Shown one piece after another: positions 1-64,000 of a DNA stretch of 64,000 nucleotides. The position numbers and the translations under genes were made by a program. Positions within the stretch are counted from its first letter, which is position 1; the number at the start of each line of letters is the position of its first letter. Source of the DNA: Agriterribacter humi (GTDB taxonomy: Bacteria > Bacteroidota > Bacteroidia > Chitinophagales > Chitinophagaceae); the NCBI RefSeq assembly GCF_009192765.1, contig NZ_VOHQ01000019.1:1-64000 (forward strand), written 5' to 3'. A model generated the notes under the pieces. The model made no database searches and was not told the DNA's origin. It worked only from the letters and a program-made list of their open reading frames with translations.

Positions 1-2
1 CC

Positions 3-179
<177 letters not shown>

Positions 180-181
180 CA

Positions 182-208
182 AAAGTCACTCCAAAGGGTG
201 GCTTTTTT
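182..208 (+). terminator. Rho-independent terminator after tRNA-Arg
   Basis: AAAGTCACTC and GGGTGGCTTT form a 10-bp stem with two or three G-U pairs and a short CAAA loop, followed by a run of six T. It lies directly behind the tRNA. Confidence 0.8.
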
Positions 209-329
209 ATGTTGCTACTACCTGAACCGAACCAATGTGTTGTTATTTTCCAGCGCACCGCAGGTATTTTATATGATTATGGCAATCAAAGGCTAATATT
301 GTGCTATTTAAAACAATTGCACACTTTTA

Positions 330-1151
330 ATGGGCGAAGCCGAAATTACAATAACATCCCGGGGACCAGTTTCCTTTACATTTTCCGAGTTGTGGAAAAA
401 CAGGGAACTCCTGTATTTTTTAGCGTGGAGGGATGTTAAGGTAAAGTACAAGCAAACCTATCTTGGCGTTTTATGGGTAATATTGCAACCGCTGCTGCTG
501 ATGGCCATTTTCTATATCATATTTTTCAGAACATTGAATATTGCCGTAGGGATGTCATACCCGGTGTATGCTTCCGGGGGATTGATTTTATGGGGATTGC
601 TTTCTTCGGGTATCAATAACAGCAGTGAAAGTATGTTGGGAAGCGCGCAAATGATCCGGAAAATTTATTTTCCGCGCATTCTTATCCCAATGGCATCTGT
701 GTTAACAGCCTTACTGGATTTTTTTATTGCTTTCCTGGTTTTTATTGTTTTGCTCTTTATTTTCCGGCAACCTGTGAGCTGGCATATATTGTATTGTTTT
801 CCATTAGCCGTAACGTTAACCACCATTTCATCGTTGGGTTTAGGAGCATTGCTGGCTGCCCTGAATGTGAAATACAGGGATTTCCGTTATTTGCTTCCCT
901 TTGGTATGCAGCTCATTTTTTTTAGTTCACAAATTGTATATTCATTGCATGCCCTGCAAAAAGACTGGATCAAATTATTATTGTTTTGCAACCCGCTCAA
1001 CGGGGCTTTGGAACTTTTTTCTTACCCGCTGAGGAATGAACAAATGAATGTTGCCGGCATTTTGATCAGCAGTGGCATGGCAATTCTTTTTTTACTTGCC
1101 GGCTTATTGTACTTTAAGCGTACTGAAGTATATTTTGCAGACGTTATTTAA
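330..1151 (+). CDS. ABC-2 type transporter permease, polysaccharide/O-antigen export
   Basis: This 273-residue integral membrane protein is the permease half of a Wzm/Wzt-type exporter that moves a lipid-linked polysaccharide from the cytoplasm to the periplasm. An amphipathic N-terminus (about residues 15-40, with the family-typical LAWRDVKVKYKQTYLGVLW) precedes about six hydrophobic segments, the usual ABC-2 layout and length (about 260-275 aa). It is followed after 3 bp by the ATPase gene, which supports a dedicated transporter operon. The start at 330 was chosen because the N-terminal amphipathic motif begins shortly after it. The exported sugar cannot be read from the sequence; O-antigen is the usual substrate when the ATPase carries a C-terminal extension. 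Confidence 0.9.
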   Translation: MGEAEITITSRGPVSFTFSELWKNRELLYFLAWRDVKVKYKQTYLGVLWVILQPLLLMAIFYIIFFRTLNIAVGMSYPVYASGGLILWGLLSSGINNSSESMLGSAQMIRKIYFPRILIPMASVLTALLDFFIAFLVFIVLLFIFRQPVSWHILYCFPLAVTLTTISSLGLGALLAALNVKYRDFRYLLPFGMQLIFFSSQIVYSLHALQKDWIKLLLFCNPLNGALELFSYPLRNEQMNVAGILISSGMAILFLLAGLLYFKRTEVYFADVI

Positions 1152-1154
1152 TAT

Positions 1155-2408
1155 ATGAAACCACGGATTGAAATAAATCACCTGGGTAAAAAATACCGCA
1201 TCAAAAAGGCCGCGCCCTATCTTTCTCTTCGCGATACCATAAGCGATTCCATCCGGAGTGTCTTTATTAAAGAGGCAAACCATACTAAAGATTTTTGGGC
1301 ATTGCAAGATATTAATATCAAGGTAGAAGCCGGTGAACGGATTGGTATAATTGGAAGGAATGGCGCCGGTAAAAGCACTTTGCTTAAAATACTCAGCCGG
1401 GTAACCTGGCCAACTACCGGTGAAGTCATTATAAGGGGACGTTTATCCAGCCTGCTTGAAGTGGGTACAGGCTTTCATCCGGAGCTCAGCGGTCGCGAAA
1501 ATATTTATCTTAATGGTTCGATATTGGGCTTGAAAAGGAAGGAAATTGAACGCCAGTTTGATGCGATTGTTGACTTCAGCGGTGTTGAAACATTCCTGGA
1601 AACGCCTTTAAAACATTACAGCAGCGGGATGCAGCTAAGATTGGCTTTTGCTGTGGCCGCCCACCTGGAACCGGAAATTTTGATCATAGATGAAGTGCTG
1701 GCGGTAGGTGACCTGGAATTCCAGAAGAAATGTATTGGTAAAATGGAAGAGGTAAGCAAACAACAGGGAAGAACGATTTTGTTTGTGAGCCATAATTTAA
1801 ACTACATTTCAGCGCTATGTAACAAAGCCGTTTTACTCCAGGATGGAAAGTTAGCAGAAACTGGAACGACTCACGAAATAGTGAGCAGTTATATTAGTCA
1901 GATAACAAACCGTACCGCCCAGTATATTTATGCGGAAACAGATCGTCCGGGAAATGATACTGTAAGGCTTGATTCCTTAAAAATTATTGACTCGTTGTTT
2001 AACGCCAGGTCCAATTTTAAGGTAACTGAAAAAATTGGGATTGAAATGAAATACGAAGTATTTGATCATGGCAGGATCTTGTGGCTGGGCCATAATATTC
2101 ATAATCAAACCGGCGCACACGTATTTGACACCCATAGTGTGAACTCGTCTTACTACAATCAGCCACATACCCTGGGAAAGTATACGTCGGTTGTATGGAT
2201 TCCTGCTAACCTGCTGAATACAGGTAGTTATTATATTAGCAGCGCTATATTCAATCACCGGGAAAAGATCATTCATTTTCATGAAAAAGATGCCCTTTTA
2301 TTCAATGTGCATGAAGCTGTTGATGAGGTTACAGCAAAAGGAATGAATAGTGAAGATATTCCGGGAATTATCAGGCCTTTGCTCAACTGGTCAATTAATA
2401 AAGTGTAA
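1155..2408 (+). CDS. ABC transporter ATP-binding protein with Wzt-type C-terminal domain
   Basis: The ATPase subunit of the polysaccharide exporter, 417 aa. The nucleotide-binding domain occupies about residues 1-250: Walker A GRNGAGKST at 67-75, signature SSGMQ at 156-160, Walker B ILIIDE at 175-180, and an H-loop histidine at 213. Residues about 260-417 form an extra beta-rich domain of the Wzt C-terminal type, which in E. coli O8/O9a-type systems binds the modified non-reducing end of the glycan before export. Here a methyltransferase gene follows 1 bp downstream, which fits a cap-recognition model in which a methyl group ends the chain (inference). The gene starts 3 bp after the permease gene. 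Confidence 0.92.
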   Translation: MKPRIEINHLGKKYRIKKAAPYLSLRDTISDSIRSVFIKEANHTKDFWALQDINIKVEAGERIGIIGRNGAGKSTLLKILSRVTWPTTGEVIIRGRLSSLLEVGTGFHPELSGRENIYLNGSILGLKRKEIERQFDAIVDFSGVETFLETPLKHYSSGMQLRLAFAVAAHLEPEILIIDEVLAVGDLEFQKKCIGKMEEVSKQQGRTILFVSHNLNYISALCNKAVLLQDGKLAETGTTHEIVSSYISQITNRTAQYIYAETDRPGNDTVRLDSLKIIDSLFNARSNFKVTEKIGIEMKYEVFDHGRILWLGHNIHNQTGAHVFDTHSVNSSYYNQPHTLGKYTSVVWIPANLLNTGSYYISSAIFNHREKIIHFHEKDALLFNVHEAVDEVTAKGMNSEDIPGIIRPLLNWSINKV

Positions 2409-2409
2409 T

Positions 2410-3231
2410 ATGAAGAAAAGATGGACAGGAGAACGACTCGAAACATTTATATATAACGAATGTACCGTTGAGCATTTACACCGGTATGCCATTGCAAAGG
2501 ATATGGTGAAAAATAAAACCGTTCTGGACATTGCCTGTGGGGAGGGTTATGGTGCTAATCTTCTTGCTGATTCCGCCAGGTTTGTAACAGGTGTGGATAT
2601 TGATAGCCATACAATAAGTAAAGCCGCTAATAAATACCGCAAACCCAATTTGAAATTCATAGAAGGGCAGGTTGAGCATATTCCGTTTCCTGACCATGTT
2701 TTTGATATTGTTGTAAGTTTCGAAACACTTGAACATACCAATGAACATACAAGAATGATGCAAGAGATTAAGCGAGTGTTGAAACCCGATGGAATAACAA
2801 TCATTTCTACTCCTGAAAAAAAAGGATATAGCGATGCAACAGGCTATGTAAATCCTTTTCATGTAAAGGAGTTATATGAGCACGAATTTACCGGACTAAT
2901 CAGGCAGTTTTTCTCCTGTAATTATTTCTTGCGCCAAAATACAAGTTTAACTTCTCTGGCTTTGCTTAATTCCGGAAAAGGAATGAAGATTTATGAAGGT
3001 AATTATGAGACCATTACAGATGCAGTTAATATACCCACTCTTTACCTGATCGCTATAGCTTCCGATAAAGCTTTTGAGCAACCGGCTTCGAGCCTGTTTA
3101 TGGCCAATTTAATATTTCACACTGCATTGGCAGAACAGGAAAAGCTGTTAAAAAGAACTTTTACTTATCAGGCAGGACATATTATTCTTCTGCCGCTCAA
3201 GCTACTGCGGAATTTTTTAAAACATTTATAG
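2410..3231 (+). CDS. Class I SAM-dependent methyltransferase
   Basis: A 273-aa methyltransferase with SAM-binding motif I VLDIACGEGYGANLL at residues 38-52 and the acidic loop GVDIDSH that follows strand 2; the motif LEHTNEHTRMMQEIKRVLKPDG is typical of the Methyltransf_11/25 group. An upstream in-frame ATG at 2350 would overlap the ATPase gene by 59 bp; the start at 2410 is preferred because it follows the ATPase stop directly. It lies in a polysaccharide operon, so the likely substrate is a sugar of the exported chain (inference). A basic, hydrophobic C-terminus (about 245-273) could help it associate with the membrane. Confidence 0.85.
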   Translation: MKKRWTGERLETFIYNECTVEHLHRYAIAKDMVKNKTVLDIACGEGYGANLLADSARFVTGVDIDSHTISKAANKYRKPNLKFIEGQVEHIPFPDHVFDIVVSFETLEHTNEHTRMMQEIKRVLKPDGITIISTPEKKGYSDATGYVNPFHVKELYEHEFTGLIRQFFSCNYFLRQNTSLTSLALLNSGKGMKIYEGNYETITDAVNIPTLYLIAIASDKAFEQPASSLFMANLIFHTALAEQEKLLKRTFTYQAGHIILLPLKLLRNFLKHL

Positions 3232-3243
3232 TATTCAAATTGT

Positions 3244-4218
3244 ATGATTAACTTTTCCGTAATCATTCCTAATTATAATCATGCTCCATTTCTTAAGCAA
3301 AGAATTGATTCTGTATTAGAACAGGCGTATTCAAACTTTGAAGTGATCATTATTGATGATGCTTCTACAGATAACAGTTTGGAAATAATTGAAAGCTACA
3401 AAGCGAATAATAAAATACCACACATCATTTATAACGAAAAGAATAGCGGATCACCATTTAAACCATGGAGCCAGGGCATAGCATTGGCTAAATATAGTTG
3501 GATATGGATTGGAGAAAGCGATGACTTTGCTGATCCGATGTTCCTGAAGGAAGCAGCAGACGCTATTATGAAATATCCTTCCATCGGAATATTTTATTGC
3601 GATTGCTATACGGTTGATGATAAAAGCATTGCAGCCCGGGAAAGATACTCTGAAAGAAAAAATAAAATATTCAATACAAAAAAATGGAGCGAATCTTATT
3701 ATAAAAATGGTGTTGAGGAACTGAATGAGTGTTTAAAATTTGATTCCACTATAAATAATGTAAGCAGCGTGGTTTTTAAAAAACATCTTCTTGTAACGCA
3801 AATTGAAATGTTGAATAAATTTTACCTGTATGGAGATTTGTTCTTTTTTTTGAATGCAAGTTTTTCCACAAACATTTATTATTGCAACAAACCTTTAAAT
3901 TATTATAGGATACATCCCGGAAGCCACCTGCATCTTAATACATCAATAATCACTTCAAGAAGCGAATATTTCCGCATTCTGAAAGTACTTTATTACAATA
4001 AAATGGTAACAGATAAAACACATTTGCTGGATCATTTTGCATATAATTATTTAAGTTTTGGAATAATTGAAGATGGCCTGCGAAAAGGATTAACCATTAT
4101 CCGTTTTTATTTCAAACATAGCCCATTGCTGGCATGGAAAATAACAATCAGGATAATATATATTAAATTGTTCCGGATAAAAAGAGCTTTCCGGAAGCCC
4201 GTAAATAATATAGTTTAA
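3244..4218 (+). CDS. Family 2 glycosyltransferase
   Basis: A 324-aa inverting GT-A glycosyltransferase. The N-terminus SVIIPNYNH (5-13) and the nucleotide-sugar-binding aspartates in IIIDDASTD (35-43) are diagnostic of GT2, and ESDDFAD (91-97) supplies the DxD-like metal-binding motif. The C-terminal third is basic and hydrophobic and may contact the membrane. It sits between the methyltransferase and a second glycosyltransferase, so it probably adds one sugar of the exported polysaccharide. Donor and acceptor cannot be predicted. Confidence 0.88.
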   Translation: MINFSVIIPNYNHAPFLKQRIDSVLEQAYSNFEVIIIDDASTDNSLEIIESYKANNKIPHIIYNEKNSGSPFKPWSQGIALAKYSWIWIGESDDFADPMFLKEAADAIMKYPSIGIFYCDCYTVDDKSIAARERYSERKNKIFNTKKWSESYYKNGVEELNECLKFDSTINNVSSVVFKKHLLVTQIEMLNKFYLYGDLFFFLNASFSTNIYYCNKPLNYYRIHPGSHLHLNTSIITSRSEYFRILKVLYYNKMVTDKTHLLDHFAYNYLSFGIIEDGLRKGLTIIRFYFKHSPLLAWKITIRIIYIKLFRIKRAFRKPVNNIV

Positions 4219-4237
4219 ATATTTAACCCGCAATGAA

Positions 4238-5191
4238 TTGAATACATTCTGCACCATAATTACGGCCAATTATTTCCCTCATGCATTGGCTTTATATAAG
4301 TCATTAAAAAAATTTGATCGGGAAATATCCTTATATGTTCTGGTGGCCGATCGTGAGCCGTTAACAGAAGAACATACAGAAGCCGGTATGAAAATATTGA
4401 GGGCGTATGCTCTTGAGCAATACCCGCTGGTGGAGGAGCTATACAACAAATATGCGCATATTAGAATGGATTTTTTCAGATGGTCATTGAAATCCGTATT
4501 AATGAGCTATCTCCTGGAAAAGGGTTTTGAAAAAGTGTTGTTTGTTGATTGTGATATTTTTTTCTTTAATGATTACCATTTCCTTTTTGATGCATTGGAT
4601 CAATCCGATGTTATCTTAACACCCCATTGGTATAATTCAAATCCCGTTACAAATGAAAGTGGATTCATTCAGCTTTTAAACTCCGGTTTTTTTAATGCGG
4701 GGTTTATTGGCAGTAACAAAAAGGGATTGGCTGCTTTGCGATGGTGGGCAAACGTTTGCCATTACCGGATGGATGAAAGGATGGAATCAGGTATGTATGT
4801 TGATCAGCGCTACCTTGATCTTTTACCACTTTTGTTTGAAAATGTAAAAATATTATCCCACAAAGGATGTAACCTGGGAGCAGGAAATTATGAAGAGTGT
4901 AAAAGGATATTGGTTGGAAATACCCTACTGATTGACGGCAGGTATCCTGTTGTTTTTGTCCATTTTTACAAATCGCTCATAGAACAGATCCTGAAAGGAT
5001 ATGATCCTTTGCTGGTTCCGCATTTCAATAAATATAAAGCCGTGTTTGAAGAATCCGGAGTGCCCTTCCGGCATTTTATGGGAAGCCTTGCAAAACAGCT
5101 TCAACCACCGGTGATGATAAAGCTTAAATGGAAATTGAGAATAAGAACCCGTATTAAAGGATTATTATACAGCCTGGCACATAAGCTTTAA
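4238..5191 (+). CDS. Nucleotide-diphospho-sugar transferase-like protein (GT8-like fold)
   Basis: A 317-aa protein that begins with FCTIITANYFPHALALYKSL, the usual start of GT-A enzymes that scan for nucleotide sugars, and carries FVDCDIFFF with the DxD motif at residues 104-106. The nearest match by eye is the GT8-like/nucleotide-diphospho-sugar transferase group. No ATG opens the frame: the ATG at 4233 is out of frame and stops after two codons. The frame is open from 4214, and TTG at 4238 is the best candidate start. It is the last gene of the 330-5191 operon. Confidence 0.8.
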   Translation: MNTFCTIITANYFPHALALYKSLKKFDREISLYVLVADREPLTEEHTEAGMKILRAYALEQYPLVEELYNKYAHIRMDFFRWSLKSVLMSYLLEKGFEKVLFVDCDIFFFNDYHFLFDALDQSDVILTPHWYNSNPVTNESGFIQLLNSGFFNAGFIGSNKKGLAALRWWANVCHYRMDERMESGMYVDQRYLDLLPLLFENVKILSHKGCNLGAGNYEECKRILVGNTLLIDGRYPVVFVHFYKSLIEQILKGYDPLLVPHFNKYKAVFEESGVPFRHFMGSLAKQLQPPVMIKLKWKLRIRTRIKGLLYSLAHKL

Positions 5192-5263
5192 ATATATAAG
5201 AGCGTAAAGCCAAATGAGCGGATAAAAGATATATCGCAATAAATTTGAATGATCATTTTTGCA

Positions 5264-6205
5264 CTAAACTGTTTGCCTGACTGTAGTATCCAGGATCTTC
5301 TCTTTTTCTGTAGGAGCAAGACTTCGCCAGAGATAAAATACAAGATAGCTTTCCCACCCGGGAAATTTTTTGAAAAATGTATTCATCTCTTTGCTATCGC
5401 TTTTTTCCCTGATGATGTTATGATTCATCAGCGCATTGAGTAGCCCCGCATCGCCGTAAGGAATGCAGGATGGTTCTTTAAGACTTTTCATCAGCGCATA
5501 GTTGGCAGTCCATATCCCTATTCCCCTGATATTCGTTAAAGCTTTTTGCCTGGAAATGAAGTCGGATAAACCGGCAAGTTGTTGCTTACTGATTTCACCG
5601 CGCACAAATGCATCGGCTAACCCTATTATGTATTCTGCGTTTCTGCGGGAAAATTGCATTTCGCAAAGATCGTCCGGATTAAGCTTGGCTACCGTTTCGC
5701 AGGAAGGGAAAATATGGTATAACACATCATCATGCAGAATGGAGGAACCATATTTCTCTACGAAACGTCTTTTAACCCGGTAAGCAAAAGGGAGGTTTAT
5801 TTGCTGACCAATAATGGACCAGGCAAGCGCTTCAAAAAGATCGGGAATCCCAATCAGCCGAAGTCCTTTAAATGCTTCGGGCATATAAGCCAGCGATTTG
5901 TGCCTGATTAATAATTTATAAAACGCAGCAATGTCTTCGTCAGGATTGAACCATTCCGTAATATAGTTCCTGATAAAGGGTTCGGTTTGGTCATTTATTT
6001 CGCCCCTGAGCACCTGTACCCGGAGATGCTGCCGGCTCATGGATATTTCCAGCAAAACAGGCAACTGATCAATCAGCAGGACTTTACGAACTGAACCAGT
6101 GTATACCGTGTGCATACAATCATCAAAATTGCGGTTCAAAAACCACAGGCATTCATTAAAGCTGAAGTTATCATTAACGGGTATTTGCAGATCAACATGC
6201 GTCAT
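5264..6205 (-). CDS. DNA-3-methyladenine glycosylase II (AlkA-type)
   Basis: A base-excision repair glycosylase that removes alkylated purines, 313 aa. The N-terminal third is a TBP-like half as in E. coli AlkA. The HhH-GPD core follows, with hairpin LTNIRGIGIWTA at 223-234 and the catalytic aspartate at 252 within PYGDAGL. The family-typical segment LAWSIIGQQINLPFA lies at 128-141. The gene converges on the polysaccharide operon and is followed (upstream on the minus strand) by a small PHA-type gene 20 bp away, so the two may be co-transcribed. Confidence 0.9.
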   Translation of the reverse strand: MTHVDLQIPVNDNFSFNECLWFLNRNFDDCMHTVYTGSVRKVLLIDQLPVLLEISMSRQHLRVQVLRGEINDQTEPFIRNYITEWFNPDEDIAAFYKLLIRHKSLAYMPEAFKGLRLIGIPDLFEALAWSIIGQQINLPFAYRVKRRFVEKYGSSILHDDVLYHIFPSCETVAKLNPDDLCEMQFSRRNAEYIIGLADAFVRGEISKQQLAGLSDFISRQKALTNIRGIGIWTANYALMKSLKEPSCIPYGDAGLLNALMNHNIIREKSDSKEMNTFFKKFPGWESYLVFYLWRSLAPTEKEKILDTTVRQTV

Positions 6206-6225
6206 GCAATAAAACTGATTTGTTT

Positions 6226-6519
6226 TTATGCCAATACTTCTTTTGCCTGCGCTTCAATTAAGGAACGGATCTGATTTTTATATAAGCCGGCAATAAAAGG
6301 TATGGTAAGGTCAATTTCTACCAGGTTTTCCTTTACAGCTATGCTGCCGGATGTAGAAAACGGACCCATAGCCAGGCTAAATGTTCCTGTATCTTCCAAC
6401 CAGTTTTCCTGCACATTATTTATTTTATCTGCATACTTTTCTTTAAGGTTTTGAAGCAGGTTTTTGATCCTGTCCTGCGCCTCCTCTTTGGTATGTTGAT
6501 GTGGAATTTCAATTTTCAT
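6226..6519 (-). CDS. Polyhydroxyalkanoic acid system family protein
   Basis: A 97-aa protein matching by eye the small PHA_gran_rgn family: start MKIEIPHQHTKEEA, a central helix about residues 15-30, and the ending VEIDLTIPFIAGLYKNQIRSLIEA. In other bacteria these proteins are found on polyhydroxyalkanoate granules, but many genomes carry them without PHA synthase, and none is visible here. It lies upstream of alkA in the same direction. Confidence 0.75.
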   Translation of the reverse strand: MKIEIPHQHTKEEAQDRIKNLLQNLKEKYADKINNVQENWLEDTGTFSLAMGPFSTSGSIAVKENLVEIDLTIPFIAGLYKNQIRSLIEAQAKEVLA

Positions 6520-6843
6520 GGTTCACGATTGTTTCACAAAAAAAGCAAATGTATGACAATGTTTTTCCATTGCTCTTCATAAAGGTATTTCAAATTGTTG
6601 TGTTTCGTGACACACAAACCACGGCGGGGTGTTTCACCAGCCGGCAACCATTATAATGCAGAAAATGCCGCCGATACGCAGATTGATCTGCGCGTCTGCG
6701 GCTTAAAAATAAAGGATACAGCAGGTAAATATTTACTCTAATATTAATTCACTATATTTAAATAATATTTTAATTATAAAAAAATAGTATTAATAATTTT
6801 GTTTATTATTATTTTTATTATTATTTTACATTTATTTTATAAA
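6520..6843. other. Intergenic region, AT-rich with one hairpin
   Basis: No gene seen. It contains an interrupted hairpin at 6667-6702: GCCGC pairs with GCGGC outside and CGCAGAT (6677-6683) with ATCTGCG (6686-6692) inside, resembling the dispersed GC-rich palindromes of Bacteroidota. The last 120 bases are nearly pure A/T. Confidence 0.5.
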
Positions 6844-7029
6844 ATGAAAAAGAAAAGGAAAGCGGGGGGAGGGAGAAAGAAATTACCGCCTGAATTGGTC
6901 AAGCAGGCTGTTACGCTGTTTGTGGAGGCGAAATATGTAGCAGCGGCAGGAGGCATTGAAGCATTAAAGGAATATCTGTATAAAAAATCCATATCTCTGA
7001 AACCACCAGATAGTAATTCCCCGTCCTAA
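6844..7029 (+). CDS. Small basic hypothetical protein
   Basis: A 61-aa protein beginning MKKKRKAGGGRKKLPPELV. A hydrophobic upstream extension from 6799 is encoded by a pure A/T run and is less likely than the internal ATG at 6844. The part KLPPELVKQAVTLFVEA followed by GGIEALKEYLYKK resembles the short ribbon-helix-helix-like proteins of Bacteroidota (a strand, then two helices), which would suit DNA binding, but I do not recognise a named family. A good terminator follows directly. Confidence 0.55.
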   Translation: MKKKRKAGGGRKKLPPELVKQAVTLFVEAKYVAAAGGIEALKEYLYKKSISLKPPDSNSPS

Positions 7030-7060
7030 ACCCCGATGCCTTTTCGGGGTTTTCTTTTTT
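7028..7060 (+). terminator. Rho-independent terminator
   Basis: AAACCCCGA pairs with TCGGGGTTT across a short loop and is followed by a T-rich tail. It overlaps the stop codon of the small basic gene. Confidence 0.85.
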
Positions 7061-7091
7061 AGAGATCAGGTAGAAATTGCGTTTGCAAGGC

Positions 7092-7595
7092 TTATGCTAC
7101 TTTTTTTTCAGGGTAGTCGGAGATTAGATCCTTTTGCCAGAGTTGCGAAGAGTATACCGCGTTGTTGGGGTTGATGCTCTTGCCCTGCAAGTGCCTTTTA
7201 GCTAAAACAGTACGCCCGCAGTGGTTGGTATTCATTAAAAAAACCTGGTTAGGCATATTCGCAGGACCACCCAGACCAAGTACCAGGAAATGAGCCGCCT
7301 TTTTGTTTGTTATACCTGTCGCAGATTGAAAGCTGTTAGCTATAAACCCCAGCCGGAATATACATTCGGCAGAAAATTCAAATCCTGTTGCCAGATCTTG
7401 AAAAGTAAAAACCGGGCGCGGATGATTCACGGAGCGATGGATCAATGCAAATTTTTCTTTTGGAAAAAGCGTGCTGCACACATATGCTTCGAAAACTTCT
7501 GCTTTACAATACACACCAGGGATGATACAACTATCCAGTAATACCGGGGGAATAACTGTTACCATAGGATTGAGGGGTTGGGAGCATATAACCAT
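7092..7595 (-). CDS. Hypothetical protein
   Basis: An open frame of 167 codons without a recognised domain. It has no signal peptide; several Cys and Pro are scattered through the first half. The C-terminal half (VLAKRHLQGKSINPNNAVYSSQLW) has normal protein composition. Overlapping plus-strand frames at 7290-7541 and 7471-7665 are Cys- and Arg-rich and look like shadows. It lies next to a region of decayed coding sequence, so it could itself be a remnant. Confidence 0.35.
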   Translation of the reverse strand: MVICSQPLNPMVTVIPPVLLDSCIIPGVYCKAEVFEAYVCSTLFPKEKFALIHRSVNHPRPVFTFQDLATGFEFSAECIFRLGFIANSFQSATGITNKKAAHFLVLGLGGPANMPNQVFLMNTNHCGRTVLAKRHLQGKSINPNNAVYSSQLWQKDLISDYPEKKVA

Positions 7596-8043
7596 TTTTA
7601 CATCCGTGTTATTGCCGGTTCAGCAACCGTTCGCTAAATTTTATCATGCGGTAAAGAAGAAGTAAGAATGCTATAAGCAGATAAGAGGCGGCTTGCAGAT
7701 GAAATCAAAAGCAGGAAAATGAGGTAAGCTGCAACATAGCCCTGTCACCATTCCACATTACTATTACCCGGTACCTCAAAGACACAGATTTAAAATTCGA
7801 TAATTTCAACTCTGCTAGAGAAGCCGTTCGTAAACATTTAGGACTAAACAAACTTGTATTACAAGTTGTGGTTTAAATGAGAAAGGCCAGTTAACGCTCC
7901 GGTATTTTGATAGTTATGTTACAAACGGCGCCGAATATTGCACAGATGCTGAATTGAGTTTAGTATCCGGCGAAATTAAGTCAGGGCAATTATAGTGTAT
8001 TTCAAATTAATGTTGTAGTTCAGCTATCTCAAACCGCCAATGC
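7596..8043. other. Region with probable remnants of coding sequence
   Basis: No intact gene. On the plus strand 7703-7876 reads as an uninterrupted but startless frame ending LKFDNFNSAREAVRKHLGLNKLVLQVVV-stop. A little further on, about 7891-7995, another frame reads LTLRYFDSYVTNGAEY...EIKSGQL-stop. Both have protein-like composition and may be the broken end of one or two lost genes. The family is not recognised. Confidence 0.3.
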
Positions 8044-8652
8044 TTAACCAGGAAAATAGTGTGGTTTGATTATTTGTCCGGTATTCGCGCCAAACACACT
8101 CTTAGTGAACCCGTATTCTAATTGCTTCATGGTTACCGGCATTTCACCCGGAAAAAATGGGAAATATTTGGGAGAATTTTCAATAACAGTGGGACTAACT
8201 GCATTAATACGGATGCCATGCTCTAACTCAATGGCTGCCGCCCTCACAAATCCTTCAACTGCTGCATTTGTCGCAGATGCATTGGCAAAGTTCTTCTGGG
8301 GCTCATGACTTAATGCTCCCGTGATCAGTGTGAACGAACCTTTGGGATTAATGTAATGCTGACCAATCAGCACCAGGTTGATCTGCCCCATCATTTTGCC
8401 TTCCACACCATGCCGGAACTCCTTATCCGTTAAGCTTTTCCAGGGCCCAACATATGTTGGGCCGGCCGTGCAGATCAATGCATCAAAAGCACCAACTTGC
8501 CTGTACATATTTTCTATTGCCTCAGGTGAAGTAATATCCACCTGGACGTCCCTGCTGTTGCGGTCTGCCCTGACAACTTCATGCTCCTTTTCAAAAATAT
8601 TGGACAAATAAGTGCCCATGGTGCCGGAAGCACCCACAATGATAATCTTCAT
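8044..8652 (-). CDS. Short-chain dehydrogenase/reductase family protein, atypical active site
   Basis: A 202-aa Rossmann-fold protein with cofactor loop GASGTMG at residues 7-13 and an arginine-containing ADRNSRD after strand 2 that would favour NADP. The region aligned with the classical YSASKAAVEGF motif reads ASATNAAVEGF, so the catalytic Tyr is Ala125 and the catalytic Lys is Asn129. This substitution is seen in a small SDR subgroup and makes ordinary SDR catalysis doubtful. It is a short form (about 200 aa against 250). A TAATTTTG box lies 32 bp upstream of the ATG. Confidence 0.85.
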   Translation of the reverse strand: MKIIIVGASGTMGTYLSNIFEKEHEVVRADRNSRDVQVDITSPEAIENMYRQVGAFDALICTAGPTYVGPWKSLTDKEFRHGVEGKMMGQINLVLIGQHYINPKGSFTLITGALSHEPQKNFANASATNAAVEGFVRAAAIELEHGIRINAVSPTVIENSPKYFPFFPGEMPVTMKQLEYGFTKSVFGANTGQIIKPHYFPG

Positions 8653-8683
8653 ACTTATTGATTGATTAATAATTAATGATGTA

Positions 8684-8691
8684 CAAAATTA
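8684..8691 (-). promoter_or_regulatory. Bacteroidota-type -7 box (TAATTTTG) of the SDR gene
   Basis: The minus strand reads TAATTTTG, an exact match to TAnnTTTG, 32 bp before the ATG at 8652. No clear -33 TTTG is seen. Confidence 0.4.
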
Positions 8692-8804
8692 GATATTGTG
8701 ATAAGGTTCCGGGTTGGACGATATTTCAGTTCTATTGCATTTTTCTGAAATGATCGTTTTTAAAATGGAATGAATGTTATGTATCCTTTTTTAAACAGAT
8801 ATTA

Positions 8805-9770
8805 TTACAATGCGCCGTCAACATTTTCCCAAACCATTGCTACTTTTCCCATAGTGCGCATGGCTTCAATATGTTGTATGGCTTTCGGAATTTCTTTATA
8901 AGAATAGGTCTTCTCAATGCGAACTTTAACCTGCCCGCTTTGAACTAATAATGCCAAAGTCTCCAGATCCCCGGTGTTTGCTTCGGCAGTAAACTGAGCT
9001 AACGGAAATTTACCGGTAGCCTTCTTTAAGATTAAAGAAATCATATGACCCATCGTTGTGAAGCCAACCATCACGCCGCGTTGTCCCATGCGTTTGTAAT
9101 CTTTATAATCAAGATTTCCGTTGGTATCTATGATAAGGTTGTATTTGCCTGTATGTTGATGAATATTCTCTTTATCGTATGCAACAACATGATCAGCGCC
9201 TAATGATCTTACAAACGCAACATTTTTATCGGAACAAACTGCGGTTACCGTAGCGCCATAGGCTTTTGCAATCTGCACAGCGAAATGGCCTACTCCGCCG
9301 GAAGCACCATTGATTAAAACCGTTTCTCCTGCTTTTAGTTTACCGTGCGTAATCAATGCCTGCAAGGCTGTTATGCCGGCTACCGGCACGCACGCCATTT
9401 CAGAGAAACCTGTTCCTTCCGGCATGATGGCGCAAACATTCGCCGGAACGCTTGTGTACGCTGCAAAAGCTCCACCTTCAAGTGTTTCTCCAAATACATG
9501 GTCTCCCGCCTTGAGATGCGATACATTATTCCCGGCTTGTTCAACAATGCCTGCAAAATCAGCTCCTGGAATTTTATCTTTCGGATGGAGCAACCCTAAA
9601 GTGAAACGTGCAAAAAATGGTTTTCCCCTAAGAATATGCCAGTCGGCAGGATTGGCCGAATTGGCTTCTACTTTAATGAGGACCTGACCATCTTTTACAG
9701 TTGGCTTTTCTACCTCTTCCAAACGAAGTACGTCCGGACCTCCATATTTTGTTCTTGTAAAAGCTTTCAT
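8805..9770 (-). CDS. NADP-dependent zinc-independent alcohol dehydrogenase/quinone oxidoreductase family protein
   Basis: A 321-aa medium-chain dehydrogenase/reductase. The GroES-like N-terminal domain starts MKAFTRTKYGGPDVLRLEEV and contains PGADFAGIVEQAG; the Rossmann domain carries NGASGGVGHFAVQIAK at about 154-169. Zinc-ligand cysteines are absent, as expected for quinone reductases of the QOR type. It would reduce quinones or enones with NADPH. It is a free-standing minus-strand gene between the SDR and a beta-barrel gene. Confidence 0.88.
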   Translation of the reverse strand: MKAFTRTKYGGPDVLRLEEVEKPTVKDGQVLIKVEANSANPADWHILRGKPFFARFTLGLLHPKDKIPGADFAGIVEQAGNNVSHLKAGDHVFGETLEGGAFAAYTSVPANVCAIMPEGTGFSEMACVPVAGITALQALITHGKLKAGETVLINGASGGVGHFAVQIAKAYGATVTAVCSDKNVAFVRSLGADHVVAYDKENIHQHTGKYNLIIDTNGNLDYKDYKRMGQRGVMVGFTTMGHMISLILKKATGKFPLAQFTAEANTGDLETLALLVQSGQVKVRIEKTYSYKEIPKAIQHIEAMRTMGKVAMVWENVDGAL

Positions 9771-9830
9771 TTCAATTGGGTTAATATTGTTCGAGGTGAG
9801 CTGCCGGGGTAACTTATCCCTGCTTTGTGC

Positions 9831-10496
9831 CTATGCCTTTCTGCCCAACTTTGAGGCAACCAAACTAATAATGAACATCCGGTTATACCGCTCTATATCC
9901 TTAGAGATGTTGATCAAACCATAGCCATAACGCACATCTAAGGTGAGTGTATTTTTTTTCATATTGAAATTATAACCGGCGCCTGCCTGTAACCCTACAT
10001 CCCAACGTTTGAAGTCACCAGCCGTGTTTCCAAAAGAAACCTTTGTTGATGATGCAGGCATCGTTTCTGAGCCGCCAATTTTCATGCGGCCTCCAACAGC
10101 ATAAGCAACGTAAGGACCTGCATTCAGATACAAATTTTTACGGTGCAAACGGGCTAAGACAGGTATCTCAACTGTGTAAAGCCGCACTGTTGATTTGTTT
10201 GCAGTAACCGGATTCTTTTCTTTAAGCGTGCCTCCTTTTATGGCAAAGTAAAGTTCAGGAACTACTGAAAACTTTGGCGTTATTCCAGCCTGGTATGATA
10301 CCCCTGCCTGCAAACCCTTAAAGTTCTTTTTATACGGCTGCAAGTCACTGTTTGCTTTTCCATAGTTAAAATTAGTGGTCAGAGAATGAATTGAAATTCC
10401 GAACCGGCTCGTTTGTGATAATGAGGTGAACGAAAGTGAGATCAAAAGCAATAATGTTGCTATTGCTTTTTCTACTGTTTTAATTGGTAATTGCAT
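9831..10496 (-). CDS. Outer membrane beta-barrel protein (PorT-like/OMP_b-brl_2)
   Basis: A 221-aa secreted protein with a signal peptide (LLLLISLSFTSLSQ, cleavage after about residue 28), then alternating hydrophobic strands with the family pattern FKGLQAGVSYQAGITPKFSVVPELYF and a late RWDVGLQAGAGYNF strand. This is the common Bacteroidota small outer-membrane barrel, with about eight strands and unknown cargo. Confidence 0.8.
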   Translation of the reverse strand: MQLPIKTVEKAIATLLLLISLSFTSLSQTSRFGISIHSLTTNFNYGKANSDLQPYKKNFKGLQAGVSYQAGITPKFSVVPELYFAIKGGTLKEKNPVTANKSTVRLYTVEIPVLARLHRKNLYLNAGPYVAYAVGGRMKIGGSETMPASSTKVSFGNTAGDFKRWDVGLQAGAGYNFNMKKNTLTLDVRYGYGLINISKDIERYNRMFIISLVASKLGRKA

Positions 10497-10600
10497 AACT
10501 ATTCTATTTTATTTATAAGTGATCAATGAATAATTGGTTCGTGACAAATATGAGGTACATGACACTATTATGTGCATTCATTTTATTATAGTTTATGTGA

Positions 10601-11509
10601 TCAGAAACTTTCTTCGATCAACTCTTTGTTTATCATCAGTCCGGTTGTTGTACCCATTGAGACAGCATTTGCTACCGTACGCATTCTGGTAGTATTGTCT
10701 CCACAGGCATATACACCGTGAACCGTTGTTTTCTGTGCAGCATCTATTTTAAAGTAGCCCTCTGTCGTTAGCTCACAATTTAAGGATTGAGGAATGGTTG
10801 AATGTTGCATAAAAGGAAGTCGTGTATACAAGGCTTTCAGAGGTACTTTTTTCCCATCTTTCAAAACGATGTTTTGGATATAGCCATGCCGGTGTTCCAG
10901 TCGTTCAATTTCTGTTTCTATTATTTTGATGCTATGATTTATAAGTTTGTTTGTCTGCTGTTTGGTAAGCGTTGACTTTCCGTCCGTGTAAAGGGTTAAA
11001 TCATTTGTCCAATTAGATATCAGGGATATTTGTTCAAACCCAATTTCACCATTTGCCAGGATACCTGTCTTTTGGTGTTTCACTTCATAGCCGTGGCAAT
11101 AGGGGCAATGAAGCACACTAATTCCCCAGGATTCGGCAAAGCCAGGAATACCCGGCATGATATCTTTTATGCCTGTTGCAAACACCAGTTTTCCGGTTGT
11201 GAATGTTTCGCCGGTCTTTACCTGTATTTCAAAACCATTTTCGGTTTTGCTGCCAGCCGTCGCCAAGCCATTCAGAAAATCTACTGTTTTATACATCTGT
11301 ACCTGCTGCCTGGCAAGGCCGGCAATTTCTTTCGGTGTTTTTCCATCGTTGGTCAGGAAATTGTGTGAATGAGGTGTTTGTATATTGCAGGGATTTCCGC
11401 TATCAATAATCAGCACTTTTCTTAGCGCCCTGCCCAATGCCATACCTGCGGCCATACCTGCATAGCTGCCTCCAACTATAATCACCTCATATTGATTGTC
11501 CTGTTTCAT
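10601..11509 (-). CDS. NAD(P)/FAD-dependent oxidoreductase, thioredoxin reductase-like
   Basis: A 302-aa flavoprotein. FAD-binding VGGSYAGMAAGMALGRA begins at residue 12, the CXXC redox pair is CPYC at 135-138 followed by HGYEV, and ACGDNTTRMRTVANAVSMG near the C-terminus is the second FAD motif. The CPYCHG sequence differs from the CATC of true thioredoxin reductase and resembles the TrxR-like group that includes dithiol oxidases. It lies 48 bp downstream of a small membrane gene and near an AraC gene on the same strand, so these may be co-expressed. Confidence 0.85.
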   Translation of the reverse strand: MKQDNQYEVIIVGGSYAGMAAGMALGRALRKVLIIDSGNPCNIQTPHSHNFLTNDGKTPKEIAGLARQQVQMYKTVDFLNGLATAGSKTENGFEIQVKTGETFTTGKLVFATGIKDIMPGIPGFAESWGISVLHCPYCHGYEVKHQKTGILANGEIGFEQISLISNWTNDLTLYTDGKSTLTKQQTNKLINHSIKIIETEIERLEHRHGYIQNIVLKDGKKVPLKALYTRLPFMQHSTIPQSLNCELTTEGYFKIDAAQKTTVHGVYACGDNTTRMRTVANAVSMGTTTGLMINKELIEESF

Positions 11510-11557
11510 TTTTTATTTTACAATTACTAACTGCCGGCAGGGAAATAGCCAGTCCGT

Positions 11558-11800
11558 TTAATACTGTACCTGTTTGTTTTCTGATCTGCTCCCCTTTGAA
11601 AATTGATGCATCAACAAGTCAAGAAACGGCACTCCAATGAACATCATCCAGGGCACTAATGAAATAGTCAGGATAAATGTTCGCTGGTATAAAGGAAGCC
11701 TCGATAGCTGTTGTCCAAAGAGGAAAAGAAACAACGTGATGGAAGGGTAAATAACCATCCATATTTTCAGTGACATGAACAGTCTTGCTTTTGCTTTCAT
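11558..11800 (-). CDS. Small membrane protein, two predicted TM segments
   Basis: An 80-aa protein with hydrophobic stretches at about residues 10-28 and 38-60 and a charged C-terminus. It resembles small DUF2798-type inner-membrane proteins, but the match is weak. It lies between the TrxR-like gene and the AraC regulator on the same strand. Confidence 0.55.
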   Translation of the reverse strand: MKAKARLFMSLKIWMVIYPSITLFLFLFGQQLSRLPLYQRTFILTISLVPWMMFIGVPFLDLLMHQFSKGSRSENKQVQY

Positions 11801-11891
11801 TTTGTTTACTTTTTGAGCGTGTATTTATTCGCTCACAAAAGTAGAATGTACAGGAAGGGTGTGGTAGGACAGTTATGAAGTTGAGGAGGAC

Positions 11892-12755
11892 TTATTTAAA
11901 ATTCTTACGAAATACCTCCGGAGAGTGTCCTGTATGCTTTTTAAAGAACCGGATGAAATAAGAAACATCTTCATAGCCCAGATGATCGGCCACGTCTTTG
12001 ATTTGACTATGTGTAGCCAGCAAATATCTTTTCGCTTCTAGTATAATCTGTTCGTTGATCAGGTCCGATACCGTTTTTCCTACAGATGACTTTGTGACCG
12101 CATTTAACTGGTAAGGGGAAAGACTTAGCAGGTCGGCGTATTGAGAAACATTTTTCATGCGGCCTATATTGATTTCCAATAAACGGACCAGTTCTTCAAA
12201 ACGATCCTGTGTATACCCGCTTTCTGTTTTGGCAATGCTTTTCGGGTTGCGGCTTTGCCTGGTGTACTCTATGAAGAAAAGGTCAAGATTGGCTTTTATA
12301 GCTTCTATGTAACCGTCATGCTTCGTGGTAAATTCATCAAAAACGTTTGCTAAAAATACATGCAGCTTCATGAACCTGCCTGCTTCTACTTCACAGTAAT
12401 TTTTGCCCAACGCCTTTTTCCATCTTTGATCTGTGATGGTATGCTTCGGTTGATAAAAAGCCAGGTCAAACTCCATCAGGAAACCGGTGCTGGCTGCCGT
12501 CAGCCCGAGCCTGTGTACCTGGCCCGGGCGAAGAATAAAAACAGAGTTATCGTGTATTTCGTATTGTATAAAGTCTATTTCGTGCATGCCCGCTCCTTTG
12601 TGCAGGGCAAGAACAAAAAAGAAATCATGCTTATGACGGTCGTGCACCAGGTCTTTCCCGTTCAGCATTTGCTGAACACTACGTATACTGAACCGGGGGG
12701 CATTGCTTTGCTCTTTTGGGATAGTAGCTATATGTCTGATTGGAATGCTCTTCAT
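11892..12755 (-). CDS. AraC family transcriptional regulator
   Basis: A 287-aa regulator with an N-terminal cupin-like sensing half (about 30-130, with HKHDFFFVLALHKG and LRPGQVHRL) and two C-terminal helix-turn-helices (about 190-285), ending YFIRFFKKHTGHSPEVFRKNFK with the usual AraC signature. It is upstream, in the same direction, of the small membrane gene and TrxR-like gene, which makes them its likely targets (inference). The inducer is unknown. Confidence 0.88.
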   Translation of the reverse strand: MKSIPIRHIATIPKEQSNAPRFSIRSVQQMLNGKDLVHDRHKHDFFFVLALHKGAGMHEIDFIQYEIHDNSVFILRPGQVHRLGLTAASTGFLMEFDLAFYQPKHTITDQRWKKALGKNYCEVEAGRFMKLHVFLANVFDEFTTKHDGYIEAIKANLDLFFIEYTRQSRNPKSIAKTESGYTQDRFEELVRLLEINIGRMKNVSQYADLLSLSPYQLNAVTKSSVGKTVSDLINEQIILEAKRYLLATHSQIKDVADHLGYEDVSYFIRFFKKHTGHSPEVFRKNFK

Positions 12756-12776
12756 TTCGGAATGAAATTACACTAT

Positions 12777-13361
12777 TCAAACCCTTAACGCTCCACGGAA
12801 CCCCCTGGCTGCATAATAAGAGTCTGCTCCATTGTGATATAGGAATACCGTATCATAGCGGCGATCACAAAAAAGGGCGCCACCGAGTTTCCTGATAGGA
12901 GCAGGGGTTACAATCCAGCTCGATGTTTTCAAATCAAATTCGCCAAGTTGCTGCAGCGCACGGTATTGTTCTTCCGTTAATAATTCAATACCCATTTCAG
13001 CGGCCATATTCATCGCGCTGTCCTTAGGCTTATGTTCTTTTCTTGATTCCAGCGCTTCATGATCATAACAAATACTCCTGCGGCCTTTGGGCGTTTCCGC
13101 CGAGCAATCATAAAAAATATATTCACCCGTTTTTCCCGCCTGCCGGCGAGGCAGGTTATCAAAATCCACTACATCCGGTTCACCGCCGGTTGTTTCCATT
13201 TCATCGAGTGACCACAATTTTGCCGGACTTTTTTCCAGCTTTGCCTGTACATCGTTCCAATCAATGCCTTTATGGCGGTTCTTGTTTTTTTCAAAACGGG
13301 CTTTTAATGTTTTGAGAAGATCTTCCGTTTGTTTTGGCGACAAGTTTTTTTTACTGCTCAT
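12777..13361 (-). CDS. DUF4256 domain-containing protein
   Basis: A 194-aa soluble protein that matches DUF4256 by eye: start with LKARFEKNKNRHKGIDW, the central segment GEPDVVDFD, DCSAETPKGRRSICYDHEAL, and the C-terminal GGALFCDRRYDTVFLYHNGADSYYAARGFRG. The function of the family is unknown. It ends 21 bp before the start of the AraC gene on the same strand. Confidence 0.85.
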   Translation of the reverse strand: MSSKKNLSPKQTEDLLKTLKARFEKNKNRHKGIDWNDVQAKLEKSPAKLWSLDEMETTGGEPDVVDFDNLPRRQAGKTGEYIFYDCSAETPKGRRSICYDHEALESRKEHKPKDSAMNMAAEMGIELLTEEQYRALQQLGEFDLKTSSWIVTPAPIRKLGGALFCDRRYDTVFLYHNGADSYYAARGFRGALRV

Positions 13362-13428
13362 GTTGCTGGTATTTTATATTTACAGTTTCACGCAGCGTTT
13401 GCGGCGAGGCAAAGACGCAGCGTTATGA

Positions 13429-13914
13429 TTATCTTTTAAGCAAGGCAACAATATCCTGTTCCAAACTTACAGGTGTTTTTGTTGGTGCATACCTCTTATA
13501 AGGATTACCCTCGCGATCCACCAGAAACTTTGTAAAATTCCATTTGATCCTGCTTCCGAAAAATCCACCGAGTTTGCTTTTCAGGTATTTAAATACGGGG
13601 TGTGTGTTTTTCCCGTTAACATCGCATTTTTCTGTAAGTGGAAAAGTAACACCATGATTGATTTTGCACACCTGTTCAATGGTTTCATTGGTTTCCGGTT
13701 CCTGTCCGGCAAATTGATTGCATGGAAAACCGAGTACAATAAGCCCCTGGTCTCTGTATTGCTGGTGCAAAGCTTCCAACCCTTCAAACTGTGGTGCAAG
13801 ACCACATTGGGTTGCCGTATTAACAATCAGCACTACTTTTCCCCTGAGATCGCTAAAAGAAATATTTTTTCCATGAGGCGTTTTTATTTCCAGTTGATAA
13901 AATCGTTCATTCAT
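13429..13914 (-). CDS. Glutathione peroxidase-type thiol peroxidase
   Basis: A 161-aa GPx-family peroxidase that reduces hydroperoxides, usually with thioredoxin in bacteria. The peroxidatic cysteine is in NTATQCGLAPQ, and the second family motif is LGFPCNQFAGQEP; the third is KWNFTKFLVDREG. A longer in-frame start at 13977 would add a hydrophobic stretch, but a TATATTTG box at 13920-13927 sits between the two starts, so 13914 is preferred. The longer form would be a membrane-anchored or exported protein and cannot be excluded. Confidence 0.85.
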   Translation of the reverse strand: MNERFYQLEIKTPHGKNISFSDLRGKVVLIVNTATQCGLAPQFEGLEALHQQYRDQGLIVLGFPCNQFAGQEPETNETIEQVCKINHGVTFPLTEKCDVNGKNTHPVFKYLKSKLGGFFGSRIKWNFTKFLVDREGNPYKRYAPTKTPVSLEQDIVALLKR

Positions 13915-13919
13915 ATATA

Positions 13920-13927
13920 CAAATATA
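13920..13927 (-). promoter_or_regulatory. -7 box (TATATTTG) of the GPx gene
   Basis: The minus strand reads TATATTTG (TAnnTTTG), 5 bp before the ATG at 13914. Transcription would begin at or a few bases before the start codon. No clear -33 TTTG is seen at the usual distance. Confidence 0.4.
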
Positions 13928-13978
13928 ATGGCTATAAGGGTCAGGTAAGTGAAAAGCAATAACAACCGGCGGCACATC

Positions 13979-14434
13979 TCATTTCAAAAAATGGTCATTG
14001 CCTTCTTTCAAATAAGCTTCCAGCTTTTCTACATTCTGTTGTAATCCTTCGTCGGCTTTAAACACTTTCACTACCGTATTAAACAACTCAACGGTTTCAA
14101 ACAGCATATTCCAGTTAAGCAGCGTTTCCTCACCCCGGGGCGTAAAAACAATAGTGGCTGCGTAATGCGGATTGTAATGCTGAAATATGATCTTCTCTTT
14201 CGGTATGATTTCAATAAACATACTTTTGTTGAGATACCGCTTCCCGTCTGCACCGGTCATAGTCAAACGCCATTCACCACCCGGCTTCACATCCATAGTA
14301 TGAATGGTACTGGTAAATCCTTTAGGCCCCCACCATTGGGCAATATCATCGGGGTTGGTCCATGCTTTCCATACCGGATCAATGGTTACAGGCAATAACT
14401 TTTTGACGGCTATTGATCTGTTGGCTTCTTCCAT
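13979..14434 (-). CDS. SRPBCC (AHSA1) domain protein
   Basis: A 151-aa protein of the Aha1/START-like ligand-binding fold. The pattern VWKAWTNPDDIAQWWGPKGFT in the first third and PGGEWRLTMTGADGKRY in the middle are typical. It is one of three related SRPBCC genes in 13979-17538 on the same strand. The ligand is not known. Confidence 0.85.
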   Translation of the reverse strand: MEEANRSIAVKKLLPVTIDPVWKAWTNPDDIAQWWGPKGFTSTIHTMDVKPGGEWRLTMTGADGKRYLNKSMFIEIIPKEKIIFQHYNPHYAATIVFTPRGEETLLNWNMLFETVELFNTVVKVFKADEGLQQNVEKLEAYLKEGNDHFLK

Positions 14435-14482
14435 TTTAAAAAAAAGTTTACGTGAATTCGATGGGGTAGGGCATATCTTTCA

Positions 14483-14980
14483 TTAAGTACCATAATGCTG
14501 TTGAGGCCAGGGGCGCCCGTTACCGGTTTCACCATATAACTTCAGGCTTCTTAAAAATTGCCCCCAGGTGTAGTTGCATTCAGCAAACATAGGGGTGTAA
14601 TCCTTCCAATTGCTGTGGCGAAAAACCAGTAGCGTTGCATTTCGGTTTACCTGCTGCTCCACTTGGCCTTTCACTTCAGGATGATCGTTCAGCAGGGTTT
14701 CTTTATCGCCGGATTGCAGATCAAAAGATATATCGGTGCCTATCCACTCACTTGCGCCTTGCCGGCACACCCATTTCACTTGTTGGAAAGGTTTTAGTTC
14801 CACTATTTTCATCTCTTTGAAATAATCAGGCCCAAAACCAAAACGGGCGATACTACCGGGCTCTGCTGTTGCTGTGGTATCCGGCGTCCACCATGCCGAT
14901 AACCCTTCCTGGCTGGTAATGGCGTGATATATGTTTTCGGCCGGAGCGCCGATAATGACTTCATGATATATTTGTGGCAT
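14483..14980 (-). CDS. SRPBCC domain protein
   Basis: A 165-aa AHSA1-type protein: APAENIYHAITSQEGLSAWW at the N-terminus and a C-terminal helix with WGQFLRSLKLYGETGNGRPW. The ATG at 14980 fits the family start (MPQIYHEV); an in-frame start at 15031 would add 17 residues of unrelated sequence. Its function is likely ligand binding; the substrate is unknown. Confidence 0.83.
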   Translation of the reverse strand: MPQIYHEVIIGAPAENIYHAITSQEGLSAWWTPDTTATAEPGSIARFGFGPDYFKEMKIVELKPFQQVKWVCRQGASEWIGTDISFDLQSGDKETLLNDHPEVKGQVEQQVNRNATLLVFRHSNWKDYTPMFAECNYTWGQFLRSLKLYGETGNGRPWPQQHYGT

Positions 14981-15046
14981 GCTAAAATGATTGAAGGTGT
15001 AAAATAGCAAATCACTTTCACCTGTGAACACTCATATGAATTGCTA

Positions 15047-15652
15047 TTAATCTTCCAGACCCAGTCCATCCAAAATTTTCGGGATATATTTCTCTACTCT
15101 CGCCTCCCGGGTTTTGGATTGTTTGGCCTGACCAAAATAAAAAATATAGGCTCTTTGCCGTCCTGGTGTTAATGCCTCAAACGCTTTTTTAAGGGCCGGC
15201 TTTTTGTTGAGCCGGGCTTGAAACTCTTCGGGTATGCTGTAGTCGGAAGTTTTTTTGAGCTTCACTTTCAGCCCTGATTTTTCTACTTCAATGGCTTCAT
15301 AAATATAGGCTTTCAGGATATTTTTTTGCTGAACGATCTCCTTCACATTCGTAAAGCGGATCTGCCGCACCGATTGCACATTTTTGGTTTGCTGAATTAA
15401 AATGCCATTGGGATCCTGCAGCAAAGCACCCTTGAAAAACAGGAAGGCGCAGTATTCTTTGAATACATGTATTAAAACGATATTGGCACCGTTATCCACC
15501 CGCCCGGTTGACCCGGTCGGGCAGGTGTAACAGGGGCAGCCCCATTTCAATGTTTCTTCCAGTCCGCAATCGAGGGCGATGGTTCTCATCTGCCTGATCT
15601 CTTTCTGCCATTGTTCGTTTTTGTCGAAGTACCAGTCTACTTTGGGATTCAT
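15047..15652 (-). CDS. YdeI/OmpD-associated-like protein (DUF1801 N-terminus)
   Basis: A 201-aa protein with an N-terminal DUF1801 fold (about 20-115: GLEETLKWGCPCYT and FKEYCAFLFFKGALLQDP) and a C-terminal YdeI-type helical tail (PEEFQARLNKKPALKKAFEALTPGRQRAYIFYF). The start codon overlaps the stop of the upstream hydrolase gene by 4 bp (ATGA), so the two are translationally coupled. Confidence 0.85.
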   Translation of the reverse strand: MNPKVDWYFDKNEQWQKEIRQMRTIALDCGLEETLKWGCPCYTCPTGSTGRVDNGANIVLIHVFKEYCAFLFFKGALLQDPNGILIQQTKNVQSVRQIRFTNVKEIVQQKNILKAYIYEAIEVEKSGLKVKLKKTSDYSIPEEFQARLNKKPALKKAFEALTPGRQRAYIFYFGQAKQSKTREARVEKYIPKILDGLGLED

Positions 15653-16542
15653 TGTATTTGTTTATCTAAAAAAGTTTCAATCATCGGAACAATAAACACG
15701 GTGTCGCTTTTGTCATTGTGCAAGGTCGCTGCTTCCGCTATATATTCTCCGTGTATGCCGGGCAAAATGGCCAGTTCCGAATGCGCAATTAAACGATGCA
15801 TTTCAACAGCGCATTCAGGCGGCATAACGTCAGCGTCGCCGGATATTATGAGCGTTGGAACCTTTATTGATTTCAGTTGCTCATCTGTCCAGCCTTTAAA
15901 TGTCTTCATTCTATCCCTGTCTCTCTCAAACATTATTTGCAGCTTTGCAGTGTCGGGGTTTACTTTTAAAAACGCCTCGTGCAATGGCTGCGGCATGGTC
16001 TCCAGTGTGACATTTTCGAAACCGTCAAAAAATCCGGGGAAAAAGCAATTTCTTTTGTATGGGGAAGAAGCCAGTATCAGTTTTTTCACTATTCCGGCAT
16101 GACGAAGATATATTTCAATAGCAGTGTGCCCGCCATTGCTGAATCCAAAAAAATAAGCTTTGCTGATACCTATGTTTTTCAGCAAAGCGGCAACATCATC
16201 CGCATCCTGTTCAAAAGTTTCCGGGCTGTCTCTGAAACCGGAACGTCCATGATTTTGCAGCTCAACTGCTATAACTTTATACGATGCGGCAAGCTGCGGA
16301 ATCACCCGCTCAAAAGTGGATTGTATAGTAGAGCCACCGCCATGCAATAATACAAGTGGTTCGCCTGCTCCGTACATTTCGTAATACATTTTAATTCCGT
16401 TTACAGCGGAATAACCGCTTTTAAATGCAATGCCTCCTTTTTTTTCCGGATCCATATTGTTATTAGATTGAATGGTTTGATTGTTGTTGCACGCGGCTAT
16501 TGCCAACAGTGAAACGACAATAATAATGCGTATTTTTTTCAT
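15649..16542 (-). CDS. Alpha/beta hydrolase, lipoprotein
   Basis: A 297-aa alpha/beta hydrolase. The N-terminus MKKIRIIIVVSLLAIAACNNN is a lipoprotein signal with Cys at the end of LAIAAC, so it is probably anchored in the envelope. Catalytic elements: oxyanion HGGGST, nucleophile elbow GFSNGG, acid in SGDADVMPP, and histidine in PGIHGEY. An in-frame ATG 24 bp upstream is less likely than 16542, where the signal peptide begins. It overlaps the YdeI-like gene by 4 bp. Confidence 0.88.
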   Translation of the reverse strand: MKKIRIIIVVSLLAIAACNNNQTIQSNNNMDPEKKGGIAFKSGYSAVNGIKMYYEMYGAGEPLVLLHGGGSTIQSTFERVIPQLAASYKVIAVELQNHGRSGFRDSPETFEQDADDVAALLKNIGISKAYFFGFSNGGHTAIEIYLRHAGIVKKLILASSPYKRNCFFPGFFDGFENVTLETMPQPLHEAFLKVNPDTAKLQIMFERDRDRMKTFKGWTDEQLKSIKVPTLIISGDADVMPPECAVEMHRLIAHSELAILPGIHGEYIAEAATLHNDKSDTVFIVPMIETFLDKQIQ

Positions 16543-16680
16543 TATTCCTCTGTTTGGTAAAACCAATCCTTCATTTTAATTACAGACAAAACTAAGGCTC
16601 TTTACAAAAAAGGAAGGGGTGCCATTGCGACATTTACAGGGGGGGTGAAGCTCCAATACTGTGTGTTGCGCAAAATAAAG

Positions 16681-17064
16681 CTAACGGCTGAGCGCTGACA
16701 GCTTCCTGCTTTCCGGCCGGAAATACCACGATACCACTGTAAGGACGATTAATAATGTTGGCCCAAACAATGCTGTGGCGCTATCGCCCACGGCTATGTG
16801 CGAAATTATTGCTCCCGACATGGCAAAGAAAAAGCCGGCGTAGGCCCATTCTTTAACCAAAGGAAACCGCGGCACCAGCATGGCTATCACACCCAATATT
16901 TTCCATATACCCAGTATGGTTAACAGATACAGCGGGTAACCCAGGCGGGTCATCATGTCTGTTTCTTCTTTCATTTGAATGAGCTGTACTACTGCGGTAG
17001 ATACCATTCCAAGGGCAAGCCATGCGGTAGCGATCCAATAGATGATCCTGTTTCTTTTTGACAT
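16681..17064 (-). CDS. DoxX family membrane protein
   Basis: A 127-aa protein with four hydrophobic segments and the DoxX-type elements YPLYLLTILGIWKILG and the closing WYFRPESRKL. It ends the ArsR-SRPBCC-DoxX group, an arrangement that is common in Bacteroidota, and starts 6 bp after the SRPBCC stop. The role of DoxX proteins is not well defined; some take part in thiol/redox chemistry. Confidence 0.85.
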   Translation of the reverse strand: MSKRNRIIYWIATAWLALGMVSTAVVQLIQMKEETDMMTRLGYPLYLLTILGIWKILGVIAMLVPRFPLVKEWAYAGFFFAMSGAIISHIAVGDSATALFGPTLLIVLTVVSWYFRPESRKLSALSR

Positions 17065-17070
17065 CGTTTG

Positions 17071-17538
17071 TTATTTTAATTTGTTTACAATGTTCTGCAA
17101 TTGGTCATGCGCCATATTAATGCCATAGGCAAAGGGAAGTTTGAGCTGCTGCTCCCTGTGCGCCGGGGAGCGGTAAATAATGTGCATGGTGAGCTTGCTG
17201 GTACCGGGGCTAAGCTGCTCAAAATCTATGAACTCAAGCTGCGCATCGAAACCGGCACTGTCCATTTCAAACGTGCGCACGATCTTTTGGTCCGGAACAA
17301 CATCATGTATGGTTCCATGTGCTTTGAACAACACGCTTCCCTGCGGATCGCTGGTTTCAAACTGATAACCACCATGCTGTTTGTTTTCGAGTTTCAGCAC
17401 TTTGGTGCCCATCCATTGTTCCACTATGCCGGCTTCTGTATAGGCCCTGAACAATAATGCCACGGGCAGGTCAAATTCCCTGGTAATGGTTAAATCCTGT
17501 TTGCCGTCTTCGGCGTGGATCTTTGTTTTACGTTCCAT
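17071..17538 (-). CDS. SRPBCC (AHSA1) domain protein
   Basis: A 155-aa protein with the AHSA1 pattern FDLPVALLFRAYTEAGIVEQWMG and later TIHDVVPDQKIVRTFEMD. It lies between the ArsR regulator (118 bp upstream) and DoxX (6 bp downstream), so it is likely to be controlled by the ArsR promoter, although the palindrome at 17595-17614 lies in the gap. Confidence 0.87.
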   Translation of the reverse strand: MERKTKIHAEDGKQDLTITREFDLPVALLFRAYTEAGIVEQWMGTKVLKLENKQHGGYQFETSDPQGSVLFKAHGTIHDVVPDQKIVRTFEMDSAGFDAQLEFIDFEQLSPGTSKLTMHIIYRSPAHREQQLKLPFAYGINMAHDQLQNIVNKLK

Positions 17539-17594
17539 ATGATGCTATTTTTTTGTTTTGTATTTTTTCACTTTGAAATATCGCCTCACCCCAA

Positions 17595-17614
17595 CCCTCT
17601 CCTCGCGGAGAGGG
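17595..17614. repeat. Dispersed GC-rich palindrome
   Basis: CCCTCTCC-TCGC-GGAGAGGG forms a perfect 8-bp hairpin embedded in CTCACCCCAA...GTGG. This element is found between genes in many bacterial genomes. Here it separates the arsR-type gene from the SRPBCC gene and could dampen readthrough. Confidence 0.6.
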
Positions 17615-17656
17615 AGTGGCTGAATAATATAATCGGTCATGCAGCTCTGCCAAAAA

Positions 17657-17995
17657 TCATTTCTTCTTTCCCGAGGGATTATTTATGCTCCGTTTCATGA
17701 TAGATTCCAGTTTATTGAAGCGGTCGTCCCACATGTTGCGGAAGGGTTCAATGAAGTCGGCTATTGTTTTCATCTTTTTGGGATTTAAATGATAATAAAT
17801 TTCCCTGCCGGTTTGCTCCTGTTTCAGCAGTTCACACTCGGTGAGGATCTGTATGTGTTTGGAAATGGTTTGCCGCGACGAGTTAAAATGCTCCGCGATG
17901 GCGCCGGGTGTCATGGCATGTACCGCCAGCAGGGTAATGATCGCCCGGCGCGTCGGATCGGCTATGGCCTGGAAAACATCTCTACGTAAATCCAT
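17657..17995 (-). CDS. ArsR family winged-helix transcriptional regulator
   Basis: A 112-aa repressor-type regulator. It begins [23 protein letters not shown], the usual ArsR N-terminus, and the recognition helix is [19 protein letters not shown]. No metal-binding CxC motif is present in helix 3, so it probably does not sense metals. The start at 17995 is chosen over 18016 because the upstream one falls inside the operator and -7 region. Twin palindromes surround its promoter, indicating autoregulation. Confidence 0.9.
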
Positions 17996-17997
17996 TA

Positions 17998-18015
17998 TGC
18001 AGCTATTTGACTGCA
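17998..18015. promoter_or_regulatory. Operator 1 of the ArsR gene
   Basis: TGCAGCTATTTGACTGCA is an 18-bp inverted repeat (TGCAG/CTGCA) of the same length and core as operator 2. It lies directly upstream of the start codon and covers the expected transcription start. Confidence 0.7.
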
Positions 18016-18045
18016 AATATATATGCAGTCATTTAACTGCACAAA
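18014..18045 (-). promoter_or_regulatory. Promoter of the ArsR gene (TTTG-N20-TATATTTG)
   Basis: On the minus strand TTTG (18045-18042) is followed after 20 bp by TATATTTG (18021-18014), a full match to the Bacteroidota -33/-7 consensus. The start would fall near 18007, about a dozen bases before the ATG at 17995. Confidence 0.75.
18024..18041. promoter_or_regulatory. Operator 2 of the ArsR gene
   Basis: TGCAGTCATTTAACTGCA is a perfect TGCAGT/ACTGCA inverted repeat with a 6-bp spacer, placed between the -33 and -7 boxes, 26 bp centre to centre from operator 1. A bound dimer here would block the promoter. Confidence 0.75.
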
Positions 18046-18205
18046 TTTTATTTTTAGGATATGGGGTCGAAGGGAATTGTTACTGGGCGTGTCCCTGTAA
18101 ACAGGATGCTGATTTGAAGGGAGATGGAGAATGAATTTTTGTATCAATTGCCGGGCACAGCCAGGCTGCATTTTATAGCAGCCAGGTGAGACATAGTTGA
18201 GTACC

Positions 18206-19495
18206 TCATTTTTTCCGGTATCGCCACATAACCATAGCCTCTGCCTGTCTTTCCTTTTTCTTGGGATCGCAAAAGCTGATCATTCCATTGCGCTCATATA
18301 TCGTGAGCCCTGCCTGTCGCATAACGGCATAGGCCTGCTCCACCGGGGCCCGGTAACAAATGCTTGTATTAACCCGCATGTTTTTAGGAATACAATTGAT
18401 GTTCTGAACGGTAAACCCATACCAGCGACTCATGTCTAATACAAACTGCCGCAAAGAAACGTTGCGGTAATTGCGGTTTGCCTTTGTCCATGCCAATGCT
18501 TCTCCAACATCACTATTGCGTTTAAAAAATAAGGAATCCGCTATAGCATCGTTGATTTTACCGTAGCTTTTAACAATGGTTTGATCTCCCGGGCAGTCTA
18601 TGTCTTTTTTGTGAATGCCCCGCCTGCTGAATGTTACCAGGCTGCCACTGATAAGCGTGGTTTTGGTATAACCGGGAAGAGCGGAAACGGCAAAATCACC
18701 CCTGCCGGTTTGTAACTGACCGTTGTATGTTTCAACCACCAGCTTTTCAGGCTTTCCTTTGCCCGGCATTTCAATATAGGCTTCCCCGCTGAGTTGCACA
18801 TAACAGATATCCTGGTCTGTATCCATAAAGGGGAACCGCAAAGAAGAGCCTGCATTCAGGTGAATGCTGGTGCTGCCCGGCAGTTTTATAATGTACTGCC
18901 GGCGCGCCGCTGTAAGCACTTCCACGAACCGGCTTTTTGTAGTATCCACAGGCGTTGTTCCGGGCAGGGGAGTCAATACCAGCACGCCCGGGGCTTCCTG
19001 GCGGATCTCAAGGTTGTTGATCCGCTTAACTAACCCCATGGAACTACTATCAACAGTTAAAATGGTAGTATCACCCCACCGGATGGTGCAGGCAAATTCC
19101 GATCCCGGTATTTCGCTCCGGGAGGGTATATCCCCGCAAGCACCTGTCGTATTGTTGCCTGTCCATTTTTCAAATATAAAATGGTTGACCGCCATCACCA
19201 GCAGCAGCAACAGGCAGGCGGCTCCGGCCATCCTGAAGTATAACAGCATTTTTTTATTGCGCCGTATGCTTTGCGCATCGCTGGTGATCTTTGCAAAATC
19301 GGGCGTCCAACCTTTTAAAGTATCGGCTGGCTGCTGCTTTCCTATGGCATACAATACCTCTGCGGTCATGTTGAGCAGTTCTTCTTCTTCATATATTTTC
19401 CAGCAGGCTTTCAGCCGCTCAAGCTCAACACCTGTTATGGAGCCCGCTGCATATTTTTTGATCAGTTCTTTAACGTAACCAGGTTGATGGATCAT
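18206..19495 (-). CDS. FecR family anti-sigma factor
   Basis: A 429-aa inner-membrane regulator. The cytoplasmic N-terminus (about 1-80) binds the ECF sigma, one TM follows (about 85-105, MLLYFRMAGAACLLLLLVMAV), then a periplasmic FecR domain (about 185-290, LTAARRQYIIKLPGSTSIHLNAGSS broken across strands) and a DUF4974-type secretin/TonB N-like domain at the C-terminus. It would transmit a signal from a TonB receptor. It is next to the sigma gene; TTG and ATG codons further upstream are possible starts that would overlap the sigma stop. Confidence 0.9.
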   Translation of the reverse strand: MIHQPGYVKELIKKYAAGSITGVELERLKACWKIYEEEELLNMTAEVLYAIGKQQPADTLKGWTPDFAKITSDAQSIRRNKKMLLYFRMAGAACLLLLLVMAVNHFIFEKWTGNNTTGACGDIPSRSEIPGSEFACTIRWGDTTILTVDSSSMGLVKRINNLEIRQEAPGVLVLTPLPGTTPVDTTKSRFVEVLTAARRQYIIKLPGSTSIHLNAGSSLRFPFMDTDQDICYVQLSGEAYIEMPGKGKPEKLVVETYNGQLQTGRGDFAVSALPGYTKTTLISGSLVTFSRRGIHKKDIDCPGDQTIVKSYGKINDAIADSLFFKRNSDVGEALAWTKANRNYRNVSLRQFVLDMSRWYGFTVQNINCIPKNMRVNTSICYRAPVEQAYAVMRQAGLTIYERNGMISFCDPKKKERQAEAMVMWRYRKK

Positions 19496-19515
19496 TGTAA
19501 TTTCTTTTAACATCC

Positions 19516-20103
19516 TCAAATAAAAAGGCTGCTTAATGCATCACTCATATAACTTTTAATTTTTTTCAAAGCCCGGCTCAACTGGTTTTTTACGGTTTGT
19601 ACGGATACGCCGAATTGTAAAGCGATCTGTTTATGCGGCACTTCTTCTATTTTGCTGAGCAGTAATATATTTCTCTCCTGTGGAGGAAGCTTTTCCGCAG
19701 CCTTCATAAAAAGCTCCTCCAGTTCTTTACGCTCTGTCTCCCTGTCCGTATAGTCGTTCCCCGCTAAGGATAGATGCTTTTCCAACGGCTCTGTATAATA
19801 TTTTTTTTGCGCTCTCACTTTATCAATAGCGATATGATGGGCGATGGTCATCAGCCAGGATAAAGGCTTTTCTTTTCCGGCGGCTTCCTCCCTTTGCGTC
19901 CACAATACCAGCATGGTTTCTGCAATAACATCTTTAATAAGCTCCTCATCACGGCGGATGTAGTTTTTAATGTACAGGACAAGAACGGTTTTGAAGGTTT
20001 TGTAAATGGCCGATAATGCCGCTTCAGCCGGCATCCCCGTTCCGGAATGGGTTCCCAACTGCCTGAAAAGATTGAAGTCGTCATATGTAAGTATTTCCTC
20101 CAT
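19516..20103 (-). CDS. RNA polymerase ECF sigma-70 factor
   Basis: A 195-aa ECF sigma. Region 2 contains IRRDEELIKDVIAETMLVLW and SWLMTIAHHIAIDKVR; region 4 has LPPQERNILLLSKIEEVPHKQIALQFG followed by VSVQTVKNQLSRALKKIK. It is paired with the FecR gene immediately downstream. The usual third member, a SusC receptor with an N-terminal extension, should be transcribed next; here the SusC/SusD pair is upstream and separated by two plus-strand genes. Confidence 0.92.
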   Translation of the reverse strand: MEEILTYDDFNLFRQLGTHSGTGMPAEAALSAIYKTFKTVLVLYIKNYIRRDEELIKDVIAETMLVLWTQREEAAGKEKPLSWLMTIAHHIAIDKVRAQKKYYTEPLEKHLSLAGNDYTDRETERKELEELFMKAAEKLPPQERNILLLSKIEEVPHKQIALQFGVSVQTVKNQLSRALKKIKSYMSDALSSLFI

Positions 20104-20462
20104 AACATACTGTTAGCCGGTGATAGCCTGCGAAAAACAGGTCAATTGAAATTCAATCGCTGATGCCTTACCAAAAAAGTTCAAAAAAAGTTGCACTTCG
20201 GATGGTACGAAACCTGTTTTTTTTCGAGTCTATATGTAGGATGATGTACAGAAGAGCAGTAAACCGTAGCAGGTACTGCCAAGATAGAAAGAATGTTTCA
20301 AAAAACAAAAGGAATTGCCTGGAAATGTCTGCAGAAAAAATGACGGACATTACGGATCGCCTACTGTCTAACCGGTGGCCGTTACCCTTAGCAGGATTGG
20401 TATTTTCCTGGCCATGCCGGCGGAATGCGTACATTTTATGATAACATTTTAACGGAAGCTTT

Positions 20463-20924
20463 ATGCGAATAACCAAATGGTTATATGAATTTGTTTGCCT
20501 CGTTCTGATCTTGAATTTCTTTTACGAGGGTATTCAAAAGCTGGCCTATTCAGATGCATACGGTTTTTGGATAACGCATGCTCCTGTAATCAAAAAATTT
20601 GGAGCAGTGCTTCAATATGCGGTACCGCTCATTGAAATCGCTATAGCTATCCTGCTGATAATTGCCCGTTACAGAAGCATAGCGTTCATTGCGATCATAG
20701 TCGCAGAGATTGTATTCATTCTTTGGGTAATGAGCGTTTATTTATTTACCGGTTACCTGTTCTGGCCCTATGATACTTTGTGGGATGATGCTACCTGGAT
20801 GCAAAAAATGATCTATAGTTTGATACTGGCATGGCTGGCCTTTGCCGCAATATCATACAACGGAAAGAAAGAAATTGAACACAAAAAAAACTTATTGCGC
20901 AATACATCCGCAAACGTTAACTAA
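20463..20924 (+). CDS. MauE/DoxX-like redox-associated membrane protein
   Basis: A 153-aa protein with four TM segments. The N-terminal helix ends FYEGIQKLAYSDAYGFW, the pattern of MauE/DoxX-like proteins (helix, then FWITHAP). A C-terminal charged tail follows. The gene is followed 63 bp later by a small secreted protein in the same direction. Confidence 0.7.
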   Translation: MRITKWLYEFVCLVLILNFFYEGIQKLAYSDAYGFWITHAPVIKKFGAVLQYAVPLIEIAIAILLIIARYRSIAFIAIIVAEIVFILWVMSVYLFTGYLFWPYDTLWDDATWMQKMIYSLILAWLAFAAISYNGKKEIEHKKNLLRNTSANVN

Positions 20925-20987
20925 CGCGGAAAGGGGAACCGAAAACCTTTAACAGAGTAGGGTATTTATTCACTTAAATTTCATTTT

Positions 20988-21254
20988 ATGAAAAAGTTTA
21001 AAATGTTGGTTGTAGGAAGTGCATTGTTGATCGTAACCATCAGTGTTTTTGCCGGAAGGGCTAAATTCGTAAATTCAACAATTTATGCTTGGGATGGCAC
21101 AAATTTGCACCAGTTAACTGGTAACGCACCACTTGTTGATCTTATGACAGGAGGAACAAACCAGATTATTACAGCTACGGGAGCAAGCGGTACTTACACG
21201 CTCTATTCCGATGCATCCCATACGATACCGATTCGATCAGCAAATGGATTCTAA
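20988..21254 (+). CDS. Small secreted hypothetical protein
   Basis: An 88-aa protein with a clear signal peptide (MKKFKMLVVGSALLIVTISVFAG, cleavage near residue 22). The mature part is about 65 residues, rich in Thr, Asn and Gly, with no Cys. I do not recognise it. It lies between the sigma/FecR pair and the SusC/SusD pair, on the opposite strand. Confidence 0.6.
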   Translation: MKKFKMLVVGSALLIVTISVFAGRAKFVNSTIYAWDGTNLHQLTGNAPLVDLMTGGTNQIITATGASGTYTLYSDASHTIPIRSANGF

Positions 21255-21261
21255 ATTTACT

Positions 21262-21330
21262 AAGGCCGGCAGCTTATTTTGTGAATCATGGCCTCAGATA
21301 TTTAAAGATTTATTTTATGTTGTCGGCCTT
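21262..21330. terminator. Long-range hairpin between convergent genes
   Basis: AAGGCCGGCAGC (21262-21273) pairs along all 12 bases, with two G-U pairs, with GTTGTCGGCCTT (21319-21330). The loop is 45 bases. It lies between the ends of the small secreted gene and the SusD gene and may serve both as terminator. Confidence 0.5.
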
Positions 21331-21344
21331 GTTCTATCTTCTAT

Positions 21345-22853
21345 TCAATAACCCGGATTTTGAAAAAGATTGGGGTCCGTTTTTATATCATTTAACGGGA
21401 TAGGATACAATGTGGCATAATTATTCCAATCAGGTTTAATAGGGGACAATACAGCATTGGCTCTCTCCGTTCGTTTTAAATCCAACCAGCGATGCCCCCA
21501 CTCAGCAAAAAGCTCAATTTTTCTCTCTTGTTCTACAGCAGAAAGTACTTGGTCTTTGGTGAGAGTAAAGGGTAAATCAACCAAACCTGCTCTATTCCGT
21601 ATTTCATTTAGGTCTGCGATTGCCTCACTTAAAAAATTTTGGTTGGCCTTCGCTTCCGCCCGGATTAAATAAACTTCAGCTAACCGAAGTACGATATAGT
21701 ATTCTTTGTACGGGTTGTTTGGTGCCGCTTGTGATGGGCCTTCCTTATATTTTTTGGGGTAAAAATACTTCACTCCGTTATAGATTACACTATCTATCCA
21801 ATAGTATCTTCTTAAATCCTCAGGTTCAAAAGAGCTTAATAATGTACCGTTCAAATAGCAAAAAGGGTTTGCGGTTATTGATCTCGGTATTAGTAAATAC
21901 CCCTCCGGCGTGGCATTATATGTATTGGTTGAATTGCTCTGCTTTAATTGCCATATAGCTTCTTTACTGTCATACAAGAATACATTATTGAGATTGCCTT
22001 CTAAGTTAAACGTATTTGTTTCATTTATTACCTTGGTAGCATTTTCATCTGCGTTACCCCAGTCTTTTAAATATAGATATGTTCTTGCTAAAAGAGCGGC
22101 TGCCGCCCATTTTGTAGGAAATATCCTTTCATTATTTCCCATTAAAAAGTCTGGCGATAATAAATTATTTGCGTCTTTTAAATCGGAAATGATCGCCTTA
22201 TATACTTCTGAAGCTGGTGATCGTGATAACAGGCTTGTATTGTGCCAATTTAAAGAAGTGACCAATGGTATATCTCCAAATAAATTAGTCAAATAAAAAT
22301 TGCAAAAAGCTCTTATAAATTTTGCTTCACCGAGTAATTCTTTTTTTATAGAATCGTCAACTAAGGTCGAGTTATTTATCTTCTCAATTATTGCATTAGC
22401 ATTATAGATCGTTGAGTAGGCATTTTTCCAAAAGCTATTATACACCATATTATTGGTGGAAAGCAATTTATTGTTCATGAACTGAGCGTATAATGAAGTA
22501 GCAGTTTGGTCAAAAGGTACTAGTTCGTCGGAACTCATACCGCACAAAACAGTCATCGAGGAGCTTGCAAAACCTGAACTTGAGTTTATTGCGCCCGTGT
22601 TTATTAGATTGTAGTATAAATTGGTAGTAGCTGCAATTGCTTGATCATTAGCGCTAAAAACTTGGGACGTTGTAATGGATCCGACCGGTGATTTAATTTC
22701 AATTATCTTTTTACAAGAGAAAAAGGATAATAGGGTTACTAAACACAAAATGAATATACTGAACTTGTATATTGTGCCGGTAGAAGGAGTTGATTTTCCA
22801 TTTTTAAAATCGGGCGCTGTGATATAGAGGTTACATTTATTGAAATGTTGCAT
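21345..22853 (-). CDS. SusD/RagB family nutrient-binding outer membrane lipoprotein
   Basis: A 502-aa surface lipoprotein that forms the lid of a SusC transporter. The signal ends with a lipobox LLSFFSC, and the start of the mature chain is KKIIEIKSPVG. TPR-like helices cover most of the first half; the C-terminal segment YIVLRLAEVYLIRAEAKAN and DLNEIRNRAGL are classical RagB/SusD motifs. It follows the SusC gene by 13 bp. The substrate is not evident, since no hydrolase gene accompanies the pair. Confidence 0.93.
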   Translation of the reverse strand: MQHFNKCNLYITAPDFKNGKSTPSTGTIYKFSIFILCLVTLLSFFSCKKIIEIKSPVGSITTSQVFSANDQAIAATTNLYYNLINTGAINSSSGFASSSMTVLCGMSSDELVPFDQTATSLYAQFMNNKLLSTNNMVYNSFWKNAYSTIYNANAIIEKINNSTLVDDSIKKELLGEAKFIRAFCNFYLTNLFGDIPLVTSLNWHNTSLLSRSPASEVYKAIISDLKDANNLLSPDFLMGNNERIFPTKWAAAALLARTYLYLKDWGNADENATKVINETNTFNLEGNLNNVFLYDSKEAIWQLKQSNSTNTYNATPEGYLLIPRSITANPFCYLNGTLLSSFEPEDLRRYYWIDSVIYNGVKYFYPKKYKEGPSQAAPNNPYKEYYIVLRLAEVYLIRAEAKANQNFLSEAIADLNEIRNRAGLVDLPFTLTKDQVLSAVEQERKIELFAEWGHRWLDLKRTERANAVLSPIKPDWNNYATLYPIPLNDIKTDPNLFQNPGY

Positions 22854-22866
22854 AGATATAAATATT

Positions 22867-25800
22867 TTAAAAATTGCAAGAAATTCCTGCTGTTATAATT
22901 CTTGGTAAAGGGATTACTGTGAAATTTTGAATTTCAGGGTCTAACCCGTTATACTTGCTTATTATAAAAAGATTATTCCCCTGTAAGTATATTTTGAAAT
23001 TTGATAATTTCAGTTTTTTCAGGTTTTTTCCAGGGAAAAAATAGGCTAAAGAAAGGTTTTGAAGACGAATGAATGAAGCATTTGTATAAGCAGCATCTGA
23101 AAACAGTTGATAATTTATAAATGAGTTGTTTGCATAGGGGTTTGTGGTAAAAAATGAAATATCAGTTATATCATTTGGCTTTTGCCATCTTTTTAAAACT
23201 GAAATAGGCTGATTTGAATTGTCACCCGGTGCATTTAATGCGCTTATGGCATTTAAGCCTATCTGTTTTTTAAAATAAAAAAATATTGAAAACTCCCAAT
23301 TCTTAAATTTAATTGTATTGGTGAAACCTCCGTCATACTTTGGGCTTAAATCATAAGGATATTGATCATCAGGTATTCTACCGCTATTATCAATAGTTAT
23401 TTGTCCATCTTTATTTTTATCTTCAAACATATATAATCCTGTTTGTGGATCAACCCCTAAATAATGTAGTGATTTTCGAGTGTTTAATGATTTGCCTATT
23501 ACATACATGCTTACATAAGGAGATTGCTCGAAATTAGGGTAGGAAAGAAGCTTATTTCGGTTGATACCGATGTTAAACTTTGTTGACCAGGTGAAGGTCT
23601 TATTTTCAATTATTTTCCCATTTAATACAAATTCTAATCCTGTATTTTGAACATTTGCAGGGCTATTCGATACTACTATCGGAAAACCAGTCAAAATTGG
23701 GGTAGGAAAGGGGACTAACTGATTATTGCATCTGTTCCTGTACCAGGAGACATCAAATGTAATTTTATCGTTTATAAATCCTAATAGCAAGTTGATCTCC
23801 AGCTTTTTGTTGACTTCCCAATGCAAAAGTGAATCATTATGACCAATAGGATTTAGAGGCAATATATTATTATAAGTATAACGCTGATAGGCCCAACGGC
23901 TCAGATATTGATAATCTGCAATTTGATCACCGCCGATGCTGCCATAGCTGACTTTCAGTTTTCCTGTGCTTAAAAATTTCAGATTTTGTTTCAACCAGTT
24001 TTCTTCACTGACTAACCAGGCGGCTCCTATTGATCCAAAATTTCCGAACTGCCGGCCCGGGCCAAATTTTGATGATCCATCTCTTCGGAAGTTTGCATTA
24101 AGAATGTATTTATTTTTCAAGGTATAGTTAAACCTTGCGAAGACTGCACCATATTTATATTCTCCTTCGCTATTGCTTGCAGATCGAACCGGTGCATTTG
24201 TAACTGATGTTAGCAAAACATCATTTGTAAACCCTTCACCGTATAAGCTGGCGGAACTTGTTTTATTTATTTGAAAAGATCCTCCAATCATTGAAGATAA
24301 TTTCCCTTTTCCCACAAATGTTTCATATTCAACTTGCGGCTCAATTATTAGATTATTTATGAATGAGTATCCAATTGAAGTACTCCCCTTGGGGTTATAG
24401 GCAGGATTTTGAGAAGATATTGGAATTATATAAGATTGCTCTGTTTGAATATTGTTGTAGCCAATATTTGCTTTAAGTTTTAAACCCTTGACAATTTCAA
24501 GCCCTGTTGTCAAACTACTATTGAGAAATTTGGTGGAAAAGCTATAGGGTTGCTTAAGGTTACTAAATGGGTAGGAATAATCTAAAGGAGCCCATCCGGC
24601 AAAATTCAGGTTCCCATTGTCATCAAAGACACTTGGAGCATTAGGAGGCAGGTTTATGGCTCCCGGGATAAAGATCATGTCACTTGAAACCACTGAATAA
24701 CTTCCGGAAAAACCAATATCAAACTTTTGGTTGAGTGTTTTATGATTCAAATTCAGTGCAGTTGAAAATCGTTTATTTGCTCCACTTGCAGTTAAAATTT
24801 CTTTTTGTATTCTGTACCCTGAAGTTATTCTGAATGTTGTACGGGGATTTCCACCTGCCAATCCTATTTGAGCATCTGTTACTTTTCCGATACCACCCCA
24901 TAAGTATTTTTGCCAATTTGTATAGCGTGTGGTATCCCACAGTGTTAAATCCGGAGCATTATTTATATCGGGCGCTAACCCGCCGTTCAATAGTGCTTCT
25001 TTACGCATTAAAATATACTGTCGCGTATTAAGCATATTATAATAGCGAGGCGTTTCACTGACACCGGTATTAATATTTATTTCAAATTTTGTTTTTCCGG
25101 CTCGGCCCTTTTTTGTTGTAATTAGTACAACACCATTGCTCGCGCGAGAACCATATATGGCAGTGGCGTCAGCATCTTTGAGAACTTCAATGCTTTCGAT
25201 ATCGGATGGATTAATACTAAAGAAAGGGCTTTGGCCTTTAGCAGGACTTAAAATTCCAGTTTGGATTACTCCTTGTGAACCGTATAAATAGTTGTCATTG
25301 CCTTGCAAATCCAGAATCGTAATAGGTACACCGTCCACAATATATAAAGGGTCAGATGGTACATTGGGATTAATTGTGTTTCTTCCCCTAACTTCTATTT
25401 TTAGTGTGCCACTTGCAAATCCACTTACGTTTGTTACTACTACACCAGCCATTTGGCCTTTGAGTGCTTCAATTGGATTCATGACTGGTTGCCTGCCTAT
25501 ATCTTCACTTGTAATTTTTCCAATATTTCCTGTCGACAGCCTCTTACTTGTAGTACCATATCCTTGCACAACCACCTTGTCCAATTCGTTTTCTGCTTGC
25601 TTTAGCACAATGTTGAAAATGGACTGATCCTTTACTGCAACAGTCTGGCTGCTGTAACCTACAAAGCTGATCTGCAGGATGTCATTAGGCGCCACATTTT
25701 TTAGGAGGAACTGTCCCCTGGCATTTGTAACAGTTCCCCTGCCATTTTTAATGGTAACATTGGCATTGGCAAGCGACTCGCTCCGCTCGTTGATAACTTT

Positions 25801-25890
25801 ACCAGTTATATCTTTTCCGGGTGATGGTTGGGCGAACGAGCTGAAACAGAAAAAAAGAAGTATCACCCCAATATAGTTGAGTAGTTTCAT
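22867..25890 (-). CDS. SusC/RagA family TonB-dependent outer membrane transporter
   Basis: A 1007-aa receptor. A signal peptide is followed by a carboxypeptidase-like (CarboxypepD_reg) domain (about 25-105, KDITGKVINERSESLANANV), the SusC plug signature with DATAIYGSRASNGVVLITTKKG at about 250-270, and a C-terminal barrel ending in an aromatic residue (GISCNF). No N-terminal signalling (DUF4974/STN) extension is seen between signal peptide and carboxypeptidase-like domain, so it may not signal to the FecR next to it. The ATG at 25890 begins the signal peptide; the one at 25914 is upstream of it. Confidence 0.93.
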   Translation of the reverse strand: MKLLNYIGVILLFFCFSSFAQPSPGKDITGKVINERSESLANANVTIKNGRGTVTNARGQFLLKNVAPNDILQISFVGYSSQTVAVKDQSIFNIVLKQAENELDKVVVQGYGTTSKRLSTGNIGKITSEDIGRQPVMNPIEALKGQMAGVVVTNVSGFASGTLKIEVRGRNTINPNVPSDPLYIVDGVPITILDLQGNDNYLYGSQGVIQTGILSPAKGQSPFFSINPSDIESIEVLKDADATAIYGSRASNGVVLITTKKGRAGKTKFEININTGVSETPRYYNMLNTRQYILMRKEALLNGGLAPDINNAPDLTLWDTTRYTNWQKYLWGGIGKVTDAQIGLAGGNPRTTFRITSGYRIQKEILTASGANKRFSTALNLNHKTLNQKFDIGFSGSYSVVSSDMIFIPGAINLPPNAPSVFDDNGNLNFAGWAPLDYSYPFSNLKQPYSFSTKFLNSSLTTGLEIVKGLKLKANIGYNNIQTEQSYIIPISSQNPAYNPKGSTSIGYSFINNLIIEPQVEYETFVGKGKLSSMIGGSFQINKTSSASLYGEGFTNDVLLTSVTNAPVRSASNSEGEYKYGAVFARFNYTLKNKYILNANFRRDGSSKFGPGRQFGNFGSIGAAWLVSEENWLKQNLKFLSTGKLKVSYGSIGGDQIADYQYLSRWAYQRYTYNNILPLNPIGHNDSLLHWEVNKKLEINLLLGFINDKITFDVSWYRNRCNNQLVPFPTPILTGFPIVVSNSPANVQNTGLEFVLNGKIIENKTFTWSTKFNIGINRNKLLSYPNFEQSPYVSMYVIGKSLNTRKSLHYLGVDPQTGLYMFEDKNKDGQITIDNSGRIPDDQYPYDLSPKYDGGFTNTIKFKNWEFSIFFYFKKQIGLNAISALNAPGDNSNQPISVLKRWQKPNDITDISFFTTNPYANNSFINYQLFSDAAYTNASFIRLQNLSLAYFFPGKNLKKLKLSNFKIYLQGNNLFIISKYNGLDPEIQNFTVIPLPRIITAGISCNF

Positions 25891-26149
25891 TGCAGTAGTT
25901 GGGTTAATTAACAAAGTGGGTTAACGAATAAAAACCGGCAGGTAAGGGGCTGCCATGAGAAAACACCCCCCGCCACCGGCATAAAGTATAGGGATTATTT
26001 ACACCGGGTTCTTTGGCTTACGGGCGAAGAGGATTTTAAACTTTAAGAGAAAAACAGGAACAGGAATGGATATAAAAAAACGGGGAAGAGCACGCGCTGA
26101 TGCATGCCCCGGATGTGTATAAAAAATTAAGGCAGGGCTTACTTCTTCT

Positions 26150-26271
26150 ATACCGAAGCGTGAGAAAATGCTCCTGGCAGAGACAGATAAAAATAAGCCC
26201 CGACACTTAATGTGTTTAGTATGTCTATTTTCTTTCCTACTCATATCTGTAGTTTCTCACGCTTTCGGTAT
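26150..26271. repeat. Inverted repeat in the SusC upstream region
   Basis: ATACCGAAGCGTGAGAAA (26150-26167) and TTTCTCACGCTTTCGGTAT (26253-26271) are inverted copies, identical except for one extra T in the right arm, separated by 85 bases. They could be two binding sites for one regulator, or the ends of a small lost element. Confidence 0.65.
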
Positions 26272-26343
26272 GAGCTTCAGGAAATAAATGCTTTACTAAG
26301 ACTGGCCAAATTTAATAAAAAATACTTAAAAGTAAATAAAATA

Positions 26344-26358
26344 TTTACTAATAGTAAA
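26344..26358. promoter_or_regulatory. Palindrome upstream of the HTH gene
   Basis: TTTACTAATAGTAAA is a perfect 15-bp palindrome 55 bp before the start codon at 26414. It may be an operator for the product of that gene. Confidence 0.4.
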
Positions 26359-26413
26359 CATATTGTAAATCAATATTTTAGAATATACGCATGACAATGG
26401 CAAATTTTGAAGA

Positions 26414-26815
26414 ATGAAAATTCATATCGGTGAGGTTATAAAGAAGTTTGCTAAAACTGTTAAGATTGATAATATGGATACGTTCTGTATGGAGAGGTTA
26501 AATATGACCAAACAGAATTATTATCGGGCCATAAAACAGGAGAGTATGAATACCGATATGTTGGTGACATTTTGTTCTGCTTTCAATCATGATTTCTTTC
26601 AATATTATTATAATTTCGAGCCGTTAAAGTCGATTGGAAAAGTGGAGTTAAAGAGATTGAAGGAAGATAATATAGAATTAAACTTAGCTATAGAACGAAA
26701 AGAAGATTTATTGAAGGACTATGAACGCAAGATTGTTCTTTTAAAAGAAGAAAACTCTCAATTGAAAGAGAGAAACTCTCTTAGTAAAAATTCCTCACGT
26801 CAAAAGAAAAAATAA
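26414..26815 (+). CDS. HTH protein with C-terminal coiled coil
   Basis: A 133-aa protein. The N-terminal 70 residues resemble a small helix-turn-helix domain found in Bacteroidota (FCMERLNMTKQNYYRAI, then SMNTDMLVTFCSAFNHDFFQYY); residues about 80-120 are a heptad-like charged coiled coil (ELKRLKEDNIELNLAIERK). A basic tail ends the protein. It is transcribed away from SusC and may regulate it (inference). Codons are AT-rich. Confidence 0.65.
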   Translation: MKIHIGEVIKKFAKTVKIDNMDTFCMERLNMTKQNYYRAIKQESMNTDMLVTFCSAFNHDFFQYYYNFEPLKSIGKVELKRLKEDNIELNLAIERKEDLLKDYERKIVLLKEENSQLKERNSLSKNSSRQKKK

Positions 26816-26859
26816 TATCAATGAAGCTTTGAGGAAGCAGCTCATTTACAATATTCAGA

Positions 26860-27714
26860 TCAGGCCAAAGAAGCAGTCTTCTCCTTGCAGATTTTTTCGA
26901 CGATGGGTATCATTAAAGTAATTCTGTCAATAAGCATTTGTAGTTCGCCTTCTGTTATTGTAAAGTCTTCCCTGTAACGGGCATCTATATATCCCTGCTT
27001 AAGCAATTCAAACAAATGCTTTTCATGGTTGTCTGTTTCAGCCCGGAAAACATGGAATAATTCCTCTGAATAAGTTTTGGATTTTTTACGGAGCTTCCAC
27101 AGATTGTGGGTTTTCGGCTTATAATCAGTAAAAACTAATAATGTTGTATAGTAAAGACTTTCTGTTGCCTGGTGTAATTCAAAAGTTGCGATTTTTAAAT
27201 CGCCTTCATTTTTATAAAACTTTGACCCTTTTAGAAATTTCTGTCCTTGAGGAAACCAAGTATCAAAATACCGCTGTGCTTTCTCTTTCTTCTCTGAATT
27301 AGTTAGCTCTCTGGGTTCTACAAATTGCACTGTTCCCTTGTTATAAAGTAAAATACCTTCCTTCACAATATCCACCCAAAAATATTCTCCCCATCCCAGC
27401 CCTTTGTTGATGTAGTCTATTTCGTGTATTTCCATGTTCACGGGCGGCTTAAACCGTTCTGCCAGATCCATTACCCGGCTTTCCTGCACATAGGCTTTTT
27501 CGGGGTTGTTTTTTGTTACCACCAGGAAATCATAGTCGCTTATATATTCGTAAGTAGTACCCTTAGAAACATACCTGTGTTCCACAAAAGTTCCTTTTGC
27601 ATGGCTGCCAAACAGGATGATCATTTCAGGATTCACCACTTCCTTAATAATCTCCATTATTCTAATGATTTCAGCTTGTTTCTGTTCCGGTAAATGTTCC
27701 AGGGAGGTCCTCAT
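26860..27714 (-). CDS. MNT-HEPN fusion protein: nucleotidyltransferase plus HEPN domain
   Basis: A 284-aa protein. The N-terminal half is a minimal nucleotidyltransferase with GSHAKG at 36-41 and the acidic pair D60/D62 in SDYDFLVV. The C-terminal half (about 145-284) is a HEPN domain with R224-x5-H230 (RAETDNH), a spacing that fits the HEPN RNase motif Rx4-6H. In separate-gene systems such as HepT/MntA the NT domain AMPylates the HEPN toxin. Here both are in one chain. It is a single gene at the edge of the defence region, convergent with the HTH gene. Confidence 0.8.
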   Translation of the reverse strand: MRTSLEHLPEQKQAEIIRIMEIIKEVVNPEMIILFGSHAKGTFVEHRYVSKGTTYEYISDYDFLVVTKNNPEKAYVQESRVMDLAERFKPPVNMEIHEIDYINKGLGWGEYFWVDIVKEGILLYNKGTVQFVEPRELTNSEKKEKAQRYFDTWFPQGQKFLKGSKFYKNEGDLKIATFELHQATESLYYTTLLVFTDYKPKTHNLWKLRKKSKTYSEELFHVFRAETDNHEKHLFELLKQGYIDARYREDFTITEGELQMLIDRITLMIPIVEKICKEKTASLA

Positions 27715-28297
27715 GGCTATAAAGGTAAAAAATCTGTTAATACTGTCTTACATACAATTGTACAGGTTATTGATTAAAAGATAAAATAAAGATCCCGGAC
27801 AGGAATGCCCGGGATGTTGCTAACCTATGAAAAACACCAAAGAGATGTATATGACGACTTTCTATTTACAAGATATGTAAGATTTAGAGAAATTGCAGTG
27901 CCTGGTTGAAAATTTCAAATTCTTTTCAAATCTTATTTTTTCGTGGCGGGGTGGGGGAGGGAAGAGGTAATTGAGACATACCCCCAAGATGGAGTGGGGC
28001 TTTGGGCTCTATGTTGAAGTATGTTGCAACGATCCGGACAGCCAGGGGAGTTGCTAAAAAACCTGTACCGGGTCGGGCTACTACGGGTTCGCTATCGCTC
28101 CAGTGTTGCGCACGGGCCCGGCCCCGCCGCTCTACGTATTCCTGTCCCTATCCTTACCGTTCGGGTGGACGGCTGAGTCATTCAGGAGGTACTCACGGGC
28201 CTTTACAATTACTCGTATTTCCAATACAGAACTTCATGCATGTCCTAAAGTCGCAGGAACCAATGATTTTAGGTATATTCGAGAAAGGCCTATTCAC
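27715..28297. other. Intergenic region with a GC-rich island
   Basis: No convincing gene. Bases about 28015-28210 are much richer in G+C than their surroundings (for example GGGCCCGGCCCCGCCGC) and resemble dispersed intergenic repeats of Bacteroidota. The open frames across this part (28002-28301 and the 5' part of 28103-28942) have Arg/Pro-rich, non-protein-like composition. Confidence 0.45.
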
Positions 28298-28942
28298 ATG
28301 AAAAAGATTCGATCTTTTGCAAAATACATATGGAATGATCCGGTATGGAATAAAGTTTTAGCGGTTGTTATTTGTAATGGATCATCTACAATATGGTCTT
28401 TCGTTGTTGCTCAAACAACAAAATTAACATTTGTACAGGCTTTTCGAGCGTTTTGGTCTTTTAAGCTTCCTATATATTACATCTTGATTACGGTAACTGC
28501 CCTGTGCATTTTGAGCATAGCCAGATATTATCAACGAAAAAAAAAAGCGGAGATGCAGGCTAAAGAAGCAATGAAAACTCCGCTAAGGATATACTCTGCC
28601 ATTGAAATACAAAAGAATAAAGTAGGTGACCATGATATGGATGCCCTTATTGAAGCTTTAAAAACTCAAATTTTCCGATTAGGCAAAACAGGTCAAAATT
28701 ATAATGCCTTTGAAATATTTCTAAACTGGTATCCTCATTTACTAACAGGAATACCTGATCAAGTTTACGATGATAGAACAGAATTATTGATAAGATGCGC
28801 TCGAGTTCTTGAAGCGTATGGACTTATAAAACGTAAGGTGTGGGGAGCGGGTACTAATATAGATTTGTTGTTGCTGACTCCAATCGGGATTGAATTTTAC
28901 ACAAAACTTCAGCAACAATATCAAAAATCCTCACTTAAATAA
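28298..28942 (+). CDS. Membrane protein with possible C-terminal winged-helix-like domain
   Basis: A 214-aa protein starting MKKIRSFAKYIW. Two hydrophobic segments lie at about 18-38 and 53-75, then a basic linker with KKKAEMQAKEAMKT, then a soluble C-terminal domain (about 120-214). It has the pattern of a small winged helix (RCARVLEAYGLIKRKVWG, then LLLLTPIGIEFYTKL). Cytoplasmic sensor/effector membrane proteins of this type are common in defence regions, but no named family is recognised. The ATG at 28298 was chosen because the upstream frame runs through GC-rich repeat sequence. Confidence 0.65.
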   Translation: MKKIRSFAKYIWNDPVWNKVLAVVICNGSSTIWSFVVAQTTKLTFVQAFRAFWSFKLPIYYILITVTALCILSIARYYQRKKKAEMQAKEAMKTPLRIYSAIEIQKNKVGDHDMDALIEALKTQIFRLGKTGQNYNAFEIFLNWYPHLLTGIPDQVYDDRTELLIRCARVLEAYGLIKRKVWGAGTNIDLLLLTPIGIEFYTKLQQQYQKSSLK

Positions 28943-29461
28943 TTCGACTTCATATAAGAATGATGTGATGACTGTTCATTCATCCGGACTATGCCTGGAA
29001 TTAGCATTGCAAGTTGTTGAGAATCTTAGCAACACAATATTACAGCGAGGACACAAAGCCCTAAGTTGCTTTCGTTAGGTGATCTTAACCTTATAATCGC
29101 CTGCTGTTTCATTTGTTGATGACGGCTATACTCAGCCCTACTTAAAAAGATCAACAACTGAGAAAAAAAATTTTGAGTAGATAAAAAATGTTTCTATATT
29201 GGTACAAGTAATCCATCAATCTGCTGACAATCCTAAACCGTTACCCAATTTCATAATATTGTTTCGAGTACTCATCTGAATTATTCGGCGGAACTTTACG
29301 GAAAAAACTATGAACCGTTTCAAAGTGACGAAAAGCCTCGTGGTTAGCAAATTTTCAATAAGAAAATAACTGCTTTCTACTTCAAGTGCTAGTGACGGCT
29401 ATATTCAATTATAAATCTCAAGCGCTGACAACGATTAAAAATTAAATAGTTAATAAAACAT
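28943..29461. other. Region with short remnants, upstream of the MazG operon
   Basis: No intact gene. Protein-like scraps are visible on the plus strand: DDGYTQPYLKRSTTEKK ending at about 29179, AELYGKNYEPFQSDEKPRG ending at about 29343, and SASDGYIQL ending at about 29413. The sequence TGACGGCTATAYTCA occurs twice (29120-29134 and 29393-29407, one mismatch). These may be the ends of lost genes. The operon's promoter must lie in the AT-rich stretch before 29462; no clear TAnnTTTG was found. Confidence 0.3.
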
Positions 29462-30346
29462 ATGGAATTCAATTTATATCAGCAAGAAGCTGCTAGAACA
29501 ATTCAAAAAAATACCACAGACGAGCGATTGACAGAAATTGTTCCTTTTTTAGGAATAATCGGAGAAATAGGATCGGTTGTTACACAGTTAAAAATTAAAT
29601 TCAGAGATGGCAAGTCTTATGTCGCTTACAAAGCCAAACTGGCCGAGGAACTTGGTGACGTACTTTGGTACATTTCGGCAATTGCCACCCAAAACGATTT
29701 AGAATTGGAAGGAATTGCAAAAAAAAATTTAGAAAAAATTCATGACAGATTTTTAGCTGACGATCCAGATGTTTTCACAGATTTTGATTTGAAATATCCA
29801 GAAAAAGAGAGATTTCCGGATGAATTTGAAATTGAATTTCAATCGTATAAAGAAGCTGACAAAAATAAACTTAAGATTATTGACAAAAGAAATAATAAAC
29901 CAATCGGAGACCCATTAACTGATAATACTTATGAAGAAGACGGTTATCGGTTTCATGATATTTTTCATTATGGATATCTAGCTATTTTAGGGTGGTCTCC
30001 AGTATTAAGAAAGCTACTTTCCCTGAAAAGAAAGAGCAGTCCGGAAACAGATGAAAATGAAGATGGAGCTAGATCTCAAATTACGGAGGAGTTAGTATCC
30101 TTATTTATTTATCATCATGCTTTAGATCATGATTTATTAAAGTATAGCTATAGTGTTGATTCTGGAATTATAAAAAAGGTTCAAGGCTTAGTTAAAAAAA
30201 CAGAAGTAAAAGATTGTAGTGGTAAGCAATGGGAAAAAGCGATTTTAAATTCCTACGAAGTGTTTAATAAATTGCGTGAAAATGATGGAGGTAGAGTACT
30301 TGTGAGTAAGAAAAACAGGTCTCTTATCTATTTAGGGAAAAAATGA
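29462..30346 (+). CDS. MazG-like nucleotide pyrophosphohydrolase with C-terminal extension
   Basis: A 294-aa protein, first gene of a four-gene operon. The N-terminal domain (about 1-100) is an all-alpha NTP pyrophosphohydrolase: GIIGEIGSVV at 31-40 and EELGDVLWYISAIA at 62-75. The canonical first metal motif ExxE reads E35-I-G-S38, so one of the usual four acidic ligands is missing, while E62/E63 and D66 of the second are kept. The C-terminal half (about 130-294) is the conserved extension of a MazG-like subgroup (RFHDIFHYGYLAILGWSPVLRKLL). Such enzymes clear or supply nucleotides; here it may act on a modified nucleotide (inference). Confidence 0.8.
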   Translation: MEFNLYQQEAARTIQKNTTDERLTEIVPFLGIIGEIGSVVTQLKIKFRDGKSYVAYKAKLAEELGDVLWYISAIATQNDLELEGIAKKNLEKIHDRFLADDPDVFTDFDLKYPEKERFPDEFEIEFQSYKEADKNKLKIIDKRNNKPIGDPLTDNTYEEDGYRFHDIFHYGYLAILGWSPVLRKLLSLKRKSSPETDENEDGARSQITEELVSLFIYHHALDHDLLKYSYSVDSGIIKKVQGLVKKTEVKDCSGKQWEKAILNSYEVFNKLRENDGGRVLVSKKNRSLIYLGKK

Positions 30347-30370
30347 TTTAGTAAGAGAAATAATTCAAAG

Positions 30371-31375
30371 ATGCAAGCAAATCGAATAACGCTGCTAAGT
30401 AAAAAGAGAAAGCCCAAATCAAGCAAAGTATATGATACGTATTGGAAATTTGCGTCTGAACGACAAAATATTTTCTTTAATCGAATAGAAAAACCAATGC
30501 AACATCCGTGGACAAAAGATTTTGTTTTAAGAAACTTTAAATTTACTAATGCTTATCGGGTGAGCGATAGGGTAAGCCAATACCTGATTTCTAATATTAT
30601 ACAAAACGGTAATCAAAATATCGACGAAGTTTTTTTTCGAATAATACTTTTTAAGCTATTTAATAAAATAGAAACATGGGAATATCTCCAAAAACAAGTT
30701 GGTGAACTTTTTTATTCTGATTTCAAATTTGAACGTTATTCAGAAGCTTTAGCTCTATTAAAACTTCGCGGACAAGCTATTTATTCTAACGCTTACATTA
30801 TGGCATCAGGTAAATCTTCATTTAATCATGAATATAAACATGATAATCATTTGAGGCTTATCCAAGCCATGATGCAGGATAGTATTGCTAGGAAATTGCA
30901 GGAATGTAACAGTATGAAACAAGCATATGAAATCTTATTAAAATTTCCAACGATAGGATCTTTCTTAGCCTATCAATATGTAACGGATATAAACTATAGC
31001 AATATTACTATGTTTTCTGAGATGGAGTTTGTAAAAGCTGGTCCTGGGGCAAAGGATGGAATTAGAAAATGCTTTTCAGATTACGGAGATTATTCTGAGG
31101 AAGACATAATAAAACTTGTTTGTGAAACCCAAGAAAATGAATTTGAAAGATTAGGACTTGAATTTAAGACATTGTGGGGGCGAAGGCTACAACTTATAGA
31201 CTGTCAAAATCTATTTTGTGAAGTAGATAAATATTCCCGTGTGGTTCACCCTAATGTGATTGGTCATTCCAAAAGGACTAGAATCAAGCAAAAATTTCAA
31301 CCAAGTTCATTGATTCCTATCAACTATAGCTTCCCTGAGAAATGGAATATTAAAATAGATAGAGTTTATGGATAG
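30371..31375 (+). CDS. Nucleotide kinase-like protein, 5-hmdU DNA kinase helical-domain family
   Basis: A 334-aa protein matching by eye the all-helical family named 5-hmdU DNA kinase helical domain, which is linked to hypermodified thymines in phages. Family features seen: YDTYWKFASERQNIFFNRI near the N-terminus, WTKDFVLRNFKFTNAYRVSDRVSQYL at about 47-72 (split here by wording, continuous in the protein), and GPGAKDGIRKCF in the C-terminal half. No P-loop is present, so kinase activity is not shown by the sequence. The gene begins 24 bp after the MazG-like gene and overlaps the TIR gene by 8 bp. Confidence 0.8.
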   Translation: MQANRITLLSKKRKPKSSKVYDTYWKFASERQNIFFNRIEKPMQHPWTKDFVLRNFKFTNAYRVSDRVSQYLISNIIQNGNQNIDEVFFRIILFKLFNKIETWEYLQKQVGELFYSDFKFERYSEALALLKLRGQAIYSNAYIMASGKSSFNHEYKHDNHLRLIQAMMQDSIARKLQECNSMKQAYEILLKFPTIGSFLAYQYVTDINYSNITMFSEMEFVKAGPGAKDGIRKCFSDYGDYSEEDIIKLVCETQENEFERLGLEFKTLWGRRLQLIDCQNLFCEVDKYSRVVHPNVIGHSKRTRIKQKFQPSSLIPINYSFPEKWNIKIDRVYG

Positions 31376-31850
31376 ACATAACATATTTATTAGTCATCAT
31401 GGCAAAGATGATGATAAAGTTCAAGCCCTAAAGGAACGACTTAAAAGCGCGGGGTATAATGTTCATAACTATTCGGTTGATAGTACCAAACATAAAGATG
31501 GCAGGCGTCCTTCTGACCAAGTTATTGCAAGATACTTGCGTATGCAGGTCCGTTGGGCTGGATCTCTTATTTGCTTAATTGGAAAAGATACTTTTAATAG
31601 ATCGTGGGTTAATTATGAAATAAGACAGGCTCATTTACAAGGGAAGAAAATAATTGGAGTTTATGCTCATGGATATAAGGACACGCCATTGCCTGATGCA
31701 TTTAAAAAATATGGTAATTATAGCTTTGGATGGAATTCAATAGATAAAATTGGAGATGCGATTTCGGGCGAACCTCTGCCTTTTGAAAACCCAGATGGAA
31801 CTCCAAGTACACCAATATTCAATATTAAAAAAATTAAATGCAAAAAATGA
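31368..31850 (+). CDS. TIR-like (ThsB-type) domain protein
   Basis: A 160-aa single-domain protein with the Rossmann-like TIR fold of the MTH538/ThsB type: start NIFISHHGKDD, helix LKERLKSAGY, and the late motif SWVNYEIRQA, with W80 and E84 in the place of the conserved W/E of ThsB proteins. The glutamate is the expected NAD-cleaving residue. It is the third gene of the operon and overlaps both neighbours (8 bp and 4 bp), so it is translated with them. It could be the effector of this operon or an extra ThsB for the ThsA encoded nearby. Confidence 0.85.
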   Translation: MDRHNIFISHHGKDDDKVQALKERLKSAGYNVHNYSVDSTKHKDGRRPSDQVIARYLRMQVRWAGSLICLIGKDTFNRSWVNYEIRQAHLQGKKIIGVYAHGYKDTPLPDAFKKYGNYSFGWNSIDKIGDAISGEPLPFENPDGTPSTPIFNIKKIKCKK

Positions 31851-32452
31851 ATTTCTATTCTTATAAATTAGATCATGATTATGGGCTTGCGCCAAACCCA
31901 TTTGGAGAACACTGTACACTAGCTGTTTGTAAATCTAGTATTCGAAAAAATAAGAATCTAACAATTAATGATTGGGTAATTGGCACAGGTAGCAAAGCAC
32001 TGGGGTATGAGTACTCAGTTATTTACGCTATGCAAGTGCAGGAAATAGTAACTTTTGATGAATACTGGAGTGATAAAAGGTTTGATTATAAAAAACCCGT
32101 TTTAAATGGCAGCCTGGTGCAAATGTACGGTGACAACTTTTACCATACAGATAAAACAACTGGCGAATGGATTCAAGAAGAATCTGCTCACTCTGTTGTA
32201 GATAAGGAAGCCCACCTAGAAACAGATACAAATGGTAAAAACGTTTTAATATCGAAAAGATTTTGGTACATGGGAGATAAGGCAAAAAAGATTCCTGACC
32301 ATCTAATAAAAATATGCAATAAAGGAAGAAATATGAAGTACCGAACTATTGATAATAAATTAGGAAATGAGTTTATTCTATGGATGAAAGAGAATTTCGC
32401 TATAGGTATTAGCGGAGATCCAATTAGTTGGATGGAATATTATAAATTATAA
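31847..32452 (+). CDS. Nucleotide modification associated domain 2 (Nmad2) protein
   Basis: A 201-aa protein whose N-terminus FYSYKLDHDYGLAPNPFGEH and next strand CTLAVCKSSIRK, followed by DWVIGTGS, match the Nmad2 family by eye. That family was defined by its association with DNA base modification genes. Its biochemical role is not established. The ATG at 31847 overlaps the TIR stop codon in an ATGA; an in-frame ATG at 31838 is possible. It is the last gene of the operon and converges on thsB. Confidence 0.8.
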   Translation: MNFYSYKLDHDYGLAPNPFGEHCTLAVCKSSIRKNKNLTINDWVIGTGSKALGYEYSVIYAMQVQEIVTFDEYWSDKRFDYKKPVLNGSLVQMYGDNFYHTDKTTGEWIQEESAHSVVDKEAHLETDTNGKNVLISKRFWYMGDKAKKIPDHLIKICNKGRNMKYRTIDNKLGNEFILWMKENFAIGISGDPISWMEYYKL

Positions 32453-32495
32453 ATGATATGTAAAATGTCTTCAAAAACCCCTTTTACAAAAAGAC

Positions 32496-32975
32496 CTATC
32501 GGTATTTTATTGCATCTTCAATCCAATTTTCAAGATTACTTGCGATATCATTATAAGCAGTGTAGGAATTGGGATTGTAACATTTGACTAAACTAGAGAG
32601 CCTTCGCCCGTCTTTAAGAAAGATTTGTTCGAATGGATTTGATCCTTGACGACATATGCCCGCGCGTGGACATTTTATATTATGAATGTAGATACCTACA
32701 ACAGCTTTGCCATCATTCCAAGCCTTTTCAATCTCGTATTTTACCCATTTTCTATAAGAGGTTTCTGCACCGACTAATACAGCTAAACAACTTTTATATT
32801 TCATGGTGTCATCAATCCACCTTTTAACTGATGCGTCTCCGCCTCTTTTTACAGTTTCCCACTCATTTACAGAAACGGGCTCATTTCCTTCTAATACACC
32901 CATGTTTCTAATTTGTTGTACTCTAAATACATCATTATCAAAGTGAAAGCTATAAAATATTTGTCTCTTTGCCAT
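32496..32975 (-). CDS. thsB: Thoeris TIR protein ThsB
   Basis: A 159-aa TIR-like protein (MTH538/DUF1863 type). It opens with QIFYSFHFDND, continues with VQQIRNMGV and KRWIDDTMKYKSCLAVLVGAE, and carries the conserved YRKWVKYEIEKAW with W77 and E81. In type I Thoeris, ThsB senses infection and makes a cyclic ADP-ribose-type signal from NAD. It lies 2 bp downstream of thsA in the same direction and converges on the Nmad2 gene. Confidence 0.92.
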   Translation of the reverse strand: MAKRQIFYSFHFDNDVFRVQQIRNMGVLEGNEPVSVNEWETVKRGGDASVKRWIDDTMKYKSCLAVLVGAETSYRKWVKYEIEKAWNDGKAVVGIYIHNIKCPRAGICRQGSNPFEQIFLKDGRRLSSLVKCYNPNSYTAYNDIASNLENWIEDAIKYR

Positions 32976-32977
32976 TG

Positions 32978-34438
32978 CTATGCTTTTTGTAATATACTAA
33001 TTGCTTTTATAGTATTTGTTATTATTTCTTCTTTAGAGATATTATCCTTTCCCAATTCTTTGATTGCATTATGCAGGTCTGCATTATCAGGATAATAAGT
33101 ATTTAGGTTACTCATTACTTTGTCCCATAAAGTTTTAGAAACAGAACCTGTTGCACCAATTGGAATAGGAATAACAAAATGCTTTAAGCAAGTATCAAAC
33201 TCTTCTTCCATACCATTTGAATTGACAATCTTACCCTCAACTAACTTATTTCCGAAAACAAAAATTGCAATTCCTGCTTTTGTGATCATATCGTTTCGAT
33301 AATCTGTCCATATTTCGGAAATGCTTTTAGTACCTGATTGTATTTGGGGAAATGGCCTAAGAATAAGTAAATCATCTAAATTTCTGTAGTTAGAATTAAG
33401 TTTGTAGTCCAAAGCTCCGTTTATGACGATACTTCCAATTCCTAAACCATATCCTGAAACAATTTTATACTCTTTCTCTGCTAATTTGTAACTCAATGAA
33501 TGTATGAGGTCTTTAGCATCTGCTTCTTTGTAAGGAAAATAATCAGCGGCAGCACCTGAAATAAAAATATTTCTTCTTTTCACCCGTTTTTCTATTTCTG
33601 AAAGAATGAATGTTATTTCAGAATAATCTTTAATCATTACCGCATTTATGCCATATCTTATTAAATCATCAATTTTTAGTTCCTGTTTAACTTTTGCATA
33701 TAAATAATCTTCTTTGTTTTCATCTGCAGATTTGGTTGTATCGTTAAAGTCGCTTTCTGCAATTTCTTTAAAAAAGAAAAAGTGGGTTGGCGTGTTATCT
33801 TTTAGCAAGATTTTTATTCTGCCTAAAATATAATCCAAATTGGGGTCGTCAAAACTAAATCCAATGAACAAGAATGTTTTTGATAACAAGTCACCTCTAA
33901 GTGCAGTAGAAAATAGTTCTTTCTTATCGTTGTAAGTCTCATAATCATCTTTTGTCAGTACTGCTTCATCAGGCGAATCTTTATCACCATGCATTTTGTA
34001 AACAATCGCATCCTTCTTCTTTATGTTACTTGCAAAATCTTCATTTCTAAGTTTACGCTCAACAGTTTTTCCGACTGTTTCCAAAGTTCTTTCGATGAGT
34101 TGATCGTAATTTGTTGTCCAATATGTATCTATTCCAATTCGAGATAAAATTTTATGGTTTTCGCTACCCTCTTTCAGTGTGGTAAATTCATTTTTGATTT
34201 TGTTGTTTATTTTCCCCCTTTTGAATTTATTAAAATGGTATTGTGCAATTGAAATTAAATCGTGCTCTTTTTCAATATTTAGTTTGAGTTCATCAGCTAA
34301 ATCTTTCAATAAACCTCTCCAATTCACAAAGCCCAAAGATGCCGATAGCCCTGCGCCTGCAAAAATTGCAGCATCCCCGTTGTTAATTTCAGTAACAAAA
34401 GCGTTTATAAATGATCTCTGTTGTTGTGTAAATTCCAT
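32978..34438 (-). CDS. thsA: Thoeris effector ThsA (SIR2 plus SLOG)
   Basis: A 486-aa protein close in length to known ThsA (about 476). The SIR2 domain covers about 1-285, with GAGLSASLG at 28-36, WTTNYDQ with N110, and MHGD with H150 as the catalytic pair. The C-terminal SLOG/STALD domain (about 290-486) has NIFISGAAAD and GYGLGIGS at 329-336; this domain binds the ThsB signal and opens the NADase. The outcome is NAD loss and abortive infection. The start at 34438 is preferred over 34456 by the family N-terminus. Confidence 0.93.
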   Translation of the reverse strand: MEFTQQQRSFINAFVTEINNGDAAIFAGAGLSASLGFVNWRGLLKDLADELKLNIEKEHDLISIAQYHFNKFKRGKINNKIKNEFTTLKEGSENHKILSRIGIDTYWTTNYDQLIERTLETVGKTVERKLRNEDFASNIKKKDAIVYKMHGDKDSPDEAVLTKDDYETYNDKKELFSTALRGDLLSKTFLFIGFSFDDPNLDYILGRIKILLKDNTPTHFFFFKEIAESDFNDTTKSADENKEDYLYAKVKQELKIDDLIRYGINAVMIKDYSEITFILSEIEKRVKRRNIFISGAAADYFPYKEADAKDLIHSLSYKLAEKEYKIVSGYGLGIGSIVINGALDYKLNSNYRNLDDLLILRPFPQIQSGTKSISEIWTDYRNDMITKAGIAIFVFGNKLVEGKIVNSNGMEEEFDTCLKHFVIPIPIGATGSVSKTLWDKVMSNLNTYYPDNADLHNAIKELGKDNISKEEIITNTIKAISILQKA

Positions 34439-34513
34439 AATTATTTTTTTAGCCAATCATCCAACCAAATATTTTTCTCATTAGGATAAATTAGTCTGAA
34501 TATGTTATCGTAT

Positions 34514-34709
34514 TGTAAATTCCGTTGATGTTGACCCGGGTGTAAATTCTGTCATGTTGACCCACCCGCTTTGCGGGGCAATAATTGTAAGAGCTTAATG
34601 ATAGATAAAAATACAAATGTTATTGATTCGTTTTTAGTTTTCTTCTTCTTAAGGATTCGCCTTTTAGTTCTGTGCGGTGTGCACAAGCTGTCAGTCTGTC
34701 AAGGATGGC
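34514..34709 (-). mobile_element. IS21 family remnant 1 (right end plus istB 3' end)
   Basis: The stretch begins with an IS21-type terminus (TGTAAATTCCGTTGATGTTG, then repeated TGTTGACC units up to 34565) and holds the last 29 codons of istB on the minus strand (34620-34709), reading [19 protein letters not shown] and RRRKLKTNQ-stop. It is cut at 34709, where the terminus of remnant 2 starts, so the second element appears to have inserted into the first. Confidence 0.8.
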
Positions 34710-34920
34710 TGTAAATTCCGTTGATGTTGACCCGGGATTCCGGGATGTTGACCCACCCCGCTTTGCGGGGCAATAATTGTAAGAGCTTAATTATAGATAA
34801 AAATACAAATGTTATTGATTCGTTTTTAGTTTTCTTCTTCTTAAGGATTCACCTTTTAGTTCTATGCGGTGTGCGCAAGCTGTCAGTCTGTCAAGGATTG
34901 CATCGGCGAGCGTAGGATCA
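34514..34920. repeat. Direct repeat of about 195 bp from the two IS21 ends
   Basis: 34514-34707 and 34710-34898 are near-identical copies (few substitutions such as GATTCGCC/GATTCACC and TGTGCGG/TATGCGG) arising from the two IS21 remnants described separately. Confidence 0.75.
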
Positions 34921-35029
34921 TTAATATACTCATGCCATTGGTAATTGTGATGTTATTATAATACTTTTTTTACCATAACGATCTTCCAGTAATTGTAATA
35001 ATGTAAGGCGCATGTTGTATGGTTTAAAT
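34710..35029 (-). mobile_element. IS21 family remnant 2 (right end plus longer istB 3' part)
   Basis: A second IS21 terminus (34710-34757) with TGTTGACC repeats is followed by a longer piece of istB on the minus strand (34812-about 35029). The reading is LTLLQLLEDRYGKKS, then ITSQLP, a frameshift near 34942, then [19 protein letters not shown] and the same C-terminus as remnant 1. The remnant abuts the sce7726 gene. No istA or left end is present. Confidence 0.8.
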
Positions 35030-35627
35030 GATATCGCATATATTTGGAACTATTATGCGAGACCCAATTATCAGACATGCCTTTCACAGTTCTGTGCTAT
35101 TGTCGGCACATGCAGATAATAATAGTTGTGTGGTGGATGAGCTTGTCTTGAAAAATGGCCTTGTTCGGGCGGATATTGCTGTGCTAAACGGCTGTCTAAT
35201 CGGTTATGAGATTAAAGGTGAAAAGGATACGTTATTAAGGCTTCCACTACAGGTTGCCGTGTACAGCGAGGTGTTTGATAAAGCATATCTTATCATAAGT
35301 GAAAAACATTTGCCAAAAGCAATAGAACAGATTCCTGACTGGTGGGGTATTTACCTTGCAAAAAAGTCTAAAAGTCTTCCGGCTAAATTTAAAAGAGTAC
35401 GGGCTGCTAAATTTAATAAGTATCAAAACCCCTATACAATTTTGCAACTTCTTTGGAAAGTAGAAGCATTAGAGTTTGCAAACTCCTTGCTGCCAGAACA
35501 ACTTAACCCAAGAACTACCAAACGAAACATATACGAAGTAATCTGCCAAAATTGCTCCGTAAACATAGTTAGCCAAACAGTCACTAAATATCTTAAGCAA
35601 CGAAGGAATTGGCGTATAGATCAGTAA
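35028..35627 (+). CDS. sce7726 family protein
   Basis: A 199-aa protein with the sce7726 family layout: an N-terminal helix region, then VDELVLKNGLVRADIAVLNG and LIGYEIKGEKDTLLRL, a pattern (D...E-x-K) like that of PD-(D/E)xK nucleases. The middle holds KAYLIISEKHLPKAIEQIPDWWGIYLA. Genes of this family often sit beside a beta-family (sce7725-type) gene, as here, where the two converge with 35 bp overlap. It begins at the edge of an IS21 remnant, so its own promoter may be displaced. Confidence 0.8.
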   Translation: MISHIFGTIMRDPIIRHAFHSSVLLSAHADNNSCVVDELVLKNGLVRADIAVLNGCLIGYEIKGEKDTLLRLPLQVAVYSEVFDKAYLIISEKHLPKAIEQIPDWWGIYLAKKSKSLPAKFKRVRAAKFNKYQNPYTILQLLWKVEALEFANSLLPEQLNPRTTKRNIYEVICQNCSVNIVSQTVTKYLKQRRNWRIDQ

Positions 35628-36678
35628 CGACTTTTGTAATATGATGATTATGTCCTACTTTTTTCCAAACAGTTGGATTTCCTGTTTTTGTCAGTCCATC
35701 AGAACAATTTTTTAGATGCAGGTCACCTGCAGAAAAAGGAGGCCCCATATAATATTGTGATTTTACAATTTGGGTTGCCTGATTAATGTATTGCTTAAAG
35801 TCTTCAGAATCTTTCAGAGCTTTTCCTTTAATGACATACCAGATTTTATCCGCAGTGTAACGTATATTAGCACTTCTTTGCATTTTAGTAGGGTCAAACT
35901 CAAAATATCCTGGTGCTATAATGCTGTAGTCTCCATAATTAATTGATCTATCAAATTCCCTGTTACCTAATTTAATCTTAAGTGTTAAGAAGAACTCCCA
36001 ATCATTACGAACAATATTATTAATACCTGTTTTCAACATGCCGGTTTCAGGAAATGCTCCTCCGCAGATAGTAAAAGTTTTCCAGTCATTAAAATTGGGA
36101 AATATTTCTAACTGATCTAAGATTCCATCGGAAAAATCATCAATGTTGCTAAAGTCAGAGTTCTGAAGATCTAAAATTAAATGAATATCAGCTGGCACCA
36201 TCTCAACCTTATTCAATAGGCTTTTTAATTTAAATTCAAATTCTGGGTCAGTTATATCTTCTATCGAAACTCTTACTCCTATATCGGCGTAATTGATACG
36301 AAAATTGAGTTTTACGGCATCAATAATATGATCTATAGAATTCAATCTCAAAACAGGAATACATTTTGTACCAATAGCGGATGTAAGAATGCTAACAATA
36401 TAGGTTATGGGTACTTTGCCACCTGGTCGTTCATTATCAATCATGTAAGTGTCAATGAACGATATTTGTTGTGGCCATTTTTTTAAGTATCTCTTACAAA
36501 TACTGTTTATATGTTCCTCAATGGATTTAGGCTTGGCATTTTTTTCATTATCCCATTCCCTTGGCGTTACTTCGAATAGCGGTACAACCTTTTTCTTAGT
36601 CTTTTCGTCTAATTTTTCCAACCCGTCAAATTCACCTTGTTTAGTTTTCAACACGGGCAAATAGAAATTTGCTTCCAT
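35593..36678 (-). CDS. Beta family protein (T4 beta protein-like, sce7725 type)
   Basis: A 361-aa protein that fits the beta-protein family: start NFYLPVLKTKQGEFDGLEKL, VVPLFEVTPREWD, then a TIM-barrel-like alternation (ISFIDTYMI, CIPVLRLNS, IHLILDLQNSD), and the ending KVGHNHHITKVVTDLY. The function of the bacterial members is unknown; the family is named after a phage T4 protein. It lies 12 bp downstream of the XRE-ImmA gene in the same operon and overlaps the sce7726 gene end to end. Confidence 0.8.
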   Translation of the reverse strand: MEANFYLPVLKTKQGEFDGLEKLDEKTKKKVVPLFEVTPREWDNEKNAKPKSIEEHINSICKRYLKKWPQQISFIDTYMIDNERPGGKVPITYIVSILTSAIGTKCIPVLRLNSIDHIIDAVKLNFRINYADIGVRVSIEDITDPEFEFKLKSLLNKVEMVPADIHLILDLQNSDFSNIDDFSDGILDQLEIFPNFNDWKTFTICGGAFPETGMLKTGINNIVRNDWEFFLTLKIKLGNREFDRSINYGDYSIIAPGYFEFDPTKMQRSANIRYTADKIWYVIKGKALKDSEDFKQYINQATQIVKSQYYMGPPFSAGDLHLKNCSDGLTKTGNPTVWKKVGHNHHITKVVTDLYANSFVA

Positions 36679-36690
36679 TTTAACCTCCTT

Positions 36691-37956
36691 TTATTTTAAT
36701 TGATTTGAAAATAAGTTTCTTACTTTTCCTTGCTCCACCAACTCTGTAAATAAAAAATATTTACCTGTCTCTCTTCTAATACGACCAGCAATTAATGCAG
36801 CATGAATTTTTAAAGATTTAGCTAAATTTAGAATGGTTGTCTCGGTTGGATTAAATCGTACTAATGATTTTCTCCATGTTTCATTAGGAATAAGTGCATT
36901 GAGAGAAAAATCGTCTGCTTCTTTTTCAATGCCTTCGGATTTGGTATCTAAGTCGTCAAATATGGCGTAAATCTTATCGGATAAATGTAGTTTCACATGT
37001 GCGATCTCGTGAAATAATACAAACCAAAAATTGTCAAGTCTATCATGACGTAATGTTAAAGCTATTATCGGTTTATCCTTTTCGATTTGAATTGCTGCTC
37101 CATCCAAGAATGTTCCATCTAAATGTGATTCAATGACGAACTTTATCCCACTTGCTTTCAAATATTCGCCAGCTTTTACAGGGCCGTCATCATAAGCACT
37201 AAGCAATCTCAAATCTTCGAGCCATTGATCATTTATGTTATCAACAACAAAATCTACATCTAATACTTGTTCTCTTGACTTTTTGATTACTTGAGTATAC
37301 CAAGCTTCTAAAGCATAATCATTTAATGTTGATCCAGATCGAACGTTTTTCTTAGTCAGGCTTGTTTTCATTGCGAAAGAGCCTTGAAAAAAAGTTTCAA
37401 GCAAATTTTTTGACTCTAAAACTGCATCGTTCAAAGTGCCTGAGAAGTTTCCAAACCAACCACGTTGGAACATTTGCTTGAATGGATAATTGTTGATATC
37501 AAACTTTTCAGGGGCATGCATTTCCTTAATAAGTACGTCACCCTGGATACGTATGCCTAGCACCTTTGCAATTTTTAAAAGAGTTTTTACACTCGCAGTT
37601 TCATATCGTTCTGCTTCGTACCGTTGAATTTGCTGCATCTTAAGATCAAGTTTTGTAGCCAATTCGGATTGTGTTAAATTATTAGCTATGCGGGCTTTTA
37701 TTAACGATAAGGGTAATTCTTCTATACTTGAAATTTCAGTTACAGCGATCTTACCAGCTTTCAAATCTTCATACTCATTTACCTGCGTTATTAGATCATT
37801 AAGTTGGTATTGTATTGCATCTTTTTGAGCCTGAATTATCAAAGGATGAACATCTTTGACCTCTGCAGTAGATGTCAAGAAAATGCTATCCAATGATTTC
37901 TTGAAATTCTCAATCTGATTTTTTACGATTTTATATTGTCTATCATTAGTAATCAT
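36691..37956 (-). CDS. XRE family regulator fused to ImmA/IrrE metallopeptidase
   Basis: A 421-aa protein. An N-terminal helical region (about 1-80) is followed by an XRE helix-turn-helix (about 83-140, RIANNLTQSELATKL, QIQRYEAERYE) and an ImmA/IrrE zinc peptidase domain (about 240-400) with HEIAH at 316-320. In phage and mobile elements such proteins relieve repression by cutting a repressor; here HTH and protease are in one chain, so it may be both regulator and sensor. It overlaps the upstream gene by 4 bp. Confidence 0.9.
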   Translation of the reverse strand: MITNDRQYKIVKNQIENFKKSLDSIFLTSTAEVKDVHPLIIQAQKDAIQYQLNDLITQVNEYEDLKAGKIAVTEISSIEELPLSLIKARIANNLTQSELATKLDLKMQQIQRYEAERYETASVKTLLKIAKVLGIRIQGDVLIKEMHAPEKFDINNYPFKQMFQRGWFGNFSGTLNDAVLESKNLLETFFQGSFAMKTSLTKKNVRSGSTLNDYALEAWYTQVIKKSREQVLDVDFVVDNINDQWLEDLRLLSAYDDGPVKAGEYLKASGIKFVIESHLDGTFLDGAAIQIEKDKPIIALTLRHDRLDNFWFVLFHEIAHVKLHLSDKIYAIFDDLDTKSEGIEKEADDFSLNALIPNETWRKSLVRFNPTETTILNLAKSLKIHAALIAGRIRRETGKYFLFTELVEQGKVRNLFSNQLK

Positions 37957-38420
37957 ATTGCACCTCCTTTCATTATGTGATTAAACAATCTGATGATGCC
38001 TTTGGCTTTTCCAGATTCTTTGTCTGTCTGGAAAAAATTTAAAAAAGGCTGCATGCTATTACCTTCAATAGAGGTAGAGGGAAAAAACTCACCCAAATAT
38101 TTTTGCTTTTGAGGACGCGTGCCATTCGAAAAGTCCAAAAAGACGGGATCTAAAGCGTATAGATTAACAAATTTTGGATCCCAGCAAATTTCATAGTCAT
38201 TTGGTAGTGGTTTAGCGGTAACATAACTACCATCTAAGTATACCTGTGTGCAGCCACTTTTAAACAAATTATCTAAGGCGCGCTCCATTCCACGGAACAA
38301 GGCTTCTCTTCTTGCATTAATTACATATCTGTTAAACACCTCCACCAGTGTTGAATCATAGATCCCTGGAGGAAGCAATGCCCAAGAAGAGTTTCTAACG
38401 TTTTTAAAATCAGGAATCAT
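37953..38420 (-). CDS. DUF6932 family protein (nucleotidyltransferase-like)
   Basis: A 155-aa protein with the sequence CTQVYLDGSYVTAKPLPNDYEI at about 57-78, in which GSY at 64-66 and D75/E77 recall the GS-(x)-DxD motif of minimal nucleotidyltransferases; the second acidic position is Glu. This matches DUF6932 by eye. The start at 38420 is chosen because a longer start at 38447 lies inside the -7 box. It is the first gene of the module and overlaps the next by 4 bp. Confidence 0.75.
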   Translation of the reverse strand: MIPDFKNVRNSSWALLPPGIYDSTLVEVFNRYVINARREALFRGMERALDNLFKSGCTQVYLDGSYVTAKPLPNDYEICWDPKFVNLYALDPVFLDFSNGTRPQKQKYLGEFFPSTSIEGNSMQPFLNFFQTDKESGKAKGIIRLFNHIMKGGAI

Positions 38421-38442
38421 AACACAATAAATATGTTGTGTT
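38421..38442. promoter_or_regulatory. Operator palindrome of the DUF6932/ImmA operon
   Basis: AACACAA (38421-38427) and TTGTGTT (38436-38442) form an inverted repeat with an 8-bp spacer, directly between the -7 box and the start codon. It is a likely site for the XRE protein of the operon. Confidence 0.6.
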
Positions 38443-38444
38443 AC

Positions 38445-38452
38445 CAAAGTTA
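38445..38452 (-). promoter_or_regulatory. -7 box (TAACTTTG) of the DUF6932/ImmA operon
   Basis: The minus strand reads TAACTTTG, matching TAnnTTTG, 24 bp before the ATG. Transcription would start inside the palindrome. Confidence 0.55.
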
Positions 38453-38827
38453 ATTTAATTTTTCATATTTGAAAAATTTATAATTATATATAAATAATTT
38501 AATATGTTTTTTATAAGTATTGTATCCTCAAACATTCCATAATGTCTTTACTAGAAGTGAAAGAATGAGAATAAGATCAAGAAAACTTAATGAGATTGAC
38601 TGAAAAACTTGGTTAACCGGGTTTACAATACTATCCTATTTTTTAAAACGATATCAACTACTAATTCACTAACTTCCTTGATTAAGCACAGCCCTTTACT
38701 CCGTTGGTGTTTCTAATCAGTTATTGGCGCTCACAACCGACTGAATTAACCCACAACATTAATAATCGCAGAAAAAGCACCCGTTATTCTGTAAAAATAT
38801 TTTCATCACTTCAATTTATCTTTACCC
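38453..38827. other. AT-rich intergenic region
   Basis: I see no gene, RNA or clear repeat here. It separates the DUF6932/ImmA module from a stretch of pseudogenes. Confidence 0.5.
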
Positions 38828-39166
38828 ATGCACACTCACACTTTCACCAAAGAATCTTTTGGCTGGTATATTGAGTTACCAGAATACATCGCCCAAGGTG
38901 GGGCAATAAAGGAGATTTGGCAATGGTAAGATGGCGCAGATACTTCTTCCATTACCCTCAAATTTGATGATAAGGAGTTTGATGGTGCAGATAAAATAAT
39001 CCTGATTGAGAAGTGTGATCCCTATATCGGTGGAGGCAATTATATCATGCCACAATGGGAAAACAAAACAGTTAACCAGCGTTTATGGTTATGCGCTGTA
39101 ACAGAATTTGTATTTGGCTATATACCGGAAACAATTTTTGTAAAAAAGGAAGCATCCTCTATTTAA
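38828..39166 (+). pseudogene. DUF6717-like protein, interrupted by one stop codon
   Basis: The frame from ATG 38828 to TAA 39164-39166 encodes 111 residues plus one internal TAA at 38927-38929 (codon 34). Around it the protein is well kept: SFGWYIELPEYIAQGGA before, and YIGGGNYIMPQWENK, then LWLCAVTEFVFGYIPETIFV after, which matches the DUF6717 family. Only one stop is seen, so the damage is recent or the call is a sequence error. It overlaps the end of the HTH pseudogene. Confidence 0.7.
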
Positions 39167-39560
39167 CCTTCTCAATCAACCTCTCCAACCGCGCCATCAT
39201 CTCATCCTTTTCTTTCAGCATACGTTCGTAAAGCGCAATCTTTTCTTCATGAACCTGAATAAGCTTATCAAAGTAGGAGTGTGCCTGGTGTTCAAAAATG
39301 AACCATTATCAAACGTATTTGCGCAATAATATTCACCGCCTGCTCCTCATCAAAATTCTGTATTGCTTCCACCGGTATTTTTAAGTCAGCGGAAATTTGT
39401 TGCAGCAGGGTCTATGGCTTCTTTTTGTTCCAACAGTGAGATCTTTTTCTGGTTCCTCCCGATAGCTATCGGGACGCCCAACTCCAGGGCAAGGCCTTCC
39501 TGCTTAATGCCCGGCATTTCGCGGAAACGTTTTTACGTTACGGCTTTCGTGTATTTTTTA
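39159..39560 (-). pseudogene. HTH (XRE-like) regulator with coiled-coil tail, multiply frameshifted
   Basis: Read on the minus strand in changing frames the sequence restores a familiar Bacteroidota regulator: HESRNVK, a +1 shift in an A-run, RFREMPGIKQEGLALELG, an insertion, NQKKISLLEQKEAIDP, a shift, LQQISADLKIPVEAIQNF, DEEQAVNIIA, two more shifts, and EHQAHSYFDKLIQVHEEKIALYE to the stop at 39159. The insertion is the palindrome CCCGATAGCTATCGGG placed within the HTH. At least four lesions mean it is dead. Confidence 0.75.
39455..39472. repeat. Short palindromic repeat inside the HTH pseudogene
   Basis: TCCCGATAGCTATCGGGA is a perfect palindrome inserted between the codons for ELG and NQKK of the regulator. 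Similar palindromes are scattered in Bacteroidota genomes. Confidence 0.6.
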
Positions 39561-39575
39561 TTGCATATGGGTTAA

Positions 39576-40395
39576 TGTATTGCGGGTAAAGATACATTTT
39601 TAGGGGCTAACGGGTTATGCCTTCAAGATAAGTAATTGCCGGTAAAATATAATAAGCTGGTAACTAAAATATCCATGTTGGAGTACCGGTGCCTCACCCC
39701 GGAGCGGAGAGAGACAGCACTTCGGAATATAGCCATGCAGCCGGTTCTTCCCATCTGCTGTTGTATATCCCGCAACCTGAACAGCAGAACGCCAATGCTT
39801 CTGCAATATATAATAAGCAGCACCCAGGCCAATTCATCGATCAATCAAACGCCGAATGCTATACCTGTTGCCGGGTAGAATGCAATTCTTCAAAAACACG
39901 TTATCCATTTTTCTTTTGTTCCTTTTTTGCGGAAAAAAGGAACGCAAAAAGCCCCGCCCGAATGAGCGTCGTTCGTCCGCCCGGATGACGCCAGTCGGAC
40001 TGGGGCGGGCGCCCGAAATCCCTGCCCGTCCGGCAGGCGGGGATTACACCCCGATTTCGGGAGGGTTCCCTGATGAAGCAACGGTACTACAGTGGTTTCA
40101 GCAATAGAGCGCTAATGCTTTCTCAACTTATGGCCAGTTCTGAACCTGAGCCAACTTACCTACTAATCAACGATGATGATAAGTATATTATAGTCGGGTT
40201 CACAGTAGTACTTCTGTCTAATCGAAGCGAACGGCAAACGGCCGTAGCCCGCATGTGTGGTGTTAAGTCAGGCAAGTCATGCCTGTATATTATCGTGAGT
40301 AGGCTGGGCTGGCAGGTTTCCACGTTTGACACAGCACTATGCTTCAGCTACAGACGCTCAAGTATTACGAAGCCTGACTGTTTATAACTGTAGAT
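39576..40395. other. Non-coding region with dispersed repeat sequence
   Basis: Several overlapping open frames occur, but none has protein-like composition. Bases about 39898-40070 hold a common Bacteroidota intergenic repeat: a purine/pyrimidine hairpin (CCTTTTTTGCGGAAAAAAGG) followed by GC-rich CCCGCCCGAATGAGCGTCG and inverted GGGCGGGC pieces. The rest looks decayed. Confidence 0.4.
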
Positions 40396-40707
40396 GTGGA
40401 AGAACAAACAGTTGAAATGAGTTCTGCATTACCCGGTAAATCATCCCGCGATACAACTAAAATATCTCTTCGCCAACTTGTTTATCCCTTCGGGGGTATT
40501 GCTTTGCAAGGTCAACCTGTTATTTACCACATACAGCCACTATATGAAAACAAACACCGCAAAGACCACTTTGATACCCGCTGCTGGTATTACAACATCA
40601 TTACCGACTCTTACCCCCATGTTTCGGGGAGAAGCTTGATTGAACTTTGGTACTACTGTGACTTTAGCTATTGGAATGCTACTGCGGGCGTATGTGCAGA
40701 ATGCTGA
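40396..40707 (+). pseudogene. Remnant of an unrecognised gene (C-terminal part)
   Basis: An open frame of 103 codons with normal protein composition in its second half: YHIQPLYENKHRKDHFDTRCWYYNI, and the end YWNATAGVCAEC-stop. The N-terminus is poor. The last 17 codons and following bases recur at 43511-43611 (DFSYWNAAAGACAKC-stop), so it is part of a repeated element. I do not recognise the family. Confidence 0.35.
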
Positions 40708-40757
40708 TTAAGTTCAGTCACAGCTCTTTGCGTCCTTCGCCCTCTGCGCGCTTTGCG
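40656..40757 (+). repeat. Direct repeat, copy 1 (about 100 bp)
   Basis: CTGTGACTTTAGCTATTGGA to GCGCGCTTTGCG is repeated at 43511-43611 with about 80-85 percent identity by eye. It covers the end of the preceding remnant, a shared stop, TTCAGTCACAGCTC, and a REP-like TTTGCGTCC...GCGCTTTGC tail. Confidence 0.7.
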
Positions 40758-41020
40758 TGAACCCTCAAGCTTACGGAAGAGCTTGATTAAGCTAACAAAT
40801 AAATTGCATTTAGATGTTTGACATTATTGTATTTGTATTTATATTTATGAACTTTCAGTCCGCTCCCTCATGATCTCTTCGTTTTATTTTGTCCAGTATG
40901 ATTATGATTTGCTATACACTGTTTACTTCGAGGTAGTTTCTCTCTATCCAATATCTTCTCAAGATGAATTTTAAGAATTTATTATTTGAGTATGTTATAA
41001 TCATCATAAACCCATTAACA
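40708..41020. other. Intergenic region before the papain-like gene
   Basis: Contains the end of repeat copy 1 (to 40757) and AT-rich sequence. An in-frame ATG at 40964 would lengthen the following gene by 19 residues. No clear promoter seen. Confidence 0.4.
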
Positions 41021-41698
41021 ATGCCATCAAAATATGTTTTTGGATGTCTTGTAGCAATTACCTTGCTCTGCAAAAGTTTTAACAGCGTAGGCCAGGAGCA
41101 AGCACTTGATATTGATCCGGTTTTACAGGAAACACCCGTGTGGTGTTGGGTGAGTTGCGGAGAGATGATCTTTAGATATTACGATATTTGCAACATAAAT
41201 CCTGCGGGCAATTTCCAGTGCGGTATTATTGCCCTTCTGGGGCCTCAATGCAATGCTAATTGCTTTGCGTGTCCTTATTCTGCTGAGTCTACACAAAGGA
41301 TAATTAATATGCTTGATCAATATCCGAGATTTGCTCAGCAAGTATGCGGTAGTTCAAAACAAAGTGTTAGATGTACAAATGTATACGGCGCCCTTTCGCA
41401 ACAGCAAATAATGGATGATATTGACAACGGGTGGCCTATTCTGGCCGGCATTAACCCCTCAGGCGGCGTATATGGAACAGAATCTCAACATGCGGTATTA
41501 ATTATTGGATACGAAGTGGAAGACGAAATTTTTAACTTGATCATAAACGACCCATTCCCTTACCATGCGGTTTCAAGTTCTGCAAGCCCATATGAACAAT
41601 ATTCTGGTGAGGAAATTATCTCAGGACAATATAAAATTCCTTATGCCAGATTTAGAACAAATCTGGGTTGGAATAGAACCTTAAAGAGTATCCGCTAG
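41021..41698 (+). CDS. Secreted papain-like cysteine protease (C39/AvrRpt2-like)
   Basis: A 225-aa protein with a signal peptide (VFGCLVAITLLCKSFNSVGQ, cleavage near residue 24). The mature chain has the papain-like core: ETPVWCWVSCGEMIFRYY with the nucleophile at C42, SQHAVLIIGYE with H157, and IINDPFP with N176/D177. The spacing between C and H (about 115 residues) fits the Peptidase_C39_2/AvrRpt2 group. Seven further Cys may form disulfides. It is 40 bp upstream of the TIR gene in the same direction. The start at 41021 is favoured by the signal peptide; 40964 is possible. Confidence 0.8.
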   Translation: MPSKYVFGCLVAITLLCKSFNSVGQEQALDIDPVLQETPVWCWVSCGEMIFRYYDICNINPAGNFQCGIIALLGPQCNANCFACPYSAESTQRIINMLDQYPRFAQQVCGSSKQSVRCTNVYGALSQQQIMDDIDNGWPILAGINPSGGVYGTESQHAVLIIGYEVEDEIFNLIINDPFPYHAVSSSASPYEQYSGEEIISGQYKIPYARFRTNLGWNRTLKSIR

Positions 41699-41738
41699 CC
41701 CAATTCCTTATTTATTTGCATTCCAAAATATATATTGC

Positions 41739-42566
41739 GTGGCAGATATTTTTATAAGCTATAAGAAAGAAGAAAGAAAACTTGCCCAAAACTTGGCCGC
41801 AAAATTTGAAAAAAAAGGCTGGTCGGTGTGGTGGGATCATAAACTCCTTGGTGGCAATCCTTATGATAAACAAATACAGCAGGAGTTAACAGCAGCTAAG
41901 GTTGTCATCGTCATCTGGTCTAAGCTCTCTGTTGAATCAGACTTTGTCCGCGATGAGGCCCGGGCTGCCCAGGGAAGAGGTGTTTTGATTCCTGTTTCTT
42001 TTGATAATACTAAAGCGCCATTAGGATTTGGCATGATGCAGGTAGTTTATTTAACCGGAACTGTTATCGGCTCTAATGATTATAAAAAACTTTACGACAG
42101 TATCGAAAATAAAATGGGGGGACTCGTAAAAGACAGCGCCGGAGACCCCCCAACCGGGATTTCGAAACCTATTGTTGTAGCCGGCGTAATATTATTGGCT
42201 CTTTTGGTGGGGGGTATTGCCTATTACATTAAAGGGAAAAACACCCCACCAAAAAACATTTCAAACAAGGCCTTAAAGATTAAAGCAGGTCAGGTCAACC
42301 AGATGATTATTTTCAATAGGTACGATGATATTTTACCAATCATGAATCCAATTACAAAAGCAACACTTACAAGACAGGTTTTTCAGGCAGGAGTGGATAC
42401 AGTCAATCACCGTTATAATAATTTCCAAAGACCTATCGATACAATTTTTGTCAAGGATCTGCCATTTGATTATTACCAGATAAGAAATCAGTATCAGAAT
42501 GGCGTCAATACAAATAAAATAATTTTTGACCAGGAGAAAAGGGTATATGGAATCTTCGTCGAATAA
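41739..42566 (+). CDS. TIR domain protein with one TM segment and DUF3887-like C-terminal domain
   Basis: A 275-aa protein with a GTG start. The TIR domain (about 1-130) begins DIFISYKKEERKLAQNLA and has SVWWDHKLLGG and SDFVRDEARAAQ, with E73 as the expected catalytic glutamate. A single TM helix at 145-164 follows, then a C-terminal domain (about 175-275) homologous to the stand-alone lipoprotein encoded convergently at 42598-43008. Likely topology: TIR inside, C-terminal domain in the periplasm. That arrangement suggests an outside signal triggering NAD cleavage inside (inference). Confidence 0.85.
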   Translation: MADIFISYKKEERKLAQNLAAKFEKKGWSVWWDHKLLGGNPYDKQIQQELTAAKVVIVIWSKLSVESDFVRDEARAAQGRGVLIPVSFDNTKAPLGFGMMQVVYLTGTVIGSNDYKKLYDSIENKMGGLVKDSAGDPPTGISKPIVVAGVILLALLVGGIAYYIKGKNTPPKNISNKALKIKAGQVNQMIIFNRYDDILPIMNPITKATLTRQVFQAGVDTVNHRYNNFQRPIDTIFVKDLPFDYYQIRNQYQNGVNTNKIIFDQEKRVYGIFVE

Positions 42567-42597
42567 TTACTTTCAACCTGCAGTTCTATATTTCAAA

Positions 42598-43008
42598 TTA
42601 ATTTTTTGCAGGTATAGAAAACATATGCACTAGTAAACCCGATTCATCAAATTGGAAGGTCGTAGTCCTTATACCGTGCAGATATTGATTTCTAACCGAC
42701 CATATAACCACCCCATTCACGGTGGTTTCACTGGTGTCAATTGGATGCACAAATTCTCCTATCATGGCTTTGGTGGTGGAATCAACATTGTCGAAAAGTT
42801 GCTGAGTGATTTTTTGCTTCAGACTTTCAGACATCATCGCCCGAATCTCTTCGTATCTGTCGAGATTTACCAGTTCATTCGCTTTTCCTGCTTTGTGTTT
42901 TAAAGCTGCTTTAAGGTCGTCAGCGTAACAACTGAGGAATAGACTAATTCCGCAAATAAGCACAACGTAACAATAATGCCTGGTGCAGCCAACCAATAAT
43001 CTATACAT
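42598..43008 (-). CDS. DUF3887-like lipoprotein, paralogous to the TIR protein's C-terminal domain
   Basis: A 136-aa protein with a signal ending in the lipobox LFLSC. The mature part aligns with the TIR protein's tail: ALKHKAGKANELVNLDRYEEI against ALKIKAGQVNQMIIFNRYDDI, PIDT in both, and SVRNQYLHGIRTTTFQFDE against QIRNQYQNGVNTNKIIFDQ. The family resembles DUF3887. It converges on the TIR gene with a 31-bp gap. It may compete with, or bind the same ligand as, the TIR protein's sensor domain. Confidence 0.8.
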   Translation of the reverse strand: MYRLLVGCTRHYCYVVLICGISLFLSCYADDLKAALKHKAGKANELVNLDRYEEIRAMMSESLKQKITQQLFDNVDSTTKAMIGEFVHPIDTSETTVNGVVIWSVRNQYLHGIRTTTFQFDESGLLVHMFSIPAKN

Positions 43009-43267
43009 ACAATATAGTGTTTGATTGAATACAATTTACAATAAATAAAAAGATCATTTACCGTCAGTGGAACAAAAGCATAGTTTTTTTCAAAAAAAGG
43101 CCGCTTAAAATTCGAATTCCCTGGCGTAAGTCTTCCCAACAGGACGACTTGTGCCTTTTATTCTACCGGACTGTCCTTTTATCTTGACACAAAAGGACCA
43201 AAAGTCAAGGCTACAGAAAAACAGCTAAAAGATTACTTCATTCCGCTACATCGAAAAAATTTGCAGA

Positions 43268-43420
43268 TTAAAACGCCAGGCAGATGCCATCGCACACTTT
43301 GGCTACCTGATAATTTTTCTGATGAACATCAATGCCAACATAAATGGTTTTTCCGGAAAAATCAATTACGTTCCTATCTTTGGCAGAGGTTTCAGATGCG
43401 GCGGAAGTTTGCTGCTTCAT
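43268..43420 (-). pseudogene. IS110 family transposase, N-terminal stub
   Basis: From ATG at 43420 the minus strand reads 50 codons with VIDFSGKTIYVGIDVHQKNY and QVAKVC, the N-terminal RuvC-like start of IS110 transposases (IDVH with the first catalytic Asp). It then runs into unrelated sequence and stops at 43268. The remaining 250 or so residues are gone. Confidence 0.8.
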
Positions 43421-43510
43421 AATTTTAAATTTTTGTATTAATAATCAGCAAAATTCTTCATTGCAACCGATTTTTGGACTGCTGCTGCTCCGGAACCTTT
43501 AACATAAAGA

Positions 43511-43611
43511 CTGTGACTTCAGTTATTGGAATGCTGCTGCCGGCGCATGTGCAAAATGCTGATTAGTTCAGTCACAGCTCCTTTGCGTCCGTTGTCCTTT
43601 ACGCGCTTTGC
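43511..43611 (+). repeat. Direct repeat, copy 2
   Basis: Second copy of the element at 40656-40757: CTGTGACTTCAGTTATTGGA to ACGCGCTTTGC. It includes codons for DFSYWNAAAGACAKC and a stop, but no open frame leads into it. Confidence 0.7.
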
Positions 43612-43668
43612 CTGCCCGAATGATACGGTCGGGCGGGCGTGAAACCCGGATCTGGGCAGGTTAAATAC

Positions 43669-44772
43669 TTAATTCTCCCGCTTTGCTTTATCAATCGCGT
43701 CTAATAAACCGTCTCTCAACTTGTCTTCCGCCAGTTGCCAGAACATAATGCCATTCAACTTATGCTTCAGCACGTATTCCGTTTTTAGCTGAACAGACCG
43801 GGTATCATCGTAGGAGGCCAGCAATTTTCTTTGCGGGTTAAAGGCATAAGGTGCCCGGGCGGTGCTGTCCCAATATCGGATAAATCCATTTTCGGTAGTC
43901 AATGAGTCGGCGTAGCGGTTGTAAGACAAGGACTTTAAAAACCTGCCACTCCTGTACAGGCCATTGTTAAGGGTATCCGTTACTTCATACAGCCTGGCAT
44001 AAAAAGCGGCGCCAACAACAATTTTACCGGCAGGCACTCCTTTGGCAAGCAGCATCTGCACACCATGGTCTGTAGATTCTTTTTGCTGCGGCGTTGAATA
44101 CAACGGTGTATGGTGCCCGCTTACGGTGGTATAGCCGTTCACCAGGTCGTAGCTCATCAGGTTTACCTTGTCTACCATCTTCATCACTTTTTTCCATTCA
44201 ACAGAAGAGTCAATAAAGGAGGTAAAGCCGCCGGCGGCAAAGCTGATCTCGTGTTTTTTACCGAGTTGCTTCCGGAGCTCTTTTATCAATTGTGTAAAAG
44301 CCGGTTTGTCTTCAGGATCAAAAGGATGCCCGGGATGCCCCTCTATAGCCGGGTATTCCCAGTCGAGATCAATACCATCTGTACCAAAATAATCATTGGC
44401 TTCTTTTACAGATCGTGCAAATTCTTTTCTTCCCTCTGCTTTTAAAAACACGGGCGAGCAGGTTTTGCAGCCACCCCAGCCACCCAACGACAGAATGACT
44501 TTCAAAGCGGGGTTACGGCTTTTAAGCGCAACCATTTTGTGAATGGCGGCGGTGTCGCGCGCCCTTCCTATATGCAGGCGGTTCCCTTTCAAATGGCAAA
44601 AACAAAAGATGATGTGGGTGAGCTTTTCTACCTCAAAGCTGTCAATCATGCTGGCTCTTCCCGAATAATAGGCGATGACCGAAATGTTCTTTTTATTGTT
44701 ACCGGTTTGGGCGGATGCTGCAATACAGATCATGTTCAGCGCTGTGCACGCTGCCAGGAAATATTTGGTCAT
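43669..44772 (-). CDS. GH18 family chitinase
   Basis: A 367-aa secreted glycoside hydrolase. A signal peptide of about 21 residues ends in AASAQ. The GH18 barrel shows SLGGWGGC (strand 3) and the catalytic DGIDLDWE at 132-139 with the acid Glu139; MSYDLVN and the late GIMFWQLAEDK are further barrel motifs. It hydrolyses chitin or other N-acetylglucosamine polymers. A TATATTTG promoter box lies upstream. It is not part of the SusC/SusD locus. Confidence 0.92.
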   Translation of the reverse strand: MTKYFLAACTALNMICIAASAQTGNNKKNISVIAYYSGRASMIDSFEVEKLTHIIFCFCHLKGNRLHIGRARDTAAIHKMVALKSRNPALKVILSLGGWGGCKTCSPVFLKAEGRKEFARSVKEANDYFGTDGIDLDWEYPAIEGHPGHPFDPEDKPAFTQLIKELRKQLGKKHEISFAAGGFTSFIDSSVEWKKVMKMVDKVNLMSYDLVNGYTTVSGHHTPLYSTPQQKESTDHGVQMLLAKGVPAGKIVVGAAFYARLYEVTDTLNNGLYRSGRFLKSLSYNRYADSLTTENGFIRYWDSTARAPYAFNPQRKLLASYDDTRSVQLKTEYVLKHKLNGIMFWQLAEDKLRDGLLDAIDKAKREN

Positions 44773-44816
44773 ATTACTGTTGTTGAATGGTTGAAATGGC
44801 AGTATACAAATATAAA

Positions 44817-44824
44817 GCTGCTAA
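44817..44824 (-). promoter_or_regulatory. -7 box (TATATTTG) of the chitinase gene
   Basis: TATATTTG on the minus strand, 44 bp upstream of the ATG at 44772, matching TAnnTTTG. No -33 TTTG was found at the usual distance. Confidence 0.4.
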
Positions 44825-44978
44825 GGTTGTTTTGTTATTTTTTTGCGGAAAAAAAGTATCCACCGCTGGTACCGAAAGGACTCCGGACTCCTTCGGAGCG
44901 GGGTCGAAGCCCGCACTGTCAGCAAAGTATAAGTAGTGGGGGGTGGAGTCTTCCTCACGTCTGGAAAAGAAAATTTTC

Positions 44979-45161
44979 ATGAACGCTTATATCATGGAAG
45001 TAATAAACAATAAGGCCTACAAACTTCTAAAGGACCTTGAAGATCTGAAAATAATAAAGGTTTTTGGAAAGGATAGGCCAAAGAAGCCTCAGAATGTTGT
45101 TCACAGCCGCACTGCTGGTTTTCGGAGTGCGCTCAAACTTTATTACGCGCAATGCTTCTGA
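44979..45161 (+). pseudogene. Possible antitoxin remnant
   Basis: A 60-codon frame whose first half, EVINNKAYKLLKDLEDLKIIKV, resembles the N-terminus of small Bacteroidota antitoxins that pair with PIN or RelE toxins. The second half (HSRTAGFRSALKLYYAQC) does not fit. A scrap in another frame just downstream (45094-45237) resembles a PIN-domain end. Weak assignment. Confidence 0.3.
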
Positions 45162-45506
45162 TTTCAAAATATTAGTGGCTAAAATTGTTGAATCCCGGGG
45201 AGATTTGAAAGATAATTTCAAAAGATGGTACAAATAATCTTTCAACTCAAACCAATGTGATTGTTCAATTTCATTACAATCTTCTTTCAAAATAGAACAT
45301 CATATCCCCACATAATAATTCAAAATAAATTTTTTTCAGAAAACATTTTGAAATATAAATCACTTTACTAACTTTGTATTTCAAAGTACTTTTATTTTCA
45401 AAAACGATAAAATCTTTGATCGCATAGGGAGGCATTGAACCGCTTTGGGCACAAAGATGTTCACCCGCTACAGATCATATTATTAAGAACATTTAATAAA
45501 TACAGG

Positions 45507-45713
45507 ATGAAAAACAAAGCAGGTATTATTATTGGTTTTGTGCTGGGTTTTACCGGCTTTCTCTTATTGTTTAAGCTGATCTTTCTTGATCATATACCAC
45601 CTGAAGACGAGATCGCCCCGGGAATGGTTATGATTGCTGCCATACTGGCCGGGATTGCATGTGCATTTGCCGGACGTTTATTACAAAAATCTTTTACAAA
45701 AAAGAGGAACTAA
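45507..45713 (+). CDS. Small membrane protein, two TM segments
   Basis: A 68-aa protein with hydrophobic helices at about 5-24 and 38-58 separated by [11 protein letters not shown], and a basic C-terminus. No family is recognised. The ATG at 45507 is preferred over 45435, which adds 24 polar residues with no family support. It converges on the PhnB remnant with 20 bp overlap. Confidence 0.55.
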
Positions 45714-45922
45714 AAATATTTTGGGGATGCTGGTTACTCCGGTGCGGGGGAACTGCTGAAACTTTGAGCAGGGTTTGAATGGGGGTGGAGTTGATCTGCC
45801 ACGAGAGCCCGTATTTGTCTTTGAGCCAGCCGCATTGTTCCGATTCGGGCACGGCAGAGAGTTTTCCCCAGTAATAGTCTATCTCTGCCTGGTCTTTACA
45901 GGTAACCATAAACGAAGGGGAT
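45694..45922 (-). pseudogene. PhnB/VOC family protein, C-terminal fragment
   Basis: The frame reads [19 protein letters not shown], then [17 protein letters not shown], which is the C-terminal half of PhnB-like (3-demethylubiquinone methyltransferase-like) VOC proteins. The first half is missing; upstream sequence belongs to a radical SAM gene, so a deletion joined the two. Confidence 0.75.
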
Positions 45923-46510
45923 AGTGATACACGGCGCCTTACAGAAGCTGCAGGTATAGGGGCAGCCTACACTCCCGATCATTGGAACTATTTTGAGAAA
46001 CGGGGCTTTTTTTAAGGTAGGCGCTATGAATTTCCATCGTTCCTGCACACTGCATAAATTGACCGGCTGTTTTCCACAAGATAGCTGCACTCCAACGGGC
46101 CGTTGAACCGTATAGTTGCTTAACAGGTCTTTAATGATAGAACGGTTGGTAAAACCCAGCACATAATCGAAATATTTAACAGCATCATCCGGATAACACC
46201 GGGCATGTGGTCCACCCAGAACGGTTACAGCCCCCTTGCTGTGGAAATAATTGCTCAACGCGTAGGCTAGTAGCGCGGCCTGGGTAAAGGAGCTGATAAA
46301 TACAACATCAATGTCGTTGGGTAGTTCCCTTTGAAGATCCTCGCGTCCGGTGTAGCATAGCATGGTTACCTGATGTCCTTCCCGCTCACACCAGGTAGCT
46401 ATTACCTGCGGCATGATACTGGCGAGATTGGCATGCATAATTTGCGACCACAACGTATTAGAAGGGCCCTTACAAATTAAATCAATCACTGCAACTTTGA
46501 GGGATTTCAT
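45896..46510 (-). pseudogene. B12-binding domain radical SAM protein, truncated
   Basis: A 204-codon frame. Residues about 1-140 form a cobalamin-binding Rossmann domain (VAVIDLICKGPSN at the start, VVFISSFTQAALLAYALS, VTVLGGPHARCYP). The radical SAM motif GCPYTCSFC (CxxxCxxC) appears at about 182-190, and the protein then ends 14 residues later, where PhnB sequence begins. Intact relatives run to 400 or more residues. It cannot be a working radical SAM enzyme. Confidence 0.8.
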
Positions 46511-46821
46511 AAAGGGAGTGCTTTGAAAAAAAGATGTATCAAATCATGTGCCTTATCGAAAGAAATTATGACAGTTCAAACGTGAGAGTAATTCCGCATT
46601 ATTCCTTTGCAGCATAAATGAAACATAAACGCCTGAATGCGGTTGTTGGAAACTATTATTACTAGGAATTAAATATGGGATTTTTTGTCCTATAATTTAT
46701 ATTATGTTAAATAGGGTGTATTTTTCAAAAGACCGCTCCAATATTGTGTTCTATGACTATTCCACATTTTCAAAAAATATCTTTTTTTCAGTAGATCAGA
46801 GAAGCCATAAAGTATATTTTA
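46511..46821. other. AT-rich intergenic region
   Basis: Divergent upstream region of the truncated radical SAM gene and the frameshifted gene that follows. No RNA, repeat or clear promoter seen. Confidence 0.4.
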
Positions 46822-47303
46822 ATGACAATAGATGATCTTGATAAAGTATTAGAATATTTCTTCAATAAAGTGCCGGAAAGACAAACTGCACTTAAAATTT
46901 TGAAGGGTCTCACCTCATTGAAGAAAAATATTTATATCGCCAACTTACAGATTCCAAAACGAATAACACGGAATATGGACTATCAGTGCCGGGAATACTT
47001 TTTTATCAGCATGCAAGTACTAAAACGAGACCGTATTATTCGTTAGAAATAGAAAAGAAATTGGAGAAAGAAAGAGATGATAAATTAAAGAATTATCAAT
47101 TAAAAAACTCTATTTCAGAAATGTGGGTTAAAAAATATTGGTACGTTGTTTTAATTTTGGGTTGGGTTGGTGTATGCTGGACTGATATTGGGAAGGAAAC
47201 AATCAAACGAAAAATATGGACAGAAGCCAATCAATTGAAAAGTTCCGCCACACAAGTTGCTGATACGAGCCAAAGCAAAATAAATAGTGTCAGGCAGAAA
47301 TAA
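46822..47303 (+). pseudogene. Hypothetical protein, probably frameshifted
   Basis: Two frames appear to make one protein. The first starts MTIDDLDKVLEYFFNKVPERQ at 46822; from about 46896-46916 the protein-like reading moves to the next frame: GSHLIEEKYLYRQLTDSKT, then GLSVPGILFYQHASTKTRPYY, a TM helix (YWYVVLILGWVGVCW) and a charged tail to 47303. Together they would give about 160 residues with one C-terminal TM. Either a mutation or a sequence error. Family not recognised. Confidence 0.5.
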
Positions 47304-47314
47304 AGGTTCAAACA

Positions 47315-47342
47315 AAAGGGAAGGCTAAATCGCCCTCCCTTT
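47315..47342. terminator. Bidirectional terminator
   Basis: AAAGGGAAGGC (47315-47325) pairs with GCCCTCCCTTT (47332-47342) with one mismatch; A-run on one side and T-run on the other. It lies between the convergent 46822 gene and the TPR gene. Confidence 0.75.
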
Positions 47343-47362
47343 TTCAAAATAAATAAGATCAA

Positions 47363-48631
47363 TTATTGTTTTTTATCAATCTCGTCATATTTCTTCTGGT
47401 AGAAATCTGATTTCGCTTTATCACCTTTCCTGTCGTAACAATACGCCAGGTTGTTACAGGCCGATTTAAGCTCAGATTTTTCCGATAATTTCAACGTTTC
47501 CTTATTATCGTATTCTTTGAACACCACTTCAAACGGAGGAATTGCCTTATCGCATAAAGACAGCACCTGCGCTTTTAATTCTTCTTTTTTCTTTAGGTCT
47601 TCAGGTGTTTTTCCTTTTATTTTATTGGCATCTTCTTCTATAAACAGCGCCTGGTTAAAATAATGTTTGGCAAGATTAAGATTGGCTTCCAAAGCTTCCG
47701 GTTTTATAGCCAGGGCTTTTTTATACAGCTCTTCTATTTTTAAACAACGTTCTGCATAATCGGCAGGCCGCTCTTTTGCATCACTCACATGTGTTTCATT
47801 AAACAACTCATTGGCATAATCCAAGATCATATCAAAACCTTCGGGGTTAGCAGCGATCAGTTCCTCGTACTTGGCATAAATGGCTTTTTTGTCGCCCTGG
47901 CTGCGCAGGTAGTCAAACTCAACCAATGGCAGGTAATCATCTTTGGGATAAAGCTCACGTCCCAATGCAACATATTTTTGCATGTTGGGAATATCCTTTT
48001 TGTCAAGGTAATATTTAGCCAGGTAACGATAGACGGTTACGTGTTCGGGTTTTGTTGCCACTTTTGCATCGGCCAGCTTCTGGAAATAGGCTACGGCTTC
48101 ATCGTCCTTTTTTGCATTCATGGCCGACAGTGCAGCGTAATACACCTGGGTAGTATCCAGCTTGTACAGACCCCAGCCCTGCTCGAAAATGTAATTGCCG
48201 ATCTCACCCGCTTTTTTGAAATTTGCCAGTGCATCTTCATATTTTTCAGCATTGTACTGGCTCGCTGCTGCATCGAAATAGCTGCCATATAAATCGTAAA
48301 CAGGTTTATAACTGTCAACCGTTAATAAGGTAGTGGCTTTGGTTTTATCTATTTCCTGGGCCTTTTTAATGGCCTCAAAAGCCTCTGTTCTACCATCGGG
48401 TACCAGTGTTTTAAACTGGTCACTTGCTGCAATGGCGCCGTAAATCTTTGCCTTGGTGTACCACACTTCCGCATTTTTTTGATTTTTGGGCGCCGTTAAC
48501 AAGGCGTCAATTCCTTCTTTGGCTTTATCCAGTTCTTTATCTTCCAGCATGCTTTTCACCTTGTTAAGGTTTTGCGCCGAAAGACCCAATGTCCACCCTG
48601 CCATCAGGGCGATGAGCATTATTTTCTTCAT
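47363..48631 (-). CDS. Secreted tetratricopeptide repeat protein
   Basis: A 422-aa protein with a signal peptide (MKKIMLIALMAGWTLGLSAQ) and at least six degenerate TPR units, for example YEDALANFKKAGEIGNYIF and DEAVAYFQKLADAKV, and the pair APLVEFDYLRS/IYAKYEELIAANPEGF. TPR proteins of this kind serve as periplasmic scaffolds; the partner is unknown. It lies 53 bp downstream of gyrA in the same direction, a placement common in this phylum. Confidence 0.85.
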   Translation of the reverse strand: MKKIMLIALMAGWTLGLSAQNLNKVKSMLEDKELDKAKEGIDALLTAPKNQKNAEVWYTKAKIYGAIAASDQFKTLVPDGRTEAFEAIKKAQEIDKTKATTLLTVDSYKPVYDLYGSYFDAAASQYNAEKYEDALANFKKAGEIGNYIFEQGWGLYKLDTTQVYYAALSAMNAKKDDEAVAYFQKLADAKVATKPEHVTVYRYLAKYYLDKKDIPNMQKYVALGRELYPKDDYLPLVEFDYLRSQGDKKAIYAKYEELIAANPEGFDMILDYANELFNETHVSDAKERPADYAERCLKIEELYKKALAIKPEALEANLNLAKHYFNQALFIEEDANKIKGKTPEDLKKKEELKAQVLSLCDKAIPPFEVVFKEYDNKETLKLSEKSELKSACNNLAYCYDRKGDKAKSDFYQKKYDEIDKKQ

Positions 48632-48684
48632 ATTTGTTGGTTGTTTAAAAGTTTTATCTGTCTGACTGATTATTCGTTTTACAT

Positions 48685-51258
48685 TTATTCAGCGGGTTTT
48701 TCACTGGTCGCCGTATTTTCTTCGTCTGCTGCATCATCTGTATCATCGTTGTTTTCAACTTCGTAACGTGCCAGTTTTGTAATAGCTGCTATGGCATCGT
48801 CGTCATCAAGCCTTATCAGTTTTACACCCTGGGTGGCTCTTCCCTGCCGGCTTACCTGGTTCACTGCCATCCGTATGGTAATGCCCGATTTGCAGGTGAT
48901 CATCAGGTCTTCATCTTCTGTTACATCCAATATGCCTACCAAAGAGCCGGTTTTACCGGTTACATTAATCGTTTTTACTCCCTTTCCACCACGGTTGGTT
49001 ATTCTGTATACCTCCTCCCCGGTTTCATCTGTAATTGCTGTACGCTTCCCAAAACCTTTTTCACTCACTACCAGCACTGTTCTGGAATTATCGTCCTTTT
49101 TGACACAAATCATGCCAACCACTTCATCCTGTGTATTGTCTACTTCTATGCCTGTAACGCCTATGGCTCCGCGTCCGGTTGACCGTACTTTACTTTCAGG
49201 GAAACGGATAGCCCTCCCGCTTTTTACTGCCATCATAATTTCACTATTGCCGTCTGTCATTTTCGCTTCCAGCAACTCATCTCCTTCTACGATGGTTATT
49301 GCATTCACTCCGGTTGCACGGGGTCTGCTAAAATCTTCTAAAAGTGTTTTTTTGATGGTGCCTTTCCTTGTGCAAAGTACAATATAATGGCTCTTTATAA
49401 ACTCCTCATCGTCTAAATTTTTTACATCTATAACCGCACGCACCTTATCATCAGGAGGCAACTGGATGAGGTTCTGGATTGCCCTGCCTTTACTGGTCTT
49501 ATCACCTTCGGGCAACTGGTATACTTTTAACCAGAAGCACCTGCCTTTTTCTGTAAAATACAACATGGTGTGGTGAGTAGATGTGACGAACAAATGCTCG
49601 ATCCAGTCTTCCTGCTTGGTGCGTCCGCCTATGGCGCCTCTTCCACCCCTGTTTTGCTGCCGGTATTCTGTTGCTGAAGTTCTTTTAATGTAACCCTGGT
49701 GAGAGATCGTTATTACCACATCTTCTTCCTCGATCAGGTCCTCCAGGCGCATTTCATCGGCGAGGTACTGGATCTCCGTTTTACGTGCATCACCAAATTT
49801 ATCTTTTATTTCAAGGAGCTCTTTTTTTATAAGCTCATAGCGCATCACTTCATTCCCCAGCAACTCTATAAGATAAGAAATCTGTTTCATTATTTCATCG
49901 TACTCTTCTTTGATCTTCTCCCGCTCCATTCCGGTAAGGCGCTGCAATCTCAGTTCCAGTATAGCTTTAGCCTGCACTTCGTCAAGCCCCCAACCCGCGT
50001 TTATCAATTTTTCCCTGGCTACATCAGGTGTGGCCGAACTGCGGATCAGTGAAATAACTTCATCAAGGTGATCCAGCGCAATCAGGTATCCCTGCAATAA
50101 ATGGGCTTTCTTTTGCGCCTCCCTTAATTCGTATTGCGCACGCCTAACCACTACCTCGTGCCTGAATTCCACGAACTCGCTGATAAGATCCTTAAGGTTA
50201 AGCAACCTGGGTCTTCCTCTTACAATGGCTACATTATTGATGCCATAAGAGGTTTGGAGTTCGGTATGCTTATACAAGTGGTTAATGACTACATTGGCAA
50301 TAGCATCCCGTTTCAGATCAATCACTATCCTTGTACCTTCTTTTTCATTTGATTCGTTATTGACATGCGCAATACCATCAATTATTTTTTCATTTACCAG
50401 CTCTCCTATTTTGTTGGTAAGCGTATCCCGGCTTACCTGGTAGGGCACTTCTGTAATTATGATCTGTTCTCTTCCGCTGGGCTTGGTATCTACATGTAAT
50501 TTACCACGCATCACTACCCTGCCCCTGCCGGTATGCATACCCGTTCTAATGCCTTCATAACCGTAAATAATGCCGCCGGTTGGAAAATCGGGCGCCTTCA
50601 CGAATTTGATGAGCTCTTCAATAGTAATTTCCTTATTCTCAATATAAGCGATACACCCGTCTATTACCTCCGCAAGGTTATGCGGCATCATATTGGTAGC
50701 CATGCCCACGGCAATACCGCTCGATCCGTTTACTAATAACTGTGGTATACGGGTAGGAAGAATGGATGGCTCCCTTTCTGAATCGTCGAAGTTCGGTTGA
50801 AAATCTACCGTATCTTTTTCTATATCGTCGAGCATATGCTCGGCCAATCTCTGCAGCCTTACCTCTGTATACCGCATGGCAGCCGGCCCGTCGCCGTCCT
50901 GGTTGCCGAAGTTTCCCTGTTTGTCAACAAGGGTATACCGCATACTCCAGTCCTGCGCCATACGTACCATAGCATCATATACCGAACTATCGCCATGCGG
51001 GTGATATTTACCCAGCACCTCTCCCACCACACGCGCCGATTTTTTATAGGGACGGTTATAATTCAGTCCCAAATCATTCATGGCATACAAAATGCGGCGG
51101 TGTACCGGCTTTAATCCATCCCGCACATCGGGCAGCGCCCTGCCTACAATTACACTCATGGAGTAATCAATGTAGGCGGTTTTCATTTGCTCTTCAATGT
51201 TCACCTGGATGATGCGGTCATTGTCGCTGGTTTCTAACGGAACTAAGTTATCTTCCAT
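48685..51258 (-). CDS. gyrA: DNA gyrase subunit A
   Basis: The 857-aa breakage-reunion subunit of gyrase, which introduces negative supercoils. The N-terminal domain carries [21 protein letters not shown], the quinolone-resistance region [17 protein letters not shown], and the catalytic tyrosine Y130 in AAMRYTE. S91 and D95 correspond to E. coli S83 and D87 and are both the sensitive type. The C-terminal beta-pinwheel includes the GyrA box [11 protein letters not shown], and an acidic tail ends the protein. Confidence 0.97.
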
Positions 51259-51309
51259 AATATTTTGCTATATCTTATGCTTATTGCAGGAGTCTTTAAA
51301 AAATATGTG

Positions 51310-51317
51310 CAAAGGTA
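51310..51317 (-). promoter_or_regulatory. -7 box (TACCTTTG) of gyrA
   Basis: TACCTTTG on the minus strand, 51 bp upstream of the gyrA ATG, an exact TAnnTTTG match followed by CAC. Confidence 0.5.
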
Positions 51318-51411
51318 CTGTTTTTGAGCCTCTTTAGCCTTATTTTTAGTCTTTTTCTGTTCATTTTATCCACGCTGTGTGGATAGATTATCCCCGGAAA
51401 AATAAATTAAC

Positions 51412-52731
51412 ATGGTCTTGCAAAGCAATACTCTGCCACGAAAGAAAATCCTTCTCTTTGGAGCCGGCAAATCGGCTACCTGTTTAATTGATTATTTGTT
51501 AAGACAAGCTGAACATCACAACTGGCATATTGTGATTGCAGATGGTAATGTAGAACTGGCGCGCCAAAAATCTGGCGGTTCTTTATACGCCACTGCTGTG
51601 CAGGTTGATGTAAAAATGGACGCACAGAGAAACGCACTTATCGAACAGGCTGATATTGTTATTTCCATGCTGCCCCCATCCCTTCATTCGCTGATAGCCG
51701 GAAATTGTATAACCTCAGGACGTCATTTGCTCACTGCTTCTTATGCAGATGAGGAAATGAAAAAGCTGGCGCCGGAGATCAGGAAGAAGGGTATACTATT
51801 TCTTTGTGAGATGGGGCTCGACCCGGGCATTGATCACATGAGCGCCATGCAGCTCATTCATCGCATTCATGCCACGGGCGGAAAGATCAATTCGTTTTAC
51901 TCCCATTGCGGCGGATTGGTAGCACCGGAAAGCGATAACAATCCCTGGCATTATAAAATAAGCTGGAACCCCCGCAACGTGGTATTGGCCGGAAAAGCGG
52001 GAGCTGTTTACAGGTTGGATGGCCGGGTAAAACAACTCCCCTACTCTTCGCTGTTTGATCCAGGCCGTACAGTTGAAATACCCGGGCATGGTCGTTTAGC
52101 CTGGTACCCCAACAGGGATTCACTGCCGTATATTCCTTTATATGGATTAGCGGAAAGTTCCACTTTTATCCGGACCACATTGCGACATCCCGATTTTTGT
52201 ACAGGCTGGAAAAAAATAGTTGAGCTGAATCTCACAGACGAAACAAAGCAATATAACAGCAATGAGATGAGTTATAAAACATTCTTCGAAACGCATCTCC
52301 GGCAAAATGGGTTTACAAAAACGGATACGCTGCCCGGCACTGAAAAAGCATTGCTCACTTACCTCGGTCTGTATGAAGATGAAAGAATAAACAATGGATC
52401 ATGTACTGCTGCCGGTATCCTGCAAACGGCTATTGAAAAAAAACTAATGCTGCAACCTGCGGATAAGGATATGATTATTTTGATGCATGAGATAGCATAT
52501 GAATTCAAAACGCAATCTCAGAAAATAACAAGTACGCTTATAGTAAAGGGTGAAAACAGCCTGCATACTGCTATGGCAAAAACGGTTGGGTTACCTTTAG
52601 GCATAGCCGCAGTCTTGATGTTGCAGGGAAAGATCAGTCTTACCGGTTTGCATATTCCCATAGTGCCTGAAATATACGGGCCTGTTTTGGAAGCGTTGAG
52701 GAAAGAAGGGATTGTGTTTAAGGAAAGCTGA
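51412..52731 (+). CDS. Saccharopine dehydrogenase family protein
   Basis: A 439-aa NAD(P)-dependent enzyme of the saccharopine reductase (LYS9-like) fold. The N-terminal Rossmann domain has KKILLFGAGKSATCLIDYLL; LTASYADEEMKKLAPEIRKKG and MGLDPGIDHMSAMQLI are the family motifs. The C-terminal domain closes the cleft. In bacteria such proteins are linked to lysine catabolism or polyamine chemistry; the substrate here is uncertain. It diverges from gyrA. Confidence 0.88.
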   Translation: MVLQSNTLPRKKILLFGAGKSATCLIDYLLRQAEHHNWHIVIADGNVELARQKSGGSLYATAVQVDVKMDAQRNALIEQADIVISMLPPSLHSLIAGNCITSGRHLLTASYADEEMKKLAPEIRKKGILFLCEMGLDPGIDHMSAMQLIHRIHATGGKINSFYSHCGGLVAPESDNNPWHYKISWNPRNVVLAGKAGAVYRLDGRVKQLPYSSLFDPGRTVEIPGHGRLAWYPNRDSLPYIPLYGLAESSTFIRTTLRHPDFCTGWKKIVELNLTDETKQYNSNEMSYKTFFETHLRQNGFTKTDTLPGTEKALLTYLGLYEDERINNGSCTAAGILQTAIEKKLMLQPADKDMIILMHEIAYEFKTQSQKITSTLIVKGENSLHTAMAKTVGLPLGIAAVLMLQGKISLTGLHIPIVPEIYGPVLEALRKEGIVFKES

Positions 52732-53178
52732 TGTGAACGCACGTGCGGGACCAAATCCGAAGGAAAGCAACAAGAACCAAATCGCAAAAAGCAAATAAAA
52801 TTCAAATTTCAAACCCGAAGCCAGAAACCCGAAATCCGAAGCGAAATGCAACCATAAACTACAAACAATAAGCCACAAATTGGGAAATCCGTAGCCGGAA
52901 TTTCGAAATTTGAAGAAGGCTTTCTGTAATCAGCAGAAAAGGACTTTTTATCTTATCATTAGCAGTTATTCACCTGGTACCTGATTGGCATAAATCCGAA
53001 GCGATAAATACGGAATCCGAAGCTGGATGCAATCTCAAACCCGCCTGCCGGACGGGCAGGTATTAAATTTCAAATTTCAAATCCTTCAATTGACACCTCA
53101 CCATTCAAGTATTCATCCTGTCGTTAGTAGCTCACAGAATCTGACGGCTCAAAGCTGATAGCTGAAGGCTGATCGCTA
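52732..53178. other. Intergenic region with dispersed repeats
   Basis: No gene. Contains many short words of the kind CCGAAATCCGAAGCG, CAAATTTCAAATTTC and ACAAACAATAAGCC, typical of Bacteroidota intergenic repeats, including the left arm of an inverted repeat (52829-52888). GCCTGCCGGACGGGCAGGT at 53044-53062 can form a small hairpin. Confidence 0.55.
52829..52888 (+). repeat. Inverted repeat, left arm
   Basis: CCCGAAATCCGAAGCGAAAT through GCAACCATAAACTACAAACA to TGGGAAATC recurs as an inverted copy at 55374-55432, with scattered mismatches. Confidence 0.6.
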
Positions 53179-53871
53179 TCACTTACTCCCTTTCAACAGT
53201 TCCGCAAGCATCCTCACTCCTTCCGTTGCCGGCTTTTCAATAACCGTAATATCCTGCACAGCGGAAGTATAAGGTATCTTTTTATCAATAATAAATTTGG
53301 GTATGCCATAAGGCGCGTAATGCAGTAATCCTGCTGCCGGGTATACTACCAGTGAGGTGCCCACTACCACAAAATATTCTGCATCTCCGGCTATTGCAAT
53401 TGCCTCTTCGATCATGGGTACAGGTTCCTCAAACCACACAATATGCGGACGCAATTGTGCACCGTCTTCTGCCCTGTCGCCTATGTTAATGTTGCCGGTA
53501 ATATCATATACAAGCCGCTCATTTTTTTCACTGCGCATTTTCAGTATCTGCCCGTGCAGGTGCAGCACTTTGGTTGAACCGGCGCGCTCATGCAGATCAT
53601 CAATATTCTGGGTGATGATATGCACGTCAAAATCTTTTTCCAATGCAGCCAAACCCGTATGTGCGGCATTGGGTTTTGCATCCAGCACATTTTTCCGGCG
53701 CAGATTATAAAATTGCAGCACCAGTTCAGGATCTTTTTTCCATGCACGGGGTGTGGCCACATCTTCAATATTATAACCCTCCCACAAACCATCGCTGTCT
53801 CTGAAAGTTTTTAAACCGCTTTCCGCACTGATACCTGCGCCTGTTATTACAACAATCTTTTTCTTTTTCAT
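53179..53871 (-). CDS. NAD-dependent protein deacylase, Sir2 family (CobB-like)
   Basis: A 230-aa sirtuin that removes acyl groups from lysines. GAGISAESGLKTFRD at 11-25, TQNIDDLHERAG at 88-98, and catalytic H106 in HLHG. The Zn ribbon that normally follows, with two CxxC pairs, is absent: the region reads KMRSEKNERLVYDITGNI with no cysteine, so this is a zinc-free form. The gene lies between two inverted repeat arms. Confidence 0.9.
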   Translation of the reverse strand: MKKKKIVVITGAGISAESGLKTFRDSDGLWEGYNIEDVATPRAWKKDPELVLQFYNLRRKNVLDAKPNAAHTGLAALEKDFDVHIITQNIDDLHERAGSTKVLHLHGQILKMRSEKNERLVYDITGNINIGDRAEDGAQLRPHIVWFEEPVPMIEEAIAIAGDAEYFVVVGTSLVVYPAAGLLHYAPYGIPKFIIDKKIPYTSAVQDITVIEKPATEGVRMLAELLKGSK

Positions 53872-53954
53872 GGTATGCGAACAAAAGTTAAAAAGCCATC
53901 TGCATTGTACAGTTCCCTATGACGAAATTATACTTTATAAGAAGGATGAGTGCA

Positions 53955-54428
53955 TCAATCGGGCATTTGCATAGCCTCTCTTTTTATATCCAATAAAAAA
54001 TTATCACGGTTGGCGATAATGAGGTTTTTATACCCAACGATCTTTAGCCAATACATAATCCAGCAAACAAAGCTTGCAATAATGCATATTGCTCCCAGCA
54101 ATGGGCTGATATTGTTGCGGTTCAAAACCAGGCTTCCCAAATACAGTAAAGTCATTGTTAATCCCAAAGCATAAGCAGGCCGTTCTTCAGCTATAGCTAT
54201 ATTTAACCGGATGCATTCGTTTTTTATAGAATCAGCCATGCGTTTAATCACTATAAATTGCCATACTATATTAAATAATGGAATAAGCAATAGCCAAACC
54301 TGTGCCGGAGCCATCATCCTGCTTTCGGGGGTAATAGCTGCCAGTGCTTTTTGCAATGTAACCAGGTAAAAAATAAAGGGTATCAGAGCTGCAAGAAGAA
54401 ATAGGATCATTGTCCATCCATATACCAT
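53955..54428 (-). CDS. Multi-pass membrane protein, hypothetical (DUF4328-like)
   Basis: A 157-aa protein with four hydrophobic segments; LLIPLFNIVWQFIVIKRMADSI and the later NLIIANRDNFLLDI are conserved-looking. It resembles DUF4328-type membrane proteins, but weakly. The ATG at 54428 is preferred over 54503, because the added part is another hydrophobic stretch with no family match. It diverges from the AIM24 gene. Confidence 0.55.
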   Translation of the reverse strand: MVYGWTMILFLLAALIPFIFYLVTLQKALAAITPESRMMAPAQVWLLLIPLFNIVWQFIVIKRMADSIKNECIRLNIAIAEERPAYALGLTMTLLYLGSLVLNRNNISPLLGAICIIASFVCWIMYWLKIVGYKNLIIANRDNFLLDIKREAMQMPD

Positions 54429-54548
54429 AGTGTGTATTTTTGGAAAGCTTGTATAAATATAAGATATTACTAAAAGTATTTCTTTTATAAGCGGCATTAC
54501 CATTTGCCAATCTTACCCTACTTTTATTGCACGAAAAAATATACAATT

Positions 54549-55343
54549 ATGCAAACAGCACATGAAATTGATTACCGTATTTATGGCGAAGAAATGCAGT
54601 ATGTAGATGTTGAGCTGGATCCGGGTGAAACCGCAATGGCGGAAAGTGGCGCTTTTATGATGATGGATGACGGCATACAAATGCAAACTATTTTTGGAGA
54701 CGGAACGCAGCAACAGGGCGGTGGCTTTATGAATAAATTATTTAGCGCGGGCAAAAGACTGCTTACCGGTGAAAGCTTGTTTATGACGGCTTTTACCAAT
54801 ACCGGGCAGGGTAAAAAAAGAGTGGCTTTTGCCTCTCCATACCCGGGTAAGATCATAGCGCTCGACCTGTATGAGCTTGGCGGCAAAGTGGTGTGCCAGA
54901 AAGATTCTTTTCTGTGTGCTGCCCGCGGCGTAAGCATTGGCATTGAATTTCAACGCAGGTTAGGTACCGGGCTGTTTGGGGGCGAAGGATTTATTATGCA
55001 GAAATTAGAAGGAGACGGAATGGCTTTTGTGCATGCAGGCGGACATGTATTTCAGCGCGTATTGCAGGCTGGTGAAACCCTTCGGATTGATACAGGTTGC
55101 CTTGTAGCATATACCAAAGATGTGGCTTACGATATACAATTTGTAGGCGGCATACGCAATACCATATTTGGCGGTGAAGGTTTGTTTTTTGCTACTTTAC
55201 GTGGTCCCGGAAAAGTGTGGATACAAACCCTTCCCGTTAGCCGTTTGGCCAGCCGTATACTCGCTTACGGAACAGTTAAACGCAAAGAAGAAGGCAGCTT
55301 ATTGGGTGGATTGGGCAATTTGTTAGATGGGGACGGAAGGTAG
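54549..55343 (+). CDS. AIM24/TIGR00266 family protein
   Basis: A 264-aa soluble beta-rich protein. It begins IDYRIYGEEMQYVDVELDPGE, then AESGAFMMMDDGI, and contains GFIMQKLEGDGMAFVHAGG and the late GLFFATLRGPGKVWIQTLP, all marks of the family. Its role in bacteria is unknown; the mitochondrial relative affects respiratory complexes. The ATG at 54549 follows a TACTTTTATTG stretch and is preferred over 54504. Confidence 0.9.
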   Translation: MQTAHEIDYRIYGEEMQYVDVELDPGETAMAESGAFMMMDDGIQMQTIFGDGTQQQGGGFMNKLFSAGKRLLTGESLFMTAFTNTGQGKKRVAFASPYPGKIIALDLYELGGKVVCQKDSFLCAARGVSIGIEFQRRLGTGLFGGEGFIMQKLEGDGMAFVHAGGHVFQRVLQAGETLRIDTGCLVAYTKDVAYDIQFVGGIRNTIFGGEGLFFATLRGPGKVWIQTLPVSRLASRILAYGTVKRKEEGSLLGGLGNLLDGDGR

Positions 55344-55373
55344 GTGTCAGGTATGAGGTGTCAGCAATAACCT

Positions 55374-55432
55374 GGGAATTGATGATTTGTGGTTTATCGT
55401 CTATGGTTGCATTTCGCTTCGAATTTCAGATT
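55374..55432 (-). repeat. Inverted repeat, right arm
   Basis: The inverted copy of 52829-52888: GATTTGTGGTTTATCGTC, then ATGGTTGCATTTCGCTTCG and AATTTCAGATT. The pair flank the cobB/membrane/AIM24 genes. Confidence 0.6.
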
Positions 55433-55573
55433 TTAGTCTTCGGAGTTAATATTTGAATTCACCATGGACAGGTTTTATTTGTTTTTTGTGATTTGGCCTT
55501 TGTATTTCTCTATATACGGTCTGACCCTTCCTGCATCGGGCGCCGACCGCATTAACGGTTCTTTGTATTCCTC

Positions 55574-55612
55574 AAACCTGAAACCTGAGACCTGAAACCT
55601 GAGACCTGAAAC
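55574..55612. repeat. Short tandem repeat
   Basis: About 2.5 copies of ACCTGAAACCTGAG (14 bp), built from ACCTGA(A/G) sub-units, between the AIM24 gene and prfC. Confidence 0.8.
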
Positions 55613-55620
55613 TTGCAGCC

Positions 55621-57210
55621 TCAAACCTTATGTATCTCGCTGGTGAAATGAAACTGTATAGCGGGATTGTTTGCGATCTCTGTATTAAGGAACCATTCAC
55701 TCTGTGCCAGGTATACCAAATGCCCGTCTTTATCCAGCACTACATTCCCGGTTTTAAACCGGGTAAAGTCTTCTAATTTTTTACGGTCGTCCGAAGTTAT
55801 CCAGCAGGCTTTATAAAAGGGCAGCGAATTAAACTGAACAGATGCGCCATACTCATTTAGCAAGCGGTACTGGATCACCTCAAATTGCAGGTCGCCCACG
55901 CAGCCTATGATCTTGCGGTTACCGCCATGCTGCGTAAACAACTGAGCCACGCCTTCGTCTGTTAGTTGTAATAATCCTTTTTCCAGTTGCTTTGTTTTCA
56001 TTGGATCTTTATTCACCACCTCTTTAAACAGTTCCGGTGAAAAGCTCGGGATACCGGTAAAATAAAAATCTGCTCCTTCGGTAAGTGTATCTCCTATTTT
56101 AAAATTCCCCGTATCAAATAACCCTACTACGTCACCTGGAAACGCTTCTTCGATCACATCTTTCTGGCGTGCCATAAATGAATAAGGGTTACTGAAACGC
56201 ACATCCTTCTCCAGCCGGACGTGGTGATAATATTTATTGCGTTCGAACTTACCGGAACAAACCCGTAAAAAAGCAATGCGGTCGCGGTGCTTGGGATCCA
56301 GGTTGGCATGGATCTTAAATACAAAGCCACTGAATTTTTCTTCTCCGGGGCAAATTTCTCTTTCCGATGTCGGGCGGCACAGGGGCGCCGGAGCTATACG
56401 GATAAAAGTGTCAAGCATTTCTTTAACGCCAAAATTGTTTACGGCGCTTCCAAAAAATACCGGTGCTGTTTTAGCCAGGAGGTAAGCCTGTGCATCCAGT
56501 TCGCCATATACGCCGTCTATCAACTCAACATCTTCCCTCAACTGAGCTGCATTCCGCTCTCCTATTTTATCAACCAGCACGTCATCAGCAAGATTGGTTA
56601 TATGCTCCATATCTTCCTCATTGGTTTTGGTATGGGGAGCAAAGAGCAAGAGGTTTTTTTCAAAAAGGTTATAAACGCCTTTAAACTCTTTTCCGCTGTT
56701 GATGGGCCAGGTCATAGGATGAAGCTGCAAATGGAGTTCCTTTTCTATTTCTTCGAGTAAATCAAACGGCATTTTGCCATCACGATCCATTTTGTTAATG
56801 AATACAATTACAGGCGTGTCGCGCATGCGGCAAACTTCCATCAGCCTCCGGGTTTGTGCTTCTACTCCGTTCACACTGTCAATAACCAGTATAACACTAT
56901 CTACGGCAGTAAGGGTTCTGTAGGTATCTTCAGCAAAATCTTTGTGTCCGGGTGTATCCAGCAGGTTGATAAGATTGCCTTTGTATTCAAAAGTCATTAC
57001 ACTGGTTGCTACAGATATGCCCCTTTGCTTTTCAATTTCCATGAAATCGCTGGTGGCATGCTTTTTTATTTTGTTGCTTTTAACGGCGCCTGCTGTTTGA
57101 ATGGCACCCCCAAACAGCAATAGTTTTTCTGTTAAGGTGGTTTTACCGGCATCGGGGTGAGAGATGATGGCAAAGGTTTTACGCTTATTGATTTCCGCTG
57201 TATATTTCAT
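55621..57210 (-). CDS. prfC: Peptide chain release factor 3
   Basis: The 529-aa GTPase that removes RF1/RF2 from the ribosome after termination. G1 is [10 protein letters not shown] at 17-26, G3 is DTPGHKDF, G4 is NKMDRDG; the C-terminal domain has [15 protein letters not shown], which distinguishes RF3 from EF-G. Length is normal. The -7 box TACCTTTG starts 8 bp upstream of the ATG, so the message may have almost no leader. Confidence 0.96.
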
Positions 57211-57217
57211 TGGGGCG

Positions 57218-57225
57218 CAAAGGTA
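57218..57225 (-). promoter_or_regulatory. -7 box (TACCTTTG) of prfC
   Basis: TACCTTTG followed by CGCCCC on the minus strand, with its last base only 7 bp before the ATG at 57210. Confidence 0.5.
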
Positions 57226-57237
57226 AGGATATGCGAT

Positions 57238-59754
57238 TTATTGTCCTACCAAAAACAGGGCATTACAGAACATTAGTTTGCCGTTTTGCCAGAAGTTCCT
57301 GAACAATACATTGTCTGCCAGGTACACTATATTACCACTGCCTGCATCCTGCACTCCATATATCAATCCGTCATTCAGTTTCTTTTTTAGTTCCGAACCC
57401 ACGAAGCCCGCTACCAAATTATCTTTTTTAATAACGCCCACATTCCAGCCATCGTTAATAAACTCGTATACATGATCATCCATTTTAAGGGTATAATAAT
57501 AATCAGGATAACCAAATGCCAGCGGGTGCGTATTATCTAACTGAACTTTATAAATGGATCCCGGGGTTGTAGAAGAAATAAATTCCCGGTCATGGTCACC
57601 AAATTTTTTTAATGCAGCATACAGATCCTTTTTGTCATCATCATCGTTGTCTTCTTTTTTAAATTTTATTCCACCGTCAAGTTCCGCTAATTGAGCTACC
57701 GCGTTTTCCAGTGCAATTACTTTACCACCCCTGCTGATCCAGTTTTTTAAATCGCTGAAATCTTTATTATTTAAAAATGAATATTTTCCGTCCGGCAAGA
57801 TCAATACATCTGTTTCATTCCAGTTCACTGTTTTTATATCCCTGGCATTGACAAGGGTAACCGGGTAATTTAACTCCCTTTCCAAAAAGAACCAAATTTC
57901 ACCCGCGGCGTTGGAATTAACCCCTTCACCGGTAACGAGCACAACTTTTGGCGCTTTCATGAATTTTACATTTTCGCTGCCAAAATCATATCCTTTATCT
58001 ACAAAACCACTGCTTACCGGGATTGCTTTTATGTTTTGCGCGTTGCATGCATCCACAACCACATTCCACAAATTACTGCCTGAAGCTCCATTCGATGTTT
58101 TTAATACGATTATTGAGCCTGCTTTAAAATGGTTTCCCTCCAATTCAAAGTCTTTAACGGAATAACGAAGCTTTACACCCTTTTGCATAAGTTGAGCCAC
58201 TGCTTTCGCACTTTGCAAACCCTCCCATGGAATAACATACCCGTATGTTTCAACCGCCCTGTTCACCAATGGCTGTGGTTTTGTGTATGCTCCTGCAGGA
58301 CTCACCTTTTCTTTTACGGCAAATGCTTTTAAACCGAATACATAGGGTAATGCCCATGCCGTAATGTCATAAGTAGCAGAGTCAACCAGCTTCGATTTGG
58401 GCTCAAACAGTACACTTATGAGGGTAGACCGGGGTTGCATGCTGCTGATCACAATATCGTTTTCCGTTATTGTAAATGCTTCTTCCTTACCGGTGAAATA
58501 ATTATATCCTTTGGCATTTCCTTTGGCCGAAGCGTATTGAATATTGTTTTTATCAAGCAGTTCCATTAAAGCCGTAATGCGTTGAGAAGCGCCTTCCTCA
58601 TTTTTAATTACATAGGTTTTATATATGCCGGTGCCGGTTGTAACGGCATCATTAAAAAACTTCCTGAATTCCTTGATCAGCCTGCCTGCATTTTGCGAAG
58701 CTGTTTCAATAGTGCTGAGCCCGGTAGTATAATGATGCATAATCCTGTCTGTAAGGGTAAGCGTATCACCTTCTTGTTTATAAACGCCCAGCCCTGAAGC
58801 GGGTCCCCCACCCTGCTCATAAGTCATTCCAATGGCGCCGTTATAAATCGGGTAGGTGTCACCGTAAGAAGGATAATACAAATCAAAAACTTCTTTGGTA
58901 AAGAATAGCCAGCCATTGGCATCAAAATACTTTGCATTGTTTTTGCCAATGCTCACCTGGAAATCCCTTTGCCATGGTGTAATAAGTTCATGATACGGTT
59001 GTGCTGCGGGGGCAAAATAATAGGGCGCATTGATACCTTGTTCGTGGTAATCTACATGTATCTGGGGTAGCCACTGCTGGTATAGCTTAAGCCTTTCCTG
59101 CGATTCATACTGGGTTTGCCAGGCCCAATCGCGGTTAAGATCGAAATTATAATGATTGGTCCGTCCGCCCGGCCATGGCTCCCGGTGTTCCCTGGCGTAT
59201 AAATTGGGGTTATAGTTTTTGCCAGCCACACTGTTAAACCAGTTCACGTACCGGTCGCGGCCATCAGGATTAATGCAGGGATCTATTACAACTATGGTAT
59301 TCTTCAGCCATTCTTTGGTTCGGGCATTAGAGGGATTAACCAACTCGTATAAAGTAAGCATAGCTGCTTCGGAAGAAGAGGCTTCGTTACCATGTACATT
59401 ATAGCTAAGCCATACAATAACCGGTGTATTTTCTACCGGCGCTATTTTATCCTTAGCTGCACCGGCAAGGCGCAGATTATTGTTGCGGATATTTTCAAGA
59501 TTGTTTATATTATCTTCTGATGAAATAAAAGCTACTATCAGGGGGCGTCCTTCATTGGTTTGTCCGTACGGCTGTAATTTTACAACAGATGGAAAAGCGG
59601 CGGCTACATGATTAAAATAATTGATGATCTTAAAATGAGGTGTGTATTGCGTTCCGATCTTATATCCTAAAAAATCATCAGGTGGTTGCACCTGTGCAAA
59701 AGCGCACATACAGCCTGCCAAAAAAGGAAGTAAGAAAGCTAAGCGTTTTATCAT
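57238..59754 (-). CDS. M14 family zinc carboxypeptidase
   Basis: An 838-aa secreted peptidase. A signal peptide of about 20 residues is followed by the M14 domain (about 35-380) with zinc ligands H121 and E124 in NVHGNEASSSEA and the third in IHVDYHEQG; substrate-binding NPDGRDRYVNW and FDLNRDW are in place. The long C-terminal part (about 400-838) includes a glutamine amidotransferase-like segment (KVVLVTGEG and ISRGGKVIALENAVAQL). It likely trims peptides in the periplasm or outside. Confidence 0.9.
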   Translation of the reverse strand: MIKRLAFLLPFLAGCMCAFAQVQPPDDFLGYKIGTQYTPHFKIINYFNHVAAAFPSVVKLQPYGQTNEGRPLIVAFISSEDNINNLENIRNNNLRLAGAAKDKIAPVENTPVIVWLSYNVHGNEASSSEAAMLTLYELVNPSNARTKEWLKNTIVVIDPCINPDGRDRYVNWFNSVAGKNYNPNLYAREHREPWPGGRTNHYNFDLNRDWAWQTQYESQERLKLYQQWLPQIHVDYHEQGINAPYYFAPAAQPYHELITPWQRDFQVSIGKNNAKYFDANGWLFFTKEVFDLYYPSYGDTYPIYNGAIGMTYEQGGGPASGLGVYKQEGDTLTLTDRIMHHYTTGLSTIETASQNAGRLIKEFRKFFNDAVTTGTGIYKTYVIKNEEGASQRITALMELLDKNNIQYASAKGNAKGYNYFTGKEEAFTITENDIVISSMQPRSTLISVLFEPKSKLVDSATYDITAWALPYVFGLKAFAVKEKVSPAGAYTKPQPLVNRAVETYGYVIPWEGLQSAKAVAQLMQKGVKLRYSVKDFELEGNHFKAGSIIVLKTSNGASGSNLWNVVVDACNAQNIKAIPVSSGFVDKGYDFGSENVKFMKAPKVVLVTGEGVNSNAAGEIWFFLERELNYPVTLVNARDIKTVNWNETDVLILPDGKYSFLNNKDFSDLKNWISRGGKVIALENAVAQLAELDGGIKFKKEDNDDDDKKDLYAALKKFGDHDREFISSTTPGSIYKVQLDNTHPLAFGYPDYYYTLKMDDHVYEFINDGWNVGVIKKDNLVAGFVGSELKKKLNDGLIYGVQDAGSGNIVYLADNVLFRNFWQNGKLMFCNALFLVGQ

Positions 59755-59864
59755 GAACCATCATTTAATGAGGCAATTTAAGAAACCATCAGGCATTAAC
59801 CATAGGATTACCGGAACAGTCCATCAAAATTCTTTTAGTAACTTCCGGCCCTAACAAATTTCAG

Positions 59865-61598
59865 ATGAAGTATTCCCTGTTTTTTCTCCTGGCTTTAGCA
59901 GGCATAATATGTTGTCAAACGGGCTGCCGTAACCAGGCGGTAAACACTTCATTCAATCCTTTTGACTACTCCATTCAAAAAACGATCAGTTGTACAAACG
60001 GAGCGGTAGTTTCAGCGCATCCTTTGGCCAGCAAAGCGGGTGTTATGATGTTAGAACAGGGAGGTAATGCGGTGGATGCAGCAATAGCCACACAACTTGC
60101 ACTGGCAGTTGTTTACCCGGGTGCGGGAAATTTGGGTGGCGGAGGGTTTATGGTGGCGCGGCTTAAAGATGGTAAAACAATTGCATTGGATTACCGCGAA
60201 AAGGCGCCTTCTGCGGCAAGCCGTGATATGTACCTTGATAGTGCAGGTAACCCGGTTATGCGGCTTAGCCAGCATGGTCATTTATCTGCCGGTGTACCGG
60301 GCACCGTGGCCGGGTTATTTGCTTCCATGAAATATGCGTCCCTGCCTTTTCCGGAACTGATACAACCTGCTATTGATCTGGCCGAAAAAGGGTTTACTAT
60401 AACAGCGGCTGAAGCTTCCGCGCTTAATCATACACAGGAAGCATTCAGACAATACAATACTTCTAAAATTATCTTTATAAAGCATGAAGGATGGAAGCCG
60501 GGTGATACGCTGGTACAGACCGATCTTTCGGAAACGCTAAAACGCATGCGCGATAAAGGTCAAAAAGGTTTTTACGAGGGCGAGACCGCAAGGCTTATTG
60601 TTTCAGAAATGAAAAAAGCCAATGGTATTATTTCGCCTGATGATCTTAAAAATTACGAAGCAAAAGAACGGAAACCCGTTGAGTTTACGTATAAAGGGCA
60701 TACGATCATATCAATGCCTTTGCCGAGCAGCGGCGGCATTATTTTGCAGCAATGTTTGAAAATTATAGAGAACAGGGAGATAGGAAAAATGGGATTTCTG
60801 TCTGCACCTGCTGTGCAATTGATGACAGAAGCAGAAAGAAGAGCTTATGCCGACAGGGCTGAGTTTATGGGTGATGAAGATTTTGTGAAAGTGCCTGTAC
60901 ATACTTTAACCAGCGATGCTTACTTAACAAAAAGAATGTCGGATTATGTAGCCGGTAAGGCGGGCAACAGTCAATTCGTAAAGCCGGGCAACATCAATCC
61001 CGAAAGTGAAGAAACCACCCATCTTTCCGTTGCAGATAAATGGGGTAATGTGGTGGCTGTTACTACCACGCTTAACGGTGGGTACGGCAGCAAAACTGTG
61101 GTGAGCGGCGCCGGATTTTTATTAAATAATGAAATGGATGATTTTAGTGCGAAGCCGGGTGTACCCAATATGTATGGTGCTCTGGGAACCGAGGCCAATG
61201 CCATCGAACCCAATAAAAGAATGCTGAGTTCTATGACGCCAACGATTGTATTAAAAGACAATGATCCTTATTTGGTAGTTGGTACCCCAGGCGGCACTAC
61301 GATCCCCACCTCTGTATTTCAAACCATTGTAAATATTATTGATTTCGGGTTGAGCGCTTCCGATGCTGTAAATAAGCCCAAATTTCATCACCAGTGGATG
61401 CCGGATGAAATATTTATTGAAAAGGATTTCCCTGCCGGGGTAACTGATTCTTTAAAGGAGATGGGCTATACCATTAGTTCACGGGGAAGTATTGGGAGAA
61501 CAGAGCTGATTAAAATAGAGAAAGATAAAACAGGTGAAGGCTATATTTTGGAAGCCGTTGCTGATAAAAGAGGCGATGATTCAGCAGAAGGGTATTAA
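59865..61598 (+). CDS. ggt: Gamma-glutamyltransferase
   Basis: A 577-aa secreted Ntn-hydrolase that cleaves or transfers the gamma-glutamyl group of glutathione and related peptides. The N-terminus is a signal peptide with several Cys (GIICCQTGC), possibly a lipoprotein. GGNAVDAAIATQLALAVVYP and GGGGFMV are at 66-96; the autoprocessing site is T384 in EETTHLS, which starts the small subunit; PLPSSGG and GTPGGTTIPTSVFQ are family motifs. It diverges from the M14 peptidase gene. Confidence 0.94.
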   Translation: MKYSLFFLLALAGIICCQTGCRNQAVNTSFNPFDYSIQKTISCTNGAVVSAHPLASKAGVMMLEQGGNAVDAAIATQLALAVVYPGAGNLGGGGFMVARLKDGKTIALDYREKAPSAASRDMYLDSAGNPVMRLSQHGHLSAGVPGTVAGLFASMKYASLPFPELIQPAIDLAEKGFTITAAEASALNHTQEAFRQYNTSKIIFIKHEGWKPGDTLVQTDLSETLKRMRDKGQKGFYEGETARLIVSEMKKANGIISPDDLKNYEAKERKPVEFTYKGHTIISMPLPSSGGIILQQCLKIIENREIGKMGFLSAPAVQLMTEAERRAYADRAEFMGDEDFVKVPVHTLTSDAYLTKRMSDYVAGKAGNSQFVKPGNINPESEETTHLSVADKWGNVVAVTTTLNGGYGSKTVVSGAGFLLNNEMDDFSAKPGVPNMYGALGTEANAIEPNKRMLSSMTPTIVLKDNDPYLVVGTPGGTTIPTSVFQTIVNIIDFGLSASDAVNKPKFHHQWMPDEIFIEKDFPAGVTDSLKEMGYTISSRGSIGRTELIKIEKDKTGEGYILEAVADKRGDDSAEGY

Positions 61599-61803
61599 AG
61601 CACAAGGGATTAAAAAACGTGTAGTAAAATGCTCCGCAAAGGGACGTTTACTGGGAGTATTACATTAAAAAAATGGAACTTACATTATTATAAAAATGAT
61701 GCCATTTAAGAGATACAAATATATCGGGCCCGAACCTAATATACTGGAAGATTCCGGCGAAAGCTACTGGTTTCGCAAAAGAATGCTTAAGCCTGTACGG
61801 CAT

Positions 61804-62637
61804 TTACTCCAATACCGCGTTTTGCTGGTAAATATTCAGTTCTGCAAGTTTTTGAAGCGGATCCATCATATAGGTAAGCAAACTGTTATCTTCCTGCAAT
61901 TCCACTATTCTGAATCCATGATACGAGGTACCCCAGCTTCCACCAAAATGCCCGTCAAAAAGAAAGGGTATATTGCCCAGAAACTTTATTCCATCCTGGT
62001 CGTGATCGTGACCGTTAAATACGGCTCTTACATTTTTAGCGCTTAGCAGGAGCTTTTGAAAATGCGGGCAATCAACTGCATGTGTAGTCCATTTTACCGG
62101 GGTTATATGGAGAAAGATAAAAATGTTCGGGGCATTTTTATATTGTTTCAATTTTGCAGCAAACCAATCCTGGTCAGGACATATGTATTTTCCTTTTTCA
62201 TCGGCAGTGGTACCCAGCAATAATACATTATCTCCCAAAACCACATCATGATTGATATCCATTTTCCAGGTTTGATTCCATACTTCCCCGGATACCATGT
62301 CATGATTCCCTTTAGTAACATACACAGGCATCCTGCATTGTTTTAGTGCTTCCGCGGCAGGCTGCAGAAAGGCGGGGTCATTATGAATGATGTCGCCGTT
62401 AAAAACGCAAAAATCAACAGGGCTCGCTGAATTAAAATTATTGAGGGCATTTGTGATGGCAGAAAAATATGCTTCAAAAGGAGTATTCTTTTCACCATAA
62501 TGTCCATCAGAAGTCACCGCAAAACGCAATAAACTTTTCTTACGGATATCTGTTGCTTTTGCCGGTGTAACAATTCCGTTCGACATCAGCAAAAGCATGG
62601 AAGCTGATATATTTTGTACAAATTTTCTTCTTTTCAT
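61804..62637 (-). CDS. Calcineurin-like metallophosphoesterase with Tat-like signal
   Basis: A 277-aa phosphoesterase. The N-terminus MKRRKFVQNISASMLLLMSN resembles a Tat signal (RRKFVQ). Metal-binding motifs: SDGHYG (D, H), FNGDIIHND, TKGNHD, FLHITPVKW and FNGHDHDQ. It probably acts in the periplasm on phosphodiesters or monoesters. The start at 62637 is preferred by the signal; 62658 is possible. About 110 bp before its end lies a short plus-strand frame that is not accepted. Confidence 0.88.
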   Translation of the reverse strand: MKRRKFVQNISASMLLLMSNGIVTPAKATDIRKKSLLRFAVTSDGHYGEKNTPFEAYFSAITNALNNFNSASPVDFCVFNGDIIHNDPAFLQPAAEALKQCRMPVYVTKGNHDMVSGEVWNQTWKMDINHDVVLGDNVLLLGTTADEKGKYICPDQDWFAAKLKQYKNAPNIFIFLHITPVKWTTHAVDCPHFQKLLLSAKNVRAVFNGHDHDQDGIKFLGNIPFLFDGHFGGSWGTSYHGFRIVELQEDNSLLTYMMDPLQKLAELNIYQQNAVLE

Positions 62638-62690
62638 AACCGGCACAATATAAAACAAAACATATTTTTACTGTATTATTAAAATAAAAA

Positions 62691-62721
62691 CACCTATGAC
62701 TGTGCGAAATAGTCATAGGTG
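62691..62721 (-). terminator. Rho-independent terminator of the DUF937-like gene
   Basis: CACCTATGACT and AGTCATAGGTG make a perfect 11-bp stem with a 9-base loop; on the minus strand it is followed by TTTTTATTTT. It lies 22 bp after the gene's stop. Confidence 0.9.
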
Positions 62722-62743
62722 AGCAGAAAAACAGTATATAATT

Positions 62744-63313
62744 TTACGACCCGAACAGCCCTTTTACTTTATCCATTAAACCACCGCCACTATTGCCGCC
62801 CTTATTAAATACGGATAACAGATCCTGCATATCGGTATCACCATCGCCATCAAGGTCAAGTGCGCCACCTTTTACCTTTGAAAGCAAACCTTGCAAATTG
62901 ATACCAGCAGTTTTTCCACCGGAAAGATTATTGAACAAACTCTGAATGTCGAAACTCTTGTCATTGCTGTCGTTTGTTTTTTGTACAAGACTGCTTAATA
63001 CATTTGGTACAACACTGTTGGCTACATTTCCTGCAGACTGGTTATCCAAACCAAATTTGTCCATCAGGTTCTGAACAAATCCACCTGAAATTTGTCGCGT
63101 AACATTGCTGTTTTCTACGCCTCCATCCTGCCCGCCGAACATTTTTAGAACATCTTTCAGTCCGCCCTGTGAGAGCAATCCCTGCAGACCACCGGTAATG
63201 GAATTGGATGCTTCAGCAATCACTTCTTCATTTTTCTCATTCGGAATGGCCGGATTGTTTACAATAGCATCTCCGGCAGATTGTTTTACAAGATTAAAGA
63301 GATTGTCTAACAT
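62744..63313 (-). CDS. DUF937-like protein with Ca-binding-like loop
   Basis: A 189-aa protein rich in Gly, Asn and Ser. It has helical segments of the DUF937 type (LFNLVKQSAGDAI at the start, GGLQGLLSQGGLKDVLKMFGG split by Gly) and a loop DLDGDGDTDMQDLL near the C-terminus with the aspartate spacing of an EF-hand or dockerin site. It has no signal peptide. Function unknown. Confidence 0.75.
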   Translation of the reverse strand: MLDNLFNLVKQSAGDAIVNNPAIPNEKNEEVIAEASNSITGGLQGLLSQGGLKDVLKMFGGQDGGVENSNVTRQISGGFVQNLMDKFGLDNQSAGNVANSVVPNVLSSLVQKTNDSNDKSFDIQSLFNNLSGGKTAGINLQGLLSKVKGGALDLDGDGDTDMQDLLSVFNKGGNSGGGLMDKVKGLFGS

Positions 63314-63455
63314 AATTGTTGGTTTTATGTTTCTTAAGTTAGTCTTTTTAAGCTAAAGGTTGCTTTTATGGAATGAATATTTCAGTTATTTGTTATCCGC
63401 CGTATTAAATCCATAGTAATTTTGGAGCAGTTCATTCACTTCAAATACTATTTTT

Positions 63456-63995
63456 ATGGATTCCATCGGCATGGTTTTTCTTCAATCTGCCATAAAACGT
63501 GTAAAATATTATAAACAGCTTGGCGACAGCAGTTTTAATCAGTTAGAAGAAAAGGATCTTTATTTTCAACCCAATCTTACTTCCAACAGCCTGGCAGTTA
63601 TTATTCAGCACATGAGCGGAAATATGCTGAGCAGGTGGACTAATTTTTTGTTGGAAGACGGGGAAAAAAGCTGGCGTAACCGGGACGCGGAATTTGAAGA
63701 CCAGCATTATTCGAAGCAACAATTACTTGAGCTTTGGGAAAAAGGCTGGAATTGTTTTATAGGGATTTTAGAAAGTTTAAAGGAATCCGATCTTTTACAA
63801 ACAATTTATATCCGCAGGGAACCGCTCATTGTAGTGGATGCCATTAACCGGCAACTGGCGCATTATCCTTATCACGTTGGGCAGATCATCTATATTGCTA
63901 AAATCATCAGGGATCAGCAATGGAAAAGCCTTTCTATTGAAAAAAACAAATCAGACGATTATAATGCCCTGATGGCGAAAAATGCAAGATCGTAA
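63456..63995 (+). CDS. DUF1572 family (DinB-like) protein
   Basis: A 179-aa four-helix-bundle protein of the DinB/YfiT-like superfamily. It matches DUF1572 in IKRVKYYKQLGDSSFNQLEE, VIIQHMSGNMLSRWTNFLLE, and the closing HYPYHVGQIIYIAKII; histidines in HMSGN, QLAHY and YHVGQ form the expected metal site. Members are proposed thiol transferases or hydrolases; the substrate is unknown. Confidence 0.87.
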   Translation: MDSIGMVFLQSAIKRVKYYKQLGDSSFNQLEEKDLYFQPNLTSNSLAVIIQHMSGNMLSRWTNFLLEDGEKSWRNRDAEFEDQHYSKQQLLELWEKGWNCFIGILESLKESDLLQTIYIRREPLIVVDAINRQLAHYPYHVGQIIYIAKIIRDQQWKSLSIEKNKSDDYNALMAKNARS

Positions 63996-64000
63996 GTCGC

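What the first reader, a model, noticed from the sequence alone, without database searches (positions are those of the whole stretch)
41021..43008. TIR protein with a periplasmic-type domain, its lipoprotein homologue, and a secreted papain-like protease
The TIR protein has one TM and a C-terminal domain that aligns over about 95 residues with a convergent lipoprotein; shared words are KAG, RY(D/E)(D/E)I, PIDT and RNQY. A secreted cysteine protease precedes the TIR gene by 40 bp. Inference: an outside event, perhaps cleavage or ligand capture, is passed to a TIR NADase inside, with the lipoprotein as decoy, immunity factor or co-sensor. I know of no named system of this kind.
Basis: partly seen in the sequence, partly recalled or inferred. 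Interest (0 to 1): 0.68.

Follow-up and report, generated by a model that had tools for sequence, protein, structure and literature searches.

The report
Membrane-anchored TIR protein with lipoprotein twin
A bacterium of the Bacteroidota carries a receptor-shaped immune enzyme, with a TIR domain inside the cell and a small ligand-type domain probably outside, next to a secreted look-alike of that outside domain; the receptor shape is common in this family, but this outside domain and its look-alike were found nowhere else.

Summary
At 41739-42566 (+) lies a TIR protein (TIR_2, E 1.6e-19; the position of the catalytic Glu is E73) with one transmembrane helix and a C-terminal domain that aligns without gaps over 96 residues with the convergent predicted lipoprotein at 42598-43008 (z 23 against shuffles). 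A papain-like C39/C70 protease with a signal peptide ends 40 bp before the TIR gene. The shared domain is DUF3887, an NTF2-like fold whose relatives here nearly all follow an export signal.

(1) TIR-TM-ectodomain is a common architecture: 22 of 116 TIR ORFs surveyed in the family have it, with many different ectodomains. (2) The protease does not co-occur with the TIR gene: its three relatives elsewhere have other neighbours, one a Kiwa system. (3) The DUF3887-TIR fusion and its lipoprotein twin were found in no other genome searched (147 of the family, 396 of the order), so they can be neither confirmed nor refuted as a unit. (4) Charges flanking the helix do not support the assumed topology.

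Most likely this is a membrane-tethered TIR NADase gated by an exported NTF2-like sensor, with the lipoprotein as paralogous partner or decoy. The protease may be a bystander.

The parts
41021..41698 (+). secreted papain-like cysteine protease (C39/C70 type), signal peptide then catalytic Gln36, Cys42, His157, Asn176/Asp177; membership in the unit doubtful
   Evidence: Pfam C39_2 37.1 bits against cut-off 24, C70 20.9 against 19; QETPxWCW, QHA and NDPFPY conserved with G641 relative
41739..42566 (+). TIR - single TM - DUF3887-like protein, 275 aa, GTG start
41739..42083 (+). TIR domain, residues 1-115, predicted cytoplasmic NADase
   Evidence: TIR_2 71 bits against cut-off 28; profile hits NADase TIRs AbTIR, Cat1, SARM1 in PDB
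41955..41957 (+). codon of E73, putative catalytic glutamate
   Evidence: Glu in 116 of 116 TIR ORFs of the family; invariant in alignment A5
42171..42227 (+). transmembrane segment, residues 145-163
   Evidence: hydropathy scan; K/R 2 before, 4 after
42270..42557 (+). C-terminal DUF3887-like (NTF2-like) domain, residues about 178-273
   Evidence: HHalign against 18 DUF3887 proteins: prob 94.6, E 7e-8, 97 columns; helix x3 - strand x4 in model, low confidence
42598..43008 (-). DUF3887 predicted lipoprotein, 136 aa, paralogue of the TIR C-domain; putative lipobox FLS-C27
   Evidence: Pfam DUF3887 32.8 bits against cut-off 31.8; z 23.5 to TIR C-domain
40655..40759 (.). left copy of a 105-bp direct repeat that brackets the three genes
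   Evidence: 87% identical to right copy; only two copies at this similarity in the genome
43510..43614 (.). right copy of the 105-bp repeat

Best explanation
A single-pass, inner-membrane TIR enzyme works like a receptor. SHOWN by sequence: a TIR domain with the NADase glutamate, one hydrophobic segment, and a C-terminal DUF3887/NTF2-like domain that is a paralogue of a separately encoded exported protein. INFERRED: the C-domain lies in the periplasm, dimerises or binds a small envelope-derived ligand (cell-wall fragment, peptide or lipid) as NTF2-like pockets do, and clusters the cytoplasmic TIR domains so that they cleave NAD+, arresting or killing the cell or making a messenger. The lipoprotein, built on the same domain, is a partner in the envelope. 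It most likely competes by hetero-pairing or by binding the same ligand, keeping the TIR off until the envelope is disturbed (for example by phage). The protease is probably an independent gene; if it belongs, it would generate or remove the ligand.
For: TIR_2 and catalytic Glu. Single TM. C-domain and lipoprotein homologous and each other's nearest relatives among 147 family and 396 order genomes. C-domain is divergent DUF3887. 28 of 29 DUF3887 proteins of the family carry a hydrophobic export signal right before the domain, and the 29th has one at an internal start. Literature: DUF3887 is NTF2-like (4HYZ), consistently exported or lipid-anchored, proposed to bind small ligands; such DUFs are linked through TM to intracellular kinases (PMC3924330). 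TIR-TM-ectodomain is recurrent in the family, 22 of 116 ORFs. A related TIR-TM protein is conserved in 5 of 12 congeners in an apparent operon with an outer-membrane protein, so TIR linked across the membrane to exported partners is a maintained design.
Against: Flanking charges favour the opposite topology (2 K/R before, 4 after). No orthologue of the fusion, so conservation of the pair cannot be tested. The full-length fold failed (pLDDT 40) and the domain model is weak (pLDDT 50). No complex prediction was possible. A motif CYADD next to the lipid cysteine resembles, but does not meet, the surface-export signal (LES) of PMC5080379 (no K at +3, no Q at +2); if the lipoprotein faces outward it could not touch a periplasmic domain. 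Defence is inferred from neighbourhood only, and GC differs: cluster 39-41%, adjacent Thoeris 32%, PD-Lambda-2 34%.
Confidence: 0.45

Rival explanations
1. Unlinked neighbours. A TIR-TM gene picked up an exported DUF3887 domain by fusion with a copy of the adjacent lipoprotein gene. The lipoprotein has its own envelope job and the protease is an unrelated accessory gene. There is no three-part (and perhaps no two-part) system.
For: Protease relatives have unrelated neighbours. Convergent orientation of the lipoprotein gene. BLAST similarity of the pair runs into the TM / signal-peptide region, as expected of a fusion of a whole lipoprotein gene. ORF-poor, repeat-rich flanks.
Against: The two copies have diverged to about 30% yet both keep intact frames and the same motifs, which suggests both are used. 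All three genes lie between the same repeat pair, unique in the genome at this similarity.
Confidence: 0.35
2. Non-catalytic signalling receptor: the TIR domain is a scaffold that recruits other TIR proteins of the cell for envelope housekeeping, not a killing NADase.
For: TIR-TM-TTR proteins sit in a conserved genus locus beside a second TIR protein, TPR-S proteins and an OMP, which looks like multi-TIR signalling. The genome has 8 TIR_2 matches.
Against: The position of the catalytic Glu is kept in all 116 TIR ORFs. The closest solved structures are mostly NADase-type TIRs, though animal receptor TIRs also match.
Confidence: 0.12
3. The full trio: the secreted protease activates or inactivates the outside domain or its lipoprotein decoy, and the cut is passed to the TIR.
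For: 40-bp gap and same strand as the TIR gene. The cluster is bracketed by repeats. Precedent: the sister NTF2-like family DUF3828 is encoded in operons with papain-fold NlpC/P60 peptidases (PMC3924330). The closest protease relative also lies in a defence locus, beside Kiwa.
Against: No co-occurrence in any of the three other genomes that carry a protease relative. The protease is not NlpC/P60 by Pfam.
Confidence: 0.08

Closest known systems
DUF3887 / NTF2-like extracytoplasmic sensor proteins (PF13026; 4HYZ; PMC3924330)
   Same: same domain, exported; such DUFs are in other proteins linked through TM to intracellular signalling domains such as kinases
   Different: here the domain is at the C-terminus of a TIR protein and has a separate lipoprotein paralogue next door; no TIR link is reported in the passages of that paper I read
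TIR-TM-ectodomain proteins of the same bacterial family (this survey, unnamed)
   Same: N-terminal TIR with Glu, one TM, C-terminal domain beyond the membrane; TIR 44% identical to the CarboxypepD_reg type of the same genome
   Different: those carry CarboxypepD_reg, WG, Sel1, WD40, FGE-sulfatase or unclassified domains; I did not look systematically for lipoprotein twins of their ectodomains
Thoeris ThsB
   Same: TIR fold, weak PADLOC/Pfam hits to the TIR part only
   Different: no adjacent ThsA; a real Thoeris pair is at 32496-34456; ThsB hit E 0.0013; membrane-anchored with an extra domain
Animal Toll/IL-1 receptors with decoy receptors
   Same: works-like resemblance only: outside sensor, single TM, inside TIR, possible soluble or anchored decoy of the sensor
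   Different: opposite domain order, unrelated ectodomain, no evidence of descent

Membership tests
TIR domain (PF13676) NADase type | profile score over curated cut-off | tested here: met
   71 bits against 28
TIR domain (PF13676) NADase type | catalytic glutamate | tested here: met
   E73 invariant in 10-row alignment, Glu in 116 of 116 ORFs
TIR domain (PF13676) NADase type | NAD+ hydrolysis | not testable with these tools
   needs assay
DUF3887 (PF13026), lipoprotein | profile score over cut-off | tested here: met
   32.8 against 31.8 bits
DUF3887 (PF13026), TIR C-domain | profile score over cut-off | tested here: not met
   15.9 against 31.8 bits; related through the lipoprotein and by HHalign E 7e-8: a divergent relative, not a curated member
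DUF3887 proteins | exported location of the domain | tested here: inconclusive
   28 of 29 family relatives have an export signal before the domain, but charges around the TM of the TIR protein point the other way
Bacterial lipoprotein | signal peptide plus lipobox [LVI][ASTVI][GAS]C | tested here: inconclusive
   ISLFLS-C27 with F at -3 and L at -2; non-canonical, but the SusD protein of this window also has F at -3 (SFFSC)
Bacteroidota surface lipoprotein (LES) | K-(D/E)2 or Q-A-(D/E)2 after Cys | tested here: not met
   C-Y-A-D-D; consensus from PMC5080379
Peptidase C39-like / C70 | profile over cut-off and Gln, Cys, His, Asn/Asp residues | tested here: met
   37.1 against 24 and 20.9 against 19 bits; residues shared with relatives
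Thoeris | ThsB with adjacent ThsA | tested here: not met
   no ThsA next to this TIR gene; nearest pair is 7 kb away with its own ThsB
Known anti-phage system in PADLOC 2.0 | full-length match to a system component | tested here: not met
   TIR part only, protease and lipoprotein no hit

The most novel reading that the evidence does not exclude
A bacterial Toll-like receptor with its own decoy: an inner-membrane TIR NADase is held off by hetero-pairing of its NTF2-like outside domain with a paralogous lipoprotein, and an envelope event (protease action, phage entry or cell-wall fragment) breaks the pairing and triggers NAD+ loss inside.
Probability: 0.15. Interest if true: 0.78.

Novelty: new variant of a known kind. 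Interest (0 to 1): 0.45.

Why it matters
Characterised bacterial TIR defence proteins are thought to sense infection in the cytoplasm (general knowledge, not tested here). A TIR enzyme gated from the periplasm would be the bacterial counterpart, in working principle, of Toll and IL-1 receptors, and would let a cell respond at phage adsorption or wall damage. The family survey (22 of 116 TIR ORFs with a TM and a varied ectodomain) makes this testable as a class, and the DUF3887 case offers a built-in control, the separate lipoprotein copy of the sensor domain.

Tried and rejected
Orthologue searches in genome contigs, viral contigs (the one hit, L070, is chance), phages and plasmids gave only TIR-domain matches or nothing. 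PHROGs gave TIR-domain matches only. AlphaFold on the full protein (pLDDT 40) and on the domain (pLDDT 50) was too poor to rely on; Foldseek on the domain listed SnoaL/NTF2-like chains and 4HYZ (DUF3887) but none significant. PDB sequence profiles gave weak hits to 4HYZ/2MC8, a de novo NTF2 and the N-terminal part of PBP5/PBP2a (NTF2-like by my own knowledge), none significant. Consensus promoter and terminator counts were at chance level. Considered and dropped: Thoeris membership; PD-Lambda-2 membership; the bracketing repeat as a precursor-peptide gene (no leader, and congener copies are non-coding intergenic repeats with inverted ends). Synteny with congeners could not date the insertion: none of the window's 18-46 kb genes lies beside the TPR gene in 8 congeners.

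Full report
WHAT IS THERE. Three genes lie at 41.0-43.0 kb: a protease with signal peptide (41021-41698 +), a TIR protein (41739-42566 +, GTG start, MADIFISY) and a convergent exported DUF3887 protein (42598-43008 -).

THE SHARED DOMAIN. The C-terminal 96 residues of the TIR protein align with the mature lipoprotein without a gap: BLASTP E 1e-14; score 132 against a shuffle mean of 26 and a maximum of 51 in 2000. The lipoprotein passes Pfam's cut-off for DUF3887; the TIR C-domain alone does not (15.9 against 31.8 bits). A profile of the pair matches a profile of 18 independent DUF3887-type proteins with E 7e-8 over 97 columns, and the weak model shows the expected three helices and four strands. 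DUF3887 is an NTF2-like fold (4HYZ). Its describers found it consistently behind signal peptides, lipoboxes or TM segments, without conserved catalytic residues, and proposed extracellular small-ligand binding; in some proteins it or its sister DUFs are joined to intracellular kinases (PMC3924330). In this family 28 of 29 DUF3887 proteins have a hydrophobic export signal directly before the domain, and the remaining one has it at an internal start; most have frames of 320-450 aa, long enough for the hydrolase-type extension known from this family.

THE TIR END. E73 occupies the position of the catalytic glutamate of NADase TIRs, and that column is Glu in all 116 TIR ORFs I collected, nearly all of them from a search of 147 family genomes. 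Whether it cleaves NAD+ is inference.

TOPOLOGY. One strong hydrophobic segment (residues 145-163) separates the two ends. A TIR enzyme must be inside, so the C-domain should be outside, and its relatives are exported. But flanking charges (2 K/R before, 4 after) are the reverse of what 17 of 22 comparable proteins show. The outside location is therefore an inference from homology, not a prediction.

HOW UNUSUAL. The architecture N-TIR, one TM, ectodomain of at least 60 residues is found in 22 of 116 TIR ORFs. Ectodomains include CarboxypepD_reg/transthyretin-like, WG repeats, Sel1, WD40, Lcl_C and FGE-sulfatase domains and several without a Pfam match. The DUF3887 version was found nowhere else: not in 147 family genomes, 396 order genomes (only two weak matches to stand-alone 125-aa proteins, L040 and L041), phages or viral contigs, nor in the one genome-contig scan. 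Orthologues may still exist in genomes I could not search.

THE PROTEASE. Relatives were found in three other genomes. G641 (39%, E 3e-40) has it about 0.3 kb after a Kiwa system (KwaA E 1e-70, KwaB E 4e-85) and R-M genes. G244 and G305 have more distant ones after a sensor-kinase/regulator pair. None is near a TIR or DUF3887 gene. Its link to the TIR gene rests on 40 bp of spacing and on the shared repeat bracket.

SURROUNDINGS. From 26.8 to 38.4 kb the window is a defence island: HEPN-MNT, a MazG_C / hmdU-kinase / TIR / Nmad2 set, a complete Thoeris pair and PD-Lambda-2 genes. The trio is separated from it by 2.5 kb of ORF-poor DNA and differs in GC (39-41% against 32-34%; GyrA and GH18 genes 46-47%), so guilt by association is weak. 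A 105-bp, 87% direct repeat lies on each side of the trio (40655-40759, 43510-43614); at this similarity the genome has only these two copies and two congeners have one each, in unrelated places. This suggests the three genes arrived, or were re-arranged, as one segment.

MECHANISM. Shown: enzyme-type TIR, membrane helix, paralogous domain pair. Inferred: ligand- or partner-dependent clustering of the outside domain activates NAD+ cleavage inside, and the lipoprotein copy competes with or co-senses the ligand. I put this at 0.45, unlinked neighbours at 0.35, a non-catalytic scaffold at 0.12 and the full trio at 0.08.

A BETTER-SUPPORTED SIBLING. In 5 of 12 congeners, including this genome (contig C5), a conserved locus encodes TPR-S/TRAF-binding proteins, a TIR protein with its own N-domain, a TIR-TM-CarboxypepD_reg protein and an outer-membrane protein. 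It shows that TIR proteins joined through the membrane to exported partners are maintained in this genus, and it is the better place to test the idea.

Noticed in passing
G000:C5 (L190), L191, L192, L193, L194: Conserved locus in 5 of 12 congeners: MAP3K_TRAF_bd/TPR-S protein, TIR protein with an unassigned N-domain, TIR-TM(1-3)-CarboxypepD_reg protein, 512-aa outer-membrane protein and, in four, a second TPR-S protein. PADLOC gives only weak single-domain hits; looks like an undescribed TIR signalling system with exported parts.
   Followed up: partly
loci L076-L185: TIR-TM-ectodomain is frequent in this family (22 of 116 TIR ORFs) with very varied ectodomains (WD40, FGE-sulfatase, Sel1, WG, Lcl_C, TTR-like).
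   Followed up: yes
26860-38447: Defence island: HEPN-MNT, MazG_C + hmdU kinase + ThsB-like TIR + Nmad2 (29462-32452), Thoeris ThsB/ThsA (32496-34456), PD-Lambda-2 (35593-38447).
   Followed up: partly
29462-32452: MazG_C, HMUDK_hel, TIR and Nmad2 genes overlap or nearly abut on one strand: a modified-nucleotide-type set that includes a TIR gene.
   Followed up: no
40655-40759 and 43510-43614: 105-bp direct repeat, 87% identical, with inverted ends (CTGTGACT...AGTCACAG), bracketing exactly the three genes; two copies in the genome, one each in two congeners.
   Followed up: partly
L060 9356-12000: Secreted papain-like protease gene directly after KwaA/KwaB (Kiwa) and R-M genes in another genome of the phylum (G641).
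   Followed up: partly
L074, L075: Secreted C39-like protease after a sensor-kinase/regulator pair and beside a ~165-aa conserved gene, in two genomes of another family of the order.
   Followed up: no
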